DNA from: Ferrimonas kyonanensis DSM 18153
GTDB taxonomy: Bacteria; Pseudomonadota; Gammaproteobacteria; Enterobacterales; Shewanellaceae
Reading direction: 5' to 3'
Assembly: GCF_000425405.1 (NCBI RefSeq)
Contig: NZ_AUDJ01000002.1
Coordinates: 310,001-374,000, forward strand
DNA: 64,000 nucleotides
Below the pieces are notes generated by a model, which worked only from the letters and a program-made list of their open reading frames with translations, searched no databases and was not told where the DNA came from. The position numbers and the translations under genes were made by a program. This document shows positions 1-64,000 of the stretch, piece after piece; the stretch's first letter is position 1, and each line of letters starts with the position of its first letter.

Positions 1-254
1 TGAAAACTCTGGGGATCTATCCGCCAGGAACCCTGGTGCGCCTCAGCGACGGCACATTGGCAAAGATCATGGGCACCGACACCGGTGGCGCGCTGAGTTA
101 CCGGGTGATGCTGTTTGACCAGACAGTACCGAGGCGGGAGGCGCCGGTGGTGACCTTAGAAGCACTGAAGTTGCAGGTTGAAGAAGCGGTAAAACCGCAG
201 GATCTGGAGACGTCGGTTCTCGACTATCTGGGCATCAGTTCATTGACAGGATAG
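1..254 (+). CDS. C-terminal fragment of an HD-GYP-type c-di-GMP phosphodiesterase (partial, 5' end outside window)
   Basis: The frame is already open at the first bases and ends at a stop at 252-254, so only about 83 C-terminal residues are present. The visible stretch GIYPPGTLVRLSDG followed by a small beta-rich tail resembles the segment that follows the catalytic HD-GYP domain in proteins that hydrolyse cyclic di-GMP. No catalytic residue lies in the fragment, so the assignment rests on the tail alone. The next gene begins 7 bases downstream, which suggests co-transcription. Another protein with a similar C-terminal beta domain remains possible. Confidence 0.5.
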   Translation, partial: KTLGIYPPGTLVRLSDGTLAKIMGTDTGGALSYRVMLFDQTVPRREAPVVTLEALKLQVEEAVKPQDLETSVLDYLGISSLTG

Positions 255-261
255 ACACAGC

Positions 262-1077
262 TTGAACAAACAATCCATTTTTGTCGCCGGTGGCGGTTGG
301 TTGGGGGCGCCTTTGGCGGCCCATTTGGTTGCGCGTGGCCATCGCGTGGTGGCAACGGCCCGTCGGCCCGAGGCGTTACACGAGTTGACCGCACAGGGCG
401 CCATTGCCCAGCCGTTGGAGCTGGACGGCGGTGAGGTAAGCGCCGAGTTGTTGTCCGGTATCGAGGTGCTGGTGGTGTGCGTACCGCCGGGCCGGGGCGA
501 GCAGTCAATGCCATTCTGGCAGCGGCTTCAGCCGCTTCTGATTGCGGCTCGAGCGGCCGGAGTTCAACAGGCACTCTTTACCAGTGCCACCAGTGTCTAT
601 GGCGGCCAGGTTGGTTGGGTGGATGAAGGCAGTGATACCGATGATTCCAACCGGTCCCTGATCATGCTGGATGCCGAGCGTCTGTTCCGGCAACAGTTTG
701 ACGGCCAGGCGACCGTGCTGCGCCTCAGCGGGCTGGTGGGCGGTGCCCGCCACCCCGGCCGCTTCCTGGCGGGCAAGCAGCAGCTTGCCGGCGGCCTGGA
801 GCCGGTGAACCTGGTGCACCGCCATGATGTGATAGCCGCCATCTACGCGGTGATCGATCAACGAGCCTGGGGACGGACTTACAACCTGGCCAGTCCCCAT
901 CACCCCAGCCGCGCCGACTATTACCGCTTTTGTGCCCGGGCTTTAGGGCTGCAACAACCGCAGTTTGTGATGAGTCAGGACTCTCCGCGCTGGTGCAATG
1001 GCAACCGAATCTGCCGTGAGCTGAACTGGCAGTATCGCTACGACGACCTCTATCAACTGCCGGAACTGATGCGATAG
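262..1077 (+). CDS. NAD(P)-binding epimerase/dehydratase-family protein, YeeZ-like
   Basis: A 271-residue protein with an N-terminal Rossmann nucleotide-binding loop (GGGWLGAPLA, residues 10-19) and an SDR-like body containing TSATSVYGG, the position of the usual Ser and Tyr of extended short-chain dehydrogenases. It most resembles the YeeZ group of cytoplasmic NAD(P)-dependent epimerase-like proteins, whose substrate is unknown. Translation appears to start at a TTG 7 bases after the preceding stop; the ribosome site (GGATAGA) is weak and no better ATG exists upstream of the nucleotide loop. The 3' end overlaps the convergent regulator gene by 25 bases. Confidence 0.75.
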   Translation: MNKQSIFVAGGGWLGAPLAAHLVARGHRVVATARRPEALHELTAQGAIAQPLELDGGEVSAELLSGIEVLVVCVPPGRGEQSMPFWQRLQPLLIAARAAGVQQALFTSATSVYGGQVGWVDEGSDTDDSNRSLIMLDAERLFRQQFDGQATVLRLSGLVGGARHPGRFLAGKQQLAGGLEPVNLVHRHDVIAAIYAVIDQRAWGRTYNLASPHHPSRADYYRFCARALGLQQPQFVMSQDSPRWCNGNRICRELNWQYRYDDLYQLPELMR

Positions 1078-1673
1078 CAGCAACGGGGCTGGTGCTCGAG
1101 AATATGCTGGGTTCGAATGACCCGGGCCGGTGCCAGCAGCGCTTGGAACAGTTCCAGCTCCATTTGGCACACCCCCTGGCAGGCCTTGGCGGCGCTACAG
1201 ATGGGGCAGTGGTCTTCGATGAGCAACCATTGATCGCCGTCCGGCTCGATGCGGGCCATGTAGCCCTCTTCACAGCGCAGGCGCGCCAGCTGCTCCAGTC
1301 GCTGCGGCAGCGCTTCGTCCATACTCAGTTTCTGGCGGTAGAGTTCCAGTTGCTGATCGTTACGATGGCGCAACAACTCGGTCATGGCTGCCTCACCTTG
1401 CAGCGCGATCAGGCCGGTAATCAGTTGAATTGCCATGTCATTATGCCGATCTCCGAAACTTTGATGGCCTTTTTCGGTCAAATGCCAGTGTCGAGTAGGA
1501 CGACCTTTGCCCTGCTGCTTATCGAAATGGCTGATCAGCGCTTGTCGTTCCAGCTTGTCCAGATGCTGGCGGACTCCCATGGTGGTCATCGACACCGCTT
1601 TGGCCAGAGGTGCGATGGCACTGGGTCCCAGGCGTTTGAGCAGTGATAGCAGTTGCTGTTGAGATGAGGACAT
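1053..1673 (-). CDS. SufR-like winged-helix regulator with a cysteine cluster
   Basis: A 206-residue protein. Residues 1-75 form a winged helix-turn-helix of the ArsR/DeoR type (LLSLLKRLGPSAIAPLAKAV, then MTTMGVRQHLDKLE). The C-terminal part holds cysteines at 156, 159, 165, 169, 198 and 199, arranged like the iron-sulfur ligands of SufR-type regulators (CPIC, CQGVC and a terminal CCY). I infer a cytoplasmic regulator that senses iron-sulfur or redox status. It is divergent from the SIMPL-domain gene at 1755, which is linked to oxidative stress in other bacteria, so that gene could be a target. No suf or isc genes lie nearby. Confidence 0.75.
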   Translation of the reverse strand: MSSSQQQLLSLLKRLGPSAIAPLAKAVSMTTMGVRQHLDKLERQALISHFDKQQGKGRPTRHWHLTEKGHQSFGDRHNDMAIQLITGLIALQGEAAMTELLRHRNDQQLELYRQKLSMDEALPQRLEQLARLRCEEGYMARIEPDGDQWLLIEDHCPICSAAKACQGVCQMELELFQALLAPARVIRTQHILEHQPRCCYRISSGS

Positions 1674-1754
1674 GGCGGACTCCCTGACGGTGAAGTCTTA
1701 TGGTACTCGTTGCCGTTAAATAGTTAAATGATTGCTTTATAAAAGGAGAGCACG

Positions 1755-2414
1755 ATGAAACCATGGTTTTGGCTGCTGTTGGCCCTGCCGTTGACGGCGG
1801 TGGCCGGGGAACGCTGGGTCGAGGTCACGGGCAGCGCCCAGGCATCGGTCCAGGTAGACAAGGTGCATCTGCAATCGAGAGTGGAGGAGGTGGCCAGTGA
1901 TCCGGTCGAGGCCAAGCGCCTGGTGGATGAGAAAGTGGCCGCGCTGCTGACCTTGTTCCGTAACGAGAACATCACCAAGGAGCAGGTGGACGCCGGCTCA
2001 TTGCGGGTGATGCCGGAATATCAGTATGAAGATCGCAACCGTACCCTGGTGGGCTATCGCGCCTCACGCAGTGTTGGTTTGGATCTGGATGCCGGCGACT
2101 CGGGGCAGTGGATCGCGCTGTTGCTGCAACACGGCGTGACGGAGTTGGATAACCCCAGTTACTGGTCAAGCAGTGCCAAGGAGCAACAACAGCAGTTGCT
2201 GATCAAAGCCTATGAGGATGCCTGGACCAAAGCCGGTTTGATGGCCAAGGCCAGTGGCAACAGCTTGGGTGAAGTGCTGTCCATGAGTGAACAACACGGT
2301 GCCATGCCGAGACCGATGATGGCCATGGAGCGGATGGCCGCAGACAGCAGTTATCAGCCTGGTGGTCAGGCGATATCTACCACCATCACCTTGAAGGTGG
2401 CGCTGGAAGATTAA
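1755..2414 (+). CDS. SIMPL-domain (DUF541) periplasmic protein
   Basis: A 219-residue protein with a clear signal peptide (MKPWFWLLLALPLTAVAGE). The body carries features of the SIMPL/DUF541 family: GSAQASVQVDKV near the start, regular beta strands, and a C-terminal TTITLKVALED strand. Family members are exported; E. coli YggE is associated with reduced oxidative stress, but the biochemical role is not settled. The start ATG has an AAAGGAGAGCACG ribosome site just upstream. It is transcribed away from the SufR-like regulator and convergently with the small gene at 2451. Confidence 0.85.
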   Translation: MKPWFWLLLALPLTAVAGERWVEVTGSAQASVQVDKVHLQSRVEEVASDPVEAKRLVDEKVAALLTLFRNENITKEQVDAGSLRVMPEYQYEDRNRTLVGYRASRSVGLDLDAGDSGQWIALLLQHGVTELDNPSYWSSSAKEQQQQLLIKAYEDAWTKAGLMAKASGNSLGEVLSMSEQHGAMPRPMMAMERMAADSSYQPGGQAISTTITLKVALED

Positions 2415-2450
2415 CGGATGGGGGCGGCCGCGCCGCCGCCACCCGTCAGG

Positions 2451-2840
2451 TTACAACAGTGCCGAGCGGGCCTGGCCCAGCATCGACAGCAACTGCGAGT
2501 TGCTGCCGGAACCGGGGTTGGCGATCATCGATTGCTGTCGATCTGCCAGACCACTTCGGACGTCATTCATCTTGTCCGCCAGGTCTTCCAGGTCGGCACT
2601 GCCACCACCAATCAGGTTGCTGAGTGAACCGCTGCCTTGCATGTTCATCGCCTGCTGGGCGCTTTTGATGAACGCGGCGGATTTTTCCTGGTTCAGCTCC
2701 ACCAGTTTGTTGAGTTCACTGTCGAACTGCTGTTTATGAACATTGGCGGTGGAGGTGGCGTTTTTGGCCTCCTGACCAATGGCGGTCGCCGTGGTTTTCA
2801 ATGGCGATGCCGGCATCAACTGATTGTTATTGATTTGCAT
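2451..2840 (-). CDS. Small hydrophilic protein of unknown function
   Basis: A 129-residue protein, Gln/Asn/Ser-rich, with no signal peptide or membrane segment. It begins MQINNNQL, has a central helix-forming region (residues 40-70, KQQFDSELNKLVELNQEKSA) and ends LLSMLGQARSALL. This start has a GGGA element 8 bases upstream; a TTG farther upstream has no ribosome site. The pattern (polar N-terminus, amphipathic central helix) resembles small secretion-related or flagellar accessory proteins, but I do not recognise the family. Confidence 0.6.
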   Translation of the reverse strand: MQINNNQLMPASPLKTTATAIGQEAKNATSTANVHKQQFDSELNKLVELNQEKSAAFIKSAQQAMNMQGSGSLSNLIGGGSADLEDLADKMNDVRSGLADRQQSMIANPGSGSNSQLLSMLGQARSALL

Positions 2841-3074
2841 AGACCGGTTCCCGTAGGTCAAAGGGGTGAAGCGGTGACGGCCATTGCCGCAGCACCGGGT
2901 TCAGGAGTTTATAGCAAGAGGTGTGCCAGAGCTTAACTAACCGTTTTAGAATCGAATTTTGGCCAAAACCCGTGAGTGGGTTAACATTGATGCAACGGGA
3001 AACCACAACCGATTACCAAGCGGCAAGCCGGCATGGCAAGCGTTTGCCGCTACCACAACAGAGAGGGGAAACCA

Positions 3075-3674
3075 GTGCTCGCAAGATTGATAGCCATAGT
3101 GATGATGTTCAGTGCCTTTGCCGCGTCGGCACAGGAGTTTAAGGAGGGGGTTCACTATAAGGTGATTAACGGCCTGTCCGAGACCAGTACGCCGGTAGTG
3201 AGGGAGTTTTTCTCTTACAACTGCGGTCATTGTGAAAAGTTTGACCCGGCACTGGAACAGATCATGGCGGCTCTGGGTGACGAGGTGACCTTGAAGCGTA
3301 CCCCGGTTGGCTTTGGTCGTGACAGTTGGAAACTGGCTGCCAAGGGCTATTATCTGACCGAGATTCTGGGCACCAACGAACAGATGCACCAGGCGTTCTT
3401 CAACCAGATTCATCGTCTGGGCCAGCCGTTTACCAGCGAAGCGCAACTGAAGCAGTTCTTCGTCAGCTACGGGGTAACGCCCGAGGCCTATGACAAAGCC
3501 GCCGACAGTGCCGATTTGAAACTGGCCATCGCCGATGGCGATTCCAGAACCACGCTGTCGCAAATCCGCGGGGTGCCGTCGGTGCTGGTGAACGGCAAAT
3601 ACATGGTGGTCAATCCCGGCCGAACCTTGGGTGACTATGTTGAATTGATTAAGTACTTAATCTCAAAAGGCTAA
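3075..3674 (+). CDS. DsbA-family periplasmic thiol:disulfide oxidoreductase
   Basis: A 199-residue protein with a signal peptide (MLARLIAIVMMFSAFAASAQ) and a thioredoxin-fold active site C50-G-H-C53 within EFFSYNCGHCEKF. The cis-proline loop reads IRGVPSVLVNGKY. DsbA-type enzymes introduce disulfides into exported proteins. The GTG start at 3075 is chosen because it gives a proper signal peptide and has GAGAGGGGAAA upstream; the longer reading puts a polar stretch before the hydrophobic core. The dipeptide between the cysteines is GH rather than the PH of E. coli DsbA, so its redox role may differ. A strong terminator follows. Confidence 0.85.
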   Translation: MLARLIAIVMMFSAFAASAQEFKEGVHYKVINGLSETSTPVVREFFSYNCGHCEKFDPALEQIMAALGDEVTLKRTPVGFGRDSWKLAAKGYYLTEILGTNEQMHQAFFNQIHRLGQPFTSEAQLKQFFVSYGVTPEAYDKAADSADLKLAIADGDSRTTLSQIRGVPSVLVNGKYMVVNPGRTLGDYVELIKYLISKG

Positions 3675-3681
3675 TGACCGG

Positions 3682-3708
3682 CGCCAGGGAAACATTCCTG
3701 GCGTTTTT
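3682..3708 (+). terminator. Rho-independent terminator after the DsbA-family gene
   Basis: Stem CGCCAGG/CCTGGCG with a short loop, followed by TTTTT. It lies 8 bases after the stop codon. Confidence 0.85.
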
Positions 3709-4014
3709 ACTCTCTGTACGACCAAAGTCTAGCCCCCTCTAAACCCCCTCGAAAATAGCGCTATCTCTTTGTTTTTATAGAAATAAAGCTCAATTCTCAT
3801 TCGAGTACAATCCGCCCTTAGACTAAGGTCTCAGAGGCGCACCGCTTCCCCCTTGCTAGTGTAGAACCGTCGAGATGCAGATCACATTAATCATCTGGCC
3901 TGGCGTTGTCGGCGCTTGCCAAGGTTCGCATCACCTTGGCGCGCGGACAGTTGCACAGGCCAGAGAGTTACTGCCTAGCATCGCTATTACAAGAAGAGAT
4001 AACGGGGAGCAATT
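3709..4014 (+). promoter_or_regulatory. Long leader/promoter region of the symporter operon, with a weak CRP-like site
   Basis: No convincing gene is present. At 3871-3886 the sequence CGAGA-N6-TCACA matches eight of the ten positions of the CRP consensus TGTGA-N6-TCACA, and the site is 130 bases upstream of the first gene. Acetate and solute symporters of this type are often under carbon control, so the site is plausible but weak. I see no stable riboswitch-like fold by eye. Confidence 0.3.
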
Positions 4015-4281
4015 ATGGCGTTCGAAAACAACGAATCGGCCAATGCCTACTGGAAGGAAAACCTGAAACTGCTGCTGACGCTGCTGGTGATCTGGTTTGT
4101 GGTGTCCTTTGGCTTTGGCATCTTACTGGTAGAGCCGCTGAACAGCATCAAGTTGTTCGGCTTTAAGCTTGGGTTCTGGTTTGCGCAACAGGGCTCTATC
4201 TACGTCTTTGTGGCGCTGATTTTCGTGTACGTAGCGAAAATGAATGCCCTGGATAAGAAGTACAAGGTTCAGGAAGACTAG
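4015..4281 (+). CDS. DUF4212 small subunit of a sodium/solute symporter
   Basis: An 88-residue protein with two hydrophobic segments (residues about 18-40 and 53-76) and a short polar C-terminus. The pattern NESANAYWKENLKLLLTLL followed by two helices is typical of the DUF4212 family, always found beside the large symporter subunit. An AACGGGGAGCAATT ribosome site precedes the ATG. The large subunit starts 9 bases after its stop, so the two are co-transcribed and probably form one inner-membrane complex. Confidence 0.9.
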   Translation: MAFENNESANAYWKENLKLLLTLLVIWFVVSFGFGILLVEPLNSIKLFGFKLGFWFAQQGSIYVFVALIFVYVAKMNALDKKYKVQED

Positions 4282-4290
4282 GAGAGCGTC

Positions 4291-5997
4291 ATGGAACTGC
4301 AAACACTCACATTTATTATCGTCGGCCTGACCTTTGCTTTGTACATCGGCATCGCCATCTGGGCTCGGGCTGGCTCCACCAATGAATTCTACGTTGCCGG
4401 TGGCGGCGTGCCTCCGGTGGCTAACGGCATGGCGACCGCTGCAGACTGGATGTCGGCGGCCTCGTTCATCTCCATGGCCGGCCTGATTTCGTTCATGGGT
4501 TACGACGGCGGTGTGTACCTGATGGGCTGGACCGGTGGCTATGTGTTGCTGGCATTGTGCCTGGCGCCGTATCTGCGGAAGTTCGGTAAGTTCACGGTGC
4601 CGGACTTCATCGGCGATCGTTACTACTCCCAGGTTGCCCGTATTGTCGCCGTGGTCTGTGCCATTTTCGTCTGCTTTACCTATGTGGCCGGACAGATGCG
4701 TGGCGTGGGCGTGGTGTTCTCCCGTTTCCTGGAAGTGGACATCACCACCGGCGTGATTATCGGGATGGCCATCGTCTTCTTCTACGCCGTTCTGGGGGGC
4801 ATGAAAGGCATCACCTATACCCAGGTGGCGCAGTTCTGCGTGCTGATCACCGCCTACCTGGTACCGGCGGTGTTTATCTCCATTATGATGACCAACAATC
4901 CGATCCCTCAGCTGGGCTTTGGCTCGACCCTCAACGACGGCTCGGGAATGTATCTATTGGATAAACTCGACGGGCTATCGACGGAGCTCGGATTCAGTCA
5001 ATACACCGACGGCACCAAGAGTACCATCGACGTGTTCTTCATTACCGCGGCCTTGATGGTGGGAACCGCCGGTCTGCCGCACGTGATTGTACGCTTCTTT
5101 ACCGTGCCCAAGGTGAGCGATGCCCGTTTGTCTGCCGGTTGGGCACTGATCTTCATCGCCTTCCTGTACACCACCGCGCCGGCGGTTGCCTCGTTCGCTC
5201 GAGTCAACATGATCAACACCATCAATGGTGAAGATGGTCGTGGCATTGTGGCCGAACAGGCGCCGAAGTGGATTGAAAACTGGAGTGAAACCGGACTCAT
5301 CAGCTGGGAAGACAAGAACGGTGACGGTCGTATGTTCTACTCCGGTGATGAACGCAACGAGATGAAGATTGACCGCGACATCATGGTGTTGGCCAATCCG
5401 GAGATCGCCGAGCTGCCAAACTGGGTGATTGCCCTGGTGGCCGCAGGTGGTGTGGCCGCGGCACTGTCCACGTCGGCCGGATTGCTGTTGGTGATCTCAA
5501 CCTCGGTGTCCCATGACCTGATGAAACGATCACTGATGCCCAATATTACCGACAGGCAGGAGTTGGCGTATGCCCGAATCGCGGCGGCGGTGGCGGTGGT
5601 GGTCGCCGGCTACCTCGGCATTAATCCGCCCGGCTTTGTGGCCCAGGTGGTGGCGTTCGCCTTTGGCCTGGCAGCGTCGTCCTTCTTCCCGGCCATTATC
5701 ATGGGGATTTTCTCCAAGCGGATGAACAAAGAGGGCGCTATCGCCGGTATGGTATCGGGCATCACCTTTACCGCCGCCTACATCATCTACTTTAAGTTCG
5801 TGAACCCGGCCGGTAACGTGCCTGCTAACTGGTGGTTCGGCATCTCTCCCGAGGGGATTGGTACCCTGGGTATGGTGGTGAACTTCGCGGTGGCCTTCGT
5901 CGTCAGTCGCATGACCGCCGCCGTGCCGGTGGAGGTGCAGGAGTTGGTCGAGCAGATCCGTTTCCCGAAAGGTTCCGGTGATGCCCAGGCGCACTAA
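4291..5997 (+). CDS. Sodium:solute symporter, VC_2705/ActP-like large subunit
   Basis: A 568-residue integral membrane protein of the SSS family with about 13 predicted transmembrane helices. It carries [29 protein letters not shown] in its N-terminal third and [17 protein letters not shown] near the C-terminus, both typical of the acetate permease branch. A hydrophilic loop around residues 305-360 ([19 protein letters not shown]) is characteristic of the VC_2705 subgroup that pairs with DUF4212. I infer sodium-driven import of a short-chain carboxylate such as acetate; the substrate cannot be proven from sequence. A bidirectional terminator follows. Confidence 0.88.
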
Positions 5998-6041
5998 CGC
6001 GACCGAGTCAGCCCGGAAACGGGCTGTTACTGAGGCATGAA

Positions 6042-6066
6042 AAAGGGGCGGATTTCCGCCCCTTTA
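6042..6066. terminator. Bidirectional terminator between the symporter and the small membrane protein gene
   Basis: Near-perfect palindrome AAAGGGGCGGA/TCCGCCCCTTT. It has T- or A-rich flanks on both sides and sits between convergent genes. Confidence 0.85.
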
Positions 6067-6084
6067 ATGTTGTTTGATGGCGTG

Positions 6085-6309
6085 TTAACCGAAGGTGAGG
6101 TTGGCGATTCTGAGGATAACCCCCACAAACAGCAGCACGATGCCGATGCGATACAGGCCGAATTCACGTCGGTTGAAGTCTTTGAGTTTTCCGACCCACA
6201 CCTGCCAGAATCCGTTGAGGTGCTGCTGACGGCGGCTGTAGATAGCCAGGGCGTAAGTGACGAATAGTATTCCGGAAACGATTAGGATAGGCTCAATTAT
6301 AGTTAACAT
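6085..6309 (-). CDS. Small two-helix membrane protein
   Basis: A 74-residue protein starting MLTIIEPILIVSGILFV, with hydrophobic segments at about residues 5-22 and 52-70 separated by a basic loop (YSRRQQHLNGFWQVW). The start at 6309 has GGAG 8 bases upstream; longer versions have no ribosome site. It is convergent with the symporter operon and divergent from the DUF294 gene. I do not recognise a family with certainty. Confidence 0.65.
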   Translation of the reverse strand: MLTIIEPILIVSGILFVTYALAIYSRRQQHLNGFWQVWVGKLKDFNRREFGLYRIGIVLLFVGVILRIANLTFG

Positions 6310-6400
6310 TCTTAGGGCTCCTTGCCTGGGGTGATCTGAGGGTATCAGAGTCATCTGGTGGGCACGAGCCATCTAAGACTAAAGGATTAGGACGGTGGTT

Positions 6401-8239
6401 ATGGACCTGGCTCCACTCATCCAATTTTTGTCACAGACCGTGCCCTTTGACGGGCTTCCCCAGGCGGCGCTGGAGCAGTGCGCCGGCCGCATCGAGATCG
6501 CCTACGCCAGTCGGCGCGACAAACGCATCGAGTTTGACACCGATAACCCCTGTTTGTACGTAATCGCCAGCGGCGTGTTTGAGCTGAGGGACAACGATGG
6601 CGAGTTGCTGGCCCGACTCGACAGCCATCAGTGTTTCGGCTTTCGGGCCCTGTTGACCGGCGAGCAGACCGATGCCGAGATCCACATCATCGAAGACGGA
6701 TTGCTGTACCTGATCCCGCTGGCCACCTTCGACGATCTGCGTCATCGCTATCGGGAGTTCGAACGCTTCTTTAATCGTCAACATGGCCAGCGCATCCGTC
6801 TCGGGGTGCGTTATGACAACCACCGGCACACCAATGCCATGCGATTGTCCAAGGTGATGAGTGCCAAGGTGGTCAGTTGTGGTGGTGACACCAGCGTGGC
6901 AGAGGCCGCGCGGCTGATGAGTCAGCACCGAATCTCTTGCCTGCCGGTGACCGCCGAAGGGCAGTTGGTGGGAATCCTCACCGATCGGGATCTGCGCAAT
7001 CGGGTGTTGGCCAAGGCCGTCGACCCCGGGGTGGCGGTCAAGCAGGTGATGACCGCGTCGCCCCGTTGCCTGACCTCACAGGAGACCTGGTTCGATGCCC
7101 AGCTGCTGATGACCCGGTTTAACATCCATCACCTACCCATCACCGAACACGGGCAGCTGAAGGGGCTGGTGACCAGCAACGATCTGATGCGGCAACTGGA
7201 CTCGGATCCGGCGCTGATCATTAAGCAGCTCAACCGCTGTCAGGACCAGGAACAATTGGTTCAGGTGATGGACGGGGTGCCGAATCTGGTGAAGTCGTTG
7301 GTGGCCGCCGAGGTGTCGGCGGAGCAGGTGGGGCGGCTGTTGACCGCCATCTCCGACCGCTTGACCGAGCGGCTCATTGCCCTGGCGCAGCGAACCCTGG
7401 GTGAAGCGCCCATGGACTGGTGTTGGTTGGCGTTTGGCTCCCAGGCTCGCATGGATCAGGTCATTGGTTCGGACCAGGACAATGGCCTGCTGCTGGCCGA
7501 AGAGCCGGATGCAACCCAGCAACGTTATTTCCTGGCTCTGGCGGAATCGGTGTGCAGGGGGCTGGATCGCTGTGGTTTTGTGCTCTGCAAAGGGGAGATC
7601 ATGGCGATGAACCCCAAGTGGTGTCGATCGCTTCATCGCTGGCAACAGCAGTTCAGTCACTGGATGAGTGAGCCTGAGCCTAAGGCGGTGATGCACAGCT
7701 CCATCTTCTTTGACATTCGTGGCGTGGCCGGTGACACCGAACTGGCGCGGCGACTGCAACTGCAGGTGCTGGAGCAGGCTCAGCGCAGCGAGTTTTTCCT
7801 GGCCTATCTGGCGCAAAACTGCGTGGCGCGGCGACCGCCGCTGGGGTTCTTTCGTCAGTGGGTGCTGGATAAAGACGGCGAGCAGAAAGCGGGGGTGGAT
7901 CTGAAGCACCGCGGCCTGGCCATCATCAACGACATCGGTCGACTGTACGCCCTGGCGTGCGGCAGTGACGAAGTGGAAACGCCGAAGCGGTTAAAGGCGG
8001 CCATGGAGGCGGGGCTGTTGACCCGTAAGGATGCCCTCAACCTGGCCGATGCATTGGAGTTTATTCGAGCTCAGCGGCTGGATAACCAGCATCGACAATG
8101 GTTGGCGGGCGATCGAATCAGCAACTATCTGGAGCCCAAATCCCTGTCGCAACTGGTGCGTCATCAGCTCAAAGACGCCTTTGTGGTGTTGGGGCAGGCC
8201 CAGGATGGGGTCAAACTGAAATTTGGCAAGCAACTATGA
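6401..8239 (+). CDS. Cyclic-nucleotide-binding/CBS-domain/DUF294 nucleotidyltransferase-like protein
   Basis: A 612-residue cytoplasmic protein. Residues 1-135 form a cyclic-nucleotide-binding-like domain. Residues 145-270 hold a pair of CBS domains (MSAKVVSCGGDTSVAEAARL and HLPITEHGQLKGLVTSNDL). Residues about 320-470 are a DUF294 nucleotidyltransferase-like domain with the motif FGSQARMDQVIGSDQDNGLL, followed by the DUF294 C-terminal substrate-binding domain. This resembles GlnD-type nucleotidyltransferases and probably modifies or senses a target in response to nucleotides. It overlaps the downstream exonuclease gene by ATGA. Its placement next to the VC_2705-type symporter is a recurrent arrangement in marine gammaproteobacteria. 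Confidence 0.88.
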   Translation: MDLAPLIQFLSQTVPFDGLPQAALEQCAGRIEIAYASRRDKRIEFDTDNPCLYVIASGVFELRDNDGELLARLDSHQCFGFRALLTGEQTDAEIHIIEDGLLYLIPLATFDDLRHRYREFERFFNRQHGQRIRLGVRYDNHRHTNAMRLSKVMSAKVVSCGGDTSVAEAARLMSQHRISCLPVTAEGQLVGILTDRDLRNRVLAKAVDPGVAVKQVMTASPRCLTSQETWFDAQLLMTRFNIHHLPITEHGQLKGLVTSNDLMRQLDSDPALIIKQLNRCQDQEQLVQVMDGVPNLVKSLVAAEVSAEQVGRLLTAISDRLTERLIALAQRTLGEAPMDWCWLAFGSQARMDQVIGSDQDNGLLLAEEPDATQQRYFLALAESVCRGLDRCGFVLCKGEIMAMNPKWCRSLHRWQQQFSHWMSEPEPKAVMHSSIFFDIRGVAGDTELARRLQLQVLEQAQRSEFFLAYLAQNCVARRPPLGFFRQWVLDKDGEQKAGVDLKHRGLAIINDIGRLYALACGSDEVETPKRLKAAMEAGLLTRKDALNLADALEFIRAQRLDNQHRQWLAGDRISNYLEPKSLSQLVRHQLKDAFVVLGQAQDGVKLKFGKQL

Positions 8240-8895
8240 GTCTGTTTCATCCGCGACTGTTGCGGTGGCGCTGGCGAAACTGGCGCGGTGGTCACCGCTC
8301 CTCTTTGGCCTCGTGTCTGAGCCAGGGTTACCGGCAACTGCCGCTACTCGCACTGGACCTGGAGTTGACCGGGCTAGACCCGGCCAAGGATGAGATCGTC
8401 AGCATTGGCGCCATCCCCATCGACCAGGGGCGGCTGCGGTGCCATCAGGCGTTTTATCAACTGGTTCGGACCAGCCAGAGCGTAGGGCAGTCGGCCACCA
8501 TTCATGGCATCGTCGATCACCAGCTGGAACAGGCCACGGGCTTGCACCAGGGGCTGGCATCCCTATGGCCACTGCTGCAGGGGAGGGTATTGGTGTGTCA
8601 TAACGCCGGGCTGGATTTGGCGTTTTTACGCCGGGACTTGGCGCGGGAACTGGGGCAAAGGGAGCCGCTGCTGGCCATCGATACTCTGGCCCTGGAGCAA
8701 CGACGGTTGCAGCGTCAGGGCCAGACGCTGCAACGGGATGACCTGACCCTGGCGACGTGTCGGCGGCGTTATGGGCTGCCGGTGTACCCGGGCCACAACG
8801 CCCTGGTGGATGCGTTGGCCTGTGGCGAGTTGCTGCTGGCTCAGGCCAGTGCCCTGGGCCATAACCCAGGGCTGGCGCAGTTGATCGTGCCTTAG
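8236..8895 (+). CDS. DnaQ-like 3'-5' exonuclease (DEDDh)
   Basis: A 219-residue protein of the DNA polymerase III epsilon-like exonuclease superfamily. Exo I reads LDLELTGLD (residues about 37-45), Exo II is around HNAGLDLAFLRRD, and Exo III is HNALVDALA, giving a DEDDh set. The N-terminal 30 residues are basic. Translation is coupled to the DUF294 gene through an ATGA overlap, so the two products are likely made together. The 3' end overlaps the convergent lipoprotein gene by 4 bases. It is too short and too divergent to be the replicative DnaQ. Confidence 0.88.
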   Translation: MSLFHPRLLRWRWRNWRGGHRSSLASCLSQGYRQLPLLALDLELTGLDPAKDEIVSIGAIPIDQGRLRCHQAFYQLVRTSQSVGQSATIHGIVDHQLEQATGLHQGLASLWPLLQGRVLVCHNAGLDLAFLRRDLARELGQREPLLAIDTLALEQRRLQRQGQTLQRDDLTLATCRRRYGLPVYPGHNALVDALACGELLLAQASALGHNPGLAQLIVP

Positions 8896-10070
8896 TTGAC
8901 CGCGGGGGTACTGGCAAGCGGCTGCGGCGCGGTGACCGGAGCGGTGTCAACATTCTCAGCATCCGCTTCGGCTTTGGCCTCAACCTCAACTTCAACCTCA
9001 ACCGCTTTAGATTCAACCGCTTCAGTAACGGCTTCCTGTACCGGTGTTTCGGATTTGTGGCTGGCCAGTGACAGCATCAGCCGTTCAATCTCCAGATGCT
9101 GTTGGGCCGCGCTGTGGGTCAGCTTGGTGGCGACCTCGACAATGGCCTGGGTTTGCTGGCTGAAAGGGCGATCGCGCACGTCGTCGCTGCCCAGGGCCTG
9201 AACCACCTGGTTGAGGCGGTTTTCCTGGGCCAGGATGTAGCTTTCGAAGTCGTCCTCATCGAGGGCGTCGAGATTTTTGACCGCCTGGGCGATGTGCTGA
9301 GCGTGGTCCAGGTCAAATTGTACCTGGGTCGCGGCAGCCTCGATGGCTTTGTCGTTTCTCGGGTCCGAGGCGATCACCGACTTGGCCAGTTCCATACTGG
9401 CCACGGCGCGCTGGAAGCTCAGCGGTGCAGAGCGGGCGAGCCGGTTCTTCTGCATGCTGGCCAGCTGTTTTTTCACTCCGGTCAGGGTCAGGCGTTCCAC
9501 GGTTTTGATCTCGATGGCGCTGAGCAGTTTGATCAGTTCAGCCTGTCCTTCCTGGGCGTCTTCGATGTCACCATCGGCCACCTCCTCCAGCAGATCCCGA
9601 TACTGTTGCTCGGCCCGGCGCATCTGCTTGCCAAAGTAGCTGGCGGCATCCAGTTGTTGCAGGCGGGCGCGCATCGCCATGGCGTCGGCGAGAACTTTTT
9701 CGGCGGTCTGTTTGATCAGGTAGCCGCTGTCGAGGGCCTGGTTGGCCTTGAGTACCGCCACCAGAATGTCGTCAACGGTGCCCTGATCGGCTTCGGCGGG
9801 GGTGTAGCGAATGTCGTCAAACTCCTCCTGAGCGTCCTTGTGCTGATCTTTGGCTTCCTCAAGCAGATCCGGGGCATACAGGGCCAGATCATCGGCCTGC
9901 GCCTGGGTCAGTCGCTGCGCCAGGGCGTCAACGGCAGACTGGGCCTGAATGAAAAACTCGGTAGCCTGGGCGTCGGCTTGCTGTTCGGCAACGATTTTTG
10001 GTGTGCTTTGGCAACCGCCCAGAATCAGGCTGGAGACGAAGAGAGCGGTAAGTGTGATGCGCGGTTTCAT
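8892..10070 (-). CDS. Coiled-coil outer-membrane-type lipoprotein of unknown function
   Basis: A 392-residue protein with a lipoprotein signal (MKPRITLTALFVSSLILGGC, lipobox LGGC). The mature chain is mostly alpha-helical, rich in Ala, Glu and Gln, with repeated heptad-like stretches that predict long coiled coils. The last 50 residues are a low-complexity Val/Glu/Ala tract (KAVEVEVEVEAKAEADAE). The start at 10070 is fixed by the signal peptide. No catalytic motif is visible. A structural or tethering role in the envelope is an inference from composition. Confidence 0.75.
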   Translation of the reverse strand: MKPRITLTALFVSSLILGGCQSTPKIVAEQQADAQATEFFIQAQSAVDALAQRLTQAQADDLALYAPDLLEEAKDQHKDAQEEFDDIRYTPAEADQGTVDDILVAVLKANQALDSGYLIKQTAEKVLADAMAMRARLQQLDAASYFGKQMRRAEQQYRDLLEEVADGDIEDAQEGQAELIKLLSAIEIKTVERLTLTGVKKQLASMQKNRLARSAPLSFQRAVASMELAKSVIASDPRNDKAIEAAATQVQFDLDHAQHIAQAVKNLDALDEDDFESYILAQENRLNQVVQALGSDDVRDRPFSQQTQAIVEVATKLTHSAAQQHLEIERLMLSLASHKSETPVQEAVTEAVESKAVEVEVEVEAKAEADAENVDTAPVTAPQPLASTPAVN

Positions 10071-10417
10071 GTCGGTACTACCCTGTATCGGCGCGTAAAC
10101 GCCGGTGTTCTGTGGTTGATCTGTGGCCACGCTGCAGTGGCCCTGCTGTTCATATCGACCCAATGTGGTCACAGCTTTAGCGTCAGAGTATGCCGCCGGA
10201 AACCGTTTGCCTACGCCAGGGTTTAAAAAATAGGTTAAGTGTCAGATTTATAAGTCATATATTTGCCAAAATAGAGATTCTGAACCTGACTTGAATGGGT
10301 GTTTAGCTGTGCTTACTTATGGCTTCTGAACCTAGTGTTATAACTGGATACACTTTGTGACTGCAGAAACCGGCCCAGGAGTTGCTAGGATTAATGGGAG
10401 TCGATGTGGGAGGCGCC
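10071..10417. other. Intergenic region between divergent lipoprotein and LRAT/NC-like genes
   Basis: About 350 bases, AT-rich in the middle (10200-10350). It must hold both promoters, but I see no element strong enough to name and no convincing small gene. Confidence 0.4.
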
Positions 10418-10987
10418 ATGGCATTACCCTGGATACTGGCAGCGCTGGCCGGAGGGCTGGTGGCGGCGGATTACAAGCGCAGTCGTGACAAGAAGCAGCA
10501 GCGGCGCTATCACGATCGTAGTGACAGCCCACAGATGGTGCTGCGCCCCAGTGAGTGGGCCAGTGGCAAGGCCCGGGTTGCGCCCCAACCAGGTTCGCTG
10601 GTGGCCTGCCATGTGTATGGGGCCATTGAACACGTGGGGATCTGGGTCGATGACGATCAAATTGTTGAGCTGCATGGCAGCGGTCTGGTTCGAGTGGTGT
10701 CCCCACGGCGTTTCCTGCAGGGGCGCACTGGTCAACGTTTGTTTGTGTGCGTTGACCGCCATCATCGCCCCCTGGTGGATCTTGGCGCCATTGAGCGCTC
10801 GGGTCAGTCGCTGTATCAGTATCGACGTTACGATCTGTTAAAGGACAACTGCTATCGGTTCGTGTGGTTCTGCCTGTCGGGCAAACAGCGGCGATTTGAC
10901 AGTTTTGGTGCTTTGAATCAGGCGTTGGCCCAGCATTTTGGCCAGGACCTGTATTGGGATGCGGCTAAGGTGAGGCGGCTGGATTGA
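10418..10987 (+). CDS. LRAT/NC-domain (NlpC/P60-like fold) membrane-anchored protein
   Basis: A 189-residue protein. Residues 1-20 form a hydrophobic N-terminal helix, followed by a basic stretch. The remainder matches the permuted papain-like LRAT/NC pattern: histidine in IEHVGIWVDDD (about residue 71), then a cysteine in KDNCYRFVWFC (about residue 147), similar to the NCEHF motif. Family members act as acyltransferases, phospholipases or thiol hydrolases; the substrate here is unknown. The start at 10418 has GGAG 6 bases upstream and is preferred to an ATG 36 bases earlier. Confidence 0.7.
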   Translation: MALPWILAALAGGLVAADYKRSRDKKQQRRYHDRSDSPQMVLRPSEWASGKARVAPQPGSLVACHVYGAIEHVGIWVDDDQIVELHGSGLVRVVSPRRFLQGRTGQRLFVCVDRHHRPLVDLGAIERSGQSLYQYRRYDLLKDNCYRFVWFCLSGKQRRFDSFGALNQALAQHFGQDLYWDAAKVRRLD

Positions 10988-11026
10988 GGCTCACGACGCG
11001 GCGAACGCCGTGAGCCCGACGAGACA

Positions 11027-12118
11027 TCAGTCTTGTTGCTGATGGCGTTTCTGGCTGGCGGCGACGGCGTCGGCAATCAGCTCCAGGCCGGTCTTGTCAC
11101 AGGCGGGCAGGCTGGCATCACTCAGGTTGATCGGAGTAATGCGAGGGCCCCATTTGATGACGGCGGCGGCGGAGGTCAGGCCAGCGCCAAAGGCACAAGA
11201 CAACAGGGTGTCACCGGGTTGAATCCGACCTTGATCCAGGGCATCACACAGGGCAATCGGTACGGTGGCGGCCGAGGTGTTGCCGTAGTTCTCGATATTG
11301 ATGAAGGCCTTGTCTTTGGCCAGTCCCAATTTGTTGATCAGGGTGTCGATGATGCGCACGTTGGCCTGGTGGGGCACCACCAGGTCCACATCTTCCAGAC
11401 CGGTGCCACTTTCCTCCAGAACTTGCTTGCCCAGTGCCGACATGCCGGCAATGGCACGTTTAAAGATTTCGCGGCCTTCAAACTGAAACTGGAACTCGGT
11501 GGCGGTTGGGCTGAGCCGGTCCATATCGGTGCCAAAGCCGGCTACCTTGAGAATCTCCCTTGCCTGAGGATCGTTGTTCATGGCGTAGCTGAGTACGCCT
11601 TGTGGTTCCTCGCTTTCCACCGCTTCCAGAATCACGGCACCGGCGCCATCACCGAACAGCACCGCGGTATCGCGCTGCAGCCAGTCCAGCAGGAAGGTCA
11701 GTCGTTCTGCGCCAATCACCAGCACTCGCTTGGCCTGGCCACTCTTGATTTGGGCGGTGGCCAGACCGAGACCGTACAGGAATCCGGAGCAGGCGGCGTT
11801 GATGTCAAAGGCGGCACATTGGGCGTCGATGTTGGCCTGTACCGTGGCGGCGATGTTGGGCACCAGCGTATCCGGTGAGGCGCTGCCAAGGATGATCATG
11901 TCCAGATCGCTGCCCTGCAGGCCAGCGGCCGCCAGGGCATGTTGGGCGGCAACGGTGGCCATCGCTGAGGTGCTGACATGGCTGATGTGACGCTGGCCGA
12001 TGCCGGTCCGACTGCGAATCCATTCGTCGGATGTGTCCATAAAGGTGGCCAGATCGTGGTTGCTGAGTGTGGCCTGAGGCAGACATTTGCCCCAACCGGT
12101 AATTTGAGCATTAAGCAT
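11027..12118 (-). CDS. 3-oxoacyl-ACP synthase III-like enzyme (KAS III)
   Basis: A 363-residue thiolase-fold enzyme with the complete KAS III catalytic triad: Cys110 in INAACSGF, His250 in VVPHQAN, and Asn280 in ENYGNTSAA. These enzymes condense an acyl-CoA primer with malonyl-ACP, usually to start fatty acid synthesis. It is not in a fab operon here and is somewhat longer than E. coli FabH (317 residues), so it could be a second, specialised KAS III. The start at 12118 has GGAGAG 5 bases upstream. A terminator-like hairpin stands immediately before that ribosome site. Confidence 0.87.
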   Translation of the reverse strand: MLNAQITGWGKCLPQATLSNHDLATFMDTSDEWIRSRTGIGQRHISHVSTSAMATVAAQHALAAAGLQGSDLDMIILGSASPDTLVPNIAATVQANIDAQCAAFDINAACSGFLYGLGLATAQIKSGQAKRVLVIGAERLTFLLDWLQRDTAVLFGDGAGAVILEAVESEEPQGVLSYAMNNDPQAREILKVAGFGTDMDRLSPTATEFQFQFEGREIFKRAIAGMSALGKQVLEESGTGLEDVDLVVPHQANVRIIDTLINKLGLAKDKAFINIENYGNTSAATVPIALCDALDQGRIQPGDTLLSCAFGAGLTSAAAVIKWGPRITPINLSDASLPACDKTGLELIADAVAASQKRHQQQD

Positions 12119-12128
12119 GGAGACTCTC

Positions 12129-12161
12129 CAAAAACGCAAAGCACTCCCCAAGGGAGCGCTT
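12129..12161 (-). terminator. Terminator/attenuator-like hairpin directly upstream of the KAS III ribosome site
   Basis: On the minus strand, a 9-10 bp stem AAGCGCTCC/GGAGTGCTT is followed by TTGCGTTTTT, then directly by the GGAGAG ribosome site of the KAS III gene. It could terminate the GntR transcript coming from 12281, or act as an attenuator of the KAS III gene. Confidence 0.6.
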
Positions 12162-12280
12162 AAGTCGGATTTCCGCAGCAGTATGGCCGTCGAGAACTGG
12201 GGCGCGGTTGCTCACAGGGTCGATAGCTATAAAGGTAGCAGCCCGGACTGGAAACGGTTGTATCACCGGACTCTCTGCGG

Positions 12281-12961
12281 CTATTTGTCGTTGTTAACGT
12301 GTTCTTCAACCAGCTTTTTGACGCCGTCTTTGGCGTGCAAGATGTGGTTGACGAGGAGGGTGGCAGCGGCGTCGATCTGGCCGGAGCGACACAGTTCCAG
12401 CAACTGCCGATGTTCGGTTTCCGCTCGGGGAATGCCGCCGGTCAGCAACAGCTGCAGGCGAATGTAACGATCGGAATTGGTGTTAAGGCCTTTGATCACT
12501 TCCATGGCCTGGGGACGGTTGGCGCCCAGATACAGGCAGGCGTGAAATTGGGTATTGAGTTCACTCCAGGTGTTGACCGCATTTTCCGATCGAAATGCCG
12601 ACTCCAGTTTGGTCAACACCTCCTCGGCGTGGTTCAGCTGTTTTTCGGTCAGGTTGGGGATCGACTTGCGCAGCAGATCAGGTTCAATCAGGGCGCGCAG
12701 TTCAAACAGTTCGCTGGCTTGCTCTACCGACAATTCGGTGGCGGTGGCCCCTTTGTGGGCTTCGAACTTCACCAGGCCTTCCGCTTCCAGTTGCAACAGG
12801 GCTTCGCGAACCGGAATTCGGCTGACGTTCAACTCCTGAGCCAATGCGCTTTGGCGCAGGGGTTCACCCGCCTTGATGTCTCCGGAAAGGATCTTCTCGC
12901 GCAGTACTTCAACGACGAGTTGAGTGCGGGTTTTATGAACAATGGGACTGGCCTGACTCAT
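12281..12961 (-). CDS. GntR/FCD-family transcriptional regulator, probable hydroxyproline-locus repressor
   Basis: A 226-residue protein. Residues 8-75 are a GntR winged helix (VVEVLREKILSGDIKAGEPL, then LAQELNVSRIPVREAL). Residues 85-215 form the all-helical FCD ligand domain, with His residues (TQFHACLYLG and EHRQLLELC) at the usual metal/ligand sites. FCD regulators bind small carboxylates and usually repress a neighbouring catabolic operon. It lies immediately downstream of the hydroxyproline genes, and matching operator-like sites occur at its own promoter and in the divergent catabolic promoter. Confidence 0.85.
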   Translation of the reverse strand: MSQASPIVHKTRTQLVVEVLREKILSGDIKAGEPLRQSALAQELNVSRIPVREALLQLEAEGLVKFEAHKGATATELSVEQASELFELRALIEPDLLRKSIPNLTEKQLNHAEEVLTKLESAFRSENAVNTWSELNTQFHACLYLGANRPQAMEVIKGLNTNSDRYIRLQLLLTGGIPRAETEHRQLLELCRSGQIDAAATLLVNHILHAKDGVKKLVEEHVNNDK

Positions 12962-13011
12962 GATTGCTTACTTATTGATTAGTCAGGTTATAGGTTAACG
13001 AGTTTGTAGGG

Positions 13012-13043
13012 TGAAGAAAAGCGAAAGGCCCAGATTTGGGCCC
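13012..13043 (-). terminator. Terminator of the leftward hydroxyproline operon
   Basis: On the minus strand, stem GGCCCA/TGGGCC with a 4-base loop is followed by TTTCGCTTTTCTTC. It lies 30 bases after the dehydrogenase stop codon. Confidence 0.7.
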
Positions 13044-13045
13044 TT

Positions 13046-13057
13046 TTTGTATACAAA
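13046..13057. promoter_or_regulatory. Candidate GntR/FCD operator upstream of the regulator gene
   Basis: Perfect 12-base palindrome TTTGTATACAAA, matching the TTGTATACAA-type sites bound by FCD-class GntR regulators. It lies 85 bases upstream of the regulator start, consistent with autoregulation. A related site lies at 16628. Confidence 0.55.
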
Positions 13058-13073
13058 GTGGCGTATCTAGCGG

Positions 13074-14630
13074 TCAATAGCGAAGCTGGGGTGCATCGCT
13101 GTCATCCCGCAATGATTCTGGCAACAGCGACTGCGGCATGTTCTGCCAGGCCAGTGGCCGGGTAAAGCGCTTTATCGCTTCCGCCCCTACCGAGGTCGAT
13201 TGACTGTGGGTGGCGGCCGGCCAGGGACCGCCGTGCTGCATGGCGTGGCAGACCTCGACGCCGGTGGGCATCTGGTTGGCGATCAGGCGACCTACTTTGT
13301 GGGCGATGGCGGTGATCAGCGCGGCTTGCTGCTGCATCTCCTGGTCACTGCCGTGTATCGTCGCGGTGAGCTGCCCCGGCAGGGCGTCCACCAACTGCAG
13401 TCGCTGCTGATCGTCCTGAGTCTCGATCACCAGCACCGCAGGACCGAAGATCTCCTCCAGCAGTTGGGGGCGGCTCAGCGCCACCGCCGCCGTGGTGACA
13501 AAGGCGCGGGCTTGAGTCTGGTTTGTGCCCGGCAGTGCCTGACCCCGGGCCAGTTCATCGACGCCGTCGGTGGCCGCCAATTGTGCCACTCCCTGATGGA
13601 AGGCCGTGGCAATGCCGGCGGTCAGCATGGTGCCACAAGGCTGCTCACTGACGGCGGTTGCCAGTGCGCTCAGGTAACGGTCCAGGCCCTCTCCCCGAGG
13701 CGCGATGACCACGCCGGGGCTGGTGCAAAACTGCCCCTGACCCATCATCATCGACAGGACTTGCTGCTGAGCCAGCGTTTCGGCGTTTTGTGCCAGAGTT
13801 TCGGCTAACAAAAACTGTGGGTTGACCGACCCCAGTTCGCCAAAGAAGGGGATGGGCTGCGGCCTGCTGGCTGCCAGTTGAGACAACTGCTGGCCGACGG
13901 CAAATGAACCGGTAAAGCCCACCGCCTGTATGCACGGGTCCTGAACCAGCGCCCGTGACAGGGACGGCGAGCGGCCCTGAATCAGACTGACCACGCCTTT
14001 GGGGGCGCCACATTGCTCGATGGCTCGAAGCAGCGCCGTCGTCACCATCTCGGTGGTCGCCGGGTGGGCCGGGTGGCCTTTGATGACCACCGGACAACCG
14101 GCGGCCAGGGCCGAGGCGGTGTCACCACCGGCGGCGGAAAAGGCCAAAGGGAAGTTAGACGCGCCAAAGACGGCCACCGGTCCCAGGGGCAGGTGGTCGA
14201 GTCGAATGTCCGGCTTGGGCAGCGGGGTGCGTTGGGGTTGGGCCAGATCGATGATTTGGCTCTGTTTGGGCTGGCGCAGCAGCGTAGCGAACAGCCTCAG
14301 TTGACCGCAGGTGCGGCCGCGTTCGCCATTGAGCCGGGCGGCGGGCAGGGCGGTTTCCTGTTGAGCGACGTCGGTGAGGGTGTCGCCAAGGGCCTCGATG
14401 GCTTCGGCCATGGCTTCCAGCAGTTCGGCCCGCTGTAATGGCGTCCACAGCCGGTACTCTAGGAAGGCAGCCCGGGCGGCCTCGGTGGCCTGGCTGACAT
14501 CGGTTTCGGTGCCATCGGCAAACTGCCACGGCAGCGGGGCGTTGGTGGCCGGATTAAGGCTGTGAAAGTCACTGTCGGGCTGACCGGCCCACTGTCCATT
14601 GATCAAGTGCTGACCGCGAAGGGTTAACAT
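13074..14630 (-). CDS. 2,5-dioxovalerate (alpha-ketoglutarate semialdehyde) dehydrogenase
   Basis: A 518-residue aldehyde dehydrogenase of the NADP-dependent ketoglutarate semialdehyde branch. The general-base Glu265 lies in FFGELGSVNP and the nucleophile Cys302 in GQGQFCTSPG; the N-terminal part contains FGASNFPLAFS of the nucleotide site. It oxidises 2,5-dioxopentanoate to 2-oxoglutarate, the last step of hydroxyproline breakdown. It lies 8 bases downstream of the epimerase gene in the same leftward operon, which supports the substrate. Lack of the usual EMGGNNP loop and presence of FGELGSVNP is typical of this branch. Confidence 0.88.
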   Translation of the reverse strand: MLTLRGQHLINGQWAGQPDSDFHSLNPATNAPLPWQFADGTETDVSQATEAARAAFLEYRLWTPLQRAELLEAMAEAIEALGDTLTDVAQQETALPAARLNGERGRTCGQLRLFATLLRQPKQSQIIDLAQPQRTPLPKPDIRLDHLPLGPVAVFGASNFPLAFSAAGGDTASALAAGCPVVIKGHPAHPATTEMVTTALLRAIEQCGAPKGVVSLIQGRSPSLSRALVQDPCIQAVGFTGSFAVGQQLSQLAASRPQPIPFFGELGSVNPQFLLAETLAQNAETLAQQQVLSMMMGQGQFCTSPGVVIAPRGEGLDRYLSALATAVSEQPCGTMLTAGIATAFHQGVAQLAATDGVDELARGQALPGTNQTQARAFVTTAAVALSRPQLLEEIFGPAVLVIETQDDQQRLQLVDALPGQLTATIHGSDQEMQQQAALITAIAHKVGRLIANQMPTGVEVCHAMQHGGPWPAATHSQSTSVGAEAIKRFTRPLAWQNMPQSLLPESLRDDSDAPQLRY

Positions 14631-14638
14631 AAAATTCC

Positions 14639-15640
14639 TTATTTAACTTGAAAGCCAAAAGCGTAAGGGTCGTCGTCGTCGACGGTGATAGTGTTATGGC
14701 CGGTGACTCTGGCCCAGCCCTCAATCTCCGGCACGATGGCCGGATAGGGGCCCACTTCGGTGGTGGCGGTGACGGTGCCGGTAAACTGGCTGCCGATGAT
14801 CGACTCATGCACGTAGCGCTCGCCGGTGGCCAGCAACCCCTTGGCATGACGTTGGGCCATGCGGGCACTGGTGCCGGTGCCGCAGGGAGAGCGATCCAGG
14901 GCCCGATCGCCATAAAAAACCGCATTGGCGCCATCGGAGTCCGGCTGGGTGGGCTCCCCGGTCCACAGCACATGGGATATCCCCTCGACACTGGCGTCGT
15001 GCGGGTGGTGGCAGCTCAATTGTTGGCGGGCGGCCTGTCGTACTCGAGGGCTCCAGCGTAGCAGGGTGTCGGCGTCCCAGTGTTTCAGGCCCGGGTAGTG
15101 TTGCTGAGGCTCGACGATGACGTAGAAGTTACCGCCATAGGCGACGTCGACGGTCAGTTGACCCAGCCCGGGCACCGACACGACCACGTCCCGGTGGGCC
15201 AGGTAGCTGGCGACGTTGGTGATGCGTACCCGCTCGACCTTGTGGCCCCGGCGCTGGTAGTGCACCGACACCTGGCCGGCAGGGACATCCAGGACCAGTC
15301 GTCCTTCGGTGCGCGGTTGCAGCAATCCGGCCTCCAGCGCGGCGGTAACCGTGCCTATGGTGCCATGGCCGCACATCGGCAGGCAGCCGGAGGTTTCGAT
15401 GAACAGGATGGCGGCATCGGCGTTGGCTGAGCAGGGCGGATACAGCAGGGCGCCGGACATCATGTCATGACCTCGTGGCTCAAACATCAATGCCTGGCGT
15501 ATCCAGTCGTAATGGGCCAGAAAATCCTGGCGTTTTTCGCTCATGGTGTGGCCCCGCAGCGGCGGGTGGCCGCTGGTTACCAGCCGCACCGGGTTGCCAC
15601 AGGTATGGGCATCGATACAGAAAAAAGTGCCTTTAATCAT
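14639..15640 (-). CDS. 4-hydroxyproline 2-epimerase (proline racemase family, Cys/Cys)
   Basis: A 333-residue proline racemase-fold enzyme. Both catalytic thiols are present: Cys90 in PMCGHGTIG and Cys253 in DRSPCGTGTS. Two cysteines indicate racemase/epimerase chemistry rather than dehydration. Given the neighbours, the likely reaction is trans-4-hydroxy-L-proline to cis-4-hydroxy-D-proline. The product would then be oxidised by the DadA-like enzyme at 17772, deaminated by the DapA-like enzyme and finished by the semialdehyde dehydrogenase. It is 13 bases downstream of the DapA-like gene. Confidence 0.9.
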   Translation of the reverse strand: MIKGTFFCIDAHTCGNPVRLVTSGHPPLRGHTMSEKRQDFLAHYDWIRQALMFEPRGHDMMSGALLYPPCSANADAAILFIETSGCLPMCGHGTIGTVTAALEAGLLQPRTEGRLVLDVPAGQVSVHYQRRGHKVERVRITNVASYLAHRDVVVSVPGLGQLTVDVAYGGNFYVIVEPQQHYPGLKHWDADTLLRWSPRVRQAARQQLSCHHPHDASVEGISHVLWTGEPTQPDSDGANAVFYGDRALDRSPCGTGTSARMAQRHAKGLLATGERYVHESIIGSQFTGTVTATTEVGPYPAIVPEIEGWARVTGHNTITVDDDDPYAFGFQVK

Positions 15641-15653
15641 GCCGGCTCCTCAA

Positions 15654-16568
15654 TCAGTCCTGGTTGTATTGACTCAGATCGATACGGTTGGCAATGGCGT
15701 CGTTATACACCTGAGTGACCCGAGCGCGCTCGGCACCGGAAAGGGGCAGGCGCGGGGCGCGAACGTTTTCGCTACCGCGGCCAGCCAACTGCTCGGCGTA
15801 CTTGATGCATTGCACCAGGTGAGGGACGGTGTCCAGGCGCAGCAGCGGCAGGAACCAGCGCCAAATCTCCTTGGCTTCCTCATAGCGACCGGCACGGGCC
15901 AGCTTGTAGATAGTTACCGATTCCTGCGGGAAGACATTGGTCAGGCCGGAGATCCAGCCGGTGGCGCCGAGCATCAGGCTTTCCAAGGCAATGTCGTCGA
16001 CGCCGCAGAACAGGATGAAGCGATCTTTAAAGGCGTTGTGCAGTTCCGTCAGGCGGCGGGTGTCGGTGGTGGACTCCTTGATGGCGACAATATTTGGTTC
16101 CTGGGCCAGGATTCCGGTCATCTCGATGTCGACATCGACGCCGTAGGTCACCGGGTTGTTGTAGATCATGATCGGCAACGAGGTGGCCCGGGCGACCTGC
16201 TGATAGTGGTGCAGGGTCTCGTCCCGGTTGGCGCGGTAGACCATACCCGGCAACAGCATGATGCCATCGACGCCGATCTGCTGAGCATCGCCGACAAAGT
16301 CGATGGCAAACTGAGTGGTGGTTTCGGCGCAGCCGCTGATCACCGGAATTCGGCCAGCGGCGACGCTGAGGGTATGGCGCAGAAACTGGCGTTTCTCCTC
16401 GGCACTCAGTGAGCAGTTCTCGCCGACGGTTCCCAGGGCAATGATGCCATCGATGCCTTCGGCGATGAGTTGGTTAAGCATGCGAGCGTTGGCTTCAAAG
16501 TTGATGCTGCCATCGTCGTTGAATTGAGTCGAAATCGCTGGATAGACGCCGTTCCAGTTTACCTTCAT
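15654..16568 (-). CDS. DapA-family lyase, probable 1-pyrroline-4-hydroxy-2-carboxylate deaminase
   Basis: A 304-residue TIM-barrel protein of the dihydrodipicolinate synthase/N-acetylneuraminate lyase family. The Schiff-base Lys164 lies in IVAIKEST and the catalytic Tyr136 in IMIYNNP; the GTVGEN motif (residues 47-52) binds the carboxylate. In hydroxyproline loci the DapA homologue converts 4-hydroxy-1-pyrroline-2-carboxylate to 2,5-dioxovalerate plus ammonia, and I infer that role here. The start at 16568 has an AGGAAGG ribosome site; upstream codons would add an unsupported extension. It is the first gene of the leftward operon. Confidence 0.87.
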   Translation of the reverse strand: MKVNWNGVYPAISTQFNDDGSINFEANARMLNQLIAEGIDGIIALGTVGENCSLSAEEKRQFLRHTLSVAAGRIPVISGCAETTTQFAIDFVGDAQQIGVDGIMLLPGMVYRANRDETLHHYQQVARATSLPIMIYNNPVTYGVDVDIEMTGILAQEPNIVAIKESTTDTRRLTELHNAFKDRFILFCGVDDIALESLMLGATGWISGLTNVFPQESVTIYKLARAGRYEEAKEIWRWFLPLLRLDTVPHLVQCIKYAEQLAGRGSENVRAPRLPLSGAERARVTQVYNDAIANRIDLSQYNQD

Positions 16569-16627
16569 TGGGGTTCCTTCCTGTGTCGTATTGTAACTGT
16601 CTGAATTGTTCAGAATGTCCATGTATA

Positions 16628-16637
16628 TTGTATGCAA
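16628..16637. promoter_or_regulatory. Candidate GntR/FCD operator in the divergent hydroxyproline promoter
   Basis: TTGTATGCAA matches the core of the palindrome at 13046 (TTGTATACAA) with a single change. It lies between the leftward deaminase operon (start 16568) and the rightward dehydratase operon (start 16735), so one regulator could control both. Confidence 0.5.
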
Positions 16638-16734
16638 AAACCAAAATTATGTTACCTTAAGGTTATCGCACAGGCAAGATGCCGGGGCAATTCAAACTTG
16701 CTGCCGGCGCAGAAGTAAGGACAAGGACCCGTTT

Positions 16735-17769
16735 ATGCTCTCTCTGACCCTGCCGGCGCCATTGGCGGCCGAGGCCCTAACCACACTGGACGCCCACACC
16801 GAGGGTGAGCCGCTGCGGATCATTACCGGTGGCTATCCCCCGATCCCAGGTAGCACCATTCTGGAGAAGCGTCGCTACCTGCAGGCCCACCTGGATCACT
16901 ACCGTCGGTTGTTGATGCATGAGCCCCGTGGTCACGCGGACATGTACGGTGCGCTGCTCACCGAACCGACCACCCTGGACGGTGATTTCGGGGTGTTGTT
17001 TCTGCATAACGAGGGATACTCCAGCATGTGTGGTCATGGCATTCTGGCGGTGGTGCAGGCCGCGGCGAAATGCGGTTGGTTCAGCGTCACCGCCATGCCC
17101 GAAACCATCAATATCGATGCCCCGGCCGGGCGGATTCAGGCCCAGGTGTGGCGCAACGGGGCCGGGGGCATCGAAGCCAGCTTTATCAACGTGCCGTCCT
17201 GGGCCGAAGCCCTGGACTGTCGGGTCGAGGTGCCGGGACTGGGGTCGGTGGAGTATGACATCGGTTTTGGTGGCGCCTACTACGCCTATGTGGATGCCGA
17301 TGCGTTGGGGTTGAGTTGTGAGCCGGAGCGGCTGCCGACGCTGATCAGCGCTGGGCGGGCGATCAAACAGGCGGTGATGGCGACGCACCCGCTGGCTCAT
17401 CCTCAAGAAGCGGACCTCAGCTTTCTGTATGGCACCCTGTTTACCTCGGCCCGCACCCGGGATCCGGATTGCCACAGTCGTCATGTGTGTGTGTTTGCCG
17501 ATGGCGAAGTGGACCGCAGTCCTACCGGAACCGGGGTTGCCGGTCGGGTGGCGCTGTTGCATGCCCGCAACCAGGTGGCGCTGGGCCAGCCGCTGATGAT
17601 AGAGAGCATCGTCGGCGGTCGAATGACGGTCACGGCCACCGATGCCGTCGACTATCACGGCAAGGCGGCGCTGCTGCCTCGAGTCAGCGGCCGCAGTTGG
17701 ATTACCGGTGAACATAGGTTTGTGCTGGAGCCGGACGACCCGTTTTCTCAGGGATTTTTGTTGAGGTGA
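16735..17769 (+). CDS. trans-3-hydroxy-L-proline dehydratase (proline racemase family, Cys/Thr)
   Basis: A 344-residue protein of the proline racemase family. The first catalytic residue is Cys99 (SSMCGHGIL) but the second is Thr264 ([11 protein letters not shown]) instead of Cys. In this family the Cys/Thr pair marks dehydratases that convert trans-3-hydroxy-L-proline to pyrroline-2-carboxylate. The start at 16735 is supported by AAGGACAAGGA upstream. The next gene starts 2 bases after its stop, so the two are coupled. Together with the Cys/Cys paralogue at 14639 the locus could handle both 3- and 4-hydroxyproline, as in collagen. Confidence 0.85.
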
Positions 17770-17771
17770 CC

Positions 17772-19001
17772 ATGGAACAGCCGCACACCTTTATCATTGG
17801 CGCTGGCATCATTGGCCTGACTCAGGCCTGGATTCTCTCTCTGGCCGGAGACCGGGTGACCGTCGTCGACCGGGAAGAGCCGGGCCGGGGGGCTTCCTTT
17901 GGCAACGCCGGCCACTTCGCTACCGAGCAGGTATTTCCCCTGGCCGATCCGGCATTGCTGCCCCAGGTACCGGCGATGCTAATGGACCCCCTGGGGCCGT
18001 TTCGTATTCGCGGCGGTTATTGTCTCAAGGCGTTACCCTGGCTGATGCGATTTGTGGCCAACATGACGCCGGCGCGGCGCCGCCACAATCAGGCGGCCAT
18101 AACCGCGCTCAACCGTCGAGCCATGGAAGACTGGCAAGGGGTGCTGGCTGAGTGCGGCCAGTCTCAGTGGTTGCAGCAGCAAGGGTCGTTGTTGGTCTAC
18201 GAACAGACGGCCATCGCTGAGCAGCAGCGCCAGGCCCGCACTTTTGCAGAGGCCGGCGTTATCTGTGACTGGCTGGACGCTGCGCAGCTGCATCAATTGG
18301 AACCGGGCTTGTCCTCGACCCTGTCCGGTGCGCTGTGGTTTCCCGAAACCGGTCACACCCTGGACCCCTATGGCGTGTGCCGGGGGCTGATGCAGACCCT
18401 ACTGCAGCGTGGGGTCCGTTTTGAGCGGGGGCAGGTGACGGCCGTTACGCCCGAAGCGGCGATCACGCTGGCCGATGGCCGGCAATTTCAAGCCGATCGG
18501 CTGGTGGTGGCCGCCGGCGCCTGGTCGGCGGCGTTAGCGGCGCAGTTGGGCTACCGGGTACCGCTGGAGGCGGAGCGAGGCTACCACCTGATGTTGACGC
18601 AGCACAGTGGCCTACGCCGGCCAGTGTCCTCGGCGGAGCGTAAGTTCATCATTACACCGATGGCGGCGGGGACTCGGCTGGCAGGGACGGTGGAGTTTGC
18701 CGGGCGGGATGCGCCGATGAACCCCAGGCGAGCGGACATCCTGCTGCATCAAGGCAAGGCGCTGCTACCTCAGCTTAATGTTCGTCAGGGACAAGGGGAG
18801 CGCTGGATGGGCTGTCGACCTTCGCTGCCGGACTCGCTGCCGGTGATCGGCGGCTGCCATCATCGGCGCTGTTTCTTCAGTTTTGGCCATCAGCATTTGG
18901 GGCTGACCCAGGCCGCCACCAGTGCCAGGTTGTTGGGGCAACTGATGGCGGGGCAGGCCACCGATCTTGACCTCAGCCCCTACGCCATTCATCGCTTCTG
19001 A
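17772..19001 (+). CDS. FAD-dependent D-amino acid dehydrogenase, probable D-hydroxyproline dehydrogenase
   Basis: A 409-residue DAO/DadA-type flavoprotein with an N-terminal FAD-binding motif (IIGAGIIGLTQAWILS, residues 8-23) followed by GASFGNAGHF, and a C-terminal GCRPSLPDSLPVIGG segment typical of the fold. In hydroxyproline loci such enzymes oxidise cis-4-hydroxy-D-proline to 4-hydroxy-1-pyrroline-2-carboxylate and pass electrons to the respiratory chain. It follows the Cys/Thr dehydratase by 2 bases. A strong hairpin terminator ends the transcript. Confidence 0.87.
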   Translation: MEQPHTFIIGAGIIGLTQAWILSLAGDRVTVVDREEPGRGASFGNAGHFATEQVFPLADPALLPQVPAMLMDPLGPFRIRGGYCLKALPWLMRFVANMTPARRRHNQAAITALNRRAMEDWQGVLAECGQSQWLQQQGSLLVYEQTAIAEQQRQARTFAEAGVICDWLDAAQLHQLEPGLSSTLSGALWFPETGHTLDPYGVCRGLMQTLLQRGVRFERGQVTAVTPEAAITLADGRQFQADRLVVAAGAWSAALAAQLGYRVPLEAERGYHLMLTQHSGLRRPVSSAERKFIITPMAAGTRLAGTVEFAGRDAPMNPRRADILLHQGKALLPQLNVRQGQGERWMGCRPSLPDSLPVIGGCHHRRCFFSFGHQHLGLTQAATSARLLGQLMAGQATDLDLSPYAIHRF

Positions 19002-19031
19002 AGGCTCATCGCCTTAGCGTCCTGACAGCCG

Positions 19032-19058
19032 ATTGGTCCGTCCCAGAGACGGACCAAT
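19032..19058 (+). terminator. Hairpin terminator after the DadA-like gene
   Basis: Perfect 11-bp stem ATTGGTCCGTC/GACGGACCAAT with loop CCAGA. The following T-run is weak. Confidence 0.6.
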
Positions 19059-19251
19059 ATGGTGACTTGTTTCCAACTTATTCAGAATAATCCTTTGAGC
19101 TCAATGTATCGCGACTACCTAGTGGGGGCTTGGTGCCGTATTCTAGGTGCGTTGTTGCGTGATGCAGGTCTCGTTATGGCGCCGTTTGCGAAAGGAGAGT
19201 TGTTTTTCGATCTTGGGTTGATCATTTGTGCTCAAACCATTACCGTATAAA

Positions 19252-19271
19252 TTAATTGAACAATCAATTAA
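19252..19271. promoter_or_regulatory. BetI-like operator overlapping the betI leader
   Basis: Inverted repeat TTAATTG-N6-CAATTAA ends 4 bases before the betI ATG. BetI proteins bind AT-rich palindromes with a TTGA/TCAA core upstream of bet genes. Binding here would block both transcription and access to the ribosome site, so autorepression released by choline is likely. Confidence 0.55.
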
Positions 19272-19275
19272 CAAA

Positions 19276-19887
19276 ATGACACAACATAAATCCAAAGATG
19301 TTCGTCGCCAACAACTGATTTTGGCGACCATGGCCTCCATTGCCCAGCACGGACTCCATAACACCACCATAGTGACCATCAGTAATCATGCAGGGATGTC
19401 GTCCGGCATCATCAGCCACTATTTTGGTGGCAAGCAGGGACTGATCAACGCCACGGTGCGTCATCTGTTCGATCAGTTAAAACAGGCACTGTTGTCTCGA
19501 TTGTCTCAGGGGTCGCTGTCTCCCCGGGAGCGGCTGCTGATGATTGTCGAAGCCAACTTTACCCAGGTGCAGCGATCGCTGCCGGCCACCAAAACCTGGA
19601 TAAGCTTTTGGGAGCAATCGATGCACGAGCCGGTGTTGGCACGGTTGCAGCGGGTGAACCATCGGCGCTTGCACAGCAACTTGTCTCATGGCTTTGGCTT
19701 GTTGATGCCACGACATCAGGCGCGGCAATTGGCCAGTCAGACAGCGGCGATGATCGATGGATTTTGGCTAAGAAGCGCCCTGAGTCCGGACCCTCAGCAG
19801 GCGTTTTCCCAGGCTGAAGTGTTGTGCAAAGCCTTTATAGAAAATCTGTTAATGCAGTACGGAGAAAACGGATGTCCCAAGCAGTAG
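19276..19887 (+). CDS. betI: BetI, choline-responsive TetR-family repressor
   Basis: A 203-residue TetR regulator. Residues 8-55 form the DNA-binding domain with the BetI-type recognition region [19 protein letters not shown]. The ligand domain contains [13 protein letters not shown], close to the KAWLAFWASSMHQP stretch of E. coli BetI that shapes the choline pocket. The ATG at 19276 gives the same N-terminal length as E. coli BetI; a GTG 48 bases earlier would extend across the operator. The 3' end overlaps betB by 16 bases, so regulator and enzymes are made from one transcript. Confidence 0.9.
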
Positions 19888-21335
19888 AGAGAAGTTTCGT
19901 TGGCGGCCGCTATCTGGCCAACGGCGACGGGCAGTGTTTCGATGTGGTTAATCCCGGCACCGGTGAGGTTATCTATCAGGTGGAGACCGCCGACGAGGCG
20001 GTGCTGGAGCAAGCGATGGCCAGTGCCAGGGCGGGTTTTGCCCTTTGGTCGGCCATGACCCCGGTAGAGCGCAGCCGAATCTTGCTTAAGGCGGTGGCGT
20101 TGTTGCGTGAACACAATGATGAGCTGGCGGCCATCGAGGTGGCGGATACCGGTAAGCCCTGGCAAGAAGCCAGTGTGGTGGATGTGGAGACCGGCGCCGA
20201 TTCCATCGAGTTCTTCGCCGGTCTGGCGGCCGGGATCGAAGGCAACCATCAGCAAGTCGGTGATGATTTTTACTATACCCGCCGCGAGCCGCTGGGGATT
20301 TGTGCCGGCATCGGCGCCTGGAATTACCCATTGCAGATCGCCTGCTGGAAGGCGGCGCCGGCACTGGCCTGCGGCAATGTGATGATCTTTAAACCGTCAG
20401 AAGAGACCCCCAGAGGGGCACTGAAACTGGCGGAGATCTTTATGGAGGCGGGCATGCCGGCTGGCGTGTTCAACGTGGTGCAGGGCGATGCGCAGGTGGG
20501 GCAGTGGTTGACCCGTCACCCGGACATCGCCAAGGTTTCTTTTACCGGTGAGGTGGAGACAGGCCAAAAGGTCATGAGGGATGCGGCCTCCAGCCTCAAA
20601 GAGGTGACCATGGAGTTAGGCGGCAAGTCGCCGTTGATCATCTTCGATGACGCCGATCTGGATCAGGCGGTGTCGGCGGCCATGTTGGCCAATTTCTACA
20701 CTCAGGGTGAAATCTGCACCAACGGCACTCGAGTGTTTGTTCATGATTCCATCAAACAACCCTTTTTGAACAAACTGCTGGAGCGTATTGGCAACAACAT
20801 GGTTGTCGGCGACCCCATGAACCCGGAAACCAATTTCGGCGCATTAATCTCGGCCAACCACCAACAACAAGTGCTGAACTACATCCAGAACGGCCTCGAT
20901 GAGGGGGCCACCCTGCTGTGTGGCGGTCGCAGCCTGTCACCAGAGGCGGTACCAGGTGGTTTCTTCGTGGCGCCGACGGTGTTCAGTGACTGCGACGATA
21001 CTATGACCATCTGCCGGGAGGAGATCTTCGGCCCGGTGATGTCGGTGCTCAGTTTTGACGATGAACAGGAGGTGATTGCGCGGGCCAATGCCAGTGGTTA
21101 CGGCCTGGCGGCTGGGGTGTTTACTCGTGACATCACCCGGGCCCACCGGGTAATCAGCCGGATTGAGGCCGGAATCTGCTGGATCAACGCCTATGGCGCC
21201 TCGCCGGCGCAGATGCCGGTGGGTGGTTACAAGTTGTCCGGCATTGGTCGGGAGAATGGTTTGGCGACGCTCAACCACTACACCCAGCTCAAAGCGGTGT
21301 ATGTGGGCATGGCGCCCCTGGAAAGTCCATTTTAA
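19872..21335 (+). CDS. betB: BetB, betaine aldehyde dehydrogenase
   Basis: A 487-residue NAD(P)-dependent aldehyde dehydrogenase. Glu248 in MELGGKSP and Cys282 in GEICTNGTR form the catalytic pair. The C-terminal [23 protein letters not shown] segment is characteristic of BetB. It oxidises betaine aldehyde to the osmoprotectant glycine betaine. The start is set by GGAG 8 bases upstream, inside the end of betI. It is followed 9 bases later by betA, which supplies its substrate. Confidence 0.95.
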
Positions 21336-21344
21336 GGGGGCACG

Positions 21345-23018
21345 ATGAACCAGTTCGATTACATCATCGTCGGCGCCGGCTCGGCGGGCTGTGTGCTGGC
21401 CAGCCGCCTGTCGGAGCAGGCGGATAAACGGGTGTTGCTGGTGGAAACCGGCGGCAGCGACCGCAGCATCTTTATTCAGATGCCGACGGCGCTCTCCATC
21501 CCGATGAACACAGAGAAATATGCCTGGCAGTTTGAAACCGAGCCAGAGCCCCACCTGGATGACCGTCGCATGCATTGCCCCCGGGGCAAGGTGCTGGGCG
21601 GCTCCTCCTCCATCAACGGCATGGTGTATGTCCGTGGCCATGCCAGGGACTTCGATGAATGGGCGGAGCAGGGGGCCACCGACTGGGATTACGCCCACTG
21701 TTTGCCTTATTTCAAACGCTCTGAGCAGTGGGCCTTCGGCGAAGATGAGTATCGCGGTAGCCAAGGGCCGCTGGGGGTTAACAACGGTAATGAGATGGCC
21801 AACCCTCTGTACCGTGCCTTTATTCAAGCCGGTGAGCAGGCCGGTTATGACCAGACTCAGGATTACAACGGCCGTCAGCAAGAGGGCTTTGGCCCGATGC
21901 ACATGACGGTCAAAGACGGTCGTCGCTGGTCCACCGCCAATGCCTATCTGCGCCCGGCGATGTCCCGCCCAAACCTGACGGTACTGACTCATGCCCGGGT
22001 CAATCGAGTACTGCTGGATCAGGGCCGCGCCACCGGCATTGAGCTGGAGCATAAGGGGCGCACCCGTCAGTTTTTGGCGGCAGAGGAAGTCATTCTCAGC
22101 GCCGGCCCCATTGGTTCGCCCCATCTGTTGCAGCTCTCCGGCATCGGCGCCCCTCAGACTCTGGCCGCCGCCGGCATCGAGTTGCGCCATTCTCTGCCGG
22201 GAGTGGGGCAGAACCTGCAGGACCACCTGGAGTTTTATTTCCAGTTCCGTTGCCTGCAGCCGATCTCGCTCAATGGCAAGTTGGATCTGTGGAATAAGTT
22301 TCTGATTGGGGCCCGCTGGTTTTTCAACAAGGATGGTTTGGGGGCCACCAACCACTTCGAGTCCTGTGGCTTTATCCGCTCCAACGACCAAGCCCAGTGG
22401 CCGGATCTGCAGTATCACTTCCTGCCGGCGGCGATGCGTTACGACGGCCGTGAAGCGTTCGACGGTCACGGGTTTCAGGTGCACATCGGCCACAACAAGC
22501 CCAAGAGCCGGGGGGCGGTGACCGTGGTCAGTGCCGATCCGGCCCAGCCGCCAAAGATTCAGTTTAACTACCTTCAGGCGCAGGAGGACATTGATGGGTT
22601 TCGGGCCTGCGTGCGCCTGACCCGGGAGATCATCCATCAGCCGGCATTCGATGCGTTCCGGGGCGAGGAGATTCAGCCCGGAGTTCAGGTGCAAACCGAC
22701 GCCGAGATCGACGCCTTTGTGCGCCAGTCGGTGGAGAGTGCCTATCACCCGTCCTGCTCGTGCCGTATGGGCTGCGATGCCATGGCGGTGGTGGATCCCC
22801 AGACTCGAGTTCGGGGCCTGAGGGGCTTACGGGTGGTGGATTCCTCCATCTTCCCCACCATTCCCAATGGCAACCTCAATGCGCCCACCATCATGGTGGC
22901 GGAGCGAGCCGCCGACCTGATTATGGGAAGGCAGCCGCTGCCGCCTTCCGATGCCGAGGTGGCCAGTGTGGCCACCGACCTACAGCGACCGGGAACGCCG
23001 ATGCGAACCGTGAGCTGA
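21345..23018 (+). CDS. betA: BetA, choline dehydrogenase
   Basis: A 557-residue GMC-family flavoprotein. The FAD motif reads [19 protein letters not shown] (residues 5-23), the first GMC signature is [18 protein letters not shown], and the active-site histidine lies in [12 protein letters not shown]. BetA oxidises choline to betaine aldehyde at the inner membrane and feeds electrons to the respiratory chain. A strong GGGGGCACG ribosome site precedes the ATG. The order betI-betB-betA matches the classical operon, here without betT upstream. Confidence 0.95.
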
Positions 23019-23039
23019 TTTAGCGCTGTCCCATCAAGG

Positions 23040-23083
23040 TTTGACTATCTCCACCCTGAAACGGGCGGAGATAGTCAAGTTTT
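23040..23083 (+). terminator. Terminator of the betIBA operon
   Basis: Long stem TTGACTATCTCC/GGAGATAGTCAA, extended by CCC/GGG around a short loop and followed by GTTTTG. It lies 20 bases after the betA stop. Confidence 0.75.
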
Positions 23084-23127
23084 GCCTCAGGGCGGCGATT
23101 CTTAAAAACACATAGGGAGACGTGTTG

Positions 23128-24345
23128 ATGACTGCCTGGCTAAGCGCAGGATTGCTGTTTACTTTTATCGCCATTATTTTTGTGCTGTATCGATGGGGTA
23201 ATGTCCGACTGGTGGGGGTCACCCCAGTGCAGACCTTTACCTTTATCGCCATCTTGTTTACCTCCGGATTGGACGTGGGATTGATCATGTTCCCTCTGAC
23301 CGAGTTTGCCGGTTACGCCGACCTGGCCAGTAGCCCGGAGTACGGTTTTACCAACCCGTTAGCCATTGAGTTTGGCTTCTGGGCATTCTTAATCTGGGGC
23401 TTCTATTTCCTGACCTGCTTCTACTTCTGTGTCATTGAGCCCAGGGTGAAGTTCTTCGAGCTGGCAGCGGTGAAGCTGATCAACAACGTGGTGATCATCG
23501 GCACCTGCGCTTTTACCGCTTACCTGCTGTTGACCAATCTGCCCTGGTACCTGCCGGAGTTGGGGGATGGTGAGACGGTGATCGGCAGTTTCTACCTGAT
23601 TGTGTTCGCCGTCATTGCGGCGGCGGTGTATTCCTCCACCAGCCTGCGCTATGTACGTTTCCTGAGTCTGGCCACCACCTGGCTGTTTATCGGTCTGATC
23701 GCGCTGATGTGGCTGGGCGCCTTTACCGGCGAGGCTGGCAATGTCGGTGATTTTGCCGCTACCTTGGCCCTGCTGGGCGGTTACTTCGGCAACATTCATC
23801 AGTTCGTTCTGCCGCTCAACGATTACCACGAGTTCTATCTGTTCTGGTGGTTCGCCTGGAGCATTATGATTGGCCAGTTTACCGCTCGTTTTGTTGGCGG
23901 TCTGCGTACCTACCAGGTGCTGGCGGCGATGCTGGTGTTCCCCTCCATTCCCATCGCGGTGTGGTTTGCGGTGCTTTACTACTACTCCAGTCAGGGACTG
24001 GACACCAGTGGCTTCTATAACCTGGCCATGGCCATTGTCGGCATCACCTTTGTGATCAACTCGTTGGACTCGTTGATTCGCCTCTATACCGACAACCTGG
24101 GGTTGACCGTCGCTCGACTGGGTAAGGCCAGGTACTTCGCCCTCAACCTTGTGGCCATGTGCAGTCTGACTCTGCTGTTCAAACTGGACTTTTTGCAGAT
24201 CCAGTGGGTCGGTGCGCTGGTGATTGGCATCTTCTTCTGCTGCTTCGGCTACATCCTGATGCGCCGCTACCGGCAGGTGGCACAGATTGACTCCTCTCCG
24301 AAAGAGAATCGCGTCGACTTCGGCAAGATTGAGCTGGTCAGCTAA
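23128..24345 (+). CDS. Short BCCT-like transporter (probable choline/betaine uptake)
   Basis: A 405-residue membrane protein with about 10 hydrophobic segments. The stretch FYLFWWFAWSIMIGQFTARF closely resembles the BCCT signature around the WW-W motif. The chain starts where BCCT proteins have their second helix, and the glycine-rich AGMGIGL sodium/substrate motif appears as SGLDVGL. Typical BCCT carriers have 500-700 residues, so this is short or highly divergent. It sits 110 bases after betA, which supports choline or betaine as substrate. GGGAGA upstream supports the ATG at 23128. Confidence 0.72.
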   Translation: MTAWLSAGLLFTFIAIIFVLYRWGNVRLVGVTPVQTFTFIAILFTSGLDVGLIMFPLTEFAGYADLASSPEYGFTNPLAIEFGFWAFLIWGFYFLTCFYFCVIEPRVKFFELAAVKLINNVVIIGTCAFTAYLLLTNLPWYLPELGDGETVIGSFYLIVFAVIAAAVYSSTSLRYVRFLSLATTWLFIGLIALMWLGAFTGEAGNVGDFAATLALLGGYFGNIHQFVLPLNDYHEFYLFWWFAWSIMIGQFTARFVGGLRTYQVLAAMLVFPSIPIAVWFAVLYYYSSQGLDTSGFYNLAMAIVGITFVINSLDSLIRLYTDNLGLTVARLGKARYFALNLVAMCSLTLLFKLDFLQIQWVGALVIGIFFCCFGYILMRRYRQVAQIDSSPKENRVDFGKIELVS

Positions 24346-24425
24346 CCACTTTTGTCGTAAAAACCGGCCCCCCAATCTCGGTTGGGGTTGGGGGAGTTGT
24401 GTTTGAATTTTTAGGGAAAACAACA

Positions 24426-25130
24426 ATGAAACTGAAAAATGGACTTCTCATCACTGCGTCAATGCTGGCCCTTGCTGCTCCGGTCAGCGCCAATTTTTCA
24501 TCGACGGTGACTCTGGCCTCTGACTACACCTTCAACGGTGTCAGTCAGACTCAGAACGATCCTGCGCTTCAGGCCAGCCTGGACTATGCCGCCGACAGCG
24601 GTTGGTATCTGGGCTCCTGGGCCTCCAATGTGGATTTTGGTGGCAGCGATGACACCAACATCGAGTGGGACTTTTACGCCGGCAACTACTGGCAACTGAG
24701 TGACCGCTTCGGTCTGGATGCGGGCATCGCCTACTACACCTACCACGGTGACGATGCGTCCAGCGACTATGCCTACCCGGAGGCTTACGCCAAGTTCGGC
24801 TACAGCTCTTCGGTGGGCAGCACCGAGCTGAATTTCTGGTACAGTTGGGACTATTTTGGCCTGGATGTGGATCATTATATCGTGATGGTGGCGCACACCT
24901 TCGAGTTGGCCAAGGGCCACAACCTGAGGCTGGTGTTTGATCGCTCCCTTTCAGACGATGAACGCAAGTGGTCCTGGGACGGCAGCGACGCCTATAACCA
25001 CTATCGGGTCGAGTACCTGACCAGCTGGAAAGGGTTTGACTTTAACCTGGCGGCGGAGACCACCGACATGGATCTGGACACTGCCGACGAACGAGTGCTG
25101 CTGTCGGTGGCCCGTACTTTCAGTTTCTAA
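24426..25130 (+). CDS. TIGR02001/Gcw_chp-type outer-membrane protein
   Basis: A 234-residue exported protein with signal peptide MKLKNGLLITASMLALAAPVSA. The mature chain is rich in Tyr, Trp and Asp with alternating beta strands (SDYTFNGVSQTQNDPALQASL) and ends with a Phe (VARTFSF), as for outer-membrane barrels. The SDYTFNGVSQT motif is the hallmark of the Gcw_chp family of unknown function. It follows the BCCT-like gene by 80 bases, so it could be an outer-membrane partner for choline or betaine uptake. The ATG has GGGAAAAC upstream. Confidence 0.8.
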   Translation: MKLKNGLLITASMLALAAPVSANFSSTVTLASDYTFNGVSQTQNDPALQASLDYAADSGWYLGSWASNVDFGGSDDTNIEWDFYAGNYWQLSDRFGLDAGIAYYTYHGDDASSDYAYPEAYAKFGYSSSVGSTELNFWYSWDYFGLDVDHYIVMVAHTFELAKGHNLRLVFDRSLSDDERKWSWDGSDAYNHYRVEYLTSWKGFDFNLAAETTDMDLDTADERVLLSVARTFSF

Positions 25131-25140
25131 TTCTGCCTTA

Positions 25141-25177
25141 CGCTGTTCCGATGCCAGCCTCATGTGTCGGAACAGCG
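25141..25177 (+). terminator. Hairpin after the Gcw_chp-type gene
   Basis: Perfect 11-bp stem CGCTGTTCCGA/TCGGAACAGCG with a 15-base loop, 10 bases after the stop. No T-run follows, so termination is uncertain. Confidence 0.45.
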
Positions 25178-25370
25178 GCTCCTGTCGTGTCGATTTCCAC
25201 GACGCCATAATTCCTTCTCCTGTTCCTGATACTCTTCGTTACCCAACTGTTAAGTCTGGGCTGGGCTAGGTGAGCGGGAGGGGCGCTTTGACTCAGATTC
25301 TCTTTGGCGCACGGTCGCCCATTCGCTGCTACGCTTGATGCAGTGATTTGGCGTGACAAGGAGTGTCACC

Positions 25371-27044
25371 ATGTCGGACGGCGTATTTGGCCGGGCGCAG
25401 AAGCGCACGCTGCAGGGCACGGGATTGGCCTGCGGCTTCAGTCTGTTCATCAGCATCTTGTTGCTGGCAATCCCGCTGTACTCGTTGCAACTGTTTGAGC
25501 GGGTGGCCACCAGCGGCAGTGTACCAACGCTGATTGCCCTGTTCTCCATTACCGCTTTTTTGTTGCTGCTTCAGGCTGGATTGGATCTGGTTCGCAGCCA
25601 GATTCTTCGTCATAGCGCCACTCAACTTGACTATCATCTTTCGCCGGCCTTGCTGCTGGATGCCATCGACAGCAGCGGTCAACAGCTGAGTCCGAGGCGA
25701 GACGGCCTCAATCACCTCAACCGGGTGTGTGCTTTCTTGTGCAGCCCGGTGGCCACGGCCCTGCTTGAACTGCCCTGGACGCCGCTGTTTCTGATCATTC
25801 TGGCGCTGTTTCACCCGTTGTTGGCTGGGTTGGTGTTGGCCGGGGTCGGTCTGATGCTGGCGTGCTCTTTGGTACTGGGGCGTTGGCTGTCGGAGCGGGA
25901 ACCCGAGCAGGGCCGTGGTGCCCTGAACCATTACCTGAATAAAAGTCGGGTCATTCTGGCCATGGGGATGGGGCCGTCCCTCAGTTTACGCTGGCGGGAT
26001 GAAAACGCCCGCCGGTTGCTGGAGCACGGTACGGCGACGTCGGCCCGCCAGGGGGTGGCTGTGGTGTTTCGCTTTGTTCGCCAGTTGACTCAGATGACCC
26101 TATTGGGGGTCGGTATTTACCTGGTGCTGCAGGATGCCTTGTCCATGGGGGGCGTCATCGCGGCGTCGATGATCGGCGGGAGGATGCTGACTCCTTTTGA
26201 ACCCTTGCTGCAACGTCGGGGGGAGCTGTCTCGAGTTCGTGATTCCTGGCAACAATTGACGCGGTTGGGGGAGGCGCTGGATCATCAGTCTGCGCGGTTG
26301 CCGCTGCCGCGGCCTCGGGGTGATCTGCTGGTCAACAATGTCTCTTTTGTGGCGCCGCAAAAGAAGATTCCTCAACTGAAACAGGTGGGCTTCCGGCTTC
26401 ATGCCGGTCAGTCGCTGGCGATCATGGGGCCATCGGCTTCCGGTAAGTCCACCCTGATATCCCTGCTTCTTGGCATGATTCGGCCGACTGCCGGAGAGGT
26501 GCGCATCGACGGCGCGTCGCTGAACCAGTGGACCCCGGAAACCTTAGGGCAATACATCGGCTATCTACCTCAGGATGTCGAATTGATCGAAGGGACCATA
26601 GCCCAGAACATCGGGCGCTTCGGCGAGTCCAATGACTCCCTGGTATTGCAAGCGGCGCAGGCGGCCCAGGTTCATGAGTTGATTACTGCATTGCCTCAGG
26701 GGTATGAAACCCGGGTGGGTGAGTTGGGGTATCCCTTGTCCAGTGGCCAGAAACAGCGTATCGCTCTGGCGCGGGCACTGTATGGCAACCCCAGCATCCT
26801 GATCTTGGATGAGCCGATCTCTAATCTCGATCTTGAGGGAGAACAGGTGCTGGCTAAGATTCTGGCCCGATGTAAAACCTTGTCGACTACCGTGGTGATG
26901 GTCACCCATTCGCCGTCGTTGCTGAATCTGACCGACTGGATTGTCTGTCTGCAGAATGGCGCGGTGGTGAAAGCGGGACTCCGGGATGAGGTGCTGGGCA
27001 AGATGAAGGTGGCCCAGGTGCCGAAGCAGGAGGAGGTGTCATGA
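25371..27044 (+). CDS. Type I secretion ABC transporter (PrtD/HlyB-type permease-ATPase)
   Basis: A 557-residue inner-membrane exporter. Residues about 20-290 hold six transmembrane segments without an N-terminal C39 peptidase domain. The ATPase follows, with Walker A GPSASGKST, signature LSSGQKQRI and Walker B ILILDEPISNLD. The signature has Ser where most have Gly (LSGGQ). The domain plan matches the PrtD family that exports RTX proteins. It overlaps the adaptor gene by ATGA and is followed by the RTX gene, its obvious cargo. The start at 25371 has AAGGAGTGTCACC upstream. Confidence 0.93.
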   Translation: MSDGVFGRAQKRTLQGTGLACGFSLFISILLLAIPLYSLQLFERVATSGSVPTLIALFSITAFLLLLQAGLDLVRSQILRHSATQLDYHLSPALLLDAIDSSGQQLSPRRDGLNHLNRVCAFLCSPVATALLELPWTPLFLIILALFHPLLAGLVLAGVGLMLACSLVLGRWLSEREPEQGRGALNHYLNKSRVILAMGMGPSLSLRWRDENARRLLEHGTATSARQGVAVVFRFVRQLTQMTLLGVGIYLVLQDALSMGGVIAASMIGGRMLTPFEPLLQRRGELSRVRDSWQQLTRLGEALDHQSARLPLPRPRGDLLVNNVSFVAPQKKIPQLKQVGFRLHAGQSLAIMGPSASGKSTLISLLLGMIRPTAGEVRIDGASLNQWTPETLGQYIGYLPQDVELIEGTIAQNIGRFGESNDSLVLQAAQAAQVHELITALPQGYETRVGELGYPLSSGQKQRIALARALYGNPSILILDEPISNLDLEGEQVLAKILARCKTLSTTVVMVTHSPSLLNLTDWIVCLQNGAVVKAGLRDEVLGKMKVAQVPKQEEVS

Positions 27045-28315
27045 ATCCACAACTCGATGGCAGTGGCCTGAGGCGTTGGAATCGACTGGGCTGGGCATTG
27101 GTGGTGATCGCCTTTGGTGGTTTTGTGGTCTGGTCGTCGTCGGTGGCCATGAGCGCCGCCACCATCAGTGACGGTCAGGTGCGCATGAACCATCCCAGCC
27201 AAAATGTGGCCCACCTGAAAGGGGGCTGGCTCAAGGGGGTGTACGTCACTAATGGTCAACGGGTCGTAGAGGGGCAATTGCTGGCGGAGATCGAGAATCT
27301 GGCACTGGCCGGAGAGCGGCAACAGGTGCAGCAGCAGGTGTGGCAACTTACTGCTCAGCGGGCTCGCTTGCTGCAGGAGTTCACCTCTGAGCAGCGGCTT
27401 CATTTTGATGATGCCATACCGGCGTCAATTCAGCGTCAGCAACGGGCCTTGCACGTCAGCCTGATGGCGGAGTACCAATTACAGATGGCGGAACTCACGC
27501 AGCGGCGCGCCGGTGAGCAAGAGAAACTGAAAGCCTATGAGTTTCGTCAGAAGCGGCTGGTTCAACGCAATCTGTTGGCCAATGAAGAGTTGGCCATTGC
27601 CGAAGAGTTGGCGGCTCAGGAGTACATGGCCAGGATGCAGTTGCTGGCCATGCGCGGACGCTTGGCGGGGTTGGAGGGGGACGTAGAGGTGAATCTGACC
27701 CGCATTGCCCAGGCCAAAGCCGAGTTGGCTGGCCTCGATAGTCAGATTTCACGCCTGAGCAAACAACGTCAGGCGGAGCGGTTGGCGCAATTGGCCAGCG
27801 TTGGCGAAAGCCTGGGTCAGGTGCAACTGCGACTGGCGACCCTGGATGCTCAATTGCAACAAGGCAAACTGTATGCGGAGCAGGGTGGGGTGATAGCCGG
27901 CCTGCAGGTGCAGTCCGTGGCTCGGCATTTATTGGCACCGGGCGAGGTAATTATGCAGGTGGTCAACGACCACTCCGGCTGGTATGTCGAGGGGTTCGTG
28001 GCCGCCGAAGACCGCGACAATGTCTGGCAGGGACTGACAGCCAGAGTGCACCTTAGTGGATTCAATATGAGACGACAAACGCCGCTACAGGGCGTGTTGA
28101 GCCACGTGGATATGAACCGCACCCAGGATCAGAATAACGATGGTTACTACTACCGCATTGAGGTTGACCCAGAGCAGCTTCCGGATCGGATCGCAAGCCG
28201 GGTAACCGCCGGCATGCCGACACAGGTATACATAGAGCAAGAGCCTCGAACCCTTCTTCAGCAGCTGTGGCTGCCCATAAGTGCGTCCATGGACCGGGCG
28301 TTTATTGAACATTGA
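27041..28315 (+). CDS. Type I secretion membrane-fusion protein (HlyD/PrtE-type)
   Basis: A 424-residue adaptor with one N-terminal transmembrane helix (residues about 19-40), a lipoyl-like half (NVAHLKGGWLKGVYVTNGQRVVEGQLL), a long coiled coil (about residues 85-260) and the second half plus beta-barrel domain up to RVTAGMPTQVYIEQ. It links the inner-membrane ATPase to an outer-membrane channel. No TolC-type gene lies nearby, so the channel must be encoded elsewhere. It is translationally coupled to the ATPase gene. Confidence 0.92.
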   Translation: MNPQLDGSGLRRWNRLGWALVVIAFGGFVVWSSSVAMSAATISDGQVRMNHPSQNVAHLKGGWLKGVYVTNGQRVVEGQLLAEIENLALAGERQQVQQQVWQLTAQRARLLQEFTSEQRLHFDDAIPASIQRQQRALHVSLMAEYQLQMAELTQRRAGEQEKLKAYEFRQKRLVQRNLLANEELAIAEELAAQEYMARMQLLAMRGRLAGLEGDVEVNLTRIAQAKAELAGLDSQISRLSKQRQAERLAQLASVGESLGQVQLRLATLDAQLQQGKLYAEQGGVIAGLQVQSVARHLLAPGEVIMQVVNDHSGWYVEGFVAAEDRDNVWQGLTARVHLSGFNMRRQTPLQGVLSHVDMNRTQDQNNDGYYYRIEVDPEQLPDRIASRVTAGMPTQVYIEQEPRTLLQQLWLPISASMDRAFIEH

Positions 28316-28340
28316 ATCTGACTGACACAGGGAGTGAGTT

Positions 28341-31300
28341 ATGTCTGGAACTGCAGGTGACGATATTTTGATTGGCACTGACGACGCCGATAACCTCGAC
28401 GGTGCGCAGGGCGACGATCACATTAGCGGACTGGCCGGTGACGACTATCTGCTGGGGCACGATGGCAGCGATGAGATAGACGGTGCCGGGGGAGACGACG
28501 TCATTATCGGTGATGCCGGTGAACAGCAGCCTGCGGCGGATCCGCAACAGGCCCCAGGCGATGGCAGTTGGGCCCAGGGAGCGCCGATAGTGACGTTGGC
28601 GGCCGGTGACGACGGAATGGGAAAAGATGAGCGTGGCAACGCCCAGGTCATGGTGCCAATCCAGTTGCAACCGGGCACCGACCGTTACCACCTGCAACTG
28701 GAGGCCGCCGGGGCCCAAGGGGCAACCATAGAGATAGTGTTGTTGGCGGCCGATGGCAGCGAGATCTACAACAGCGGCCCGGTGCCGGTGGGCGCCGATA
28801 CCGATGCCTACTTGATGACGTTGGATCCGGCACTGTTGCCCGCCGATGGTGACGTCACCCTGGCGGTGAATGTGCTGCAAGGGGAAGGGGTCAGTATTGC
28901 CGGCTTGTCTCTGACTGGCGAGGGGCAGTGGGATGACACCATCGATGCCGGTGCCGGTGATGATGTGGTCTTCGGTCAACAGGGCAACGATCACATCCTC
29001 GGCGGAGAGGGGGATGACATGCTCGACGGCGGCGGCAATGACGACCGTCTCGATGGCGGTGCCGGTGACGACGTGTTGCTTGGGGGCTACGGCAATGATG
29101 TGCTCATTGGCGGTGAAGGTGCCGACCAGCTGCTGGGGGCCGACGGCGACGATAGCCTGTATGGCGGAGAGGGTGACGATCTGTTGATGGGCGAGCTTGG
29201 GGATGATCATCTCGAAGGTGGCGCTGGAAAAGACACTCTTATCGGAGACGATGGTCGCGATCACCTTGATGGTGGCAGTGGCGATGATCAGCTGTTTGCC
29301 GGCAAGGGGGATGACTGGGTCAGTGGCGGTGATGGCAACGATCTGATCACCGGCGATGAGGGCGATGATCTGTTGCTGGGCGGGGCGGGTGACGATGAGA
29401 TCATCGCCGGTCAGGGACAGGATACCGTTTCCGGAGGAGACGGGGACGACCGCCTCTACGGTCATGGCGGTGATGATCAGCTCAGTGGTGGTGACGGCAA
29501 TGACCTGCTAACTGGCGACGAAGGCAATGACAGCCTCTCGGGGGATGGCGGCGATGACCTACTGGTAGGCGGGCTGGGGCAGGATGCATTGTCCGGTGGC
29601 AGCGGCAACGACCGCCTGTACGGCGGCGACGGAGACGATCAGCTGCATGGTGGCGACGGTGATGATGAGTTGCATGGCAACAGTGGCGCTGATGTCCTGA
29701 TCGCCGGCGCCGGTCATGATGCGGTGTATGGCGGCCAGGGTGATGACACCGTTTCTGCCGGAGACGGTGATGATCTGGTGGTGACCGACGAGGGAGATGA
29801 CGTTGTCGATGCCGGTGACGGCGACGATGTGGTTTTCAGTGGTGACGGTAATGATGAAGTGGTTGCCGGCAGTGGCGACGATGAGATTCACACCAACCAA
29901 GGCCAGGATCGCATTCAAGGGGGAAGTGGCAACGACCGCATCTTTGCCGGCGAAGACAATGATGTGGTCGATGCCGGAGACGGTGATGATCTGGTGTACG
30001 CCGGCAGTGGTGCCGACGTGGTGATGGCGGGCAGCGGCAACGATACGGTGTTTGCCGAGCAGGGAGACGATGTCATTGATGCCGGCAGTGGCGATGACGC
30101 CGTGTTCGCCGGTGATGGTAACGATGTGATTCAGGCCGGAGACGGCGATGACTACGTGGAGGCCGGCGATGGCCACGATACGGTCAGTCTGGGAGAGGGG
30201 CACAATACCGCCTTTGCCGGTGACGGCGATGATCGGCTGACCGCTGGGGCCGGAAACGATGTGGTGTTCGGTGGCGGTGGCGACGATCAGATTAGCCTGG
30301 GGAGTGGCGATAACTTTGCCGACGGCGGCAGTGGCGACGACCGGGTTGTGGCTGGCAGTGGCAATGATGTGCTGCTTGGGGGAGATGGCGATGATCACCT
30401 GGAAGGGGGCGCCGGCGAAGACATTCTGGTGGGGGGCGAAGGTGATGACACCCTCATCGGCGGCGATGACCGCAGTGAACTCTATGGTGATGGCGGTGCC
30501 GATACCTTGATTGGCGGTCTGGCCGATGATGTTTTGGGTGGGGGCAGCGGTGATGACCTGATTGTTGCTGGTGCAGGGAATGACACCGTCTATGCCGGTT
30601 CCGGCAATGACCATGTTGACGCCGGAAGTGGCGATGACACCGTCTATGCGGAAGCTGGAGTGAATCACATTGAGGCCGGGGACGGTGACGATCGCATCTT
30701 TGGCGGCAGCGGCAGCGATACCCTGATTGGCGGTCAGGGTGATGATACCTTGTCCGGAGCCGGCGGTGCCGATGAGCTGCAAGGAGGCGACGGCAACGAT
30801 GCTCTCGACGGCGGGGCACAGAACGACCGTCTGTTTGGTGGTGGCGGAGACGATCAGCTATTGGCAGGAGAAGGAGACGATCTGCTGGAAGGGGGAGAAG
30901 GTGACGATGTGCTTATTGGCGGTGCGGGCACCGATACTCTGCTCGGTGGCAGTGGCGTAGACCTGCTGGCCGGGGGGGATGGCGACGATTATCTTGATGG
31001 CGGCAATGAAGGCGGCCAGCTTCACGGCGAAGCCGGTAACGACATGCTGGTGGGCGGCGAGGGTGAGGATCTGATCACCGGCGGTGACGGTGACGATACC
31101 TTATTGGGCGGTGCCGGTAATGACGTGCTTTACGCCGGCAGTGGCAATGATCAACTGGCTGCCGGTAGTGGCGATGACGTCATCTACGGCGAGGCCGGTC
31201 ACAACCAGATCGATGCCGGTGCGGGCGATGACCAGGTGTTCGGGGGCACCGGCAGCGACACTGTCAGTGGTGGACAGGGGGATGATCTGCTGTTGGGCGG

Positions 31301-33731
31301 TGTCGGCCAGGATTACCTCAGCGGTGATGAGGGCGACGACAAACTCGATGGCGGTGACGACGACGACCAGTTGCTAGGCGGACTGGGCAACGATGAACTT
31401 CTCGGCGGGGCCGGTAACGATCAGTTGGACGGCGGTGACGGGGATGATCTGCTGGTCGGCGGTCAGGGGGACGACCACCTTGTGGGTGGACTCGGGCGGG
31501 ATCAGCTGTATGGTGGTGAAGGGGACGATACCCTGATCGATACCGACACCTCGGCACAACTCTATGGTGACCAGGGCGATGACAGCCTGATTTCCGGCGA
31601 CTTTGACGATCACCTCTACGCCGGAACTGGCCACGATAGCGTCGATGCCGGCGGGGGCCATGACGTAGTGTTTGCCGGTGACGGCAATGATTCTGTGACC
31701 GCCGGAGCCGGTGACGATCTGGTGTTCGCCGGCGCGGGTAACGACACGGTCTCCGGCGGTGACGGGGACGACACCCTGTACGGAGAGTCGGGCAGCAACA
31801 GCCTAAGCGGAGATGCCGGCGATGATCTGATCTATGGCGGCATTGGCGCCGACACCCTCAGCGGCGGCAGCGGCGATGATCAGTTGTTTGGCGGCGACGG
31901 CGACGACTCGCTGTCCGGCGGCAGTGGTGCGGACTTGTTGATTGGCGGCAGTGGCGACGATGAGCTGCGGGGTGACGGTGGAGACGATGTGTTGCTCGGT
32001 GAGAGCGGCGATGACCACCTTATGGGCGGTGACGGCAACGATTATCTTCAGGGTGACGGTGGCCAGGATCGGCTTGAAGGCGGCCAGGGCAATGATCACC
32101 TCAAAGCCGGAGAGGGGGATGACACCTTGTTAGGCCAAGAGGGCGATGACCTGCTGGAGGGGCAAAGTGGCAATGATCACCTGTCCGGTGGTGATGGCGA
32201 TGACGTGCTGATGGGAGGCAGTGGTCACGATAGCCTTGATGGCGGCGATGGCGGCGACCTTCTGCAGGGGGGCGAGGGTGACAACAGTCTGGATGGCGGT
32301 GACGGAGATGACATTCTGGTCGCCGGTGCTGGCGCCGATACCTTGCTGGGCGGAGCGGGTGATGATCAGCTGGAGTCAGGGTTGGGAGACGATCAACTCG
32401 ATGGGGGCGAAGGTAATGACAGCCTGGTGGCCAGTGGCGGCAATAACCTGCTGCTTGGCGGGGCGGGGAGTGACCAGTTGCTGGCTGGTGATGGCGACGA
32501 TCGGCTTTACGGTGGCCAGGACAACGACACCCTGCAGGCTGGCGAAGGGCAAAACCGCTTGTTTGGCGAGCAGGGTAACGACAGCCTGACCAGTGGCAGT
32601 GGTAATGACTTCCTCGATGGCGGCGACGGTGACGATCTGCTCAATGCCGGCGCCGGTGATGACGAGCTCTATGGCATGGCCGGCAATGATCAGCTGACGG
32701 CCGGAGCTGGGCGGGATCAGCTGTACGGCGGTGACGGCGACGATCGGCTGAGTGGCGGCAGTGATGACGACAGCTTAAGTGGAGATTCCGGCAACGATAC
32801 CCTTAAAGGCGAGGCTGGCAACGACGTGCTGTTTGGTGGCCTGGGGAACGACAGCCTCGATGGCGGCAGTGGTGATGACCAGCTCTTTGGCGGTGCCGGG
32901 CAGGATACCTTGAAAGGCGGTTCCGGCCACGACCAATTGCACGGCGGCGAGGGTGATGACAGCCTCTATGGTCAGGGAGGCGATGATGCCCTGTTTGGAG
33001 ACGCCGGTGCCGATACCTTAAAAGGCGGCAGTGGCAGCGACAGCCTGTCTGGGGGCGACGGGGACGATCGCCTCGACGGTGGCAGCGGCTCCGACAGTCT
33101 GTTTGCCGGAGAGGGGGACGACGATTTGGCCGGCGGAGACGGTGAAGACCAGTTATTTGGCGAGCAGGGCAACGACAGCCTGGACGGAGGCGCCGGTGCC
33201 GATCGTCTGTTTGGTGGCGAAGGGGATGACCGCATTCGGTTTGATGCCGATGACCTGATTGGCGGAGAAACGGTGATCGCTGGCGGCGAGGGTTTTGACG
33301 TGCTGACCGCCGGAGGCAACAGCGGCATCATCGATATGACCGGTGGCGACATCGTTGGCATGGAAGCCCTGATTATCGATGAGGGGGTGCCGGATACCGA
33401 CGTGAAAATTGCGCTGTCGAAAATCCTGGCGGAAGAGGTCGGAGGCAGTGGTAACGAGGCTCTGGAGGATTGCTTCCTGTGTGTGGGGGCAGAGCAACTC
33501 AGCATCGATGGTGAAGGCTGGAGTTTCGATTCGGCGTTGACATCGTCGCAGATGGATGCCGGTGTGCTGGCTCGATACCAGGCAGAAGGGGTCGATATCT
33601 CGGATCTTAAAGGGTATCAGTTTACCAACGCCAACAACGAAGTGGTGACCATCTGGACCGATGCCGAACTGGACGAGCTGAGCTTTAACGATGCCAGCCT
33701 GGTTGAAGAGGATCCGGATCTGGCCGGTTGA
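28341..33731 (+). CDS. Giant RTX calcium-binding protein, type I secretion substrate
   Basis: A 1796-residue, very acidic Gly/Asp-rich protein. Residues 1-62 already carry RTX-type repeats ([19 protein letters not shown]). Residues about 63-192 form a non-repeat, beta-rich domain. Residues about 193-1630 are nearly uninterrupted GGxGxDxLx nonapeptides, about 160 units by length. The last 165 residues lack repeats and end [11 protein letters not shown], the expected place for the uncleaved type I secretion signal. No protease, lipase, adenylate cyclase or adhesin domain is visible, so a calcium-folded surface layer or matrix role is my inference. The secretion ATPase and adaptor lie immediately upstream. 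Confidence 0.93.
28920..33240 (+). repeat. RTX nonapeptide repeat array within the giant protein
   Basis: About 4.3 kb of 27-base units encoding GGxGxDxLx. The DNA is biased toward GGC, GGT, GAT and GAC, which also produces long spurious frames on the opposite strand. Confidence 0.9.
30480..32099 (+). repeat. Three 540-base higher-order units inside the RTX array
   Basis: Landmark segments with a broken nonapeptide (SELYGD, GQLHGE and AQLYGD) have their Leu codon at 30480, 31020 and 31560, exactly 540 bases (20 nonapeptides, 180 residues) apart. Units 1 and 2 also align internally in register: the seventh nonapeptide is VYAEAGVNH in one and IYGEAGHNQ in the other, followed by matching AG-GDD and FGG-GSDT units. 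Unit 3 has drifted by two nonapeptides. Confidence 0.8.
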
Positions 33732-33735
33732 CTGT

Positions 33736-33766
33736 AGCGGGGAGCCATCAGCTCCCCGCTTTTTTA
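33736..33766 (+). terminator. Strong terminator after the RTX gene
   Basis: Perfect 10-bp stem AGCGGGGAGC/GCTCCCCGCT, loop CATCA, then TTTTTT. It lies 4 bases after the stop codon. Confidence 0.93.
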
Positions 33767-33920
33767 TCAGGGGCAGCGGCGGCTCTGCGCTATTGTTGTT
33801 CGGAATGGACAAAGATTGGGCCATTTATCAAGAAAAGTCGGCAGTGTCCTCCGCTATCAGGTACACTTCGCGGTTCATTTGACGGCCGCTGTGGTCCGTC
33901 ACAGCGAGAGAGCGCGATTT

Positions 33921-35333
33921 ATGCAGTTTACTGAACTCGGTTTGTCCCAACCGATTCTTGATGCCGTAGCCGAACAGGGCTACGACACCCCGTCACCGAT
34001 TCAGGCACAGGCCATTCCTGCGGTTCTGAACGGTCAGGACGTCATGGCGGCGGCACAGACCGGAACCGGAAAAACCGCTGGGTTCACCCTGCCGATTCTG
34101 CATCGTCTGGCCGATGGCCAGCGTGCCCGCAGCAATAAGTGCCGGGCATTGGTTCTCACCCCGACCCGCGAGCTGGCGGCCCAGGTGCAGGAGAGCGTCG
34201 AAAAGTACGGCAAAAATACGCCGCTGCGTTCGGCGGTGGTGTTTGGCGGGGTCAGCATTAATCCGCAGATGACGGCACTGCGCAAAGGGGTAGACGTACT
34301 GGTGGCGACCCCGGGTCGGTTGCTGGATCTGTATCAGCAAAACGCGGTCCGATTTGACCAGCTGGAAGTGTTGGTGCTGGATGAAGCCGACCGCATGCTG
34401 GACATGGGCTTTATTCGCGACATCAAGAAGATTCTGGCGCTACTGCCGGCCAAACGGCAGAATTTGCTGTTTTCGGCCACCTTCTCCGAAGAGATTCGCG
34501 ATCTGGCCAAAGGCCTGGTGCACAACCCGGTGGAGATCTCGGTAACGCCACGCAATGCGGCGGCCAAGACCGTCGAGCAGATGGTGCATCCGGTGGACAA
34601 GAAGCGTAAATCGGCGCTGCTGGCGCAACTGATTACCGACAATAAGTGGCAGCAGGTGCTGGTGTTTACTCGTACCAAGCACGGGGCCAACCGCCTGACC
34701 CGTTACCTGGAAGAGCGTAAGATCACCGCCGCGGCGATTCATGGTAATAAAAGCCAGGGCGCCCGCACCAAGGCGTTGGCGAATTTCAAATCCGGCGATG
34801 TTCGCGCGCTGGTGGCGACCGACATTGCCGCCCGTGGCCTGGATATCGATCAACTGCCCCAGGTGGTGAATTTTGACTTGCCCCAGGTAGCGGAAGATTA
34901 CGTCCACCGCATTGGCCGAACCGGCCGAGCCGGCGCCTCCGGCCATGCTGTCTCTCTGGTGTGTGCCGATGAGATTGAGCAGTTAGTGGCCATCGAGCAG
35001 TTGATTCAACGTCACCTGGATCGCCAGGTAATGCCGGGCCACGAGCCTACGCATGAGTTGCCGGACTCCAAGGCGATTCGTCCTCCGAAAAGTAAAAAGC
35101 CGAAGAAGCCCCGTCCTCAAAGAGAGGGCGAGCGTGCTGGCGGTGAGGGGGCAAAACCCCGTCGCCGTAAGCCTGGCGCCAACCGCGGTAGTCAAGGCAA
35201 TCACTCTGGCGACACTAAGCCCGCTGGTCAACGGCGTCGCAGTGGCGGCAACCGGGGGAACGCTAAGCCATCGGCCAATGCCTCCGGCAATCGTCGCTCA
35301 GGCAATCGCGCAGACGTGAACGGCAACCGCTGA
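33921..35333 (+). CDS. rhlE: DEAD-box RNA helicase, RhlE-like
   Basis: A 470-residue helicase. The Q motif is [11 protein letters not shown], motif I AQTGTGKT, motif II DEAD ([13 protein letters not shown]), motif III SAT, and motif [12 protein letters not shown]. The C-terminal 100 residues are a basic, Arg/Gly/Asn-rich tail that probably binds RNA. RhlE-type enzymes act in ribosome assembly and RNA turnover. The start at 33921 ([10 protein letters not shown]) matches the family; a frame extending upstream to 33816 would add a non-homologous leader. Confidence 0.9.
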
Positions 35334-35353
35334 ATCTAAAACGCGACCACATC

Positions 35354-35379
35354 AAGGCGGCCTTCAGGCCGCCTTTTTG
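35354..35379 (+). terminator. Terminator after rhlE
   Basis: Stem AAGGCGGCC/GGCCGCCTT with loop TTCA, followed by TTT. Confidence 0.92.
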
Positions 35380-35561
35380 TTGCGGTGTTCCTCGCTGGTT
35401 TTGTGTGAGCTACTGCAGTCATTTTGAAAACTGCTGTCTGGCTCCTGTTTTAGGGGGGCCAACACCGCGCCGAGTCGAATAAAGCCGGCAGTGGATCACG
35501 CTATCGATGTCCGCTTTAGCGCATGATGGCGGCAGAGTTTTGCTACCTTACCCGACCCATT

Positions 35562-36458
35562 ATGAAGACAGAAGATCTGGCCCTGTTCAGCGCCGTCGTT
35601 GAGCATGGCAGCCAAAGCGAAGCCGCTCGCATCCTCGGCGTTCCGGTTTCCAAAGTCTCCCGGCGCATCGCTCAGTTGGAGCAACACCTTGGCTGCCGGT
35701 TGCTGGAGCGGACCCACCGGGGACTGACGGTAACCGAGGCTGGAGAAGCGGTGCTGGAGCGGTGCCGGGTTATTCTCTGTGAAGTGGATGAGCTGGAGTT
35801 GAGCGTCGGCCGGTTGCAGGGGCGGCCCGAAGGGGCCATTACCGTGGCGGCGCCGTTGGATTTCATTAACCTGGTGTGCCGACCGGCACTGATGCGTTTT
35901 CATCAGCAGTTTCCCGACCTGCAGTTGAAATTCATCTCCTACCAGAGTCGGCAGAGCCCGATGGAGGTGCAGGCGGATCTGGTGTTTTTTGTCGGCCATG
36001 AGAGCCCGCCGGATTGCTCTATGGTGGCGCGTAAACTGACTACGGTTGAGCGGTGTTTTATTGCCAGTCCGGAGTTTGTCCGTCGCCACCCTCAGTTGGC
36101 CCACCCCAGGCAATTAGGCCAGTATCCCTGCCTGCTGTCTGCCAAGGGCACCAAGTCAGCCCGAAGTTGGCTTTGGCACGACACCGATGGCCTCCATGAG
36201 GTGGAGGTTAATGGACCGCTGGAATCGGAGATCAATGAGTTGTGTATCTCGGCGGCAGAAGATGGCCTCGGTATCGCCTGGGTGGCCCCGGCGATGTGTC
36301 AACGGCAACTGCGGCAGGGACGATTGGTGAAGCTATTTGATGGTCGGTACGGCACCGGAATTACCACTTGGGGATTGTACTCTTGCCGACATTATATGCC
36401 GCACCGAGTGCGGGTGGTGCTGGATTTCTTTGCTCAAGAGTTTAAGCAAGTGGATTAA
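35562..36458 (+). CDS. LysR-family transcriptional regulator
   Basis: A 298-residue LTTR. The helix-turn-helix lies at residues about 3-60 (LALFSAVVEHGSQSEAARIL, then VSKVSRRIAQLEQHLG). The rest is the two-lobed periplasmic-binding-like effector domain. The start at 35562 gives the normal family length; an in-frame ATG 39 bases earlier adds residues atypical for LTTRs. It is convergent with the outer-membrane channel gene, so its target is unclear. The SKVSRR recognition helix resembles the DsdC/GcvA-AaeR-type branch. Confidence 0.88.
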   Translation: MKTEDLALFSAVVEHGSQSEAARILGVPVSKVSRRIAQLEQHLGCRLLERTHRGLTVTEAGEAVLERCRVILCEVDELELSVGRLQGRPEGAITVAAPLDFINLVCRPALMRFHQQFPDLQLKFISYQSRQSPMEVQADLVFFVGHESPPDCSMVARKLTTVERCFIASPEFVRRHPQLAHPRQLGQYPCLLSAKGTKSARSWLWHDTDGLHEVEVNGPLESEINELCISAAEDGLGIAWVAPAMCQRQLRQGRLVKLFDGRYGTGITTWGLYSCRHYMPHRVRVVLDFFAQEFKQVD

Positions 36459-36502
36459 TAGGGTTAGAGAATAGTCACCATTATAATTATGGGCAGGGGC
36501 AG

Positions 36503-36549
36503 CCAGTTGGTACTTTGTCATTAAAGCACCAACTGGTTTAGTATTTTTA
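36503..36549. terminator. Bidirectional terminator between the LysR gene and the channel gene
   Basis: Stem CCAGTTGGT/ACCAACTGG with an inner CTTT/AAAG helix, followed on the plus strand by TTTAGTATTTTT. It separates convergent genes. Confidence 0.8.
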
Positions 36550-36552
36550 GCT

Positions 36553-37479
36553 CTAGAATGACTTGGTGAAGGTTAATACTGCAGACGAACCTTCGGTGGT
36601 GTTTTTTGTTTCAAGCTCTTTGACGTAGCGGAAGTTAACTTGCATTAGCCAGGGAAGATAAAAAGCATTTATTTCGGCGCCCAAACCGAATGCTCGTTTT
36701 CTCTCATTAGCAATTGTTCCATGTCCATCTTTGCTATCATCGCTAATCTGCCAAGACGCGCAATAACTGATGCCCGGTTGTAACAACCAGGTGTGATCAA
36801 TACTGAATTCCTTTCCTAATCCACCCTCAATAATAAATTCAGCCCCGGGACGGATATCGGTATCTTCCTGCTTACCGTTGATCAGGGTGCGCGTTAGGGC
36901 GCTAAACGACCAGGATTTTTGCTCGTCCAGATAATAGGTCGCGCCTGCTGATAGCATCCCCGACCAATACCCAAACCCGGGGTTTACTGCCTGGCGGGCA
37001 TCGAAGTCGCCGCTGGGCGCAATCACCGCCAGGGCAAAGGCGGCATCGAATCGTTCTTTAAACCAAAACAGGGACAGGGGCTCGATGACAATGTCGCCCA
37101 TAGCCAGACTATGGCTGTCATTGACGCCGAGTGGCTCGATGGAGAGTTCTTTGTCAATCAGTGGGATCAGTACATTATAGCCCCAGTTGGCGCCAAACAG
37201 TTTGGTGTCGGTAACCTGAACAAACCTGTGCACCTGGGCAAACAGATCCAGGTTGAAATCCAGGCCGCTGTCCTGACCGGCATTATTGGTTTGGGTGTCA
37301 GCGCTGTAGAGCGTGTTGTACAGGCGGTAATGGAGGCCGGGAGGTGGCGCGGTAGCGGCTTTGACGCCTTCGGCGCCCATGGGATAATGGGAGCCCGAGG
37401 TGGCGGCGGCGACCGAGGCCGATGATACTAGGGCGGCGAGCGTCAACCAAGTCGTCATGCTGGTCGTGGATGTGTGCAT
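36553..37479 (-). CDS. Outer-membrane channel of the phenol-degradation (SphA/MetA-like) family
   Basis: A 308-residue protein with a signal peptide (TTWLTLAALVSSASVAAATS) and an outer-membrane barrel pattern ending VLTFTKSF. The early segment HYPMGAEGVKAATAPPPGLHY closely matches the family once annotated as protein involved in meta-pathway of phenol degradation. These proteins are thought to pass hydrophobic aromatics through the outer membrane. It is divergent from rdhA, so delivery of a halogenated aromatic to the periplasmic dehalogenase is an attractive inference. An AGGAATCGAT ribosome site precedes the ATG. Confidence 0.82.
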   Translation of the reverse strand: MHTSTTSMTTWLTLAALVSSASVAAATSGSHYPMGAEGVKAATAPPPGLHYRLYNTLYSADTQTNNAGQDSGLDFNLDLFAQVHRFVQVTDTKLFGANWGYNVLIPLIDKELSIEPLGVNDSHSLAMGDIVIEPLSLFWFKERFDAAFALAVIAPSGDFDARQAVNPGFGYWSGMLSAGATYYLDEQKSWSFSALTRTLINGKQEDTDIRPGAEFIIEGGLGKEFSIDHTWLLQPGISYCASWQISDDSKDGHGTIANERKRAFGLGAEINAFYLPWLMQVNFRYVKELETKNTTEGSSAVLTFTKSF

Positions 37480-37741
37480 ATCGATTCCTGTTAGTGGCAG
37501 AATGAGCGCTGAAGTGCGTCATCCTTGTTTATTTCATCAACTTAGTGGTGCTTATAAGCTGTCGACAATATATTGCAGACGCCATTTTTATTAGCCTTGC
37601 TTTAATCAATTTATATTGAAGGCAGAAACAAAATAGAAACCTTGTTCTCTGAGGTCAACCATAGAAATATTTCTGGGTCCGTTCGTATTTGATTTTATTT
37701 CCTGTGGCGATGCTGATTGTTGTAAAAAATAAAGCTTTCGG

Positions 37742-37771
37742 ATAAGACCTGTCATACGAGCGTGGTCTTAT
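37742..37771. promoter_or_regulatory. Inverted repeat, possible regulator site
   Basis: ATAAGACC-N14-GGTCTTAT, two perfect 8-base arms. The spacing of about two helical turns centre to centre suits a dimeric regulator such as the LuxR-type protein encoded at 41195, but this is unproven. Confidence 0.35.
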
Positions 37772-37800
37772 TGTGATTGTGACGGTTGTTTTTACTTGGG

Positions 37801-37816
37801 TGTGATGCCGGTCACT
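37801..37816. promoter_or_regulatory. Candidate CRP-binding site upstream of rdhA
   Basis: TGTGATGCCGGTCACT matches the TGTGA-N6-TCACA consensus at nine of ten positions. It is about 90 bases upstream of a likely transcription start, a usual class I distance. In Shewanella CRP activates many anaerobic respiratory genes. Confidence 0.45.
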
Positions 37817-37864
37817 GCCGTAAAAAGCAGGCTGTGCAATTTTTGCAAAGCCAGTTCTCAATTG

Positions 37865-37895
37865 TTGATGTACCGTGTTTTTAATTCACTATATA
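37865..37895 (+). promoter_or_regulatory. Possible sigma-70 promoter of rdhA
   Basis: TTGATG (37865) and TATATA (37890) are separated by 19 bases. The spacing is slightly long, consistent with a promoter that needs an activator. Confidence 0.3.
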
Positions 37896-37955
37896 CACTT
37901 TTGAACTCATAGATTGATATTGGTATTAACCAGTTTCTGAGTGAAGGTGAAAATA

Positions 37956-39386
37956 ATGAGTGAACAACAACAGCCTGTTGATGAGCCTAATGTTGATGAG
38001 CGGCGTCGCCAACTGTTAAAGCTGAGTGCCGGCACTGTCGCCGGTGTCGGCGTGGTCGCGGGGGCCGGAGCCTGGGTTAAGGGCCGTATGGAAGGCATTG
38101 AGCACGATGGGTTTCCCAACGAGATCAGTGCCGATTTCAAGCCCATGGATCAGCGCAACGTCAACCAGACTTATGCCATTAGCAAGAAACTTCAGGCGCA
38201 ACATCCGGAGCGTAATCTGAACTTCGGCGTCGAGAGCCTGGGGCCAATCCAACCCGGTGAAAAGCCCATGCATATGGGCGAGGCGTTTCACCGTTTCCTG
38301 ACCGGGGCCGAGCGCTACGATAACGACAAGATTGGCTACACCCAGTTGGATTATGCCCTGGAGGAAGCCTGCTGGCATGGCTCCATGTCGTTGGCGCCGC
38401 TGGTGCAGGCCGGTGTTCCGGGCCAGGGGATCCTGAGCTGGGACCAGTCAGATGTTCATGAGCACAAGTACCCCTTCAAGGATTCGGTCGAGAAGGTCAG
38501 CGCCATTAAAACCGCCGCTAAAACCATTGGCGCGGCAAGGGTGGGCATCTGCCGCCATGATCCTCGCTGGGACTACAACCCCTTGTATCATGCGCTAACG
38601 GAGCAGACGTTGACCTGGGAGGAGGATTTCCCGTTCAAACCTAAGAGCGTCATCGTGATGATTGTCCCCATGGATTATGAAGCGATCGCCTGTGCGCCGA
38701 TGATCCCCCAGTCTGCCACCGCCGCGCAAGGCTACAGCAACATCGCCATGTTGGCCGGGCAGATGGCCAAGTTTATTCGGGGCCTGGGTTTCCAGGCGGT
38801 GGGCGCCACCAATGACCTGGGTAACTCCGTGGCGTATGCCATTTCCGCCGGCCTGGGTGAAGGGTCCCGCAACGGTGCCATGGTGGCACCGAATCTGGGT
38901 CCCCGGATTCGTATCTGCAAGGTGTACACCGATCTGGAGCTGGATGAGCTGGCGTACGACAAGCCGCGCACTTTCGGTATTCAGGAGTTCTGCGAGAACT
39001 GTAAGCGTTGTGGTGAGGCCTGCCCCTCCGGAGCCATCTGCATGGACGACAAACCCTCCATGGGACCCACCTACCCGGGAGGCGACGATCCAGAGTACAC
39101 CTGGGACGTGAATAAAGGGGTGCGCAAGTTTTACAGTGATCCCAAAAAATGCCTCAAGTTCTGGGCCGACAATGGCGGTGACTGCGGTGCCTGTATTGCT
39201 GCCTGTCCGTGGAATAAACCGGATTTCTGGCACCACCGCCTGATTGATGCCTCCAACACCTTTACCGGCGGCACCGTGCATGGGTTGATGACCAAGGCCG
39301 ACATCCTGTTTGGCTACGGCAACGTCAATGATGAAAAGGCGGTGATCAAGTTCTGGAAGAGCGGCTTTAGCGGCGACTTTACCTAA
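37956..39386 (+). CDS. rdhA: RdhA, Tat-exported corrinoid/iron-sulfur reductive dehalogenase
   Basis: A 476-residue protein. The N-terminus carries a twin-arginine signal (RRRQLLKLSAGTVAG) followed by a hydrophobic stretch. Two 4Fe-4S motifs occur near the C-terminus: Cys346, 349, 352, 356 (CENCKRCGEACP) and Cys399, 410, 413, 417 (last part CGACIAACPW). The region between is the cobamide-binding reductase fold, which needs no DHxxG motif. These enzymes remove halide from organohalides at the outer face of the inner membrane. It is followed by rdhB and rdhC genes, which excludes QueG. The start is set by GAAGGTGA upstream. The substrate is unknown. Confidence 0.93.
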   Translation: MSEQQQPVDEPNVDERRRQLLKLSAGTVAGVGVVAGAGAWVKGRMEGIEHDGFPNEISADFKPMDQRNVNQTYAISKKLQAQHPERNLNFGVESLGPIQPGEKPMHMGEAFHRFLTGAERYDNDKIGYTQLDYALEEACWHGSMSLAPLVQAGVPGQGILSWDQSDVHEHKYPFKDSVEKVSAIKTAAKTIGAARVGICRHDPRWDYNPLYHALTEQTLTWEEDFPFKPKSVIVMIVPMDYEAIACAPMIPQSATAAQGYSNIAMLAGQMAKFIRGLGFQAVGATNDLGNSVAYAISAGLGEGSRNGAMVAPNLGPRIRICKVYTDLELDELAYDKPRTFGIQEFCENCKRCGEACPSGAICMDDKPSMGPTYPGGDDPEYTWDVNKGVRKFYSDPKKCLKFWADNGGDCGACIAACPWNKPDFWHHRLIDASNTFTGGTVHGLMTKADILFGYGNVNDEKAVIKFWKSGFSGDFT

Positions 39387-39398
39387 GGAGATACAACA

Positions 39399-39677
39399 AT
39401 GATGGGATTAATGTGGTACCTGATGGGCATGGCCACCACCGGCGCCGTGTGGGGATATGTTGCTCTTAATGGCCGTTACCGCCTGAACGGAAAAGCCCAC
39501 CTGGGACTGGCATCCAGCTTCGCCCTGGCCTGGCTGTGCGTAGGTTGGTCGTGGGGCTCGTTTGCCGAGGGTGAACCTCAGTCTGGCGCCATGGGCCTGA
39601 TCTGTTTTGGTCTGCCGACGCTGATTGTGGTGGCGTTCAGTTGGCGCAACTACATCCGCCCCTGGAAGCGGGCCTAA
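39399..39677 (+). CDS. rdhB: RdhB, membrane anchor of the reductive dehalogenase
   Basis: A 92-residue, three-helix membrane protein beginning 12 bases after rdhA, with AAGGAG upstream. Hydrophobic stretches lie at residues about 3-22, 35-54 and 61-82. RdhB proteins tether the exported RdhA to the outside of the inner membrane. The short acidic loop EGEPQSGAMG after the second helix, with its Glu residues, resembles the extracytoplasmic loop of other RdhB proteins thought to contact RdhA. Confidence 0.85.
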   Translation: MMGLMWYLMGMATTGAVWGYVALNGRYRLNGKAHLGLASSFALAWLCVGWSWGSFAEGEPQSGAMGLICFGLPTLIVVAFSWRNYIRPWKRA

Positions 39678-39739
39678 CCCGTTTTGTCTCAATGTGCCTT
39701 CGGCCCGGAGTCGAAGGCACACTACTGTTAAGGAACTCT

Positions 39740-40963
39740 ATGTCTCAACGGTTCTCAAGGTCGGCGAACGGGCAGGCTGGCCGTTTGCCCTGGCTGACGG
39801 TGGCGAGTTGGCTGTCGCTGGTCATCGCGTTTGCTGTGGGTCTGGTCTGGCAGCAGCCGAACTATCAGGGGTTGCTGCAGCAGGCCTTTCCTCAGGGCAA
39901 ACTCACCCGCATCGAAGGGGCCCAAGGGGATCAATACCGGCTTGAGCAGCAGGGGGAAACCACACTGGTCAGCCTGGCTGAGTCTCAGGGCTATGGCGGG
40001 CCGATGTCGGTGGCGGTGACCATCGGGGCCAATGGCCGGATTGTGGCGACCCATCTGCTGCAGCACAAAGAAACACCGGGATACATCTTCCGATTTAACG
40101 AAGGTAAGTACTATCGTCAGTTCTCCGGTCAGCCGGTTAACCATAATTTTCGCCTGGGTGACGACATCGATGCCTTAAGTGGGGCAACCCTGACATCCCG
40201 GGGGTTAGCGACTGCCGTGCGTCAGGCGGCTCACAACAGCGTGGATCATTTCGGCTTGCCGGAGAGCTGGCAGGAGCCTGGGTTTGATGCCGGCATCAAG
40301 GAGTTGTTGGCGGCTCTGCTGTTTGCGGCGGCGTTGATGAACAAACGGCTGCCGCGACAGCACCAGAAACGCTTCAATCAGGCACTGTCGGTTGCGTCGG
40401 TGGGGTTGATCGGTTACTGGCTTAACTCGGCGCTGTCCATTGCGCTGATTGGCTCGTTGCTGCTTGGCTATCTGCCGTCGCCACAGCAGCATCTGTTGTG
40501 GTACATCATGCTGGTGGGGACCCTGGGTGCCATCCTGTTTCTGGGTCGAAACGTGTATTGCAGTCAGTTGTGCCCGTTTCACCAGATACAGCGGTGGCTG
40601 CATCGCCTCAGTGGCATGAACCTGGCGCTCTATCCCTGGTTAAAGCAGCGCATCAAGTGGCTGACCAACGGCTTGCTGTGGCTGTCATTGATGCTGATTT
40701 TTCTGTCGCGGACGCCGGCCATAGGCTCTTACGAGCCGTTCTCGATGCTGTTTTCACTGGATGGGCTGGGGGTGCAGTGGTACATCCTGCCGCTGAGCCT
40801 GTTTGGCGCTTTTCTGGTGAGCGATTTCTGGTGCAAGTTGTTGTGCCCGTTGGGCCGTTTCCTGAGTTATGGGCTTGAGCTTAGGGCCAGGACCCTGCAA
40901 AAGGTTAAGAAGCGTCAGCGTATCGCCATTAAGGAGGTGGGCCATGAGTCCCCAGTCAAGTAA
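39740..40963 (+). CDS. rdhC: RdhC-like NosR/polyferredoxin membrane flavoprotein
   Basis: A 407-residue protein. Residues about 15-36 form an N-terminal helix and residues about 60-165 an exported FMN-binding domain with the flavinylation motif DALSGAT (Thr150). Five to six helices follow, with cytoplasmic-side CxxxCP motifs CSQLCPFHQ and CKLLCPLGR. This plan is that of NosR/RdhC proteins, which may carry electrons across the membrane to an exported reductase. FMN would be attached to Thr150 by an ApbE-type transferase, not encoded here. It overlaps the next small gene by 20 bases. Confidence 0.87.
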   Translation: MSQRFSRSANGQAGRLPWLTVASWLSLVIAFAVGLVWQQPNYQGLLQQAFPQGKLTRIEGAQGDQYRLEQQGETTLVSLAESQGYGGPMSVAVTIGANGRIVATHLLQHKETPGYIFRFNEGKYYRQFSGQPVNHNFRLGDDIDALSGATLTSRGLATAVRQAAHNSVDHFGLPESWQEPGFDAGIKELLAALLFAAALMNKRLPRQHQKRFNQALSVASVGLIGYWLNSALSIALIGSLLLGYLPSPQQHLLWYIMLVGTLGAILFLGRNVYCSQLCPFHQIQRWLHRLSGMNLALYPWLKQRIKWLTNGLLWLSLMLIFLSRTPAIGSYEPFSMLFSLDGLGVQWYILPLSLFGAFLVSDFWCKLLCPLGRFLSYGLELRARTLQKVKKRQRIAIKEVGHESPVK

Positions 40964-41093
40964 CCGCCGGCACACCAGTGGCCAGCGCCGCGGTCATCAG
41001 GTGAATGCAACCGAGTGCCTGGCGACCGGCTTGATGCTGGGGGTGACCCTGGTGGTGATCGGCCTGTTTTTCTGGCAACAGTTGTGGCCCTGA
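40944..41093 (+). CDS. 49-residue single-helix membrane protein of the rdh operon
   Basis: A 49-residue protein: a basic, hydrophilic N-terminus (residues 1-25) and one C-terminal transmembrane helix (residues about 27-46, GLMLGVTLVVIGLFFW). It is supported by a perfect AAGGAGG ribosome site 4 bases before the ATG, placed inside the end of rdhC, which indicates coupled translation. The basic N-terminus suggests a cytoplasmic orientation with the helix inserted in the membrane. I do not recognise a family. Its location suggests a subunit or assembly factor of the dehalogenase electron path. Confidence 0.7.
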   Translation: MSPQSSNRRHTSGQRRGHQVNATECLATGLMLGVTLVVIGLFFWQQLWP

Positions 41094-41116
41094 AAAAGGG
41101 GTGCTTTAAGCTGGGA

Positions 41117-41136
41117 CCGGCGGTTGAATCCGCCGG
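41117..41136 (+). terminator. GC-rich hairpin between the rdh operon and the LuxR-type regulator gene
   Basis: Stem CCGGCGG/CCGCCGG with loop TTGAAT and no T-run. It may reduce read-through into the regulator gene. Confidence 0.35.
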
Positions 41137-41194
41137 ACTCAGCGCCGGCCATGGGCAACCGTGGCGGTGTTGAACCACTAGGGAGCGTACCGGT

Positions 41195-41920
41195 ATGTCC
41201 AGGCAGTTTCTGGAAACCAAGATTCGAGCTCGATTACGGGCGCTGCGTGATGACCTCGGCGTGGGTGATGTGTGTTACTGCTATGACGTGACCACGCCGG
41301 AACAGTGGCGCAGTCGCCTGAAAACTCACGATCGATTTTTGAAGAGTTTTGTCAAACGACGCCAGCTGTTTGCCAGCTCCGAGTCCGCAGTGACTCTGTG
41401 GCGGCGCAAGACGGCCCTGTTTGCCAGCGAGGGCAGTCAGTTCTCGCAATTGTTTTCCCAGGAGTGTTACGTCTGGCCTGAGTCGCTGTTCTCGCCGCGA
41501 CTGAAACGGCAGTTGTCGGGGATGGGGGTAGCGTCGATGGTGACCATCTCGGTACCCTGCGTACTGGGCAGTCGCTTTTGTGGTCGTTTCACTCTGATGA
41601 TTCAGGGGCCGGCACAGGTGGCGTATATTCAGTCTCATTTTGAACAGGTGAAACGGCGGTTGCAGAGCGAACAGCTGGCCATCGCCGCCGATCATGGTAT
41701 CGACATCAACCCTTTGCTCGATTACAACATCGTCAACCCGGTTTCCGCTTGCGTGCTTGACAGTCTGGCTCAGGGGGAGGACCGTGGTCAGGTCTCCCGT
41801 CAATTGAATCTGACCCTGCGGGGGGTGGATTACCACATTGGCATATTGAAAGAGGTGTTTCAGGCCCGCACCATTGCCCAGTTGATGGCCCAGGCGGTTC
41901 GTCATCGGCTGGTGATGTAG
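41195..41920 (+). CDS. LuxR-type regulator (autoinducer-binding-like N-terminus), candidate rdh regulator
   Basis: A 241-residue protein. The C-terminal 60 residues fit a LuxR-type helix-turn-helix (GEDRGQVSRQLNLTLRGVDY, then HIGILKEVFQARTIAQL). Residues 1-170 resemble the alpha/beta fold of autoinducer-binding domains but lack obvious acyl-homoserine-lactone signature residues. It lies 100 bases after the rdh operon in the same direction. I infer that it senses an organohalide or a related signal and controls rdhA. Known rdh regulators are mainly CRP/FNR-type, MarR-type or two-component proteins, so this would be different. Confidence 0.65.
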   Translation: MSRQFLETKIRARLRALRDDLGVGDVCYCYDVTTPEQWRSRLKTHDRFLKSFVKRRQLFASSESAVTLWRRKTALFASEGSQFSQLFSQECYVWPESLFSPRLKRQLSGMGVASMVTISVPCVLGSRFCGRFTLMIQGPAQVAYIQSHFEQVKRRLQSEQLAIAADHGIDINPLLDYNIVNPVSACVLDSLAQGEDRGQVSRQLNLTLRGVDYHIGILKEVFQARTIAQLMAQAVRHRLVM

Positions 41921-41930
41921 TCCGTCAAGG

Positions 41931-43109
41931 TCAAAAATTCCAGCGGATCAGGCCGTAGAGCAGGGTGGCTGGCGTGTCGGCAAACAGGGCATCGCCCCGA
42001 CCGTCGAAACGCTGCACTATGGCCTGCAGGGTCCAGTTTTCAGCCAGTGAGTAGCTGCTACTGGCGCCCAGAAAGTAGGAGTGGTCCTGATAGTAGCTGG
42101 CGGACAGGGTCAGTCGCCACAGGGGCGACAGGTCGACGCCGGATTCCAGATAGCCGGTCCACTCGGTAAAACTGAGACTGCGGACAGTCAGTGGCTGGCT
42201 CAGGTAGTCGCTGCCGCTATCAATGGCCAGGGGATTGGAGAGATGCAGCAGCGCTCCTTTCAGGCTCCAGTTGCGCCGGCCGCTGAAGCTGAAATCCCCC
42301 TCCAGACTGCCGACACTGGTCGCCGATTGTGGCTGGCCCTGCCACTGCTCGTCGATGGGGTTCAGCCAGCTGATCTCGGCACGGATGCCAGCGCCGCCGA
42401 TGTCGCCGGCAAACCCGGCGCCCACCACGGAATCGCGACGGGACTTGGCCAACAGCAGTTGCCAATCCCACCCACCGGCATTGCTCAGGTAACGACCGGC
42501 GTAGCTGTCGAGGCTGGCCTCATCGTTGGGGTTGTACACCAGGTTCCACTCGCTGGCGAAGCCCAGCTTTCGGCTCAACTGCACCGCGTCAGTGCCGGGT
42601 CGCTCCGGGTAGTCGACGTCATAGATGGAGTAGCTGTTGAACAGGTCATTAGGGTTCCAGACCGTGGTCATGCCCCAGTTAATGCGAAACCGCCCCCCTT
42701 GCAACTGCCAGCGGCCGGTGTGCCAGTCGAGATAGAGCCGGTCCAGGCTGGTGGTGGCGATTACCGAGCTGTTGTCTATCCAGTTGCCGCTGAGATCCCA
42801 ATAGCCGTTGTCGTTGCCGACGGTGTCACCGAACCCAGGCAGGTCATTGCTGTCCCCAGCGAGCACTCGGTTGCGCATTCCCACCTTGATCCGCAACTGA
42901 TCGCTGAACCGGTATTCGACATTCAGCCTCTGGTGCAGCAGGTGATCCAGCAGTGAATTGTGGTCGTCCGGCAGGGTAGCGGTAGCCATGTAAGACAGGT
43001 AGCCGTCCACAGTCCAGGGCGTTTCCGGCGACAAGCCGGGAATGGGGCCTGCCACCAAGCTGGCGGGCAGCAAGGCCGTTAGGGTCAGAATGGCCACCCG
43101 GGTGGTCAC
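41931..43109 (-). CDS. Outer-membrane beta-barrel protein of an ABC export module
   Basis: A 392-residue protein with a signal peptide (RVAILTLTALLPASLVAGP) and many amphipathic beta strands, ending with Phe (YGLIRWNF). The motif GGRFRINWGMTTVWNPNDLFN resembles outer-membrane proteins of the DUF1302/alginate-like barrel group. Translation begins at a GTG that overlaps the ATPase stop (GTGA), so it is tightly coupled to the ABC transporter genes. It may be the outer-membrane acceptor for what the LolCDE-like complex releases. The cargo is unknown. Confidence 0.75.
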   Translation of the reverse strand: MTTRVAILTLTALLPASLVAGPIPGLSPETPWTVDGYLSYMATATLPDDHNSLLDHLLHQRLNVEYRFSDQLRIKVGMRNRVLAGDSNDLPGFGDTVGNDNGYWDLSGNWIDNSSVIATTSLDRLYLDWHTGRWQLQGGRFRINWGMTTVWNPNDLFNSYSIYDVDYPERPGTDAVQLSRKLGFASEWNLVYNPNDEASLDSYAGRYLSNAGGWDWQLLLAKSRRDSVVGAGFAGDIGGAGIRAEISWLNPIDEQWQGQPQSATSVGSLEGDFSFSGRRNWSLKGALLHLSNPLAIDSGSDYLSQPLTVRSLSFTEWTGYLESGVDLSPLWRLTLSASYYQDHSYFLGASSSYSLAENWTLQAIVQRFDGRGDALFADTPATLLYGLIRWNF

Positions 43110-43789
43110 TGACGGCGATCCTCGGTCAGGCGACCGTCCTCGATGACCAACACTCGCTTGGCCCGGGTGATCACCCGGGGATCATGGGTAGAGAAGATAA
43201 AGGTGGTGCCTTCGGTTTCATTGAGCGCCTGCATGATGTCCAGCAACTCAGCGGTGCTGCGGGCATCCAGGTTGGCGGTGGGTTCATCGGCCATGACAAA
43301 GCGCGGCCGTGGGGCCAGTGCTCGCGCCACCGCAACCCGTTGTTGCTGTCCCCCCGACAGCTTTGCCGGGGGCTTATTCAGGTGGTCTTTCAGGCCGACT
43401 TGGTTCAGCAACTCGGTGGCGCGGCGTCGGCATTCCTGCTGACTTCGTCCCTGCAGTTGCATGACAAACTCCACGTTTTCCAGTGCCGACAGCACAGGCA
43501 ACAGGCTGTAGTCCTGAAAGATAAAACCGACGTGGTCACGCCGAAAGGCGATCAAAGCCTGTTGGCTCAGTTCGGTGATGGCCTGGCCGTCGATGTCGAC
43601 CCGGCCCGAAGTGGGGGTGTCGATGCCGCCCATCATATTCAGCAGCGTGGTTTTGCCGGATCCTGACGGGCCCATGACGGCCACAAATTCGCCCTGTTCA
43701 ATCACCAGCGACAGGTGATCGACCGCGTGCACCGGAAAGTCGGTATCGGCGTGGTAGGTTTTGCACAGTTCGGTGACAGTGATGGTCAT
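43106..43789 (-). CDS. ABC transporter ATP-binding protein, LolD/MacB-like
   Basis: A 227-residue ATPase with Walker A GPSGSGKTT (residues about 40-48), Q-loop, signature LSGGQQQRVAVARAL, Walker B RFVMADEPTANLD and H-loop FSTHDPR. It belongs to the LolD/MacB/FtsE branch that drives mechanotransmission rather than classical transport. It pairs with two FtsX-type permeases upstream in the same leftward operon and overlaps the barrel gene by 4 bases. Confidence 0.92.
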   Translation of the reverse strand: MTITVTELCKTYHADTDFPVHAVDHLSLVIEQGEFVAVMGPSGSGKTTLLNMMGGIDTPTSGRVDIDGQAITELSQQALIAFRRDHVGFIFQDYSLLPVLSALENVEFVMQLQGRSQQECRRRATELLNQVGLKDHLNKPPAKLSGGQQQRVAVARALAPRPRFVMADEPTANLDARSTAELLDIMQALNETEGTTFIFSTHDPRVITRAKRVLVIEDGRLTEDRRQ

Positions 43790-43790
43790 G

Positions 43791-45023
43791 TCAGTGTTTC
43801 TCCGCCATGGCGTCCACGGGGCGCTGTTTCAGTATGTGCCTGGCCGGGTACAGGGCCGCGAGAATGCTGGCGATGACCACGGTCAGGAAGATAAACCGGT
43901 ATTCCGCTGGAGTAACCTGGGGGTAGAGCAGGGTATCGACACCGAAGGCATTGAGCCCCTCGGCCAGATTTCCCAGGGCAATGCCGGTGTAGGACAGCAG
44001 GGCGATAACCCCCATACTGACGACGATGCCGATGACGCCGCCGCACAACCCCAGCAGCGACGACTCGGCGATGATCAGGGCGAAGACCTTGTGTTTTTGC
44101 ATGCCAACGGCCATCAGCACGCCAAACTCCCGGGTCCGTTCAAACACCGACATCAGCATGATATTGACGATCCCAAAGCCCATGGCGATCACGTAGATGG
44201 CCAGGATAATGGCATTGCTGGTGCCGCTTTGGGCCAGAATCGATGCCAATAATGGTTGAATCTGCTGCCAGTCTCGTATTCGGTTATCCGGGTTGGTGTG
44301 TTGCTGCAGCGTGTCGCGCAGTGCCTGCAGGGCGGCGATGTTGCGGTAATCCTTGTCCGCCAGTCGTATGGCGATTTGGTGAATCCCCTGGCCGCCGGCC
44401 AGGGCCTGAAGATCGTCGATGCGCACAAACAGATTGTTGTCATCAAAGGCCGATGAAGGGGTGCGATACAGGCCTCGAACCCGAAAGGCGGCCCCGGACA
44501 CCTCACCTTGGGCATCGGTAAACGTCAGCACCACCTTGGACCCCAGGGTCAGTTTCAGCCGTTGGGCGGTTTTGCTGGATACCACCACCGGATGGCGTCC
44601 CTGGGCATCCAGCCATTGCCCCTGGAGAATGTGACTGGCGATGGGGGTGACCGCCGCTTCACTGTCGGCATCGACGCCATTGATGCGCACGCCGCGAGTG
44701 GCTCGGGCCGAGGCCACCATGCCTTCGGCCAGGTAACGGCCGGAGCTGGCGGCGACCTCGGCCTGTTGGTTCAGGTGCTGCAGCAATGCCTGCGGCGCAA
44801 TCAGGGTGTCGTTGATATCGGGATTGTCGATGTAGCCGGTTCGCTGCACCTGCAGGTGACTGGTTTGCCAGGCGATGGCGTTTTCTATCATGTTGGCGTA
44901 CATGCCGCTGAGAAACCCCATCAAGATCACCACCCCCACCAGGCCAAATACCATGGCACTGAGCATGATGCCGGTCCGCAGGCGGTTGCGCCACAGGTTG
45001 CGCCAGGCCAGCTTAATGATCAT
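43791..45023 (-). CDS. FtsX-family ABC permease (LolC/E-like), second copy
   Basis: A 410-residue permease with one N-terminal helix (residues about 20-45), a large periplasmic domain (about 50-270) and three C-terminal helices including TREFGVLMAVGMQKHKV, the coupling motif of FtsX/LolC/E/MacB proteins. It overlaps the first permease gene by 11 bases and ends 1 base before the ATPase start codon. The two permeases probably form a heterodimer, as in LolCE. A GGGAGG ribosome site precedes its ATG. Confidence 0.9.
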   Translation of the reverse strand: MIIKLAWRNLWRNRLRTGIMLSAMVFGLVGVVILMGFLSGMYANMIENAIAWQTSHLQVQRTGYIDNPDINDTLIAPQALLQHLNQQAEVAASSGRYLAEGMVASARATRGVRINGVDADSEAAVTPIASHILQGQWLDAQGRHPVVVSSKTAQRLKLTLGSKVVLTFTDAQGEVSGAAFRVRGLYRTPSSAFDDNNLFVRIDDLQALAGGQGIHQIAIRLADKDYRNIAALQALRDTLQQHTNPDNRIRDWQQIQPLLASILAQSGTSNAIILAIYVIAMGFGIVNIMLMSVFERTREFGVLMAVGMQKHKVFALIIAESSLLGLCGGVIGIVVSMGVIALLSYTGIALGNLAEGLNAFGVDTLLYPQVTPAEYRFIFLTVVIASILAALYPARHILKQRPVDAMAEKH

Positions 45024-46239
45024 TGCCGCCTCCCTTTAGCGCCTGAACCAGATTGAGGCGATACACCCGCCACAGCGGATAGGCCAGACACAGACTCAGG
45101 AGCCCCAGTACGATCAGGACTTGATTGACCACCAGTCGGGGCGACAACAACACCGGCAGCAGCGGGTCCCAACCCATCTCCATCACCATTCGAGCCGCGT
45201 CTCCGGTCAGGCTGAGGGGATGGTAGGCAAACCATAACAGCAGCGGTGTGGCGATGGCCAACCCCAGCAATACACCGACCAGCGCCAACAGTCCGGACTC
45301 GATGATGACCAGCAGTAACAGCTGCCGTCGTACCATACCGGTGGCCAGCATCACGCCGAATTCCCGCTGCCGTTCCAGAATCATCATCACCAGGGTGGCA
45401 AATAAGCCAAAGCCGACCACGCCGTACAGCAGGTAGATCATAAACAGGCCGCCGGCCCGATCCATCTGAATCTGTTGTGCCATCTCCGGGGACAGAGCCT
45501 GCCAGTCCCATACTGCCGCGTCGGGGTAGTGGCCTCGAAGCGCGTCTGTGACTGCCGGCAATTGGGCCAGGCTGTGGGTGTGCAACACCCAGTTGCTCAC
45601 CCGGTCTTCGCAGCCGTACAACCGCTGAGCCAGTGACAGTGGCATGTACACCAGTTGGTTATCGATACCGGCCATGGGAAAACTGAGTATTCCGCGAATG
45701 GGAAACAGGCCGGCGGCGGTCTGGCCGTGGTAGCCCTGGCCATAGAGGACCAGTTGATCGCCAACCGACAACGACAGGTAGCGTGCCAGCCCTTCGCCGA
45801 TGAGCACCCCCTGATCGTCCTGGCTCAGATAGTGGCCCTCGGTCAGGCGCTTGTCCACCTTGGCGTAATCGGCTTCAGCCTGAGGTTGGCCCCCCATGAC
45901 CATCACGCCTTTAGAGCGGCTGGCACCGGCGGCCAGGGCAAACGACTCCAGTCGTGGCAGGGCATGGCTGATGCCGTCGATGGCCTTGGCCGGGGCAATG
46001 AAGGCCGGTGTGCCGGGCAGCAGATCGTCGATGCTGTGGCTCTCTTTGAACTCCGGGTGTTGAAGTTGCAGCAGCCCGGTGGAAAAGCGGGCGGCGTTAT
46101 CGATGTTGTTGGCGTAGGTGCCTTCCTGAAGGCTGCGGGTGGTTAGCGACAACAGCAGCGCCAACGCCAGGGCGGAGGCGGTCAGCAGAGTTCGACGTTT
46201 CTGGCGCCACAGGTTGCGCCAGGCCAGAGTGACTAGCAT
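45013..46239 (-). CDS. FtsX-family ABC permease (LolC/E-like), first copy
   Basis: A 408-residue permease with the same plan as the gene downstream: N-terminal helix after LAWRNLWRQKRR, periplasmic domain and C-terminal helices with QREFGVMLATGMVRRQLL as coupling motif. The shared LAWRNLWR start shows that the pair arose by duplication. An AGGAG ribosome site lies 6 bases before the ATG. It starts 13 bases after the LolA-like gene. Confidence 0.9.
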   Translation of the reverse strand: MLVTLAWRNLWRQKRRTLLTASALALALLLSLTTRSLQEGTYANNIDNAARFSTGLLQLQHPEFKESHSIDDLLPGTPAFIAPAKAIDGISHALPRLESFALAAGASRSKGVMVMGGQPQAEADYAKVDKRLTEGHYLSQDDQGVLIGEGLARYLSLSVGDQLVLYGQGYHGQTAAGLFPIRGILSFPMAGIDNQLVYMPLSLAQRLYGCEDRVSNWVLHTHSLAQLPAVTDALRGHYPDAAVWDWQALSPEMAQQIQMDRAGGLFMIYLLYGVVGFGLFATLVMMILERQREFGVMLATGMVRRQLLLLVIIESGLLALVGVLLGLAIATPLLLWFAYHPLSLTGDAARMVMEMGWDPLLPVLLSPRLVVNQVLIVLGLLSLCLAYPLWRVYRLNLVQALKGGGNDH

Positions 46240-46252
46240 CGTGGCTCCTGAG

Positions 46253-47158
46253 TCAGTCCCGCAGGGATTTCATTTGCGATTGGGAGAAGAAGCCGTCGTC
46301 GATGGCAAAATCAAACTGGGCCTGGTGGGTGATGATCTCGGTTCTCTGTCCCGGTTTGTCCGCCGGAATCATCTCCAGCCGGGTGGCCACCGCCCTTCCT
46401 CCGAGGGTTTTGATGTCGTAGCTGTTCATGGTGTTGATCAACTCGTCAAACTCGTCATAGAACGCCAGTTTGCGCTGTAGGTAGTTGTCTTTGGCTATCC
46501 AAAGCCTTACCTTGCTCCAGACTACCGGCGCCTGCGGTTTGGCAATGGCGTCAATGATCCAGCAGTCACTGCCATCGATGAGGGCGGAGTCCACCAGTTG
46601 GTGGTGATAATCGACCACAATCGAGGATTGGTTGATAAGATCATCGTTGGTGAAATCGGAGCCCATCCAGGATTGTCCCAGCATCGAGGGCGCAATCTTA
46701 ATGACCCGCTCGATGCTGGGAATCCAGTTCCACATCTCACGCTGTCGCTTCAGGGATGCGCTGCCCTTGTCCTTGGCGGGCGCGGTCACCAGCACCAGTG
46801 ATAACTCCAGCCCTTTGCTCCAGCTTTTCATGCGCATGCTTCGTTGCCAGTCCGGACGAATGATCGACATGGTCATCTCGGTGTAACTGGAATCCCCACG
46901 CAGTTGTTGATCCGACTGGCGCACGATGTCGGTGGCGGATTGGGCCTGAACGGCTATGGAAAACAAACAGGCGAACAGCAGGGCGATGGGGCGCAGGTTT
47001 TGGAGTCTTAATTGAGACAGTAACGGGCGCTCAAGGGCGCCAATAGCCACCAAGTCCTGAGTCTGTGTGACTCGGAAGCCGGATCGAAAAAGCAGCCTGT
47101 GTGCACCACTGATCAGACCGCGATGGCGACCATGGCCTCGTTGGTTCGACTTGCCCAT
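46253..47158 (-). CDS. LolA-like outer-membrane lipoprotein-sorting protein
   Basis: A 301-residue protein of the MucB/LolA-like fold (outer membrane lipoprotein-sorting, DUF4292-type). The signal-peptide-like core LRPIALLFACLFSIAVQAQS lies at residues about 56-75, unusually far from the N-terminus. I chose ATG 47158 because it has a perfect AGGAGG ribosome site; shorter GTG or CTG starts nearer the core have poor sites. The mature part begins TDIVRQSDQQLRGDSSYTEM, typical of the family. It probably shuttles a lipoprotein or lipid from the FtsX-type complex to the outer-membrane barrel. Confidence 0.78.
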   Translation of the reverse strand: MGKSNQRGHGRHRGLISGAHRLLFRSGFRVTQTQDLVAIGALERPLLSQLRLQNLRPIALLFACLFSIAVQAQSATDIVRQSDQQLRGDSSYTEMTMSIIRPDWQRSMRMKSWSKGLELSLVLVTAPAKDKGSASLKRQREMWNWIPSIERVIKIAPSMLGQSWMGSDFTNDDLINQSSIVVDYHHQLVDSALIDGSDCWIIDAIAKPQAPVVWSKVRLWIAKDNYLQRKLAFYDEFDELINTMNSYDIKTLGGRAVATRLEMIPADKPGQRTEIITHQAQFDFAIDDGFFSQSQMKSLRD

Positions 47159-47409
47159 CTGACCTCCTGTCCAGGATGTGTATTCACTATACCGACCGTC
47201 AGTCGATCTATTCAACGGTTTGTTTTTTGGGCAACGGCTTTGATTGCCGCCAGTTTCCGTTGGCGCCGCCGTGCTCGTATTGCTCCTGGCAATAGAATCA
47301 GGCAAGCTCGTAGTGAGGGGCAGATTACTGTGTAGCCTGCGAACCTATCCCACGGGCAGGATCGCCTGTGGCGCCAATTTGTTGATGTCGATTAAGGAAG
47401 ATTGCATCC

Positions 47410-48324
47410 ATGCCCAGTTATGAGATAAGCCGCGATCAGATCGCGCAATTCCAGCGTGACGGATACCTGTTACTGAAAAATGCTTTGCCCGACGCTCAAC
47501 TCGCGGCCTGGCGACGCCATGCCGAGGCGCTGGAGCAGCGGGCGTTGTCGGAACATCGGCAACAACACTATTGCAACGATTACTGTGTGGTCGAAGACCC
47601 GGTCGGCCCCAGGCTGATGCGTTTTGATAACCTGTTTGGCTATCACCCTCAGGCCTGCATCGAGTTGTTGGGGTGTCCGGCCATGCTGGCGGTTGCCCGT
47701 CAGTTGTGTGGCCTGGGGTGCGTGCCGCTGCAGATGGATCTGCTTTACAAGCATCAGCACCCGCACCCGGTTATCAATTGGCACCAAGGGGCACAGCACG
47801 ATCGCCAGCATCCCTACCTGAATGTCGGTGTCTATCTGGATGACGCCCCCGCCGGTGACGGTTGTTTGCGCTACGTGCCCGGCACCCAGCATGGACTGGA
47901 GCCGATTCAGACCTTGTCTGAGCAACATGGCTGGGAGGTGCCCGGCGTGGTCGAACAGCCGGCTCAGGCCGGTGACATCCTGATCCAGGATATGATGATT
48001 CTTCATGGCTCTCAGCCTAAGCGCAGCGATGGAACCCGGCGTACCCTCTACATCGAACTGCGGCCGCTGGAGGCGATTTTGACCAGTGGGGCCCAGTCCG
48101 AACAGTGGGCCCAGCTAAGAAAGCAGTGGATGGCTCAGGTTCTGTCCGTGGTCGATGCCGCTGAGGTGCCGTCGGTATGGCAGCACTACTATGGCAGTCC
48201 AGAGGCTGACCTGGCGGCGTTGGTGACGAAAATGATGGCACTGAAAGAGCCGCCGTTGCCGGCGGTTTGGGCCACCCACCCGGTGGATCACCCTGACTAT
48301 CCGGTGCCGGCGGATTTGCGTTGA
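47410..48324 (+). CDS. PhyH-family (phytanoyl-CoA dioxygenase-like) protein with HxG in place of HxD
   Basis: A 304-residue double-stranded beta-helix protein. The PhyH plan is clear: FQRDGYLLLKNAL near the start, then a metal site in NWHQGAQHD, a GDGCLRYVPGTQH turn, a distal metal His199 in MILHGSQ and the 2-oxoglutarate-binding Arg (R210/R211, TRRTLYIEL). The proximal motif is His125-Gln-Gly127, whereas hydroxylases have HxD. In iron/2-oxoglutarate halogenases the Asp is replaced by Ala or Gly, leaving room for halide. This protein could therefore be a halogenase-like enzyme or an inactive relative. AAGGAA precedes the ATG. Confidence 0.82.
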   Translation: MPSYEISRDQIAQFQRDGYLLLKNALPDAQLAAWRRHAEALEQRALSEHRQQHYCNDYCVVEDPVGPRLMRFDNLFGYHPQACIELLGCPAMLAVARQLCGLGCVPLQMDLLYKHQHPHPVINWHQGAQHDRQHPYLNVGVYLDDAPAGDGCLRYVPGTQHGLEPIQTLSEQHGWEVPGVVEQPAQAGDILIQDMMILHGSQPKRSDGTRRTLYIELRPLEAILTSGAQSEQWAQLRKQWMAQVLSVVDAAEVPSVWQHYYGSPEADLAALVTKMMALKEPPLPAVWATHPVDHPDYPVPADLR

Positions 48325-48382
48325 GGTAACTTCCGAGGATGCTTAGAGGAGACCGGGCCTGAAAATGGCTCGGTTGCGAGCG

Positions 48383-49252
48383 TTAAGCGGTTACCGTCTG
48401 AGCCAGTGCCTGGCTGATGACCTGACCCCATTGGCCGTCGGCATCGCCGCTGAACTCCCAGTTCATGGCTCCGCCGATGCCGCCTTCGGCCAGCAGAGGC
48501 GCAATGATCTGTTGGGCGATGATCGAAGCGGGCAGGTAGCTGCCCGGGCCGGCGTTGTGCGGGGCGGCGGGCAGGCCCAGAACCAGCTTGTCGGTGCCAA
48601 CGCCGGGCAAGGCGGCAAATTGACGATACGACTCGACGATTTGCTGTGGATTACCGCTCCAGGGCGGATTGTTGTAGAACTGCATGTTGACCAGATCAAT
48701 GGCCTGACCCGCCTCCGCCATCACCTTGATGTAGCCATCCATGCCGCTGCCCGCCACCATGTAGGGGGGCTGAGGTGCATGGGAGATCTGATAGCGCCCC
48801 GCAGGCAGCTGCTGGCGCAGCGCCTGCGTCAGCCGAATCAGGAAGTCGCTGCCGTCATAGCCGCCATTGCCCATGAAGGCCGCGGTGTCTTCCCAGTCGA
48901 TATCAATGCCATCAAGTTCATACTGGCGCACAAACTCCGCCAGAGCGTAGGCCAATTGCTCCTCCTGTCCGGCTGCGGCGGCGTAGTCCCGGGAGTGCAT
49001 GGTGGCACCGCCGTAGGCGACCATCACCTTGATCCCTTTGGCTTGAAGCTGGCGAATCGCCGTCAGTGAGCTCTGAGTCAGAGTCGGAGGCACCGCCTGA
49101 GCGGCCATGGCGCCGCTCAGGGCCAGGGTAAACGGAGACTGCGCCGAACTGGTCAGAAACGACAGTATGATATGGGTGTAAGGGCGGTAGAGGGCATCGA
49201 CCAAAGGCACGCTGCCATTGCAGAAATAGCTGATTAGCGGGCGTTGAGACAT
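48383..49252 (-). CDS. GH18 chitinase-like protein without signal peptide
   Basis: A 289-residue GH18 TIM barrel. The catalytic DxxDxDxE motif is present as DGIDIDWE (residues about 116-123), preceded by the beta-strand KVMVAYGG. NMQFYNNP and GAMNWEFSGD match other barrel strands. The catalytic residues predict hydrolysis of beta-1,4-GlcNAc links. There is no cleavable signal peptide (MSQRPLISYFCNGSVPL), so export would need another route. It lacks carbohydrate-binding modules. The ATG at 49252 has AAAGGAG upstream; a TTG 6 bases earlier is less likely. Confidence 0.83.
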   Translation of the reverse strand: MSQRPLISYFCNGSVPLVDALYRPYTHIILSFLTSSAQSPFTLALSGAMAAQAVPPTLTQSSLTAIRQLQAKGIKVMVAYGGATMHSRDYAAAAGQEEQLAYALAEFVRQYELDGIDIDWEDTAAFMGNGGYDGSDFLIRLTQALRQQLPAGRYQISHAPQPPYMVAGSGMDGYIKVMAEAGQAIDLVNMQFYNNPPWSGNPQQIVESYRQFAALPGVGTDKLVLGLPAAPHNAGPGSYLPASIIAQQIIAPLLAEGGIGGAMNWEFSGDADGQWGQVISQALAQTVTA

Positions 49253-49414
49253 AAACAAGCTCCTTTTGTTTTGCTGTCTTGAGAACCGGGTGCTGCTGAC
49301 ACTATAGAGGCCCGTGCCGGCGCCGGCGAATGGGCGCCGGCTTATCCGAGTTTGCCCGCATGGTTTTGGGTCGATCTCTTACAACCAATTGGCGTTCTGC
49401 CTCCTAGCGCAGGC

Positions 49415-50524
49415 TCAGGCCGCCTGGGTCAGGAACAGCTTGGCCAGTTCGGCGTCCGCCAGCACGCCTTTTAGGGCCGGCTGACCACAGCTCATCAGAT
49501 CTTGCATCAGCCCCAGGCGCAGGTCATTGGGTAGGAGTGGCATCTTCAAAAATGCCTGAATGTTGCCGATGGCGGTTTTGTTGATGGGCTGTTGGCCCAG
49601 CTTCAAGTAATGGTGCAGGCGGGTGCACAGGGTCGCCAGAATGTCGATGCGAGGTACCGCGCCGCCGGCGACCCGCTCGATCCTGGCGGCCACCTCCTTG
49701 TCAAAGTCACCGGAGCTGACAATGGTTTGAGGCGATACCAGTTTGCTCAGGTTTTGCTCGACAAAGGCAATGAAAGCCCCACAGGTGGTGTCATCCAGGC
49801 AGGAGCGCGCCAGAATGTTGATCAGCGGCAGTTGCTGCTTGAGGTCGTCGATGGCGGCAATGGCCTGGAAGAACTGCACCAGAGACCGCGGGGTAGTGCG
49901 CTCGCCGTCCACCAGTTCCGGGTAGGTCAGCACAAAATCGATGCCTCGGGGGTCGATACCGGCCTGCTCGGCCCACAGTGCCCAGGCTTTGACGTCGAAC
50001 TCCATGGTGATGTGCATCATCCGAGTCAGCATGGCATCGTCCATGGGGGTGACCGAATAGTCGCCACCATCCGGGTTGGCCGTCAGGACGATTTGCCAGC
50101 CTTTGGGCAGCGCCCAGCTGATGAGTTCGTGATTTTGCAGCAGCTGCATGATGCCGCGAAGAATGCGCTCGTCGGCGCGGTTGACATCATCGATCAACAA
50201 AATGCCCGGGCCCGGCTCGGTGGGCACCCAGTGAGGGGCGGCGAAGTGGGTGACGTTGTTACCGTCTTCATCCTGGCTGATCTGGGGCATGCCCAACAGG
50301 TCGCCCATCTCCTCAAATTGGGCCGGTGCAATGGCACGCCAGTGCATTCCCTGCTCGCGGGCAATCTGCTCCACCATCTGGGTTTTACCAATGCCGTGTC
50401 GTCCCCAGATGCATACCGGCACACTGTGGTGATCGGCACCGGGCAGCAGATGTTCAATAAACTGGCGGACTTCCTGGGCCTGGCAGGTCAGGCCGTAGTA
50501 GGTGTAGTTATGGGATTGTGTCAT
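49415..50524 (-). CDS. MoxR-type AAA ATPase
   Basis: A 369-residue AAA+ protein of the MoxR/AAA_5 group. Walker A is GRHGIGKT (residues about 41-48), Walker B GILLIDDVNRADE, and sensor 1 VLTANPD; an arginine finger candidate lies in AMLTRMMH. MoxR proteins act with von Willebrand A partners as chaperones or complex remodelers. Its partner VWA gene is 10 bases upstream in the same operon. Divergent from the pair is an operon with two large leucine-rich/BRCT proteins, possible clients of this ATPase. Confidence 0.9.
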   Translation of the reverse strand: MTQSHNYTYYGLTCQAQEVRQFIEHLLPGADHHSVPVCIWGRHGIGKTQMVEQIAREQGMHWRAIAPAQFEEMGDLLGMPQISQDEDGNNVTHFAAPHWVPTEPGPGILLIDDVNRADERILRGIMQLLQNHELISWALPKGWQIVLTANPDGGDYSVTPMDDAMLTRMMHITMEFDVKAWALWAEQAGIDPRGIDFVLTYPELVDGERTTPRSLVQFFQAIAAIDDLKQQLPLINILARSCLDDTTCGAFIAFVEQNLSKLVSPQTIVSSGDFDKEVAARIERVAGGAVPRIDILATLCTRLHHYLKLGQQPINKTAIGNIQAFLKMPLLPNDLRLGLMQDLMSCGQPALKGVLADAELAKLFLTQAA

Positions 50525-50534
50525 CGGATACTCG

Positions 50535-51725
50535 TTATCGATGTGGGTCTGTGGCCATGGGGATCACCCGGCCACAGTGACTGAGAGAGTGAGCGTTGTC
50601 GACGCTGCGAAGGCCGTGAATCAACCACAGCAGCGGCGCCCGGGGACGTACCTCGGGGGCGGGGGCTTCGCCGTCGGTAAAGTAGATGGTGGCATCGACC
50701 CGCAGTCGGTTGGCGGTGTCGATGGCCGCGTTGAAGTCGGTACCTCCTCGGCCTACGACGGCCTCAGGGGGCTTGCCCTGGTAGGCGTACTGGCGATTGA
50801 TCTTGGTGTCGCACTCGACCACGGTCAACTGGGCACCAGCTCGCCAGATATGATGCATCTCCTCAAAAAAGATCTGCAGCTGTTGATCATCGACGCTGGC
50901 GGAGGTATCTACAGCCACCAGAATGTGCTGATGGGGCTGGATCTTGGTGCCCGGGGTGGTGCCGTACCGTTTCGATGGCCGCCTGAGAGTATTTTTGACA
51001 AAGGTGCGCTGGGCACTGGCGGCGAACAAGCGCAGCAGGCGACGCCAGTTGACCACCGGACGCCGCCGGCTCAGGGCCTCTTCGACCGCCGCCAGCACCA
51101 TGGCCGGTAACAACCCTCGCGATTGGGCGTTACTCACCTCAGTTCGCTGTGCGCTTTGCAGTAGTTTGGACTCCAACTGCTGCCGGACCAGGGACTGCTG
51201 TGCCTGTGACTGGGTGCTCAGACGGTTCCAGCTGCCATGCCCCTGTCCTGACTGACCGACTCCGGGACACTGGGGCTGCTGTGAGCTGGGCGGCAGCGCC
51301 TGATAGTAATAATCAAGCTCCCGGTTGGCCTCCAGGGACGCGCGTCCCAGGGCTTCGAGCCAGTGATTGACCGCGGCCAGGGAGACAGCATCTGGCGCCA
51401 ACTGCTCGGCACTCAGGTACTGGTTGACCACCAGATCCGCCGCCAGGTCAAAGCGGGCTGAGTCGCTGTAAGCGCTGCGGAGAAAAACGTGGCCCAGAAC
51501 CAGATGCAATGCTTCATGCTTCAGGGCACCGAGTGCCAGGTCGTCACTCAGCGTCTGCCACTGTTGATGGCAGTAGCTAATCTGAATATCACTGTTTCCT
51601 ATTGGTTTTATTTCAAGCAGCGGCGGGTTTGTGTCGCTGTGTTGCTGAGTGGCCTTGTGAAAGCTGCTCAAGTAATGGCCATAGAAAGGCTCTTTGAGCA
51701 TTAACTTGACTAAGGTTCGTGACAA
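50535..51725 (-). CDS. DUF2201 metallopeptidase-like/VWA protein, partner of the MoxR ATPase
   Basis: A 396-residue protein with two domains. Residues 1-130 hold the DUF2201 putative peptidase motif HEALHLVLGH (HExxH plus a further His). Residues about 265-390 are a VWA domain with MIDAS residues in VAVDTSASVDD, GRGGTDF and YFTDGE. Between them is a Gln/Ser-rich linker. The start is uncertain: a TTG at 51725 (MSRTLVKLMLKEP) restores the usual N-terminal helix, while an ATG at 51701 is also possible; neither has a clear ribosome site. It forms a MoxR/VWA pair with the gene 10 bases downstream. Confidence 0.85.
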   Translation of the reverse strand: MSRTLVKLMLKEPFYGHYLSSFHKATQQHSDTNPPLLEIKPIGNSDIQISYCHQQWQTLSDDLALGALKHEALHLVLGHVFLRSAYSDSARFDLAADLVVNQYLSAEQLAPDAVSLAAVNHWLEALGRASLEANRELDYYYQALPPSSQQPQCPGVGQSGQGHGSWNRLSTQSQAQQSLVRQQLESKLLQSAQRTEVSNAQSRGLLPAMVLAAVEEALSRRRPVVNWRRLLRLFAASAQRTFVKNTLRRPSKRYGTTPGTKIQPHQHILVAVDTSASVDDQQLQIFFEEMHHIWRAGAQLTVVECDTKINRQYAYQGKPPEAVVGRGGTDFNAAIDTANRLRVDATIYFTDGEAPAPEVRPRAPLLWLIHGLRSVDNAHSLSHCGRVIPMATDPHR

Positions 51726-52106
51726 AGTGGGGTTGTTTATGGGTTCATACCGTTTAACTATATGATTTAGGTGAAATTATCCATACAATGCCTCCGTGGT
51801 CAATCCACTCTGTGTTGTTAATGTCAGGAGCAGTACGTTGAGTCAGTTAGTGTTGAATGATTTTGACGTGATCCCTTGCCTTCCGCTCTGGTTGTGCCCG
51901 GTAACGATGTCACCTTCCCCCCTTTGGGCCTCGGAGCCGCGATGTCGCGATTCCGCCACTGTGTGTCGGTGTTGGTCATCCATAGGGACGTCGACGCGAC
52001 CGGCACACTAACCTCATGATCCGTTTTCTCGAGGCTGCCTGTCGTTAGGCTGCCCGTAGCTGCGTTGCCTGATCAGGCCGCAGTGACTATACCGCCAGGA
52101 GTTGCC
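51726..52106. other. Divergent intergenic region between the MoxR/VWA and LRR-BRCT operons
   Basis: About 380 bases holding promoters for both directions. I see no strong promoter or operator and no supported small gene. A short open frame at 51796-52011 lacks a ribosome site and family resemblance. Confidence 0.4.
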
Positions 52107-54911
52107 ATGCACGCCATGGAATTGGACGATTTTAATATTCAGGGGGCATTGGCCGGTATTCATGCCGACATCGAGTCCCTGACCTTTGACTGTGAAGAGC
52201 CCCTCGGCAGTTGGGCGGAATTGGCACGTGCCTTTCCCAATCTGCGTCGAATCCATTTCCAAGATTTGGGTAACGTCAACGGCCGCCGGCTGTTGGATGC
52301 GGATTTTTTTCAACACTTTCCTAACTTGGTTGAGCTTACCACGTCGCTTCGACCCCGGCGTTACATTACCGCCGATCTAACTGGCGTGATCGAAGATCAG
52401 TTGGCACAGATGACCACCTTGTCTCTGGCTCGGTGTCGACCGGACAATCTGCAGGTGCTGTGTGCCCTGCCTAAGCTGACCAAGCTGACCCTGCGAGTTG
52501 ATGCCACCAAGGTGAACTTCCACCTCAGTGCTGACTCGGCTCTGACCAACCTGGCATTGGGTTTGGGCAGTCGAGTGAGGCAACTGGATTGCGCGCTGTC
52601 TGACAGTCGTCTCACCAGCCTGACGCTGGGCAAACTGGATTACTACGATGATCAGGGCGAGCCGGTGGCCATTGGTACCCTGTCGTTGCCTGACACTCTG
52701 GACTCTCTGACACTGGACATGCTGTGTCAGGGATCGCTACCGTCGCCACTATTGGTTGGCAATCGCTCTATGGCATCGGTGACCATCAAGCCGGGCAAGG
52801 TTGATCTGCCGCCGCAGTTATTGGGGGCGCTGACAGAGGTGGACCAGTTTTCCCTGACTCTTAACGAAGAGACCGCGCCATTGCCTTCAAGCCTGTTCGC
52901 CGGATTGAAACGGGCCGATAAGATGGAACTGCGCTTTGAGAACACGCCAATTCCGGAGGCTCTGTTGCCCGACGGTTTGGAGATCAACGACCTGTTTTAC
53001 AGCAATGCCAATGGTGCGTTGGCCCAGGCCAATTGTTTGCGTCTTCCTAAGTTGAAGCAGGCCTGGATGTTTGGTTTAGATGGCGATCAACTGGAGTGGC
53101 TGGCTCACAGTCCGTCCCTGCAGGAGTTGAATGTTCAGCTAAGCGGTGAGCTCAGTCATTTTCCGCGACTGCCTGCGTTGACCAGGCTGACCCTCAGAGG
53201 GGGAGAGATGGCGGAGTTGCCCGAGGGCATACGTCACTGCGCTTCTCTGGAAACCCTGAACCTGTTGTCGGTCAGCCTGCCGCGTTTCGGTGACATGGCT
53301 GCCATGACTAAGTTGAGCAAAGTGTGGATTCAGCCCTGGCGACATGAGCAGGATAAACTGCCGCTGCAAAGCGATCTGCTCAGTGTACCGTCGCTTAGCG
53401 GCTTGCGACTGGATATTGAGTTAACCCGATTCGATCCCGCCTGGGTCGGGTTGCCTAAGGATCTGGAGCTGGACATCAGCGATGACAAATTGGCTATGGC
53501 CTGGGAGATCTTTAAACAGTCTCACCTCAGTGACGCAGAGACGCTGGACTATCTGACCACGCTGGCATCGGTTCGCAAACCGGCACAATTGCCAACCATG
53601 CCGGCCAATTTTCATCTGGTGATGATGGCGGCCAAACACAACCGCTTCAAGGCTCAGCACAAGGCCTGGTTGGCAGAGCTGGCCCAGAGCAATCATCAAC
53701 AGCGGCCTTTCGGGCCGGGTGCCACCTTGTTTGTCGCCGGTCGCAGCGGCTTCAAAGCCAGTGAGATCAGAGCCAAGGCCGAAGAGTTGGGCTTTAGCCT
53801 CAGTAAGAAACTGGATGACAGCGTCACCCATGTGTTGCTGGGCTCGGCACCTAAAGAGGTGCACCGAATCGACTTGCAGCGATTTGCGGTCATCGACGAT
53901 TCCGTGCTGCAACAGTGCTTTGAAGCCCGGGCGCCCAAGTTCCTTCAGCAAGGGGATCAGGCGATGGAGGGCAGTGTGCTGGAGATGCTGAGGTCGCCGG
54001 AAGAGGCATCCCATCAGGTTGCGGTACAGATGCTGGAGCAGGGCGGGGTGACCGAGGCGATGCGACTGCCGCTGTTCTTCATTCTTAAAACCACCACCGA
54101 CAATGGCTTCAGAAAACAGATCAAGCACCTGTTGGCCGGGATGGGCGATGAAGCGTTTCAGCTGGCGGTGAATGACCGCATTCTGTTCCATAACTGCCGT
54201 GGCCGCGATGAGTACGGTAACCTCAAGGGGCAGGGGGTGATGGTGGACAAGCTTAAGCGTCAGCGAAAGAAGTGGGGCCAACGCCTGTGCAACGAGTTTG
54301 CCAAGCTGTATTTCGACCGCTTTGGTGAAGGGTTGATGTTCGTGTTGATGCAAAAGGAAGCCAGTGAACAGCGGTTGGCCATTCTCGACAGTCTGGTGGA
54401 AGGAGAGTGCCTGAATTGGCGCCGTGGCGCCGGCTTCGACCAGATTCTCGAGTTCTGGGACAATGACTCGCAAATCAACCTGCATTGGCACCCGGGTTTC
54501 TATCTCAATGACAGCGGCTTGCTTGGGGCGGCCAAGACAGAACTCCCTGCCGAACTGGCCCAGCGGCACACCCTCAGTGAACTGAATCTCGGTAACTGCC
54601 TGCTGTCTGCCTTGCCGAAAGGAATGGAACACTTCCGCCATATTCGCCGCCTGAGTCTGACTAAAAACTGTCTGGAGACCCTGCCGGCCTCACTGGTGCT
54701 GTTTACCGAACTGGAGAGTCTGGACTTGTCCTACAACCACTTCCGAGAGTTTCCCAAGGTGCTGATGAAGATGACCTGGCTTAAGGCCCTGGACATTCGG
54801 CGCGCCTCGCGGCCGGATCTGGACGGCGATTACGGCGCAGGTTACCGCTCTCTGTCCGTGCCCCAGGCCTTTATTGATGCCTGCCCTAACTGCGACATAT
54901 TGCAGGATTGA
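52107..54911 (+). CDS. Leucine-rich repeat/BRCT protein A
   Basis: A 934-residue cytoplasmic protein. Residues about 1-480 contain irregular leucine-rich repeats (FPNLRRIHFQDLGNVNG). Residues about 533-605 form a BRCT domain (GATLFVAGRSGFKASEIRAK, then LDDSVTHVLLG). Residues about 625-810 are helical and well conserved with the paralogue (HQVAVQMLEQGGVTEAM). Residues about 822-895 are regular leucine-rich repeats (LESLDLSYNHFREFPKVL). BRCT domains bind phosphopeptides or DNA ends; LRRs bind proteins. The start at 52107 has AGGAG upstream. A paralogue of the same plan follows 33 bases later. Function unknown. Confidence 0.85.
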   Translation: MHAMELDDFNIQGALAGIHADIESLTFDCEEPLGSWAELARAFPNLRRIHFQDLGNVNGRRLLDADFFQHFPNLVELTTSLRPRRYITADLTGVIEDQLAQMTTLSLARCRPDNLQVLCALPKLTKLTLRVDATKVNFHLSADSALTNLALGLGSRVRQLDCALSDSRLTSLTLGKLDYYDDQGEPVAIGTLSLPDTLDSLTLDMLCQGSLPSPLLVGNRSMASVTIKPGKVDLPPQLLGALTEVDQFSLTLNEETAPLPSSLFAGLKRADKMELRFENTPIPEALLPDGLEINDLFYSNANGALAQANCLRLPKLKQAWMFGLDGDQLEWLAHSPSLQELNVQLSGELSHFPRLPALTRLTLRGGEMAELPEGIRHCASLETLNLLSVSLPRFGDMAAMTKLSKVWIQPWRHEQDKLPLQSDLLSVPSLSGLRLDIELTRFDPAWVGLPKDLELDISDDKLAMAWEIFKQSHLSDAETLDYLTTLASVRKPAQLPTMPANFHLVMMAAKHNRFKAQHKAWLAELAQSNHQQRPFGPGATLFVAGRSGFKASEIRAKAEELGFSLSKKLDDSVTHVLLGSAPKEVHRIDLQRFAVIDDSVLQQCFEARAPKFLQQGDQAMEGSVLEMLRSPEEASHQVAVQMLEQGGVTEAMRLPLFFILKTTTDNGFRKQIKHLLAGMGDEAFQLAVNDRILFHNCRGRDEYGNLKGQGVMVDKLKRQRKKWGQRLCNEFAKLYFDRFGEGLMFVLMQKEASEQRLAILDSLVEGECLNWRRGAGFDQILEFWDNDSQINLHWHPGFYLNDSGLLGAAKTELPAELAQRHTLSELNLGNCLLSALPKGMEHFRHIRRLSLTKNCLETLPASLVLFTELESLDLSYNHFREFPKVLMKMTWLKALDIRRASRPDLDGDYGAGYRSLSVPQAFIDACPNCDILQD

Positions 54912-54944
54912 TGCAGCCCCCAGATTGAATAGGATTGTTAAACA

Positions 54945-57791
54945 ATGAGTAAGTTATCCCTGCACGATTACGACATCGATCAGTTGCAACAGGTGCACCA
55001 GGATGTGACGGTTCTCCGATACCGACTGGATGAGCAACTGCCCGACTGGGCCGATTTGGGGCGGGCATTTCCCGCTGTGGAGGAGATTCAGTTCGGCAGT
55101 TATTTGGAGACGGTGCGACCCATCGATACCGAGTTGCTGCGCCATTTTCCCAATTTGAAGCGCTTGTACTGTCAGGACAACCCGTTGCAGCTGCAGGGGG
55201 TGGAGTCCTCAATGGTGACCAACCTACGGGTCATTCAAGGCGCCAGGGTGGAAGACCCGGCCCAGTTTAGCCTGTTGAGCCGCTGCCACGACTTACTGAA
55301 GCTGCACCTGGAGGTGCCCAGGGTGCCGGTGGTGTTTGAACTGCATGCCGACAGCCGCCTGAAACAGCTCCATCTGCGGGTCGAGAACAACGGCCGTTTG
55401 GCACTGAATCTGGCTGGTGCCGCTCAGTTGACGGAGTTGTGCATCGGCCCGTTGAACTACGGCGACGATGCTGACCCGTTGACGGTGGAGCAACTGCTGT
55501 TGCCGAATTCGGTAAAAAAGGTGTCGTTATCTCCCAGTGGCCCGCTGCAGTTTTGTCATTGTATCGACGCGGGACAGGCCAATTTGGACGAGCTTCGCGT
55601 TGAAGCGAGAGAGCTTAGGGTTGCCCCTGGTGGCCTCGCTCGTGCCGTTGCCATTGGCGATCTTCATGTCAATGTCGGTCAACAGGCCGAGCAAGTACCC
55701 GACGACCTGTTCTGTGGGGTGGGCAGTGTGGGGCAACTGATGTTTCTGCCCCAGGACGCCAACTTTCACCTGGCCCGGTTGCTGGCGCCCATTTCCGGAG
55801 TCCGTTCCCTGTACCTGTTTTCCAAGGGAAATGGCGAGATTGGCGAGCTGAATCTGCCGAACCTGACCCATCTCTATGCCACCCAGGCGTCGCTGTCTCA
55901 GCTGGGTGGCCTGCGTCACTCAACGGCGCTTGAACACCTTGATCTTCGTGATGTAGGCCCACTGGGTGACGGGGCATTGCTGGCCGCGCTTCCTCAGTTA
56001 ACCCGTCTGCAGTTAGAAGGCGTTGTGGGCGACGAATTGCCTCAGAGCCTGCGAGCCCACCAGGGCTTGACTCGGCTGGCGCTGCACAACAGCCCGTTGC
56101 AGCGTCTGGGCGATCTCAGTGGCATGAGCGCACTGACCCAGGTGGAGATCGAGCAGTACAGTTACCACGGCCCCTGCACGACCCTGCCTCAGGTGGATGA
56201 TCTGCTTACGCTGCCGGCATTGGCACAGCTGCGGCTGAGATTGACCCCTCAACCCGGCGATGACGCCGGCATCTTGATGCAGTTGCCTGAGCAGGTCGAA
56301 CTGACGTTTAGCATCTACGACCACGTGGCCCGCTCGGAGCAACTGAACAAGCAGCGCACCATCTTGTTGCAGGCGCCCCTGACTCAGGCTCAGAAACAGG
56401 CCTACTGGCAGGTGCTCTATCATGCGCCCAAGCCGCGAGATCTGCCGCAGATGGAAGGCCGGTTCCACCTGACATTTCTGGAAGCCAAATACAGTGCCTT
56501 TAAGAAGGCGGCCCATGCGTGGCTGCGGCACAATGCCCAGCAGGCGATTCTGCAGCGTCCTTTGAGCAAGGAGACGGTGCTGTTTGTGTGTGGAAAGAGT
56601 GGTATCAAGGTCAGTGAACTCAAGGCCAAGGCCACGGAGCTGGGGTTTACCATCAGCAAGAAACTGGATGACGGCGTCACCCATGTGCTGCTGGGGGCCA
56701 ATCCCAAGCAGACCCAGCTGCTGGATCCTGACCGGCATCTGATTATCGACGATACCGCACTGACTCAATGGTTCGAACAGTCGGCGCCGCAGTTTCTGCA
56801 GCAGCCACAGGCGGTCGACAGTGGCATGATCGACACCGTTATGACCATGCTCAACTCTCCCGATGAAGCCTCTCACCAGGTGGCGGTGGAGATGCTGGCC
56901 CAGGGCGGCGTTACCGAAGCGATGCAGATGCCACTGTTCCTGATTCTGAAGACCACCAGTGACAAGGCATTGCGCAAAGCCATTCAGCAACTGCTGGCGG
57001 GCAAGGGCGATGAGCTGTTCCAGTTGGCCGTTGGCGACCGAGTGTTCTTCGAGGCCGACTTGCGCGGCCTGGATTACGAGGGCCACCCCAAGGGCGAAGG
57101 CCCGATGTTCAAAAAAATAAAGGGGCTGACCAAGCGTTGGGGCCGAGAGTTGTGCATCGATTTTTCCAAGGCCTATTTCGACCGGTTTGGCGAGGGACTT
57201 ATCTGGTTGCTGACCCAGAAAGAGGAGTGCTGTCGCCGCCGTGCCATTACCCAGGAGTTTGTGGAGGGGCAAACCCTCAATTGGCACAAAGGCTGCGGTT
57301 TTGGCCTGGTGCTGGCAGGGGCCGACGAAGAGCGGCTTACCAACTGCCATGGTTCGCCAGAAATTTACATGCAGCACCAGTTCGAACTGGGTAAGCCCAA
57401 GACCCGGTTGCCTGAAGGCCTGCCTACCGAGACTCTGATCACCGAGCTGGATCTGCACAACTGTTATCTGGCGGCATTGCCGGCCAACTTTGAACGCTAT
57501 CTGCAAGTGAAAAAACTTAACTTACAGTTTAACCACTTGACGAAACTGCCGCCCAAGCTGGCCAGCCTCACTGAGCTCGAGGAGTTGGATCTCTCTTTCA
57601 ATCATTTTGAAGAGTTTCCTAAAGTGCTGTTTAAGATGAAAAACTTAAAGAGGCTGGATCTTCGCCGTGGGTCTGAGCCCTTGTATCGCTGGGGCTATGA
57701 CACCGATAACGGCTATGAGCCGTTGCGGGCCCCGCAGAGCTTCCGTGAAGCCTTGCCTGACTGCGAAATTCTGGAAGACGAATCATGCTGA
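54945..57791 (+). CDS. Leucine-rich repeat/BRCT protein B (tandem paralogue)
   Basis: A 948-residue protein with the same domain order as protein A: irregular LRRs (about 1-490), BRCT domain (about 540-612, VLFVCGKSGIKVSELKAKA, then LDDGVTHVLLG), helical region with HQVAVEMLAQGGVTEAM, and C-terminal LRRs (about 830-905, LEELDLSFNHFEEFPKVL). The N-terminal halves have diverged much more than the BRCT and helical parts, which suggests that they recognise different partners. The two genes arose by duplication. Its stop overlaps the start of the lipoprotein gene. The MoxR/VWA pair is divergent from this operon. Confidence 0.85.
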   Translation: MSKLSLHDYDIDQLQQVHQDVTVLRYRLDEQLPDWADLGRAFPAVEEIQFGSYLETVRPIDTELLRHFPNLKRLYCQDNPLQLQGVESSMVTNLRVIQGARVEDPAQFSLLSRCHDLLKLHLEVPRVPVVFELHADSRLKQLHLRVENNGRLALNLAGAAQLTELCIGPLNYGDDADPLTVEQLLLPNSVKKVSLSPSGPLQFCHCIDAGQANLDELRVEARELRVAPGGLARAVAIGDLHVNVGQQAEQVPDDLFCGVGSVGQLMFLPQDANFHLARLLAPISGVRSLYLFSKGNGEIGELNLPNLTHLYATQASLSQLGGLRHSTALEHLDLRDVGPLGDGALLAALPQLTRLQLEGVVGDELPQSLRAHQGLTRLALHNSPLQRLGDLSGMSALTQVEIEQYSYHGPCTTLPQVDDLLTLPALAQLRLRLTPQPGDDAGILMQLPEQVELTFSIYDHVARSEQLNKQRTILLQAPLTQAQKQAYWQVLYHAPKPRDLPQMEGRFHLTFLEAKYSAFKKAAHAWLRHNAQQAILQRPLSKETVLFVCGKSGIKVSELKAKATELGFTISKKLDDGVTHVLLGANPKQTQLLDPDRHLIIDDTALTQWFEQSAPQFLQQPQAVDSGMIDTVMTMLNSPDEASHQVAVEMLAQGGVTEAMQMPLFLILKTTSDKALRKAIQQLLAGKGDELFQLAVGDRVFFEADLRGLDYEGHPKGEGPMFKKIKGLTKRWGRELCIDFSKAYFDRFGEGLIWLLTQKEECCRRRAITQEFVEGQTLNWHKGCGFGLVLAGADEERLTNCHGSPEIYMQHQFELGKPKTRLPEGLPTETLITELDLHNCYLAALPANFERYLQVKKLNLQFNHLTKLPPKLASLTELEELDLSFNHFEEFPKVLFKMKNLKRLDLRRGSEPLYRWGYDTDNGYEPLRAPQSFREALPDCEILEDESC

Positions 57792-58633
57792 GACTCGGCA
57801 TCACGCTTACCGTGACTTTGATGGCCTTGGCTCTGGGGGGCTGCACCGTTTTTGGGCCTGGTCGCGATGAGCAGCAGATCCTGGTGCTGCTGGGCCAGCT
57901 CAATCTGTGTCAGTACGACCAGGCGGAACGTAAGCGGATGTATGATGCCGCCAGAATGGGCAACAAGACGCCATACCCCTTGTTGTATTGCGAAGGGGAA
58001 CGCAGTGCCCGTTTTGATGCCCGCTTTCTCGACAGTCGCAAACACACTGGCTTTGAGGTACTGGGCAGTCATTTTGAAGCGGATGGCTATGGCGCGGCCC
58101 TGATAAAGATTCGCACCCCGGCCTGGCGACGGGAGTGCGAAGCGCTGGGACAATGGGATTCGCAACAATGCGAGGCGATGGTGATGGGCATTAATGCCCC
58201 CCAGCTGAAGAAAGTCGATAAGTTTGAGCGGCTGCGGATCTGGCATCGTCAGGATCAATTGGCGCAAGTGGGCAAACCGGAAATGATGGTGGACTACTTC
58301 TTGATGCCGTTGAAGCGAGACAGCGGCGGACAACTGCGTCCTAATTGGGTTGAGAACGGTGGCGCTGCCCGGGCCAGCCTGGGCCTGGCCGAGCGTGTTG
58401 GAGAGGCCGTGGAGCCGCTACCGGTCCAGTATTACGACAAACAGTATGATTTGCTGGCGCAGGACGCATTACCTCAACACTACATGGGGGTGTTCTTCTA
58501 TGCCACGCCGCAGTTGTTGGATTACGTGGCACGTCCAGAGCCAGCCTACAGTTTTCCCCTGAGAAAAGGGGTATCCAGCCCGGGTTACCGGGTCAGCATC
58601 TATCGAGCCGTAAAAGGAAAGAGAGAGTTTTGA
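57785..58633 (+). CDS. Lipoprotein of unknown function, coupled to LRR-BRCT B
   Basis: A 282-residue lipoprotein with signal MLRLGITLTVTLMALALGGC (lipobox LGGC, Cys20). The mature chain has no recognisable domain but shows Cys pairs (LNLCQYD, LLYCEGE, RRECEALG, QQCEAM) that may form disulfides in the periplasm. The ATG lies inside the last codons of the upstream LRR-BRCT gene and the TGA overlaps the start of the next gene (TGATG), so all three are translationally coupled. Confidence 0.72.
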   Translation: MLRLGITLTVTLMALALGGCTVFGPGRDEQQILVLLGQLNLCQYDQAERKRMYDAARMGNKTPYPLLYCEGERSARFDARFLDSRKHTGFEVLGSHFEADGYGAALIKIRTPAWRRECEALGQWDSQQCEAMVMGINAPQLKKVDKFERLRIWHRQDQLAQVGKPEMMVDYFLMPLKRDSGGQLRPNWVENGGAARASLGLAERVGEAVEPLPVQYYDKQYDLLAQDALPQHYMGVFFYATPQLLDYVARPEPAYSFPLRKGVSSPGYRVSIYRAVKGKREF

Positions 58634-59445
58634 TGAAACCGACACTATTGTTGTCAGCGCTGTTACTTAGCGGCAGTGCGCTGGCCGGTAACGATTGCAC
58701 CGGTAACGATGTTTGGGTGTTTGAGAATGACACCAATAAGTTCGGTGGCGGCACCTTTGGCAACTGCGGCGCTTATCCGGCGGATGAGTCATTGCGGGTG
58801 GTCACCTATACCTCCTGGGCGGATGGAGAGATGGGGCAGCGCCACCTGATTTGGCGGGTGTTGTTGACTAAGGCCGACAAGCCAGACGTGGTCGCTTCGG
58901 CCACCCTGAACCTGTGGGAAGGGCCCAACATGGTGCTGCGGGAAGAGGTAGAGGAACCGTTGTTTTTCGTCGATAAAGCCAACTACCCCCTGAATGCCAG
59001 CACCAATGCCTTTGCCGTCCGTGCCGACCTTGGTCCCGACTCTTACTGTCGCGACGTCAGTCGCGATCAGTTTGTCACTCTGTTTGTTCGTGATGGCAGC
59101 CAGCTCAAGCCAGTGCTAAAGCACCTGCCTTTGAAGCAAAGCCTGGTGGTCGAGGGCAGCCCTTGCAGCCGCTATGACTACAGCAAAACCGCTCGGGGAG
59201 AAGGTCGCTTGACTCTGTTGGACACCGTAACCAACGGCTATCGCGATCTCAAATTCACCACTACTGCGGTCTATGAAAGTTACGATGAGCTGTCTCAGCA
59301 ACAGGTGGATGAAACCGACCCCGGCCAGTGGGAGGCTTCGTTTAAGCCCGAGACCCGCCAGTTTGACACCACCCTTAAGTTTGATGGTCACCGTTACCCG
59401 GTTGAGTGGCAGCAACTTCCTTCAAAAGAGTGGTGGCAGCAATGA
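58633..59445 (+). CDS. Exported protein, paralogue 1 of a tandem pair
   Basis: A 270-residue exported protein with signal peptide MKPTLLLSALLLSGSALAG. The mature part contains WADGEMGQRHLIWRVLL, FFVDKANYPLNASTNAFAVR and QFVTLFVRDGSQLKP, all with counterparts in the next gene. The family is not known to me. Paired cysteines suggest disulfides. The start overlaps the lipoprotein stop (TGATG). It belongs to the same operon as the LRR-BRCT genes, but whether it shares their function is unknown. Confidence 0.72.
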   Translation: MKPTLLLSALLLSGSALAGNDCTGNDVWVFENDTNKFGGGTFGNCGAYPADESLRVVTYTSWADGEMGQRHLIWRVLLTKADKPDVVASATLNLWEGPNMVLREEVEEPLFFVDKANYPLNASTNAFAVRADLGPDSYCRDVSRDQFVTLFVRDGSQLKPVLKHLPLKQSLVVEGSPCSRYDYSKTARGEGRLTLLDTVTNGYRDLKFTTTAVYESYDELSQQQVDETDPGQWEASFKPETRQFDTTLKFDGHRYPVEWQQLPSKEWWQQ

Positions 59446-59465
59446 CAATGATGAAAGGAGTCCGG

Positions 59466-60245
59466 ATGAACAAACCCTTGATAACCCTGGCCGCAGGCCT
59501 GACGCTGGCCTCTCCCTTGGTCATGGCGGCTCAAACCTGTACTCCGCAACAGTATGAGATGCTGGAGGAAGATAAGCAGTTGTTTGGGCCGTTGTCGTCG
59601 CCGGTGTGTAAGGCGTTGCCGAATCGTCCGGAGTTGACCCTGGCGTCCTACTTCGTCTGGACCGATGGCGGCCGGGTCGGGGAGCGCAGCTACCAGTGGC
59701 ACACGGTGATGATGGACAGTGACTCCAACACCGTGCTGGCCAGGCACCGGCAGGAGATTTCTGAAGACGCCTACACCAAAGTACGCCCCGACAGCATCTG
59801 GCTGGATACGGCCAACTATGCGTTGAACGATCAGGTGCGCGCCTTTGGTGTCCGGCTGAACATCGGCCGAAAGCCGGAGTGTGCCAAGGAGTATCGAGGT
59901 CAGTTTTTTAACCTGTTTGTCTATCAGAACCATATCCTGACGCCACTGCTGGAGAATCTGCCTATGGCGTATTCCCGAGTACACGATGGCAAGGATTGCG
60001 GGGACAAACAGCGCTGGGACAAAGAGGTGGGCAAGTCGCAACTGCAGATGCTGCCCAGCAAGCACTACGGGTTTGCCGACATCAAGGTAAAAACCAAGGG
60101 CAAAATGTACTATGAGCCCATCACCCGTCAGAGGGACAAATCCCGCAGCCACGGCTACATCCTGAAGTACGATGGCGAACGCTATCGCTTTGATCCGTCT
60201 TCTCTGCCCGGCCATCGCTGGAGGGATTCTAAGGCTTTCTATTAG
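59466..60245 (+). CDS. Exported protein, paralogue 2 of a tandem pair
   Basis: A 259-residue exported protein with signal peptide MNKPLITLAAGLTLASPLVMA. Segments VWTDGGRVGERSYQWHTVMM, IWLDTANYALNDQVRAFGVR and QFFNLFVYQNHILTP align with the preceding gene product, showing duplication. An AAAGGAGTCCGG ribosome site supports the start at 59466; an in-frame region upstream would only add residues before the signal peptide. Two hairpins follow, ending the operon. Confidence 0.72.
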   Translation: MNKPLITLAAGLTLASPLVMAAQTCTPQQYEMLEEDKQLFGPLSSPVCKALPNRPELTLASYFVWTDGGRVGERSYQWHTVMMDSDSNTVLARHRQEISEDAYTKVRPDSIWLDTANYALNDQVRAFGVRLNIGRKPECAKEYRGQFFNLFVYQNHILTPLLENLPMAYSRVHDGKDCGDKQRWDKEVGKSQLQMLPSKHYGFADIKVKTKGKMYYEPITRQRDKSRSHGYILKYDGERYRFDPSSLPGHRWRDSKAFY

Positions 60246-60256
60246 TGGTGGCGGGT

Positions 60257-60286
60257 ACCGAGGCTGCGCGCCAGGGCAGCCTCGGT
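60257..60286 (+). terminator. Terminator of the LRR-BRCT/exported-protein operon
   Basis: Perfect 11-bp stem ACCGAGGCTGC/GCAGCCTCGGT with an 8-base loop, 12 bases after the stop. The T-run is short. Confidence 0.6.
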
Positions 60287-60309
60287 TGTGACAATGATCT
60301 TCGGCGACG

Positions 60310-60330
60310 CCTGGCATCAATCATGCCAGG
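60310..60330. terminator. Second hairpin downstream of the operon
   Basis: Stem CCTGGCAT/ATGCCAGG with a 5-base loop and no T-run. It may act with the preceding hairpin. Confidence 0.35.
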
Positions 60331-60356
60331 TAATCATGAGTAGCAACGGGAAATAA

Positions 60357-60779
60357 ATGACATCCATCAGCAATCGACACAGACGTCAGCTTCAATGGGC
60401 TCATCTTTTTGCCATCCTGGTGTTTGTTGCAAGCTGGCTCTACTGGCCGCTGAGTGGGCTGTTGATTCCATTTGCGCTCTGGTGCCTGTTTGCCTGGCTC
60501 AGGAATCAATCTGAGCCGCTTAAAGCCGGCTACCTGAGTGTGCTCAAGACCCTGGGCGTGTACGTGAGTTTCAACCTGTTGGCGGTTGCGGCCTTGATGC
60601 TGGCGGCACAGCACAATCGGGGCGGTCTGTTTAGCGGCAGCGGTGCCAACGACTTTATGTTGTTGATTGTTTATGGCCTGTCGGGGCTGCTACTGGCATT
60701 AGTGGGCACGGTGTGGGCACTGGTGCGGTTGGTGAAGGGTTTTCAGCGCCTCAGAGAGCCACAGGAGCAGCAATCATGA
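60357..60779 (+). CDS. Small multi-helix membrane protein of unknown function
   Basis: A 140-residue protein with four hydrophobic segments (residues about 15-30, 31-48, 62-82 and 100-125) and basic ends. I do not recognise a family. The gene overlaps the next by ATGA, so the two products are likely made together. The ATG lies in AAATAAATGACA with no strong ribosome site (GGGAAATAA). Confidence 0.65.
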   Translation: MTSISNRHRRQLQWAHLFAILVFVASWLYWPLSGLLIPFALWCLFAWLRNQSEPLKAGYLSVLKTLGVYVSFNLLAVAALMLAAQHNRGGLFSGSGANDFMLLIVYGLSGLLLALVGTVWALVRLVKGFQRLREPQEQQS

Positions 60780-61288
60780 GGCGTTTTCGGCTGTCTCAGG
60801 TGTCCTATTTCATCTGGTTTATGTTCACGCTTTTCTCTTTCGCGGTGGGGTTAGCTGCCTACGTGGTGCACGAGTTTCACGCCTCGTTCAACTGGCCTAC
60901 CACCAGAGGAATGGTGGTGGATACCTGGATAGAGGAGATTCATACTCAAGGCAGCAGTGCCGATCCGCACTACGAAGTGGGCATCGAGTTTGTGTATGCC
61001 ATTGGCGAGGAGTTTCACCATAAGCGTAATAAGACCGACATCAATGGGGCGATACCCGGCTATTCCCGTGAGGAAGCGCAGTCTCTGGTGGCCGAGTATC
61101 CCAGGGGCAAGGTGATCGAGGTGCATTATAAGCCTGGCGCACACGATACCGCGGTCATTACCCCGACCATGCACCCGTTTATGATTGTTGGCCTGGTGAT
61201 TTTCAGTCTGGTGCTGGCGCCGATTCTGTACGTGATGTATCGGCAGATGACCGGAGATCCCGACAGCTATCTGGTCAGGTACGTGTAA
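60776..61288 (+). CDS. DUF3592-type membrane protein
   Basis: A 170-residue protein with two transmembrane segments (residues about 10-32 and 136-158) flanking a soluble beta domain. The segment TRGMVVDTWIEE and the later VEYPRGKVIEVHYKPGAHD-like stretch (AEYPRGKVIEVHYKPG) match the DUF3592 family of unknown function. GGAG upstream supports the start, which overlaps the previous stop. Confidence 0.78.
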   Translation: MRRFRLSQVSYFIWFMFTLFSFAVGLAAYVVHEFHASFNWPTTRGMVVDTWIEEIHTQGSSADPHYEVGIEFVYAIGEEFHHKRNKTDINGAIPGYSREEAQSLVAEYPRGKVIEVHYKPGAHDTAVITPTMHPFMIVGLVIFSLVLAPILYVMYRQMTGDPDSYLVRYV

Positions 61289-61433
61289 CCGAAATTGTGA
61301 CGTCGTTCACGTAAAGGACTCGCCAGGGCGTGTAGTGTTAATTTTTCATAAAATCAGTTAGATATGTGAAATAGGGTGCTACCAGGTTGCCTTGTCGACC
61401 CAGCACGCCGGTGACTGCTCAAAAGGGAAGAGA

Positions 61434-61808
61434 ATGCTGCAGATTGTATGGGATCTTATTCAACAGGGGCAGATTGCTCGAAATCAAGCCGATGCACAAT
61501 CGGCCTCAGGCCTGGCGGTTTCCAGCAGCACTTCGGTGACTGAATTAAGAAATCAGTTGGATACCTTAGTCCTGGCGAATCAGGCGATGTGGGAGATCCT
61601 GTCTGAACGCCTGAATGTGTCGGATGCCGAACTGGTTACCCGAATGAACGAGATTGATCTTCGAGACGGCAAACTGGATGGCAAGTTATCCAACTCCAGA
61701 TTAACGGCCATGGCCTGTCCGGAATGCGGAAAAACCATCGGTAAAAGAAGAGCTAATTGTTATTGGTGCGGCGCCCGGGTAGAAGGCGTCAGTCCTTTTA
61801 AGAAATAG
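61434..61808 (+). CDS. Small zinc-ribbon protein
   Basis: A 124-residue protein. The N-terminal two thirds are helical (LRNQLDTLVLANQAMWEILS); the C-terminus holds a zinc ribbon, CPEC and CYWC separated by ten residues. Such domains bind nucleic acid or protein. AAAAGGGAAGAG precedes the ATG at 61434; a TTG at 61392 is possible but unsupported. Function unknown. Confidence 0.7.
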   Translation: MLQIVWDLIQQGQIARNQADAQSASGLAVSSSTSVTELRNQLDTLVLANQAMWEILSERLNVSDAELVTRMNEIDLRDGKLDGKLSNSRLTAMACPECGKTIGKRRANCYWCGARVEGVSPFKK

Positions 61809-61914
61809 GAACTCAAACCATGCCTTGTACCGAGGCGGATTAAGCAAAAATTACAATGATCCTGTGAAAGCAGTTTTGCAGGGAGTGTTTTTACTCATAA
61901 ATTAGGGAAGTATT

Positions 61915-62265
61915 ATGAGGCGATTGCTGGTGTTTTTATTGATTGGCATCCTGTCGGGTTGCACCTCGAACCGTCAGATAGATGCCAGTGGACATGATTT
62001 TTCTGCGATCATAGAGAATGTCAAAGTGGGTGATGAGATCAGTATTACCACACTAGACGGTAACGAATTTAAGTGGGTAGTCGACAACATCGATGATCAC
62101 AGCGTCGCCGCAGGGGATGAAGTGATTCAGTTTGATGAGATTAAAGAGATCAAAAAACGAGAAACGTCGGTATTTAAAACGACCGCCCTGGTGGCCGGCA
62201 CCACGTTTGCCGCAATTATTACCTACTCTGCAATTGCCATGCTTGCAATGCTTGGCGCGTTTTAA
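61915..62265 (+). CDS. Small lipoprotein of unknown function
   Basis: A 116-residue lipoprotein with signal MRRLLVFLLIGILSGC (lipobox LSGC, Cys16). The short mature domain (VKVGDEISITTLDGNEFKWV) is a small beta fold, followed by a C-terminal hydrophobic segment (TTALVAGTTFAAIITYSAIA). The start has TAGGGAAG upstream. Confidence 0.75.
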   Translation: MRRLLVFLLIGILSGCTSNRQIDASGHDFSAIIENVKVGDEISITTLDGNEFKWVVDNIDDHSVAAGDEVIQFDEIKEIKKRETSVFKTTALVAGTTFAAIITYSAIAMLAMLGAF

Positions 62266-62547
62266 AGTAGGAGATATCAGTTTCAAGCTGTAGCACTCCC
62301 GAGCCGGTTCTTTTGGCACATTGTGTTGTTGTTAACTTCTCTCGAGGCAACGTAAGGACAGTATTGGTGACTGAGACTTACAAACTAGGATGCTATGGCA
62401 TCAGGATAGGGTCTTTACGACCCTTTATCTTCGGCTGTGAATTTGAGGTTCCCAAGCGATAAGGTCGATTTCGCGACATCAGCGACTGAATAAGCAAAGG
62501 GGGGCTGATTTTTTTCAAATGACCCAGGTTTCAGGCTCGACCTTCAA

Positions 62548-63144
62548 ATGTTTACTCTAGTTAAACAGCTCATCAAGCTAGCCTTTTACGTGGTGTTCAC
62601 CCCCTTTGTGCTGTTAGGGACCTTGGTTACCGCGCCCATCTGGTATCCGAAAAACAAGCGCAAACGCCGTGACCGGCGTCTGCTACTGTTGTCACTGCTG
62701 ACGCGGGGGCGGGCGGCGTTGTGCCACAGTACCGCTGAAGGCAACAGGGAGACGGGGGCATTAAAGCGGCTGGCAAACTTGTCCGAAGCACAGTTCGAGG
62801 TCTTTCTGCTGCAGACTCTGGAATCCATGCAGGGCGAGGATGGCTGGTTTTACCTTCGAATCGACTGGGCGGCAACCGATGAAGTCGAGCCTCAAACCGA
62901 TGCTCTGGCTAAGCAACTGGGCCTTGAAGGCCGGTTTGTGCCAAAGACGTTGTCCGACGATCCTGCCTCCATCGAAACTGCCTTGGCAGAGTTTGGAGGT
63001 TGGTTGGGTCAGAGAGGGTATCGATTGGTACTTTGGGAGCAAGGCGGCGATGAATACATCGGTTTTGCCTGCCAGCAGCAACAACTGGATGATCTGCTGT
63101 CTTGTGGGGATGCCCTTTGTTTGAGCTTTCAGAGTTGCCAATAG
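62548..63144 (+). CDS. Unknown protein with an N-terminal membrane helix
   Basis: A 198-residue protein with one N-terminal helix (residues about 8-32), a strongly basic stretch (KNKRKRRDRR) that should stay in the cytoplasm, and a soluble acidic domain (residues about 75-198). I do not recognise a family. It is preceded by 280 bases without a gene. No ribosome site is clear; GACCTTCAA lies just before the ATG. Confidence 0.6.
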   Translation: MFTLVKQLIKLAFYVVFTPFVLLGTLVTAPIWYPKNKRKRRDRRLLLLSLLTRGRAALCHSTAEGNRETGALKRLANLSEAQFEVFLLQTLESMQGEDGWFYLRIDWAATDEVEPQTDALAKQLGLEGRFVPKTLSDDPASIETALAEFGGWLGQRGYRLVLWEQGGDEYIGFACQQQQLDDLLSCGDALCLSFQSCQ

Positions 63145-63466
63145 GGCATTACTTGATTTGAGTTGTATTTCCCACAGCGCAGCGAAAGACAGTGCCAAAC
63201 CCCAGACGGTCTGCCTAACCAAGTTGTCTACCGTTAGAACCATGTGGCAGGTTTTTAAAGAGTTGCAGAGTTGTTTTGTTCAGTAACTGTGTCAGTTTGG
63301 TACGGCTCGACTTTACCTATCCTTACCTGGCCTTGACCCCGTTTTCCCCCTGAGACCATTACACTGCCGACACGGTATCGGTGTTCTGTCGCCGGTGTCG
63401 ACATTTTGTTGCACCTCTGTGTGCTAGCTTAATCCTATAACCGATTCACTTACCGGAACAAACTCC
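63145..63466. other. Intergenic region upstream of the RND adaptor gene
   Basis: About 320 bases. CGACAC/GTGTCG arms flank 63370-63400 and could be an operator, but they are irregular. No gene or strong promoter is evident. Confidence 0.35.
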
Positions 63467-64000
63467 ATGAACCGATTGATAAAGCCGGTCTTTGCTGCTG
63501 CCCTGTTAGGCTCGATAGTATTGGCCATGACCACATCGGCTGTCGCCAAGGGCGCGGGCGATAAGCCGCAACTGGTGGAACTGTTTGAGGTCGTCAACGA
63601 ACCCTGGGGCGATCGTTTGGAGGGGGTCGGGACCGTATATGCACGCAATCACATCGAAGTGATTAGCCAGACCGAAGGCGTGATCCGTTCCGTCGATGTG
63701 GGCGATGGCAGGGTGGTGAAAAAGGGCCAGTCGCTGATTCAGCTCGATCCCAGTTACCCACAGGCGATATTGGCGGAAGCACAGGCTCAGTTGCAGGATG
63801 ATGAGCGTCGATTGGCTGAACTTAGCCAGTTGAGTCGCAGTAATGCGGTGTCAGAGTCCAGTTTGCTGGAACAGCAGGCCAAAGTGGCGATGTCAAAAGC
63901 CCGGGTTGATGCCGCCCAGGTGTCTCTTTCTTACTACAGCATCAAGGCGCCGTTTGACGGCGTACTGGGTCTGAGTCAGTTGAGCCAGGGGCAGTACATT
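63467..64000 (+). CDS. RND-type periplasmic adaptor (MFP), 5' part only
   Basis: The first 178 codons of an efflux adaptor; the rest is beyond the window. A signal peptide (LIKPVFAAALLGSIVLAMTT) is followed by a lipoyl half-motif (GVIRSVDVGDGRVVKKGQSL), a helical hairpin (about residues 100-150) and the return lipoyl half (YYSIKAPFDGVLGLSQLSQG). This is the order of AcrA/MexA-type proteins that bridge RND pumps to TolC. An RND pump gene is expected just downstream. Confidence 0.87.
   Translation, partial: MNRLIKPVFAAALLGSIVLAMTTSAVAKGAGDKPQLVELFEVVNEPWGDRLEGVGTVYARNHIEVISQTEGVIRSVDVGDGRVVKKGQSLIQLDPSYPQAILAEAQAQLQDDERRLAELSQLSRSNAVSESSLLEQQAKVAMSKARVDAAQVSLSYYSIKAPFDGVLGLSQLSQGQYI

Follow-up and report, generated by a model that had tools for sequence, protein, structure and literature searches.

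MoxR-VWA systems and the Ferrimonas locus

In the MoxR-vWA ternary systems (Kaur et al. 2020, PMC7159879), a MoxR AAA+ ATPase and a vWA protein are accompanied by a conserved, dedicated third component, and the classes named in the available part of that paper are VMAP, iSTAND, FtsH and beta-propeller. Jumbo phages carry a MoxR-vWA pair with an N-terminal metallopeptidase, for which a role in virion assembly is proposed in the accessible text of PMC7824862, and RavA-ViaA of E. coli follows a MoxR plus VWA two-gene chaperone logic as well (PMC3893208, in its accessible part). Two further arrangements are the widespread gammaproteobacterial MoxR-DUF2201 pair and the E. coli yeh locus (YehI-YehL-YehM-YehP-YehQ), in which AAA and VWA genes lie near a large protein, as they do here.

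The unit that we describe in Ferrimonas likewise joins a conserved third gene to a MoxR and vWA pair. It differs from the Kaur systems in that its third component is of an LRR-BRCT-helical type (named LB here), and its vWA protein has an N-terminal DUF2201 part and no C-terminal effector. In the available text of PMC7159879 BRCT is absent and LRR occurs once, in the reference list; LB gave no Pfam AAA or beta-propeller match and no PADLOC match, VMAP and iSTAND profiles lying outside this comparison. The jumbo-phage pair has the same pair architecture as ours, but the part of PMC7824862 that was accessible names no third component and lacks the terms BRCT, LRR and leucine-rich, whereas a third protein resembling LB is known here from uncultured phages. 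The gammaproteobacterial pair consists of the same two adjacent families (by pattern, HEALH at 19/19 and MIDAS at 18/19 loci), but it forms a separate clade (UFBoot 100) and its Walker B is LFLDE at 18/19 loci, not LLIDD; an LB or SPD-type neighbour was not found at these loci. RavA-ViaA differs, going by its description, in that no LRR-BRCT partner is mentioned for it in the accessible part of PMC3893208. The likeness to the yeh locus, suggested in an earlier note on this DNA, did not hold at the sequence level: BLASTP found no similarity for MoxR/YehL, VWA/YehP or LB2/YehI, and we rejected kinship with that locus. An LRR-BRCT-helical type of third component for MoxR-VWA was not found in the literature searched, so far as its texts were available. 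The four co-travelling genes with their phage-like core look like an undescribed cellular machine, which would add a clearly delimited, mobile MoxR-VWA system with this type of third component.

Two LRR-BRCT genes are divergent from a MoxR and DUF2201-VWA pair

The window, a stretch of 64,000 nucleotides from Ferrimonas kyonanensis, contains a MoxR and DUF2201-VWA pair divergent from two tandem paralogues, LB1 and LB2, of about 940 residues each and with the order LRR-BRCT-helical-LRR. The open reading frames sit where the earlier note had placed them, and the motifs GRHGIGKT, DTSAS and HEALH that it had pointed out were all found. The MoxR-type AAA+ ATPase (369 aa; 49415..50524, minus strand; ORF, Pfam and motifs) adjoins the VWA gene, matches AAA_5 at 25.1 bits (Pfam cut-off 22) and has GRHGIGKT as Walker A and LLIDDVNRAD as Walker B. 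It is 80-84% identical across four other Ferrimonas, and its omega is the lowest among the four genes of the unit.

The DUF2201 protein (396 aa; 50535..51725, minus strand; ORF, Pfam and motifs) combines an N-terminal putative metallopeptidase, with the motif HEALH...H...D..AAD, and a C-terminal VWA domain with the MIDAS motif DTSAS. It matches DUF2201 (the PF09967/PF13203 pair) at 64.4 bits and DUF2201_N at 53.3 bits, the cut-offs being 26.4 and 23.2; its VWA match reaches residue 374 of 396, and no effector domain or further Pfam domain was found C-terminal to it. HExxH is kept in 11 of the 12 VWA proteins of the LB type, and the twelfth (G784) has QQALH, so that the site was lost in this lineage and peptidase activity seems not to be obligatory. 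The structure model of the protein (mean pLDDT 51.8) is poor outside the VWA domain and unusable for the peptidase part.

The divergent intergenic region spans 381 bp (51726..52106), and a promoter scan gave one sigma70-like match in it, on the minus strand at 51803-51776, which is not beyond chance (shuffles mean 0.5). LB1 follows on the plus strand (52107..54911; 934 aa; ORF, Pfam and alignment). It stands as a gene, but its start is, by alignment, probably the ATG at 52107 and not the TTG at 52065 (948 aa) assumed before. LB2 (948 aa; ORF, Pfam and AlphaFold model) lies downstream at 54945..57791, plus strand.

LRR arms flank a BRCT-like and helical centre in LB proteins

LRR_8 and LRR_4 exceed the Pfam cut-off in both LB1 and LB2. 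The BRCT matches (21.9 bits in LB1 and 23.1 bits in LB2) are barely above theirs (21.3), and in LB1 the domain lies at 53724..53894 (plus strand), ORF residues 554-610 as numbered from the TTG at 52065. When 17 LB members were scanned, LRR models matched in all 17 and BRCT (E<=0.01) in 16. To our knowledge, LRR and BRCT within one bacterial protein are an unusual combination.

In the AlphaFold model of LB2 (mean pLDDT 87.2, pTM 0.59), an N-terminal LRR arm extending to residue ~460 (residues about 1-460; 54945..56324, plus strand) is followed by helices, a BRCT-like unit (residues 545-613; 56577..56783, plus strand; also by Pfam) with the order beta-alpha-beta-beta-beta-alpha, further helices (621-808) and a C-terminal LRR (residues 826-948; 57420..57788, plus strand; also by Pfam). 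The helical part includes the SPD motif segment (residues 622-660; 56808..56924, plus strand), which contains MLNSPDEASHQVAVEML and matches the phage third protein discussed below. Structure searches with the whole LB2 model gave LRR proteins and barely probed the helical and BRCT parts, so that a lack of other matches in them carries no weight. Against PDB sequences, seven were listed for the LB BRCT, and the best three of them are TopBP1-type BRCT (best E 0.0049). At the end of strand 1, a BRCT phosphopeptide pocket usually has S or T; the position is C, A or S in 27 LB sequences, which does not fit that pattern. This bears on phosphopeptide binding, not on the BRCT fold.

The N-terminal arm is the variable part of LB in both sequence and length, ranging from 184 to about 474 residues (two longer ones, of 498 and 503, probably reflect upstream-extended ORF starts), and the family provides natural length variants of the putative recognition arm. 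The centre measures 352-377 residues in 26 of 27 proteins and the C-terminal part 94-130; FG013_2, whose merged hit spans 759 residues, was excluded from these figures. All parts of the unit are under purifying selection (Nei-Gojobori, eight genome pairs, with regions delimited at fixed fractions of the length). Omega of the N-terminal arm is 0.11-0.30, which gives no arms-race signal, and positive selection on the LRR arm, which we had considered, was not seen.

LB, MoxR and VWA genes are inherited and transferred as one unit

Full-length LB was found in 6 of 40 relatives (five genomes with LRR-only matches were not scored as LB), and the VWA subfamily in the same six, in one of them as a fragment. 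Among 247 Vibrio-family genomes LB and the VWA subfamily occur in the same seven, one of which holds fragments of both. As these genomes are related, the counts do not represent independent events. Of 16 LB loci, 12 are intact and divergent with MoxR-VWA, 2 are degraded with remnants and 2 are orphan LB loci, both in Photobacterium aquae, whose genome also has an intact locus. Both LB1 and LB2 are present at 9 of the 12 intact loci, as read from gene lists; the exceptions are a single LB at G916 and in P. aquae, and two LB of another type at G784. Loci of Ferrimonas, Vibrio and Photobacterium share the divergent arrangement but not the flanks. LB, MoxR and VWA genes are thus one inherited unit, as the earlier note had supposed: LB and VWA coincide in both genome sets and the layout is repeated in three genera. 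The outcome that it named as a refutation, each half widely present by itself, was not seen: LB and this VWA subfamily always coincided in the 40 and 247 genomes searched with both. Two qualifications are that more distant MoxR-DUF2201 pairs often occur where LB is absent, and that the two orphan loci lack the pair.

On a wider scale, some DUF2201 match was present in 111 of 369 class genomes, the source genome included, the best other match scoring 103.8 bits versus 774.8 for its own. LB in the same draw was confined to the source genome, save one weak match (G582; 15.8 bits over 60 residues) that was set aside. A plasmid search matched four records, by LRR only and over 9-10% of the query; no phage record matched LB, and one viral-contig scan with LB was also empty.

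In three Vibrio species the unit occupies the rpsO-pnp gap, which measures ~8.95 kb there versus ~232-429 bp elsewhere. Gaps were measured between alignment ends, and the 10 uninterrupted genomes used for comparison include G000, G002 and G916, which have the unit at another site; G796 (pnp split) was left out, and locus L126 stops short of rpsO. The copies of the unit in Vibrio and F. aestuarii are 91-98% identical (those of LaRot3 and F. aestuarii 92-98%), whereas pnp is 74% identical, and this indicates horizontal movement of the unit. The four-gene package has been transferred between species as a whole.

The closest kin found are in uncultured phages

The MoxR-VWA pair is sister to a pair of uncultured tailed phages (IMG/VR) with UFBoot 100 in both trees, and the next branches beyond these two groups are mostly phage. 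As judged from these trees, the uncultured-phage pairs are the closest kin found. The trees included 8/19 (VWA) and 7/19 (MoxR) gammaproteobacterial loci and 17 of the 67 phage loci that have both genes at full length; cellular DUF2201 proteins were sampled from Gammaproteobacteria and plasmids, so that a closer cellular relative may exist in another phylum. The two groups are sisters and not nested, a topology that would fit transfer from phage to host or the reverse. At one phage locus (L161) a terminase gene lies about 3.7 kb from the VWA gene. The earlier note did not mention any phage kinship of the pair.

Beside their pair, these phages carry a protein in which a BRCT-like segment precedes a helical SPD segment, as in the LB core. 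Profile matches between LB and this third protein reached E 1.1e-4 and 3e-5; the alignments cover 39-48 columns, with hhalign probabilities of 56-73%, and for the BRCT part P is 0.0015 and the hhalign probability 16.5%. The family was first found by a motif pattern, and its pattern counts are biased; likewise, the counts of 59/80 and 78/80 with HMMs A8 and A9 come from the loci that had served to build these models. In a control that clustered phage neighbour families without the pattern, the best three of 30 families compared with LB all belonged to the third-protein family (39.3, 35.4 and 32.9), against a background of 24 unlabelled families with mean 15.4, sd 3.0 and maximum 20.3; a MoxR family ranked fourth (28.7), well above background.

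The N-terminal segment of the phage third protein listed four PDB sequences, all PARP1 (best E 0.0069), which we take to be BRCT matches. Of 16 phage members scanned with Pfam, BRCT_2 was matched by one (E 0.014) and BRCT by one (E 0.041), amid better-scoring unrelated matches, and no LRR arms were detected in these proteins; one third protein searched against 50,697 phage records had no match. Altogether there is moderate evidence, weaker than that for kinship of the pair, that the LB core and the phage third protein are homologous. The unit is linked in this way to a phage module of which the MoxR-VWA half is published and the partner was not found in the accessible text of PMC7824862.

A ternary remodelling machine is the preferred reading

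We infer complex formation, the adaptor role of LB and all function from sequence comparison. The unit is rather probably a MoxR-VWA-LB ternary remodelling machine, with LB1 and LB2 as its adaptor or sensor pair. MoxR would be an AAA+ motor that forms a ring. As its cochaperone, the DUF2201-VWA protein would grip the client through the VWA domain, and its metallopeptidase-like site is usually intact. The SPD segment beside the BRCT could be the handle engaged by the motor, the BRCT may serve for docking, either to DNA or to a protein, and target recognition would fall to the N-terminal LRR arm, which is long and variable. Upon ATP hydrolysis, the bound complex might be remodelled or stripped, or handed over for cleavage at the peptidase site. 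A common ancestry with the module of uncultured tailed phages is probable for the core, made up of MoxR, VWA and the BRCT-helical protein. The form found in bacteria has LRR arms and in many cases two LB genes, and is a compact, horizontally moving unit.

As to the purpose of such a machine, we tentatively regard conflict with mobile DNA, that of phages included, as the most likely use. A more specific version, which we regard as speculative and rather doubtful, assumes one MoxR-VWA-BRCT machine in two forms, that of phages and a bacterial one which gained LRR arms and became an anti-phage guard; LB would sense the phage partner, or mimic and intercept it, and the motor would dismantle the phage complex. 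Somewhat unlikely as well is a housekeeping-type maturation chaperone, in which LB1 and LB2 would be no sensors but client scaffold subunits assembled by MoxR-VWA, much as RavA-ViaA and CoxD-CoxE serve enzymes, with a role in stress or metabolism. Purifying selection throughout the unit and the pairing of LB1 with LB2 at 9/12 intact loci agree with it, and known MoxR-VWA pairs do mature dedicated complexes (PMC3893208, in its accessible part); however, the unit is patchy (7/247), mobile and decaying at 2/16 loci, and no recurrent enzyme gene adjoins it, just the Ferrimonas lipoprotein gene.

The sister position of the phage pair, the terminase gene near the phage VWA gene in L161 and the virion-assembly role proposed for the jumbo-phage pair (PMC7824862, accessible text) might also point to a domesticated phage module for virion assembly or processing, which in the host still acts on virion-like proteins or impedes phage assembly. 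We consider this quite improbable, since the host unit has no recognised structural gene, and the sister groups would fit transfer either way. Chance adjacency of the pair and the LRR-BRCT genes, for which distant pairs without LB and the two orphan loci might speak, is hardly credible: the complete agreement between LB and VWA across the 40 and the 247 genomes, the constant divergent order at different sites and the transfer of the whole unit led us to reject it. With this unit and its tie to the phage module, both the role of phage MoxR-VWA-metallopeptidase pairs and the manner in which third components guide MoxR-VWA motors become testable.

Genes flanking the unit

No defence island was apparent around the unit, as judged by reading the lists of neighbouring genes. 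With PADLOC 2023 curated models (E<=0.1), the four proteins gave a single match, that of MoxR (E 0.03), across the P-loop stretch. A gene for a lipoprotein-like protein (282 aa; 57785..58633, plus strand) overlaps LB2 by 7 bp, and we list it as accessory; it adjoins the unit in Ferrimonas only. At its 3' side are two PA3715-family genes (58630..60245, plus strand; Pfam), doubtful members of the unit. We rejected the lipoprotein and PA3715 genes as parts of the core, as none of the loci examined in Vibrio and Photobacterium (L032, L034, L035, L037, L038 and L117-L121) gave a match to them at E<=1e-4. The first PA3715-family protein (58630-59445) scores 69.8 bits, just under the cut-off of 70, and the second (59406-60245) 150.7 bits; genes of this family are also present at two other Ferrimonas loci.

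Four divergent genes are inherited as one unit

The genes for a MoxR ATPase and a VWA protein (DUF2201 metallopeptidase-VWA), together with those for two tandem paralogues, LB1 and LB2, transcribed divergently from them (window 49415-57791), are one unit, as the earlier note had supposed. LB1 and LB2 have about 940 residues and the order LRR, BRCT, helical region, LRR. In a set of 40 genomes, namely F. kyonanensis and its relatives (14 of them in the genus), 6 have full-length LB and the same 6 have VWA, which in one of them (F. sediminum, G005) is reduced to a fragment; 5 further genomes with LRR-only matches were excluded from the LB count. Of 247 genomes from the family to which Vibrio sp. 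LaRot3 belongs, 7 have LB and the same 7 have VWA, including one (G892) with fragments of both. An order-wide search of 394 genomes located LB in two, both Ferrimonas, and a class search of 369 genomes located it in F. kyonanensis only, bar one 15.8-bit match. In total, 16 LB loci were located in 14 genomes, with 1-3 LB copies per locus; places that carried two identifiers, as judged from the length of the contig, were counted once. The divergent layout is intact at 12 of these loci and degraded with remnants of partner genes at two. The remaining two are orphan LB loci, both in Photobacterium aquae, a species whose genome also contains, elsewhere, an intact locus with a single LB (690 aa).

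In P. aquae (G414) the linked unit lies at L097:8127-12801, while the orphan loci, L120 and L121, carry a single 982-aa ORF at one and a pair of 933 and 831 aa at the other, with no adjoining MoxR-VWA, as if several LB proteins shared one motor. Two copies are decaying: in G892 (L118:7340-9696) a full-length MoxR stands beside VWA and LB fragments, and in F. sediminum (L031/L039) LB1 is full-length and only a remnant of VWA is left.

Evidence supporting joint horizontal transfer of the four genes

Insertion sites, sequence identity and G+C content together support horizontal transfer of the four genes as a group. Three Vibrio (sp. LaRot3, V. neptunius and V. intestinalis) have the unit between two genes which we take, from their sequence, to be rpsO and pnp; the gap between them is about 8.95 kb with the unit (L032 coordinates included) and about 232-429 bp at the uninterrupted site (10 genomes with both ends measurable). 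Photobacterium units occupy other sites, and a third insertion site, read as prmA-dusB-fis, is common to P. aquae and G784. Between F. aestuarii and Vibrio LaRot3, identity is 98.4% for MoxR, 91.8% for VWA, 93.3% for LB1 and 92.6% for LB2, as against 74% for pnp. The G+C content of the unit exceeds that of its flanks in 4 of the 5 Vibrio or Photobacterium-type loci measured (0.517 vs 0.452 in LaRot3); in P. aquae it is slightly below.

LB proteins combine a conserved centre with a variable N-terminal arm

In a tree of the LB centre (BRCT and helical core), the Ferrimonas, Vibrio and Photobacterium proteins separate into an LB1 and an LB2 clade across genera, and thus the duplication seems older than the spread of the unit; there is also a third clade, alongside a single-gene form (P. 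aquae linked locus, G784). Length differences are concentrated in the N-terminal LRR arm, which has between 184 and about 474 residues, apart from two higher values that probably reflect upstream ORF starts. The centre, with 352-377 residues in 26 of the 27 sequences, hardly varies, nor does the C-terminal part, with 94-130. In 14 of 15 comparisons between close pairs, evolution was faster in the arm than in the centre (omega 0.11-0.30 vs 0.05-0.24), although the arm too is under purifying selection. Omega is lowest for MoxR among the four genes (0.024-0.088), and no selection signal pointing to conflict was found in omega of the unit genes in close pairs.

All 12 LB-type MoxR proteins examined have the Walker B sequence LLIDDVNRAD, while 18 of 19 gammaproteobacterial relatives have LFLDE. 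MIDAS is intact in 12/12 LB-type VWA proteins and HExxH is present in 11/12. The exception is G784 (L117:14520-15812), where the DUF2201 metal motif is degenerate (QQALH, AAE) beside an intact MIDAS, and therefore the peptidase-like site may be dispensable.

A phage lineage is sister to the MoxR-VWA pair

In PHROGs, VWA matched phrog_1314 (165.5 bits) and MoxR matched phrog_1297 (141.5 bits); the label of the VWA family, 'HNH endonuclease', is apparently a misannotation. When viral contigs were scanned with the alignment of VWA, 242 relatives were obtained, of which the best 80 (IMG/VR contigs, L154-L233; 27-34% identical) were analysed. A MoxR match was found in 76 of these 80 loci, on the same strand as VWA in all 76, with scores of 209-274 bits for VWA and 37-233 bits for MoxR; the gammaproteobacterial pairs compared reached at most about 105 and 78 bits, respectively. 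In both the VWA and the MoxR tree the LB-type pair is sister to the phage pair (UFBoot 100), the next branch (UFBoot 93 and 94) being a Moorella phage with a Pontibacillus megaplasmid. On one phage contig of 168 kb a terminase large subunit gene lies about 3.7 kb from VWA.

The phage genes form a module of uncultured tailed phages, composed of MoxR, DUF2201-VWA and one or two BRCT-like/SPD-helical proteins, SPD being the helical motif segment beside BRCT (e.g. L161:3225-7140, L158:5586-9828 and L173:5574-11265). Primase or terminase genes were close to it in the loci checked.

The phage module may also share the third protein

The trees establish that the phage sister shares the MoxR-VWA pair with the bacterial unit; weaker evidence, from profile matches, a family control and locus counts, suggests that it shares a third protein too. 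Adjoining the phage pair are proteins of two sizes, 354-463 aa and 100-155 aa, that carry a motif resembling the LB centre (profile comparison: E 1.1e-4, 39 columns, probability 56% for the larger family; E 3e-5, 48 columns, 73% for the smaller). When neighbour genes were grouped into 30 families independently of the motif, the best three against LB were the third-component families (39.3, 35.4 and 32.9), followed by a MoxR family (28.7) and another small family (21.5); the 24 unlabelled families scored at most 20.3. The N-terminal segment of the larger family matched LB BRCT with P 0.0015 (probability 16.5%), and its PDB matches up to E 5 were four sequences, all of the BRCT domain of PARP1 (best E 0.0069). 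Pfam gave BRCT_2 in one (0.014) and BRCT in one (0.041) of 16 larger-family members, and some unrelated families outscored BRCT models in single members. The order of BRCT then SPD helix is common to LB and phage proteins, with a longer spacer in phages, while LRR arms were seen in the bacterial form only. Of the best 80 of 242 loci, 59 contain a protein of the larger family and 78 a protein of at least one of the two families, as counted with models built from those same loci. Neither family was found in 31 other DUF2201 loci (1882 ORFs, E<=1), and one larger-family protein had no match among 50,697 phage records.

Proposed mechanism and relation to known systems

For MoxR-VWA pairs generally, the view taken in passages of PMC7159879 and PMC3893208 is that VWA binds a client peptide, which the ring then remodels. 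The anatomy of the unit, a conserved core and a variable arm, suggests that the SPD-BRCT core, kept between host and phage, is probably what motor and cochaperone engage, and that the LRR arm probably picks the target. A role in conflict is favoured by the patchy, mobile and sometimes decaying distribution and by kinship to the phage module; however, as no defence model matched any of the four proteins and a selection signal is lacking, we regard this role as tentative, at somewhat under an even chance.

MoxR-vWA ternary systems are already known as a general kind, as is the metallopeptidase-vWA-MoxR pair of jumbo phages, for which a passage of PMC7824862 proposes a role in virion assembly. 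BRCT does not occur in the main texts of PMC7159879, PMC7824862 and PMC12839542. The open-licence literature gave no paper combining MoxR with BRCT, with BRCT and LRR, with DUF2201 or with the WGR domain, an absence which is no proof.

Other MoxR-DUF2201 (or AAA-DUF2201) pairs are found on plasmids of Sphaerotilus (L124) and Rhodococcus (L125), near either a CRISPR-associated RAMP gene or genes for a DUF262 protein and a Sir2 deacetylase. Elsewhere in the window, 28341-33731 encodes a protein of 1796 aa in which 53 RTX calcium-binding stretches were matched.
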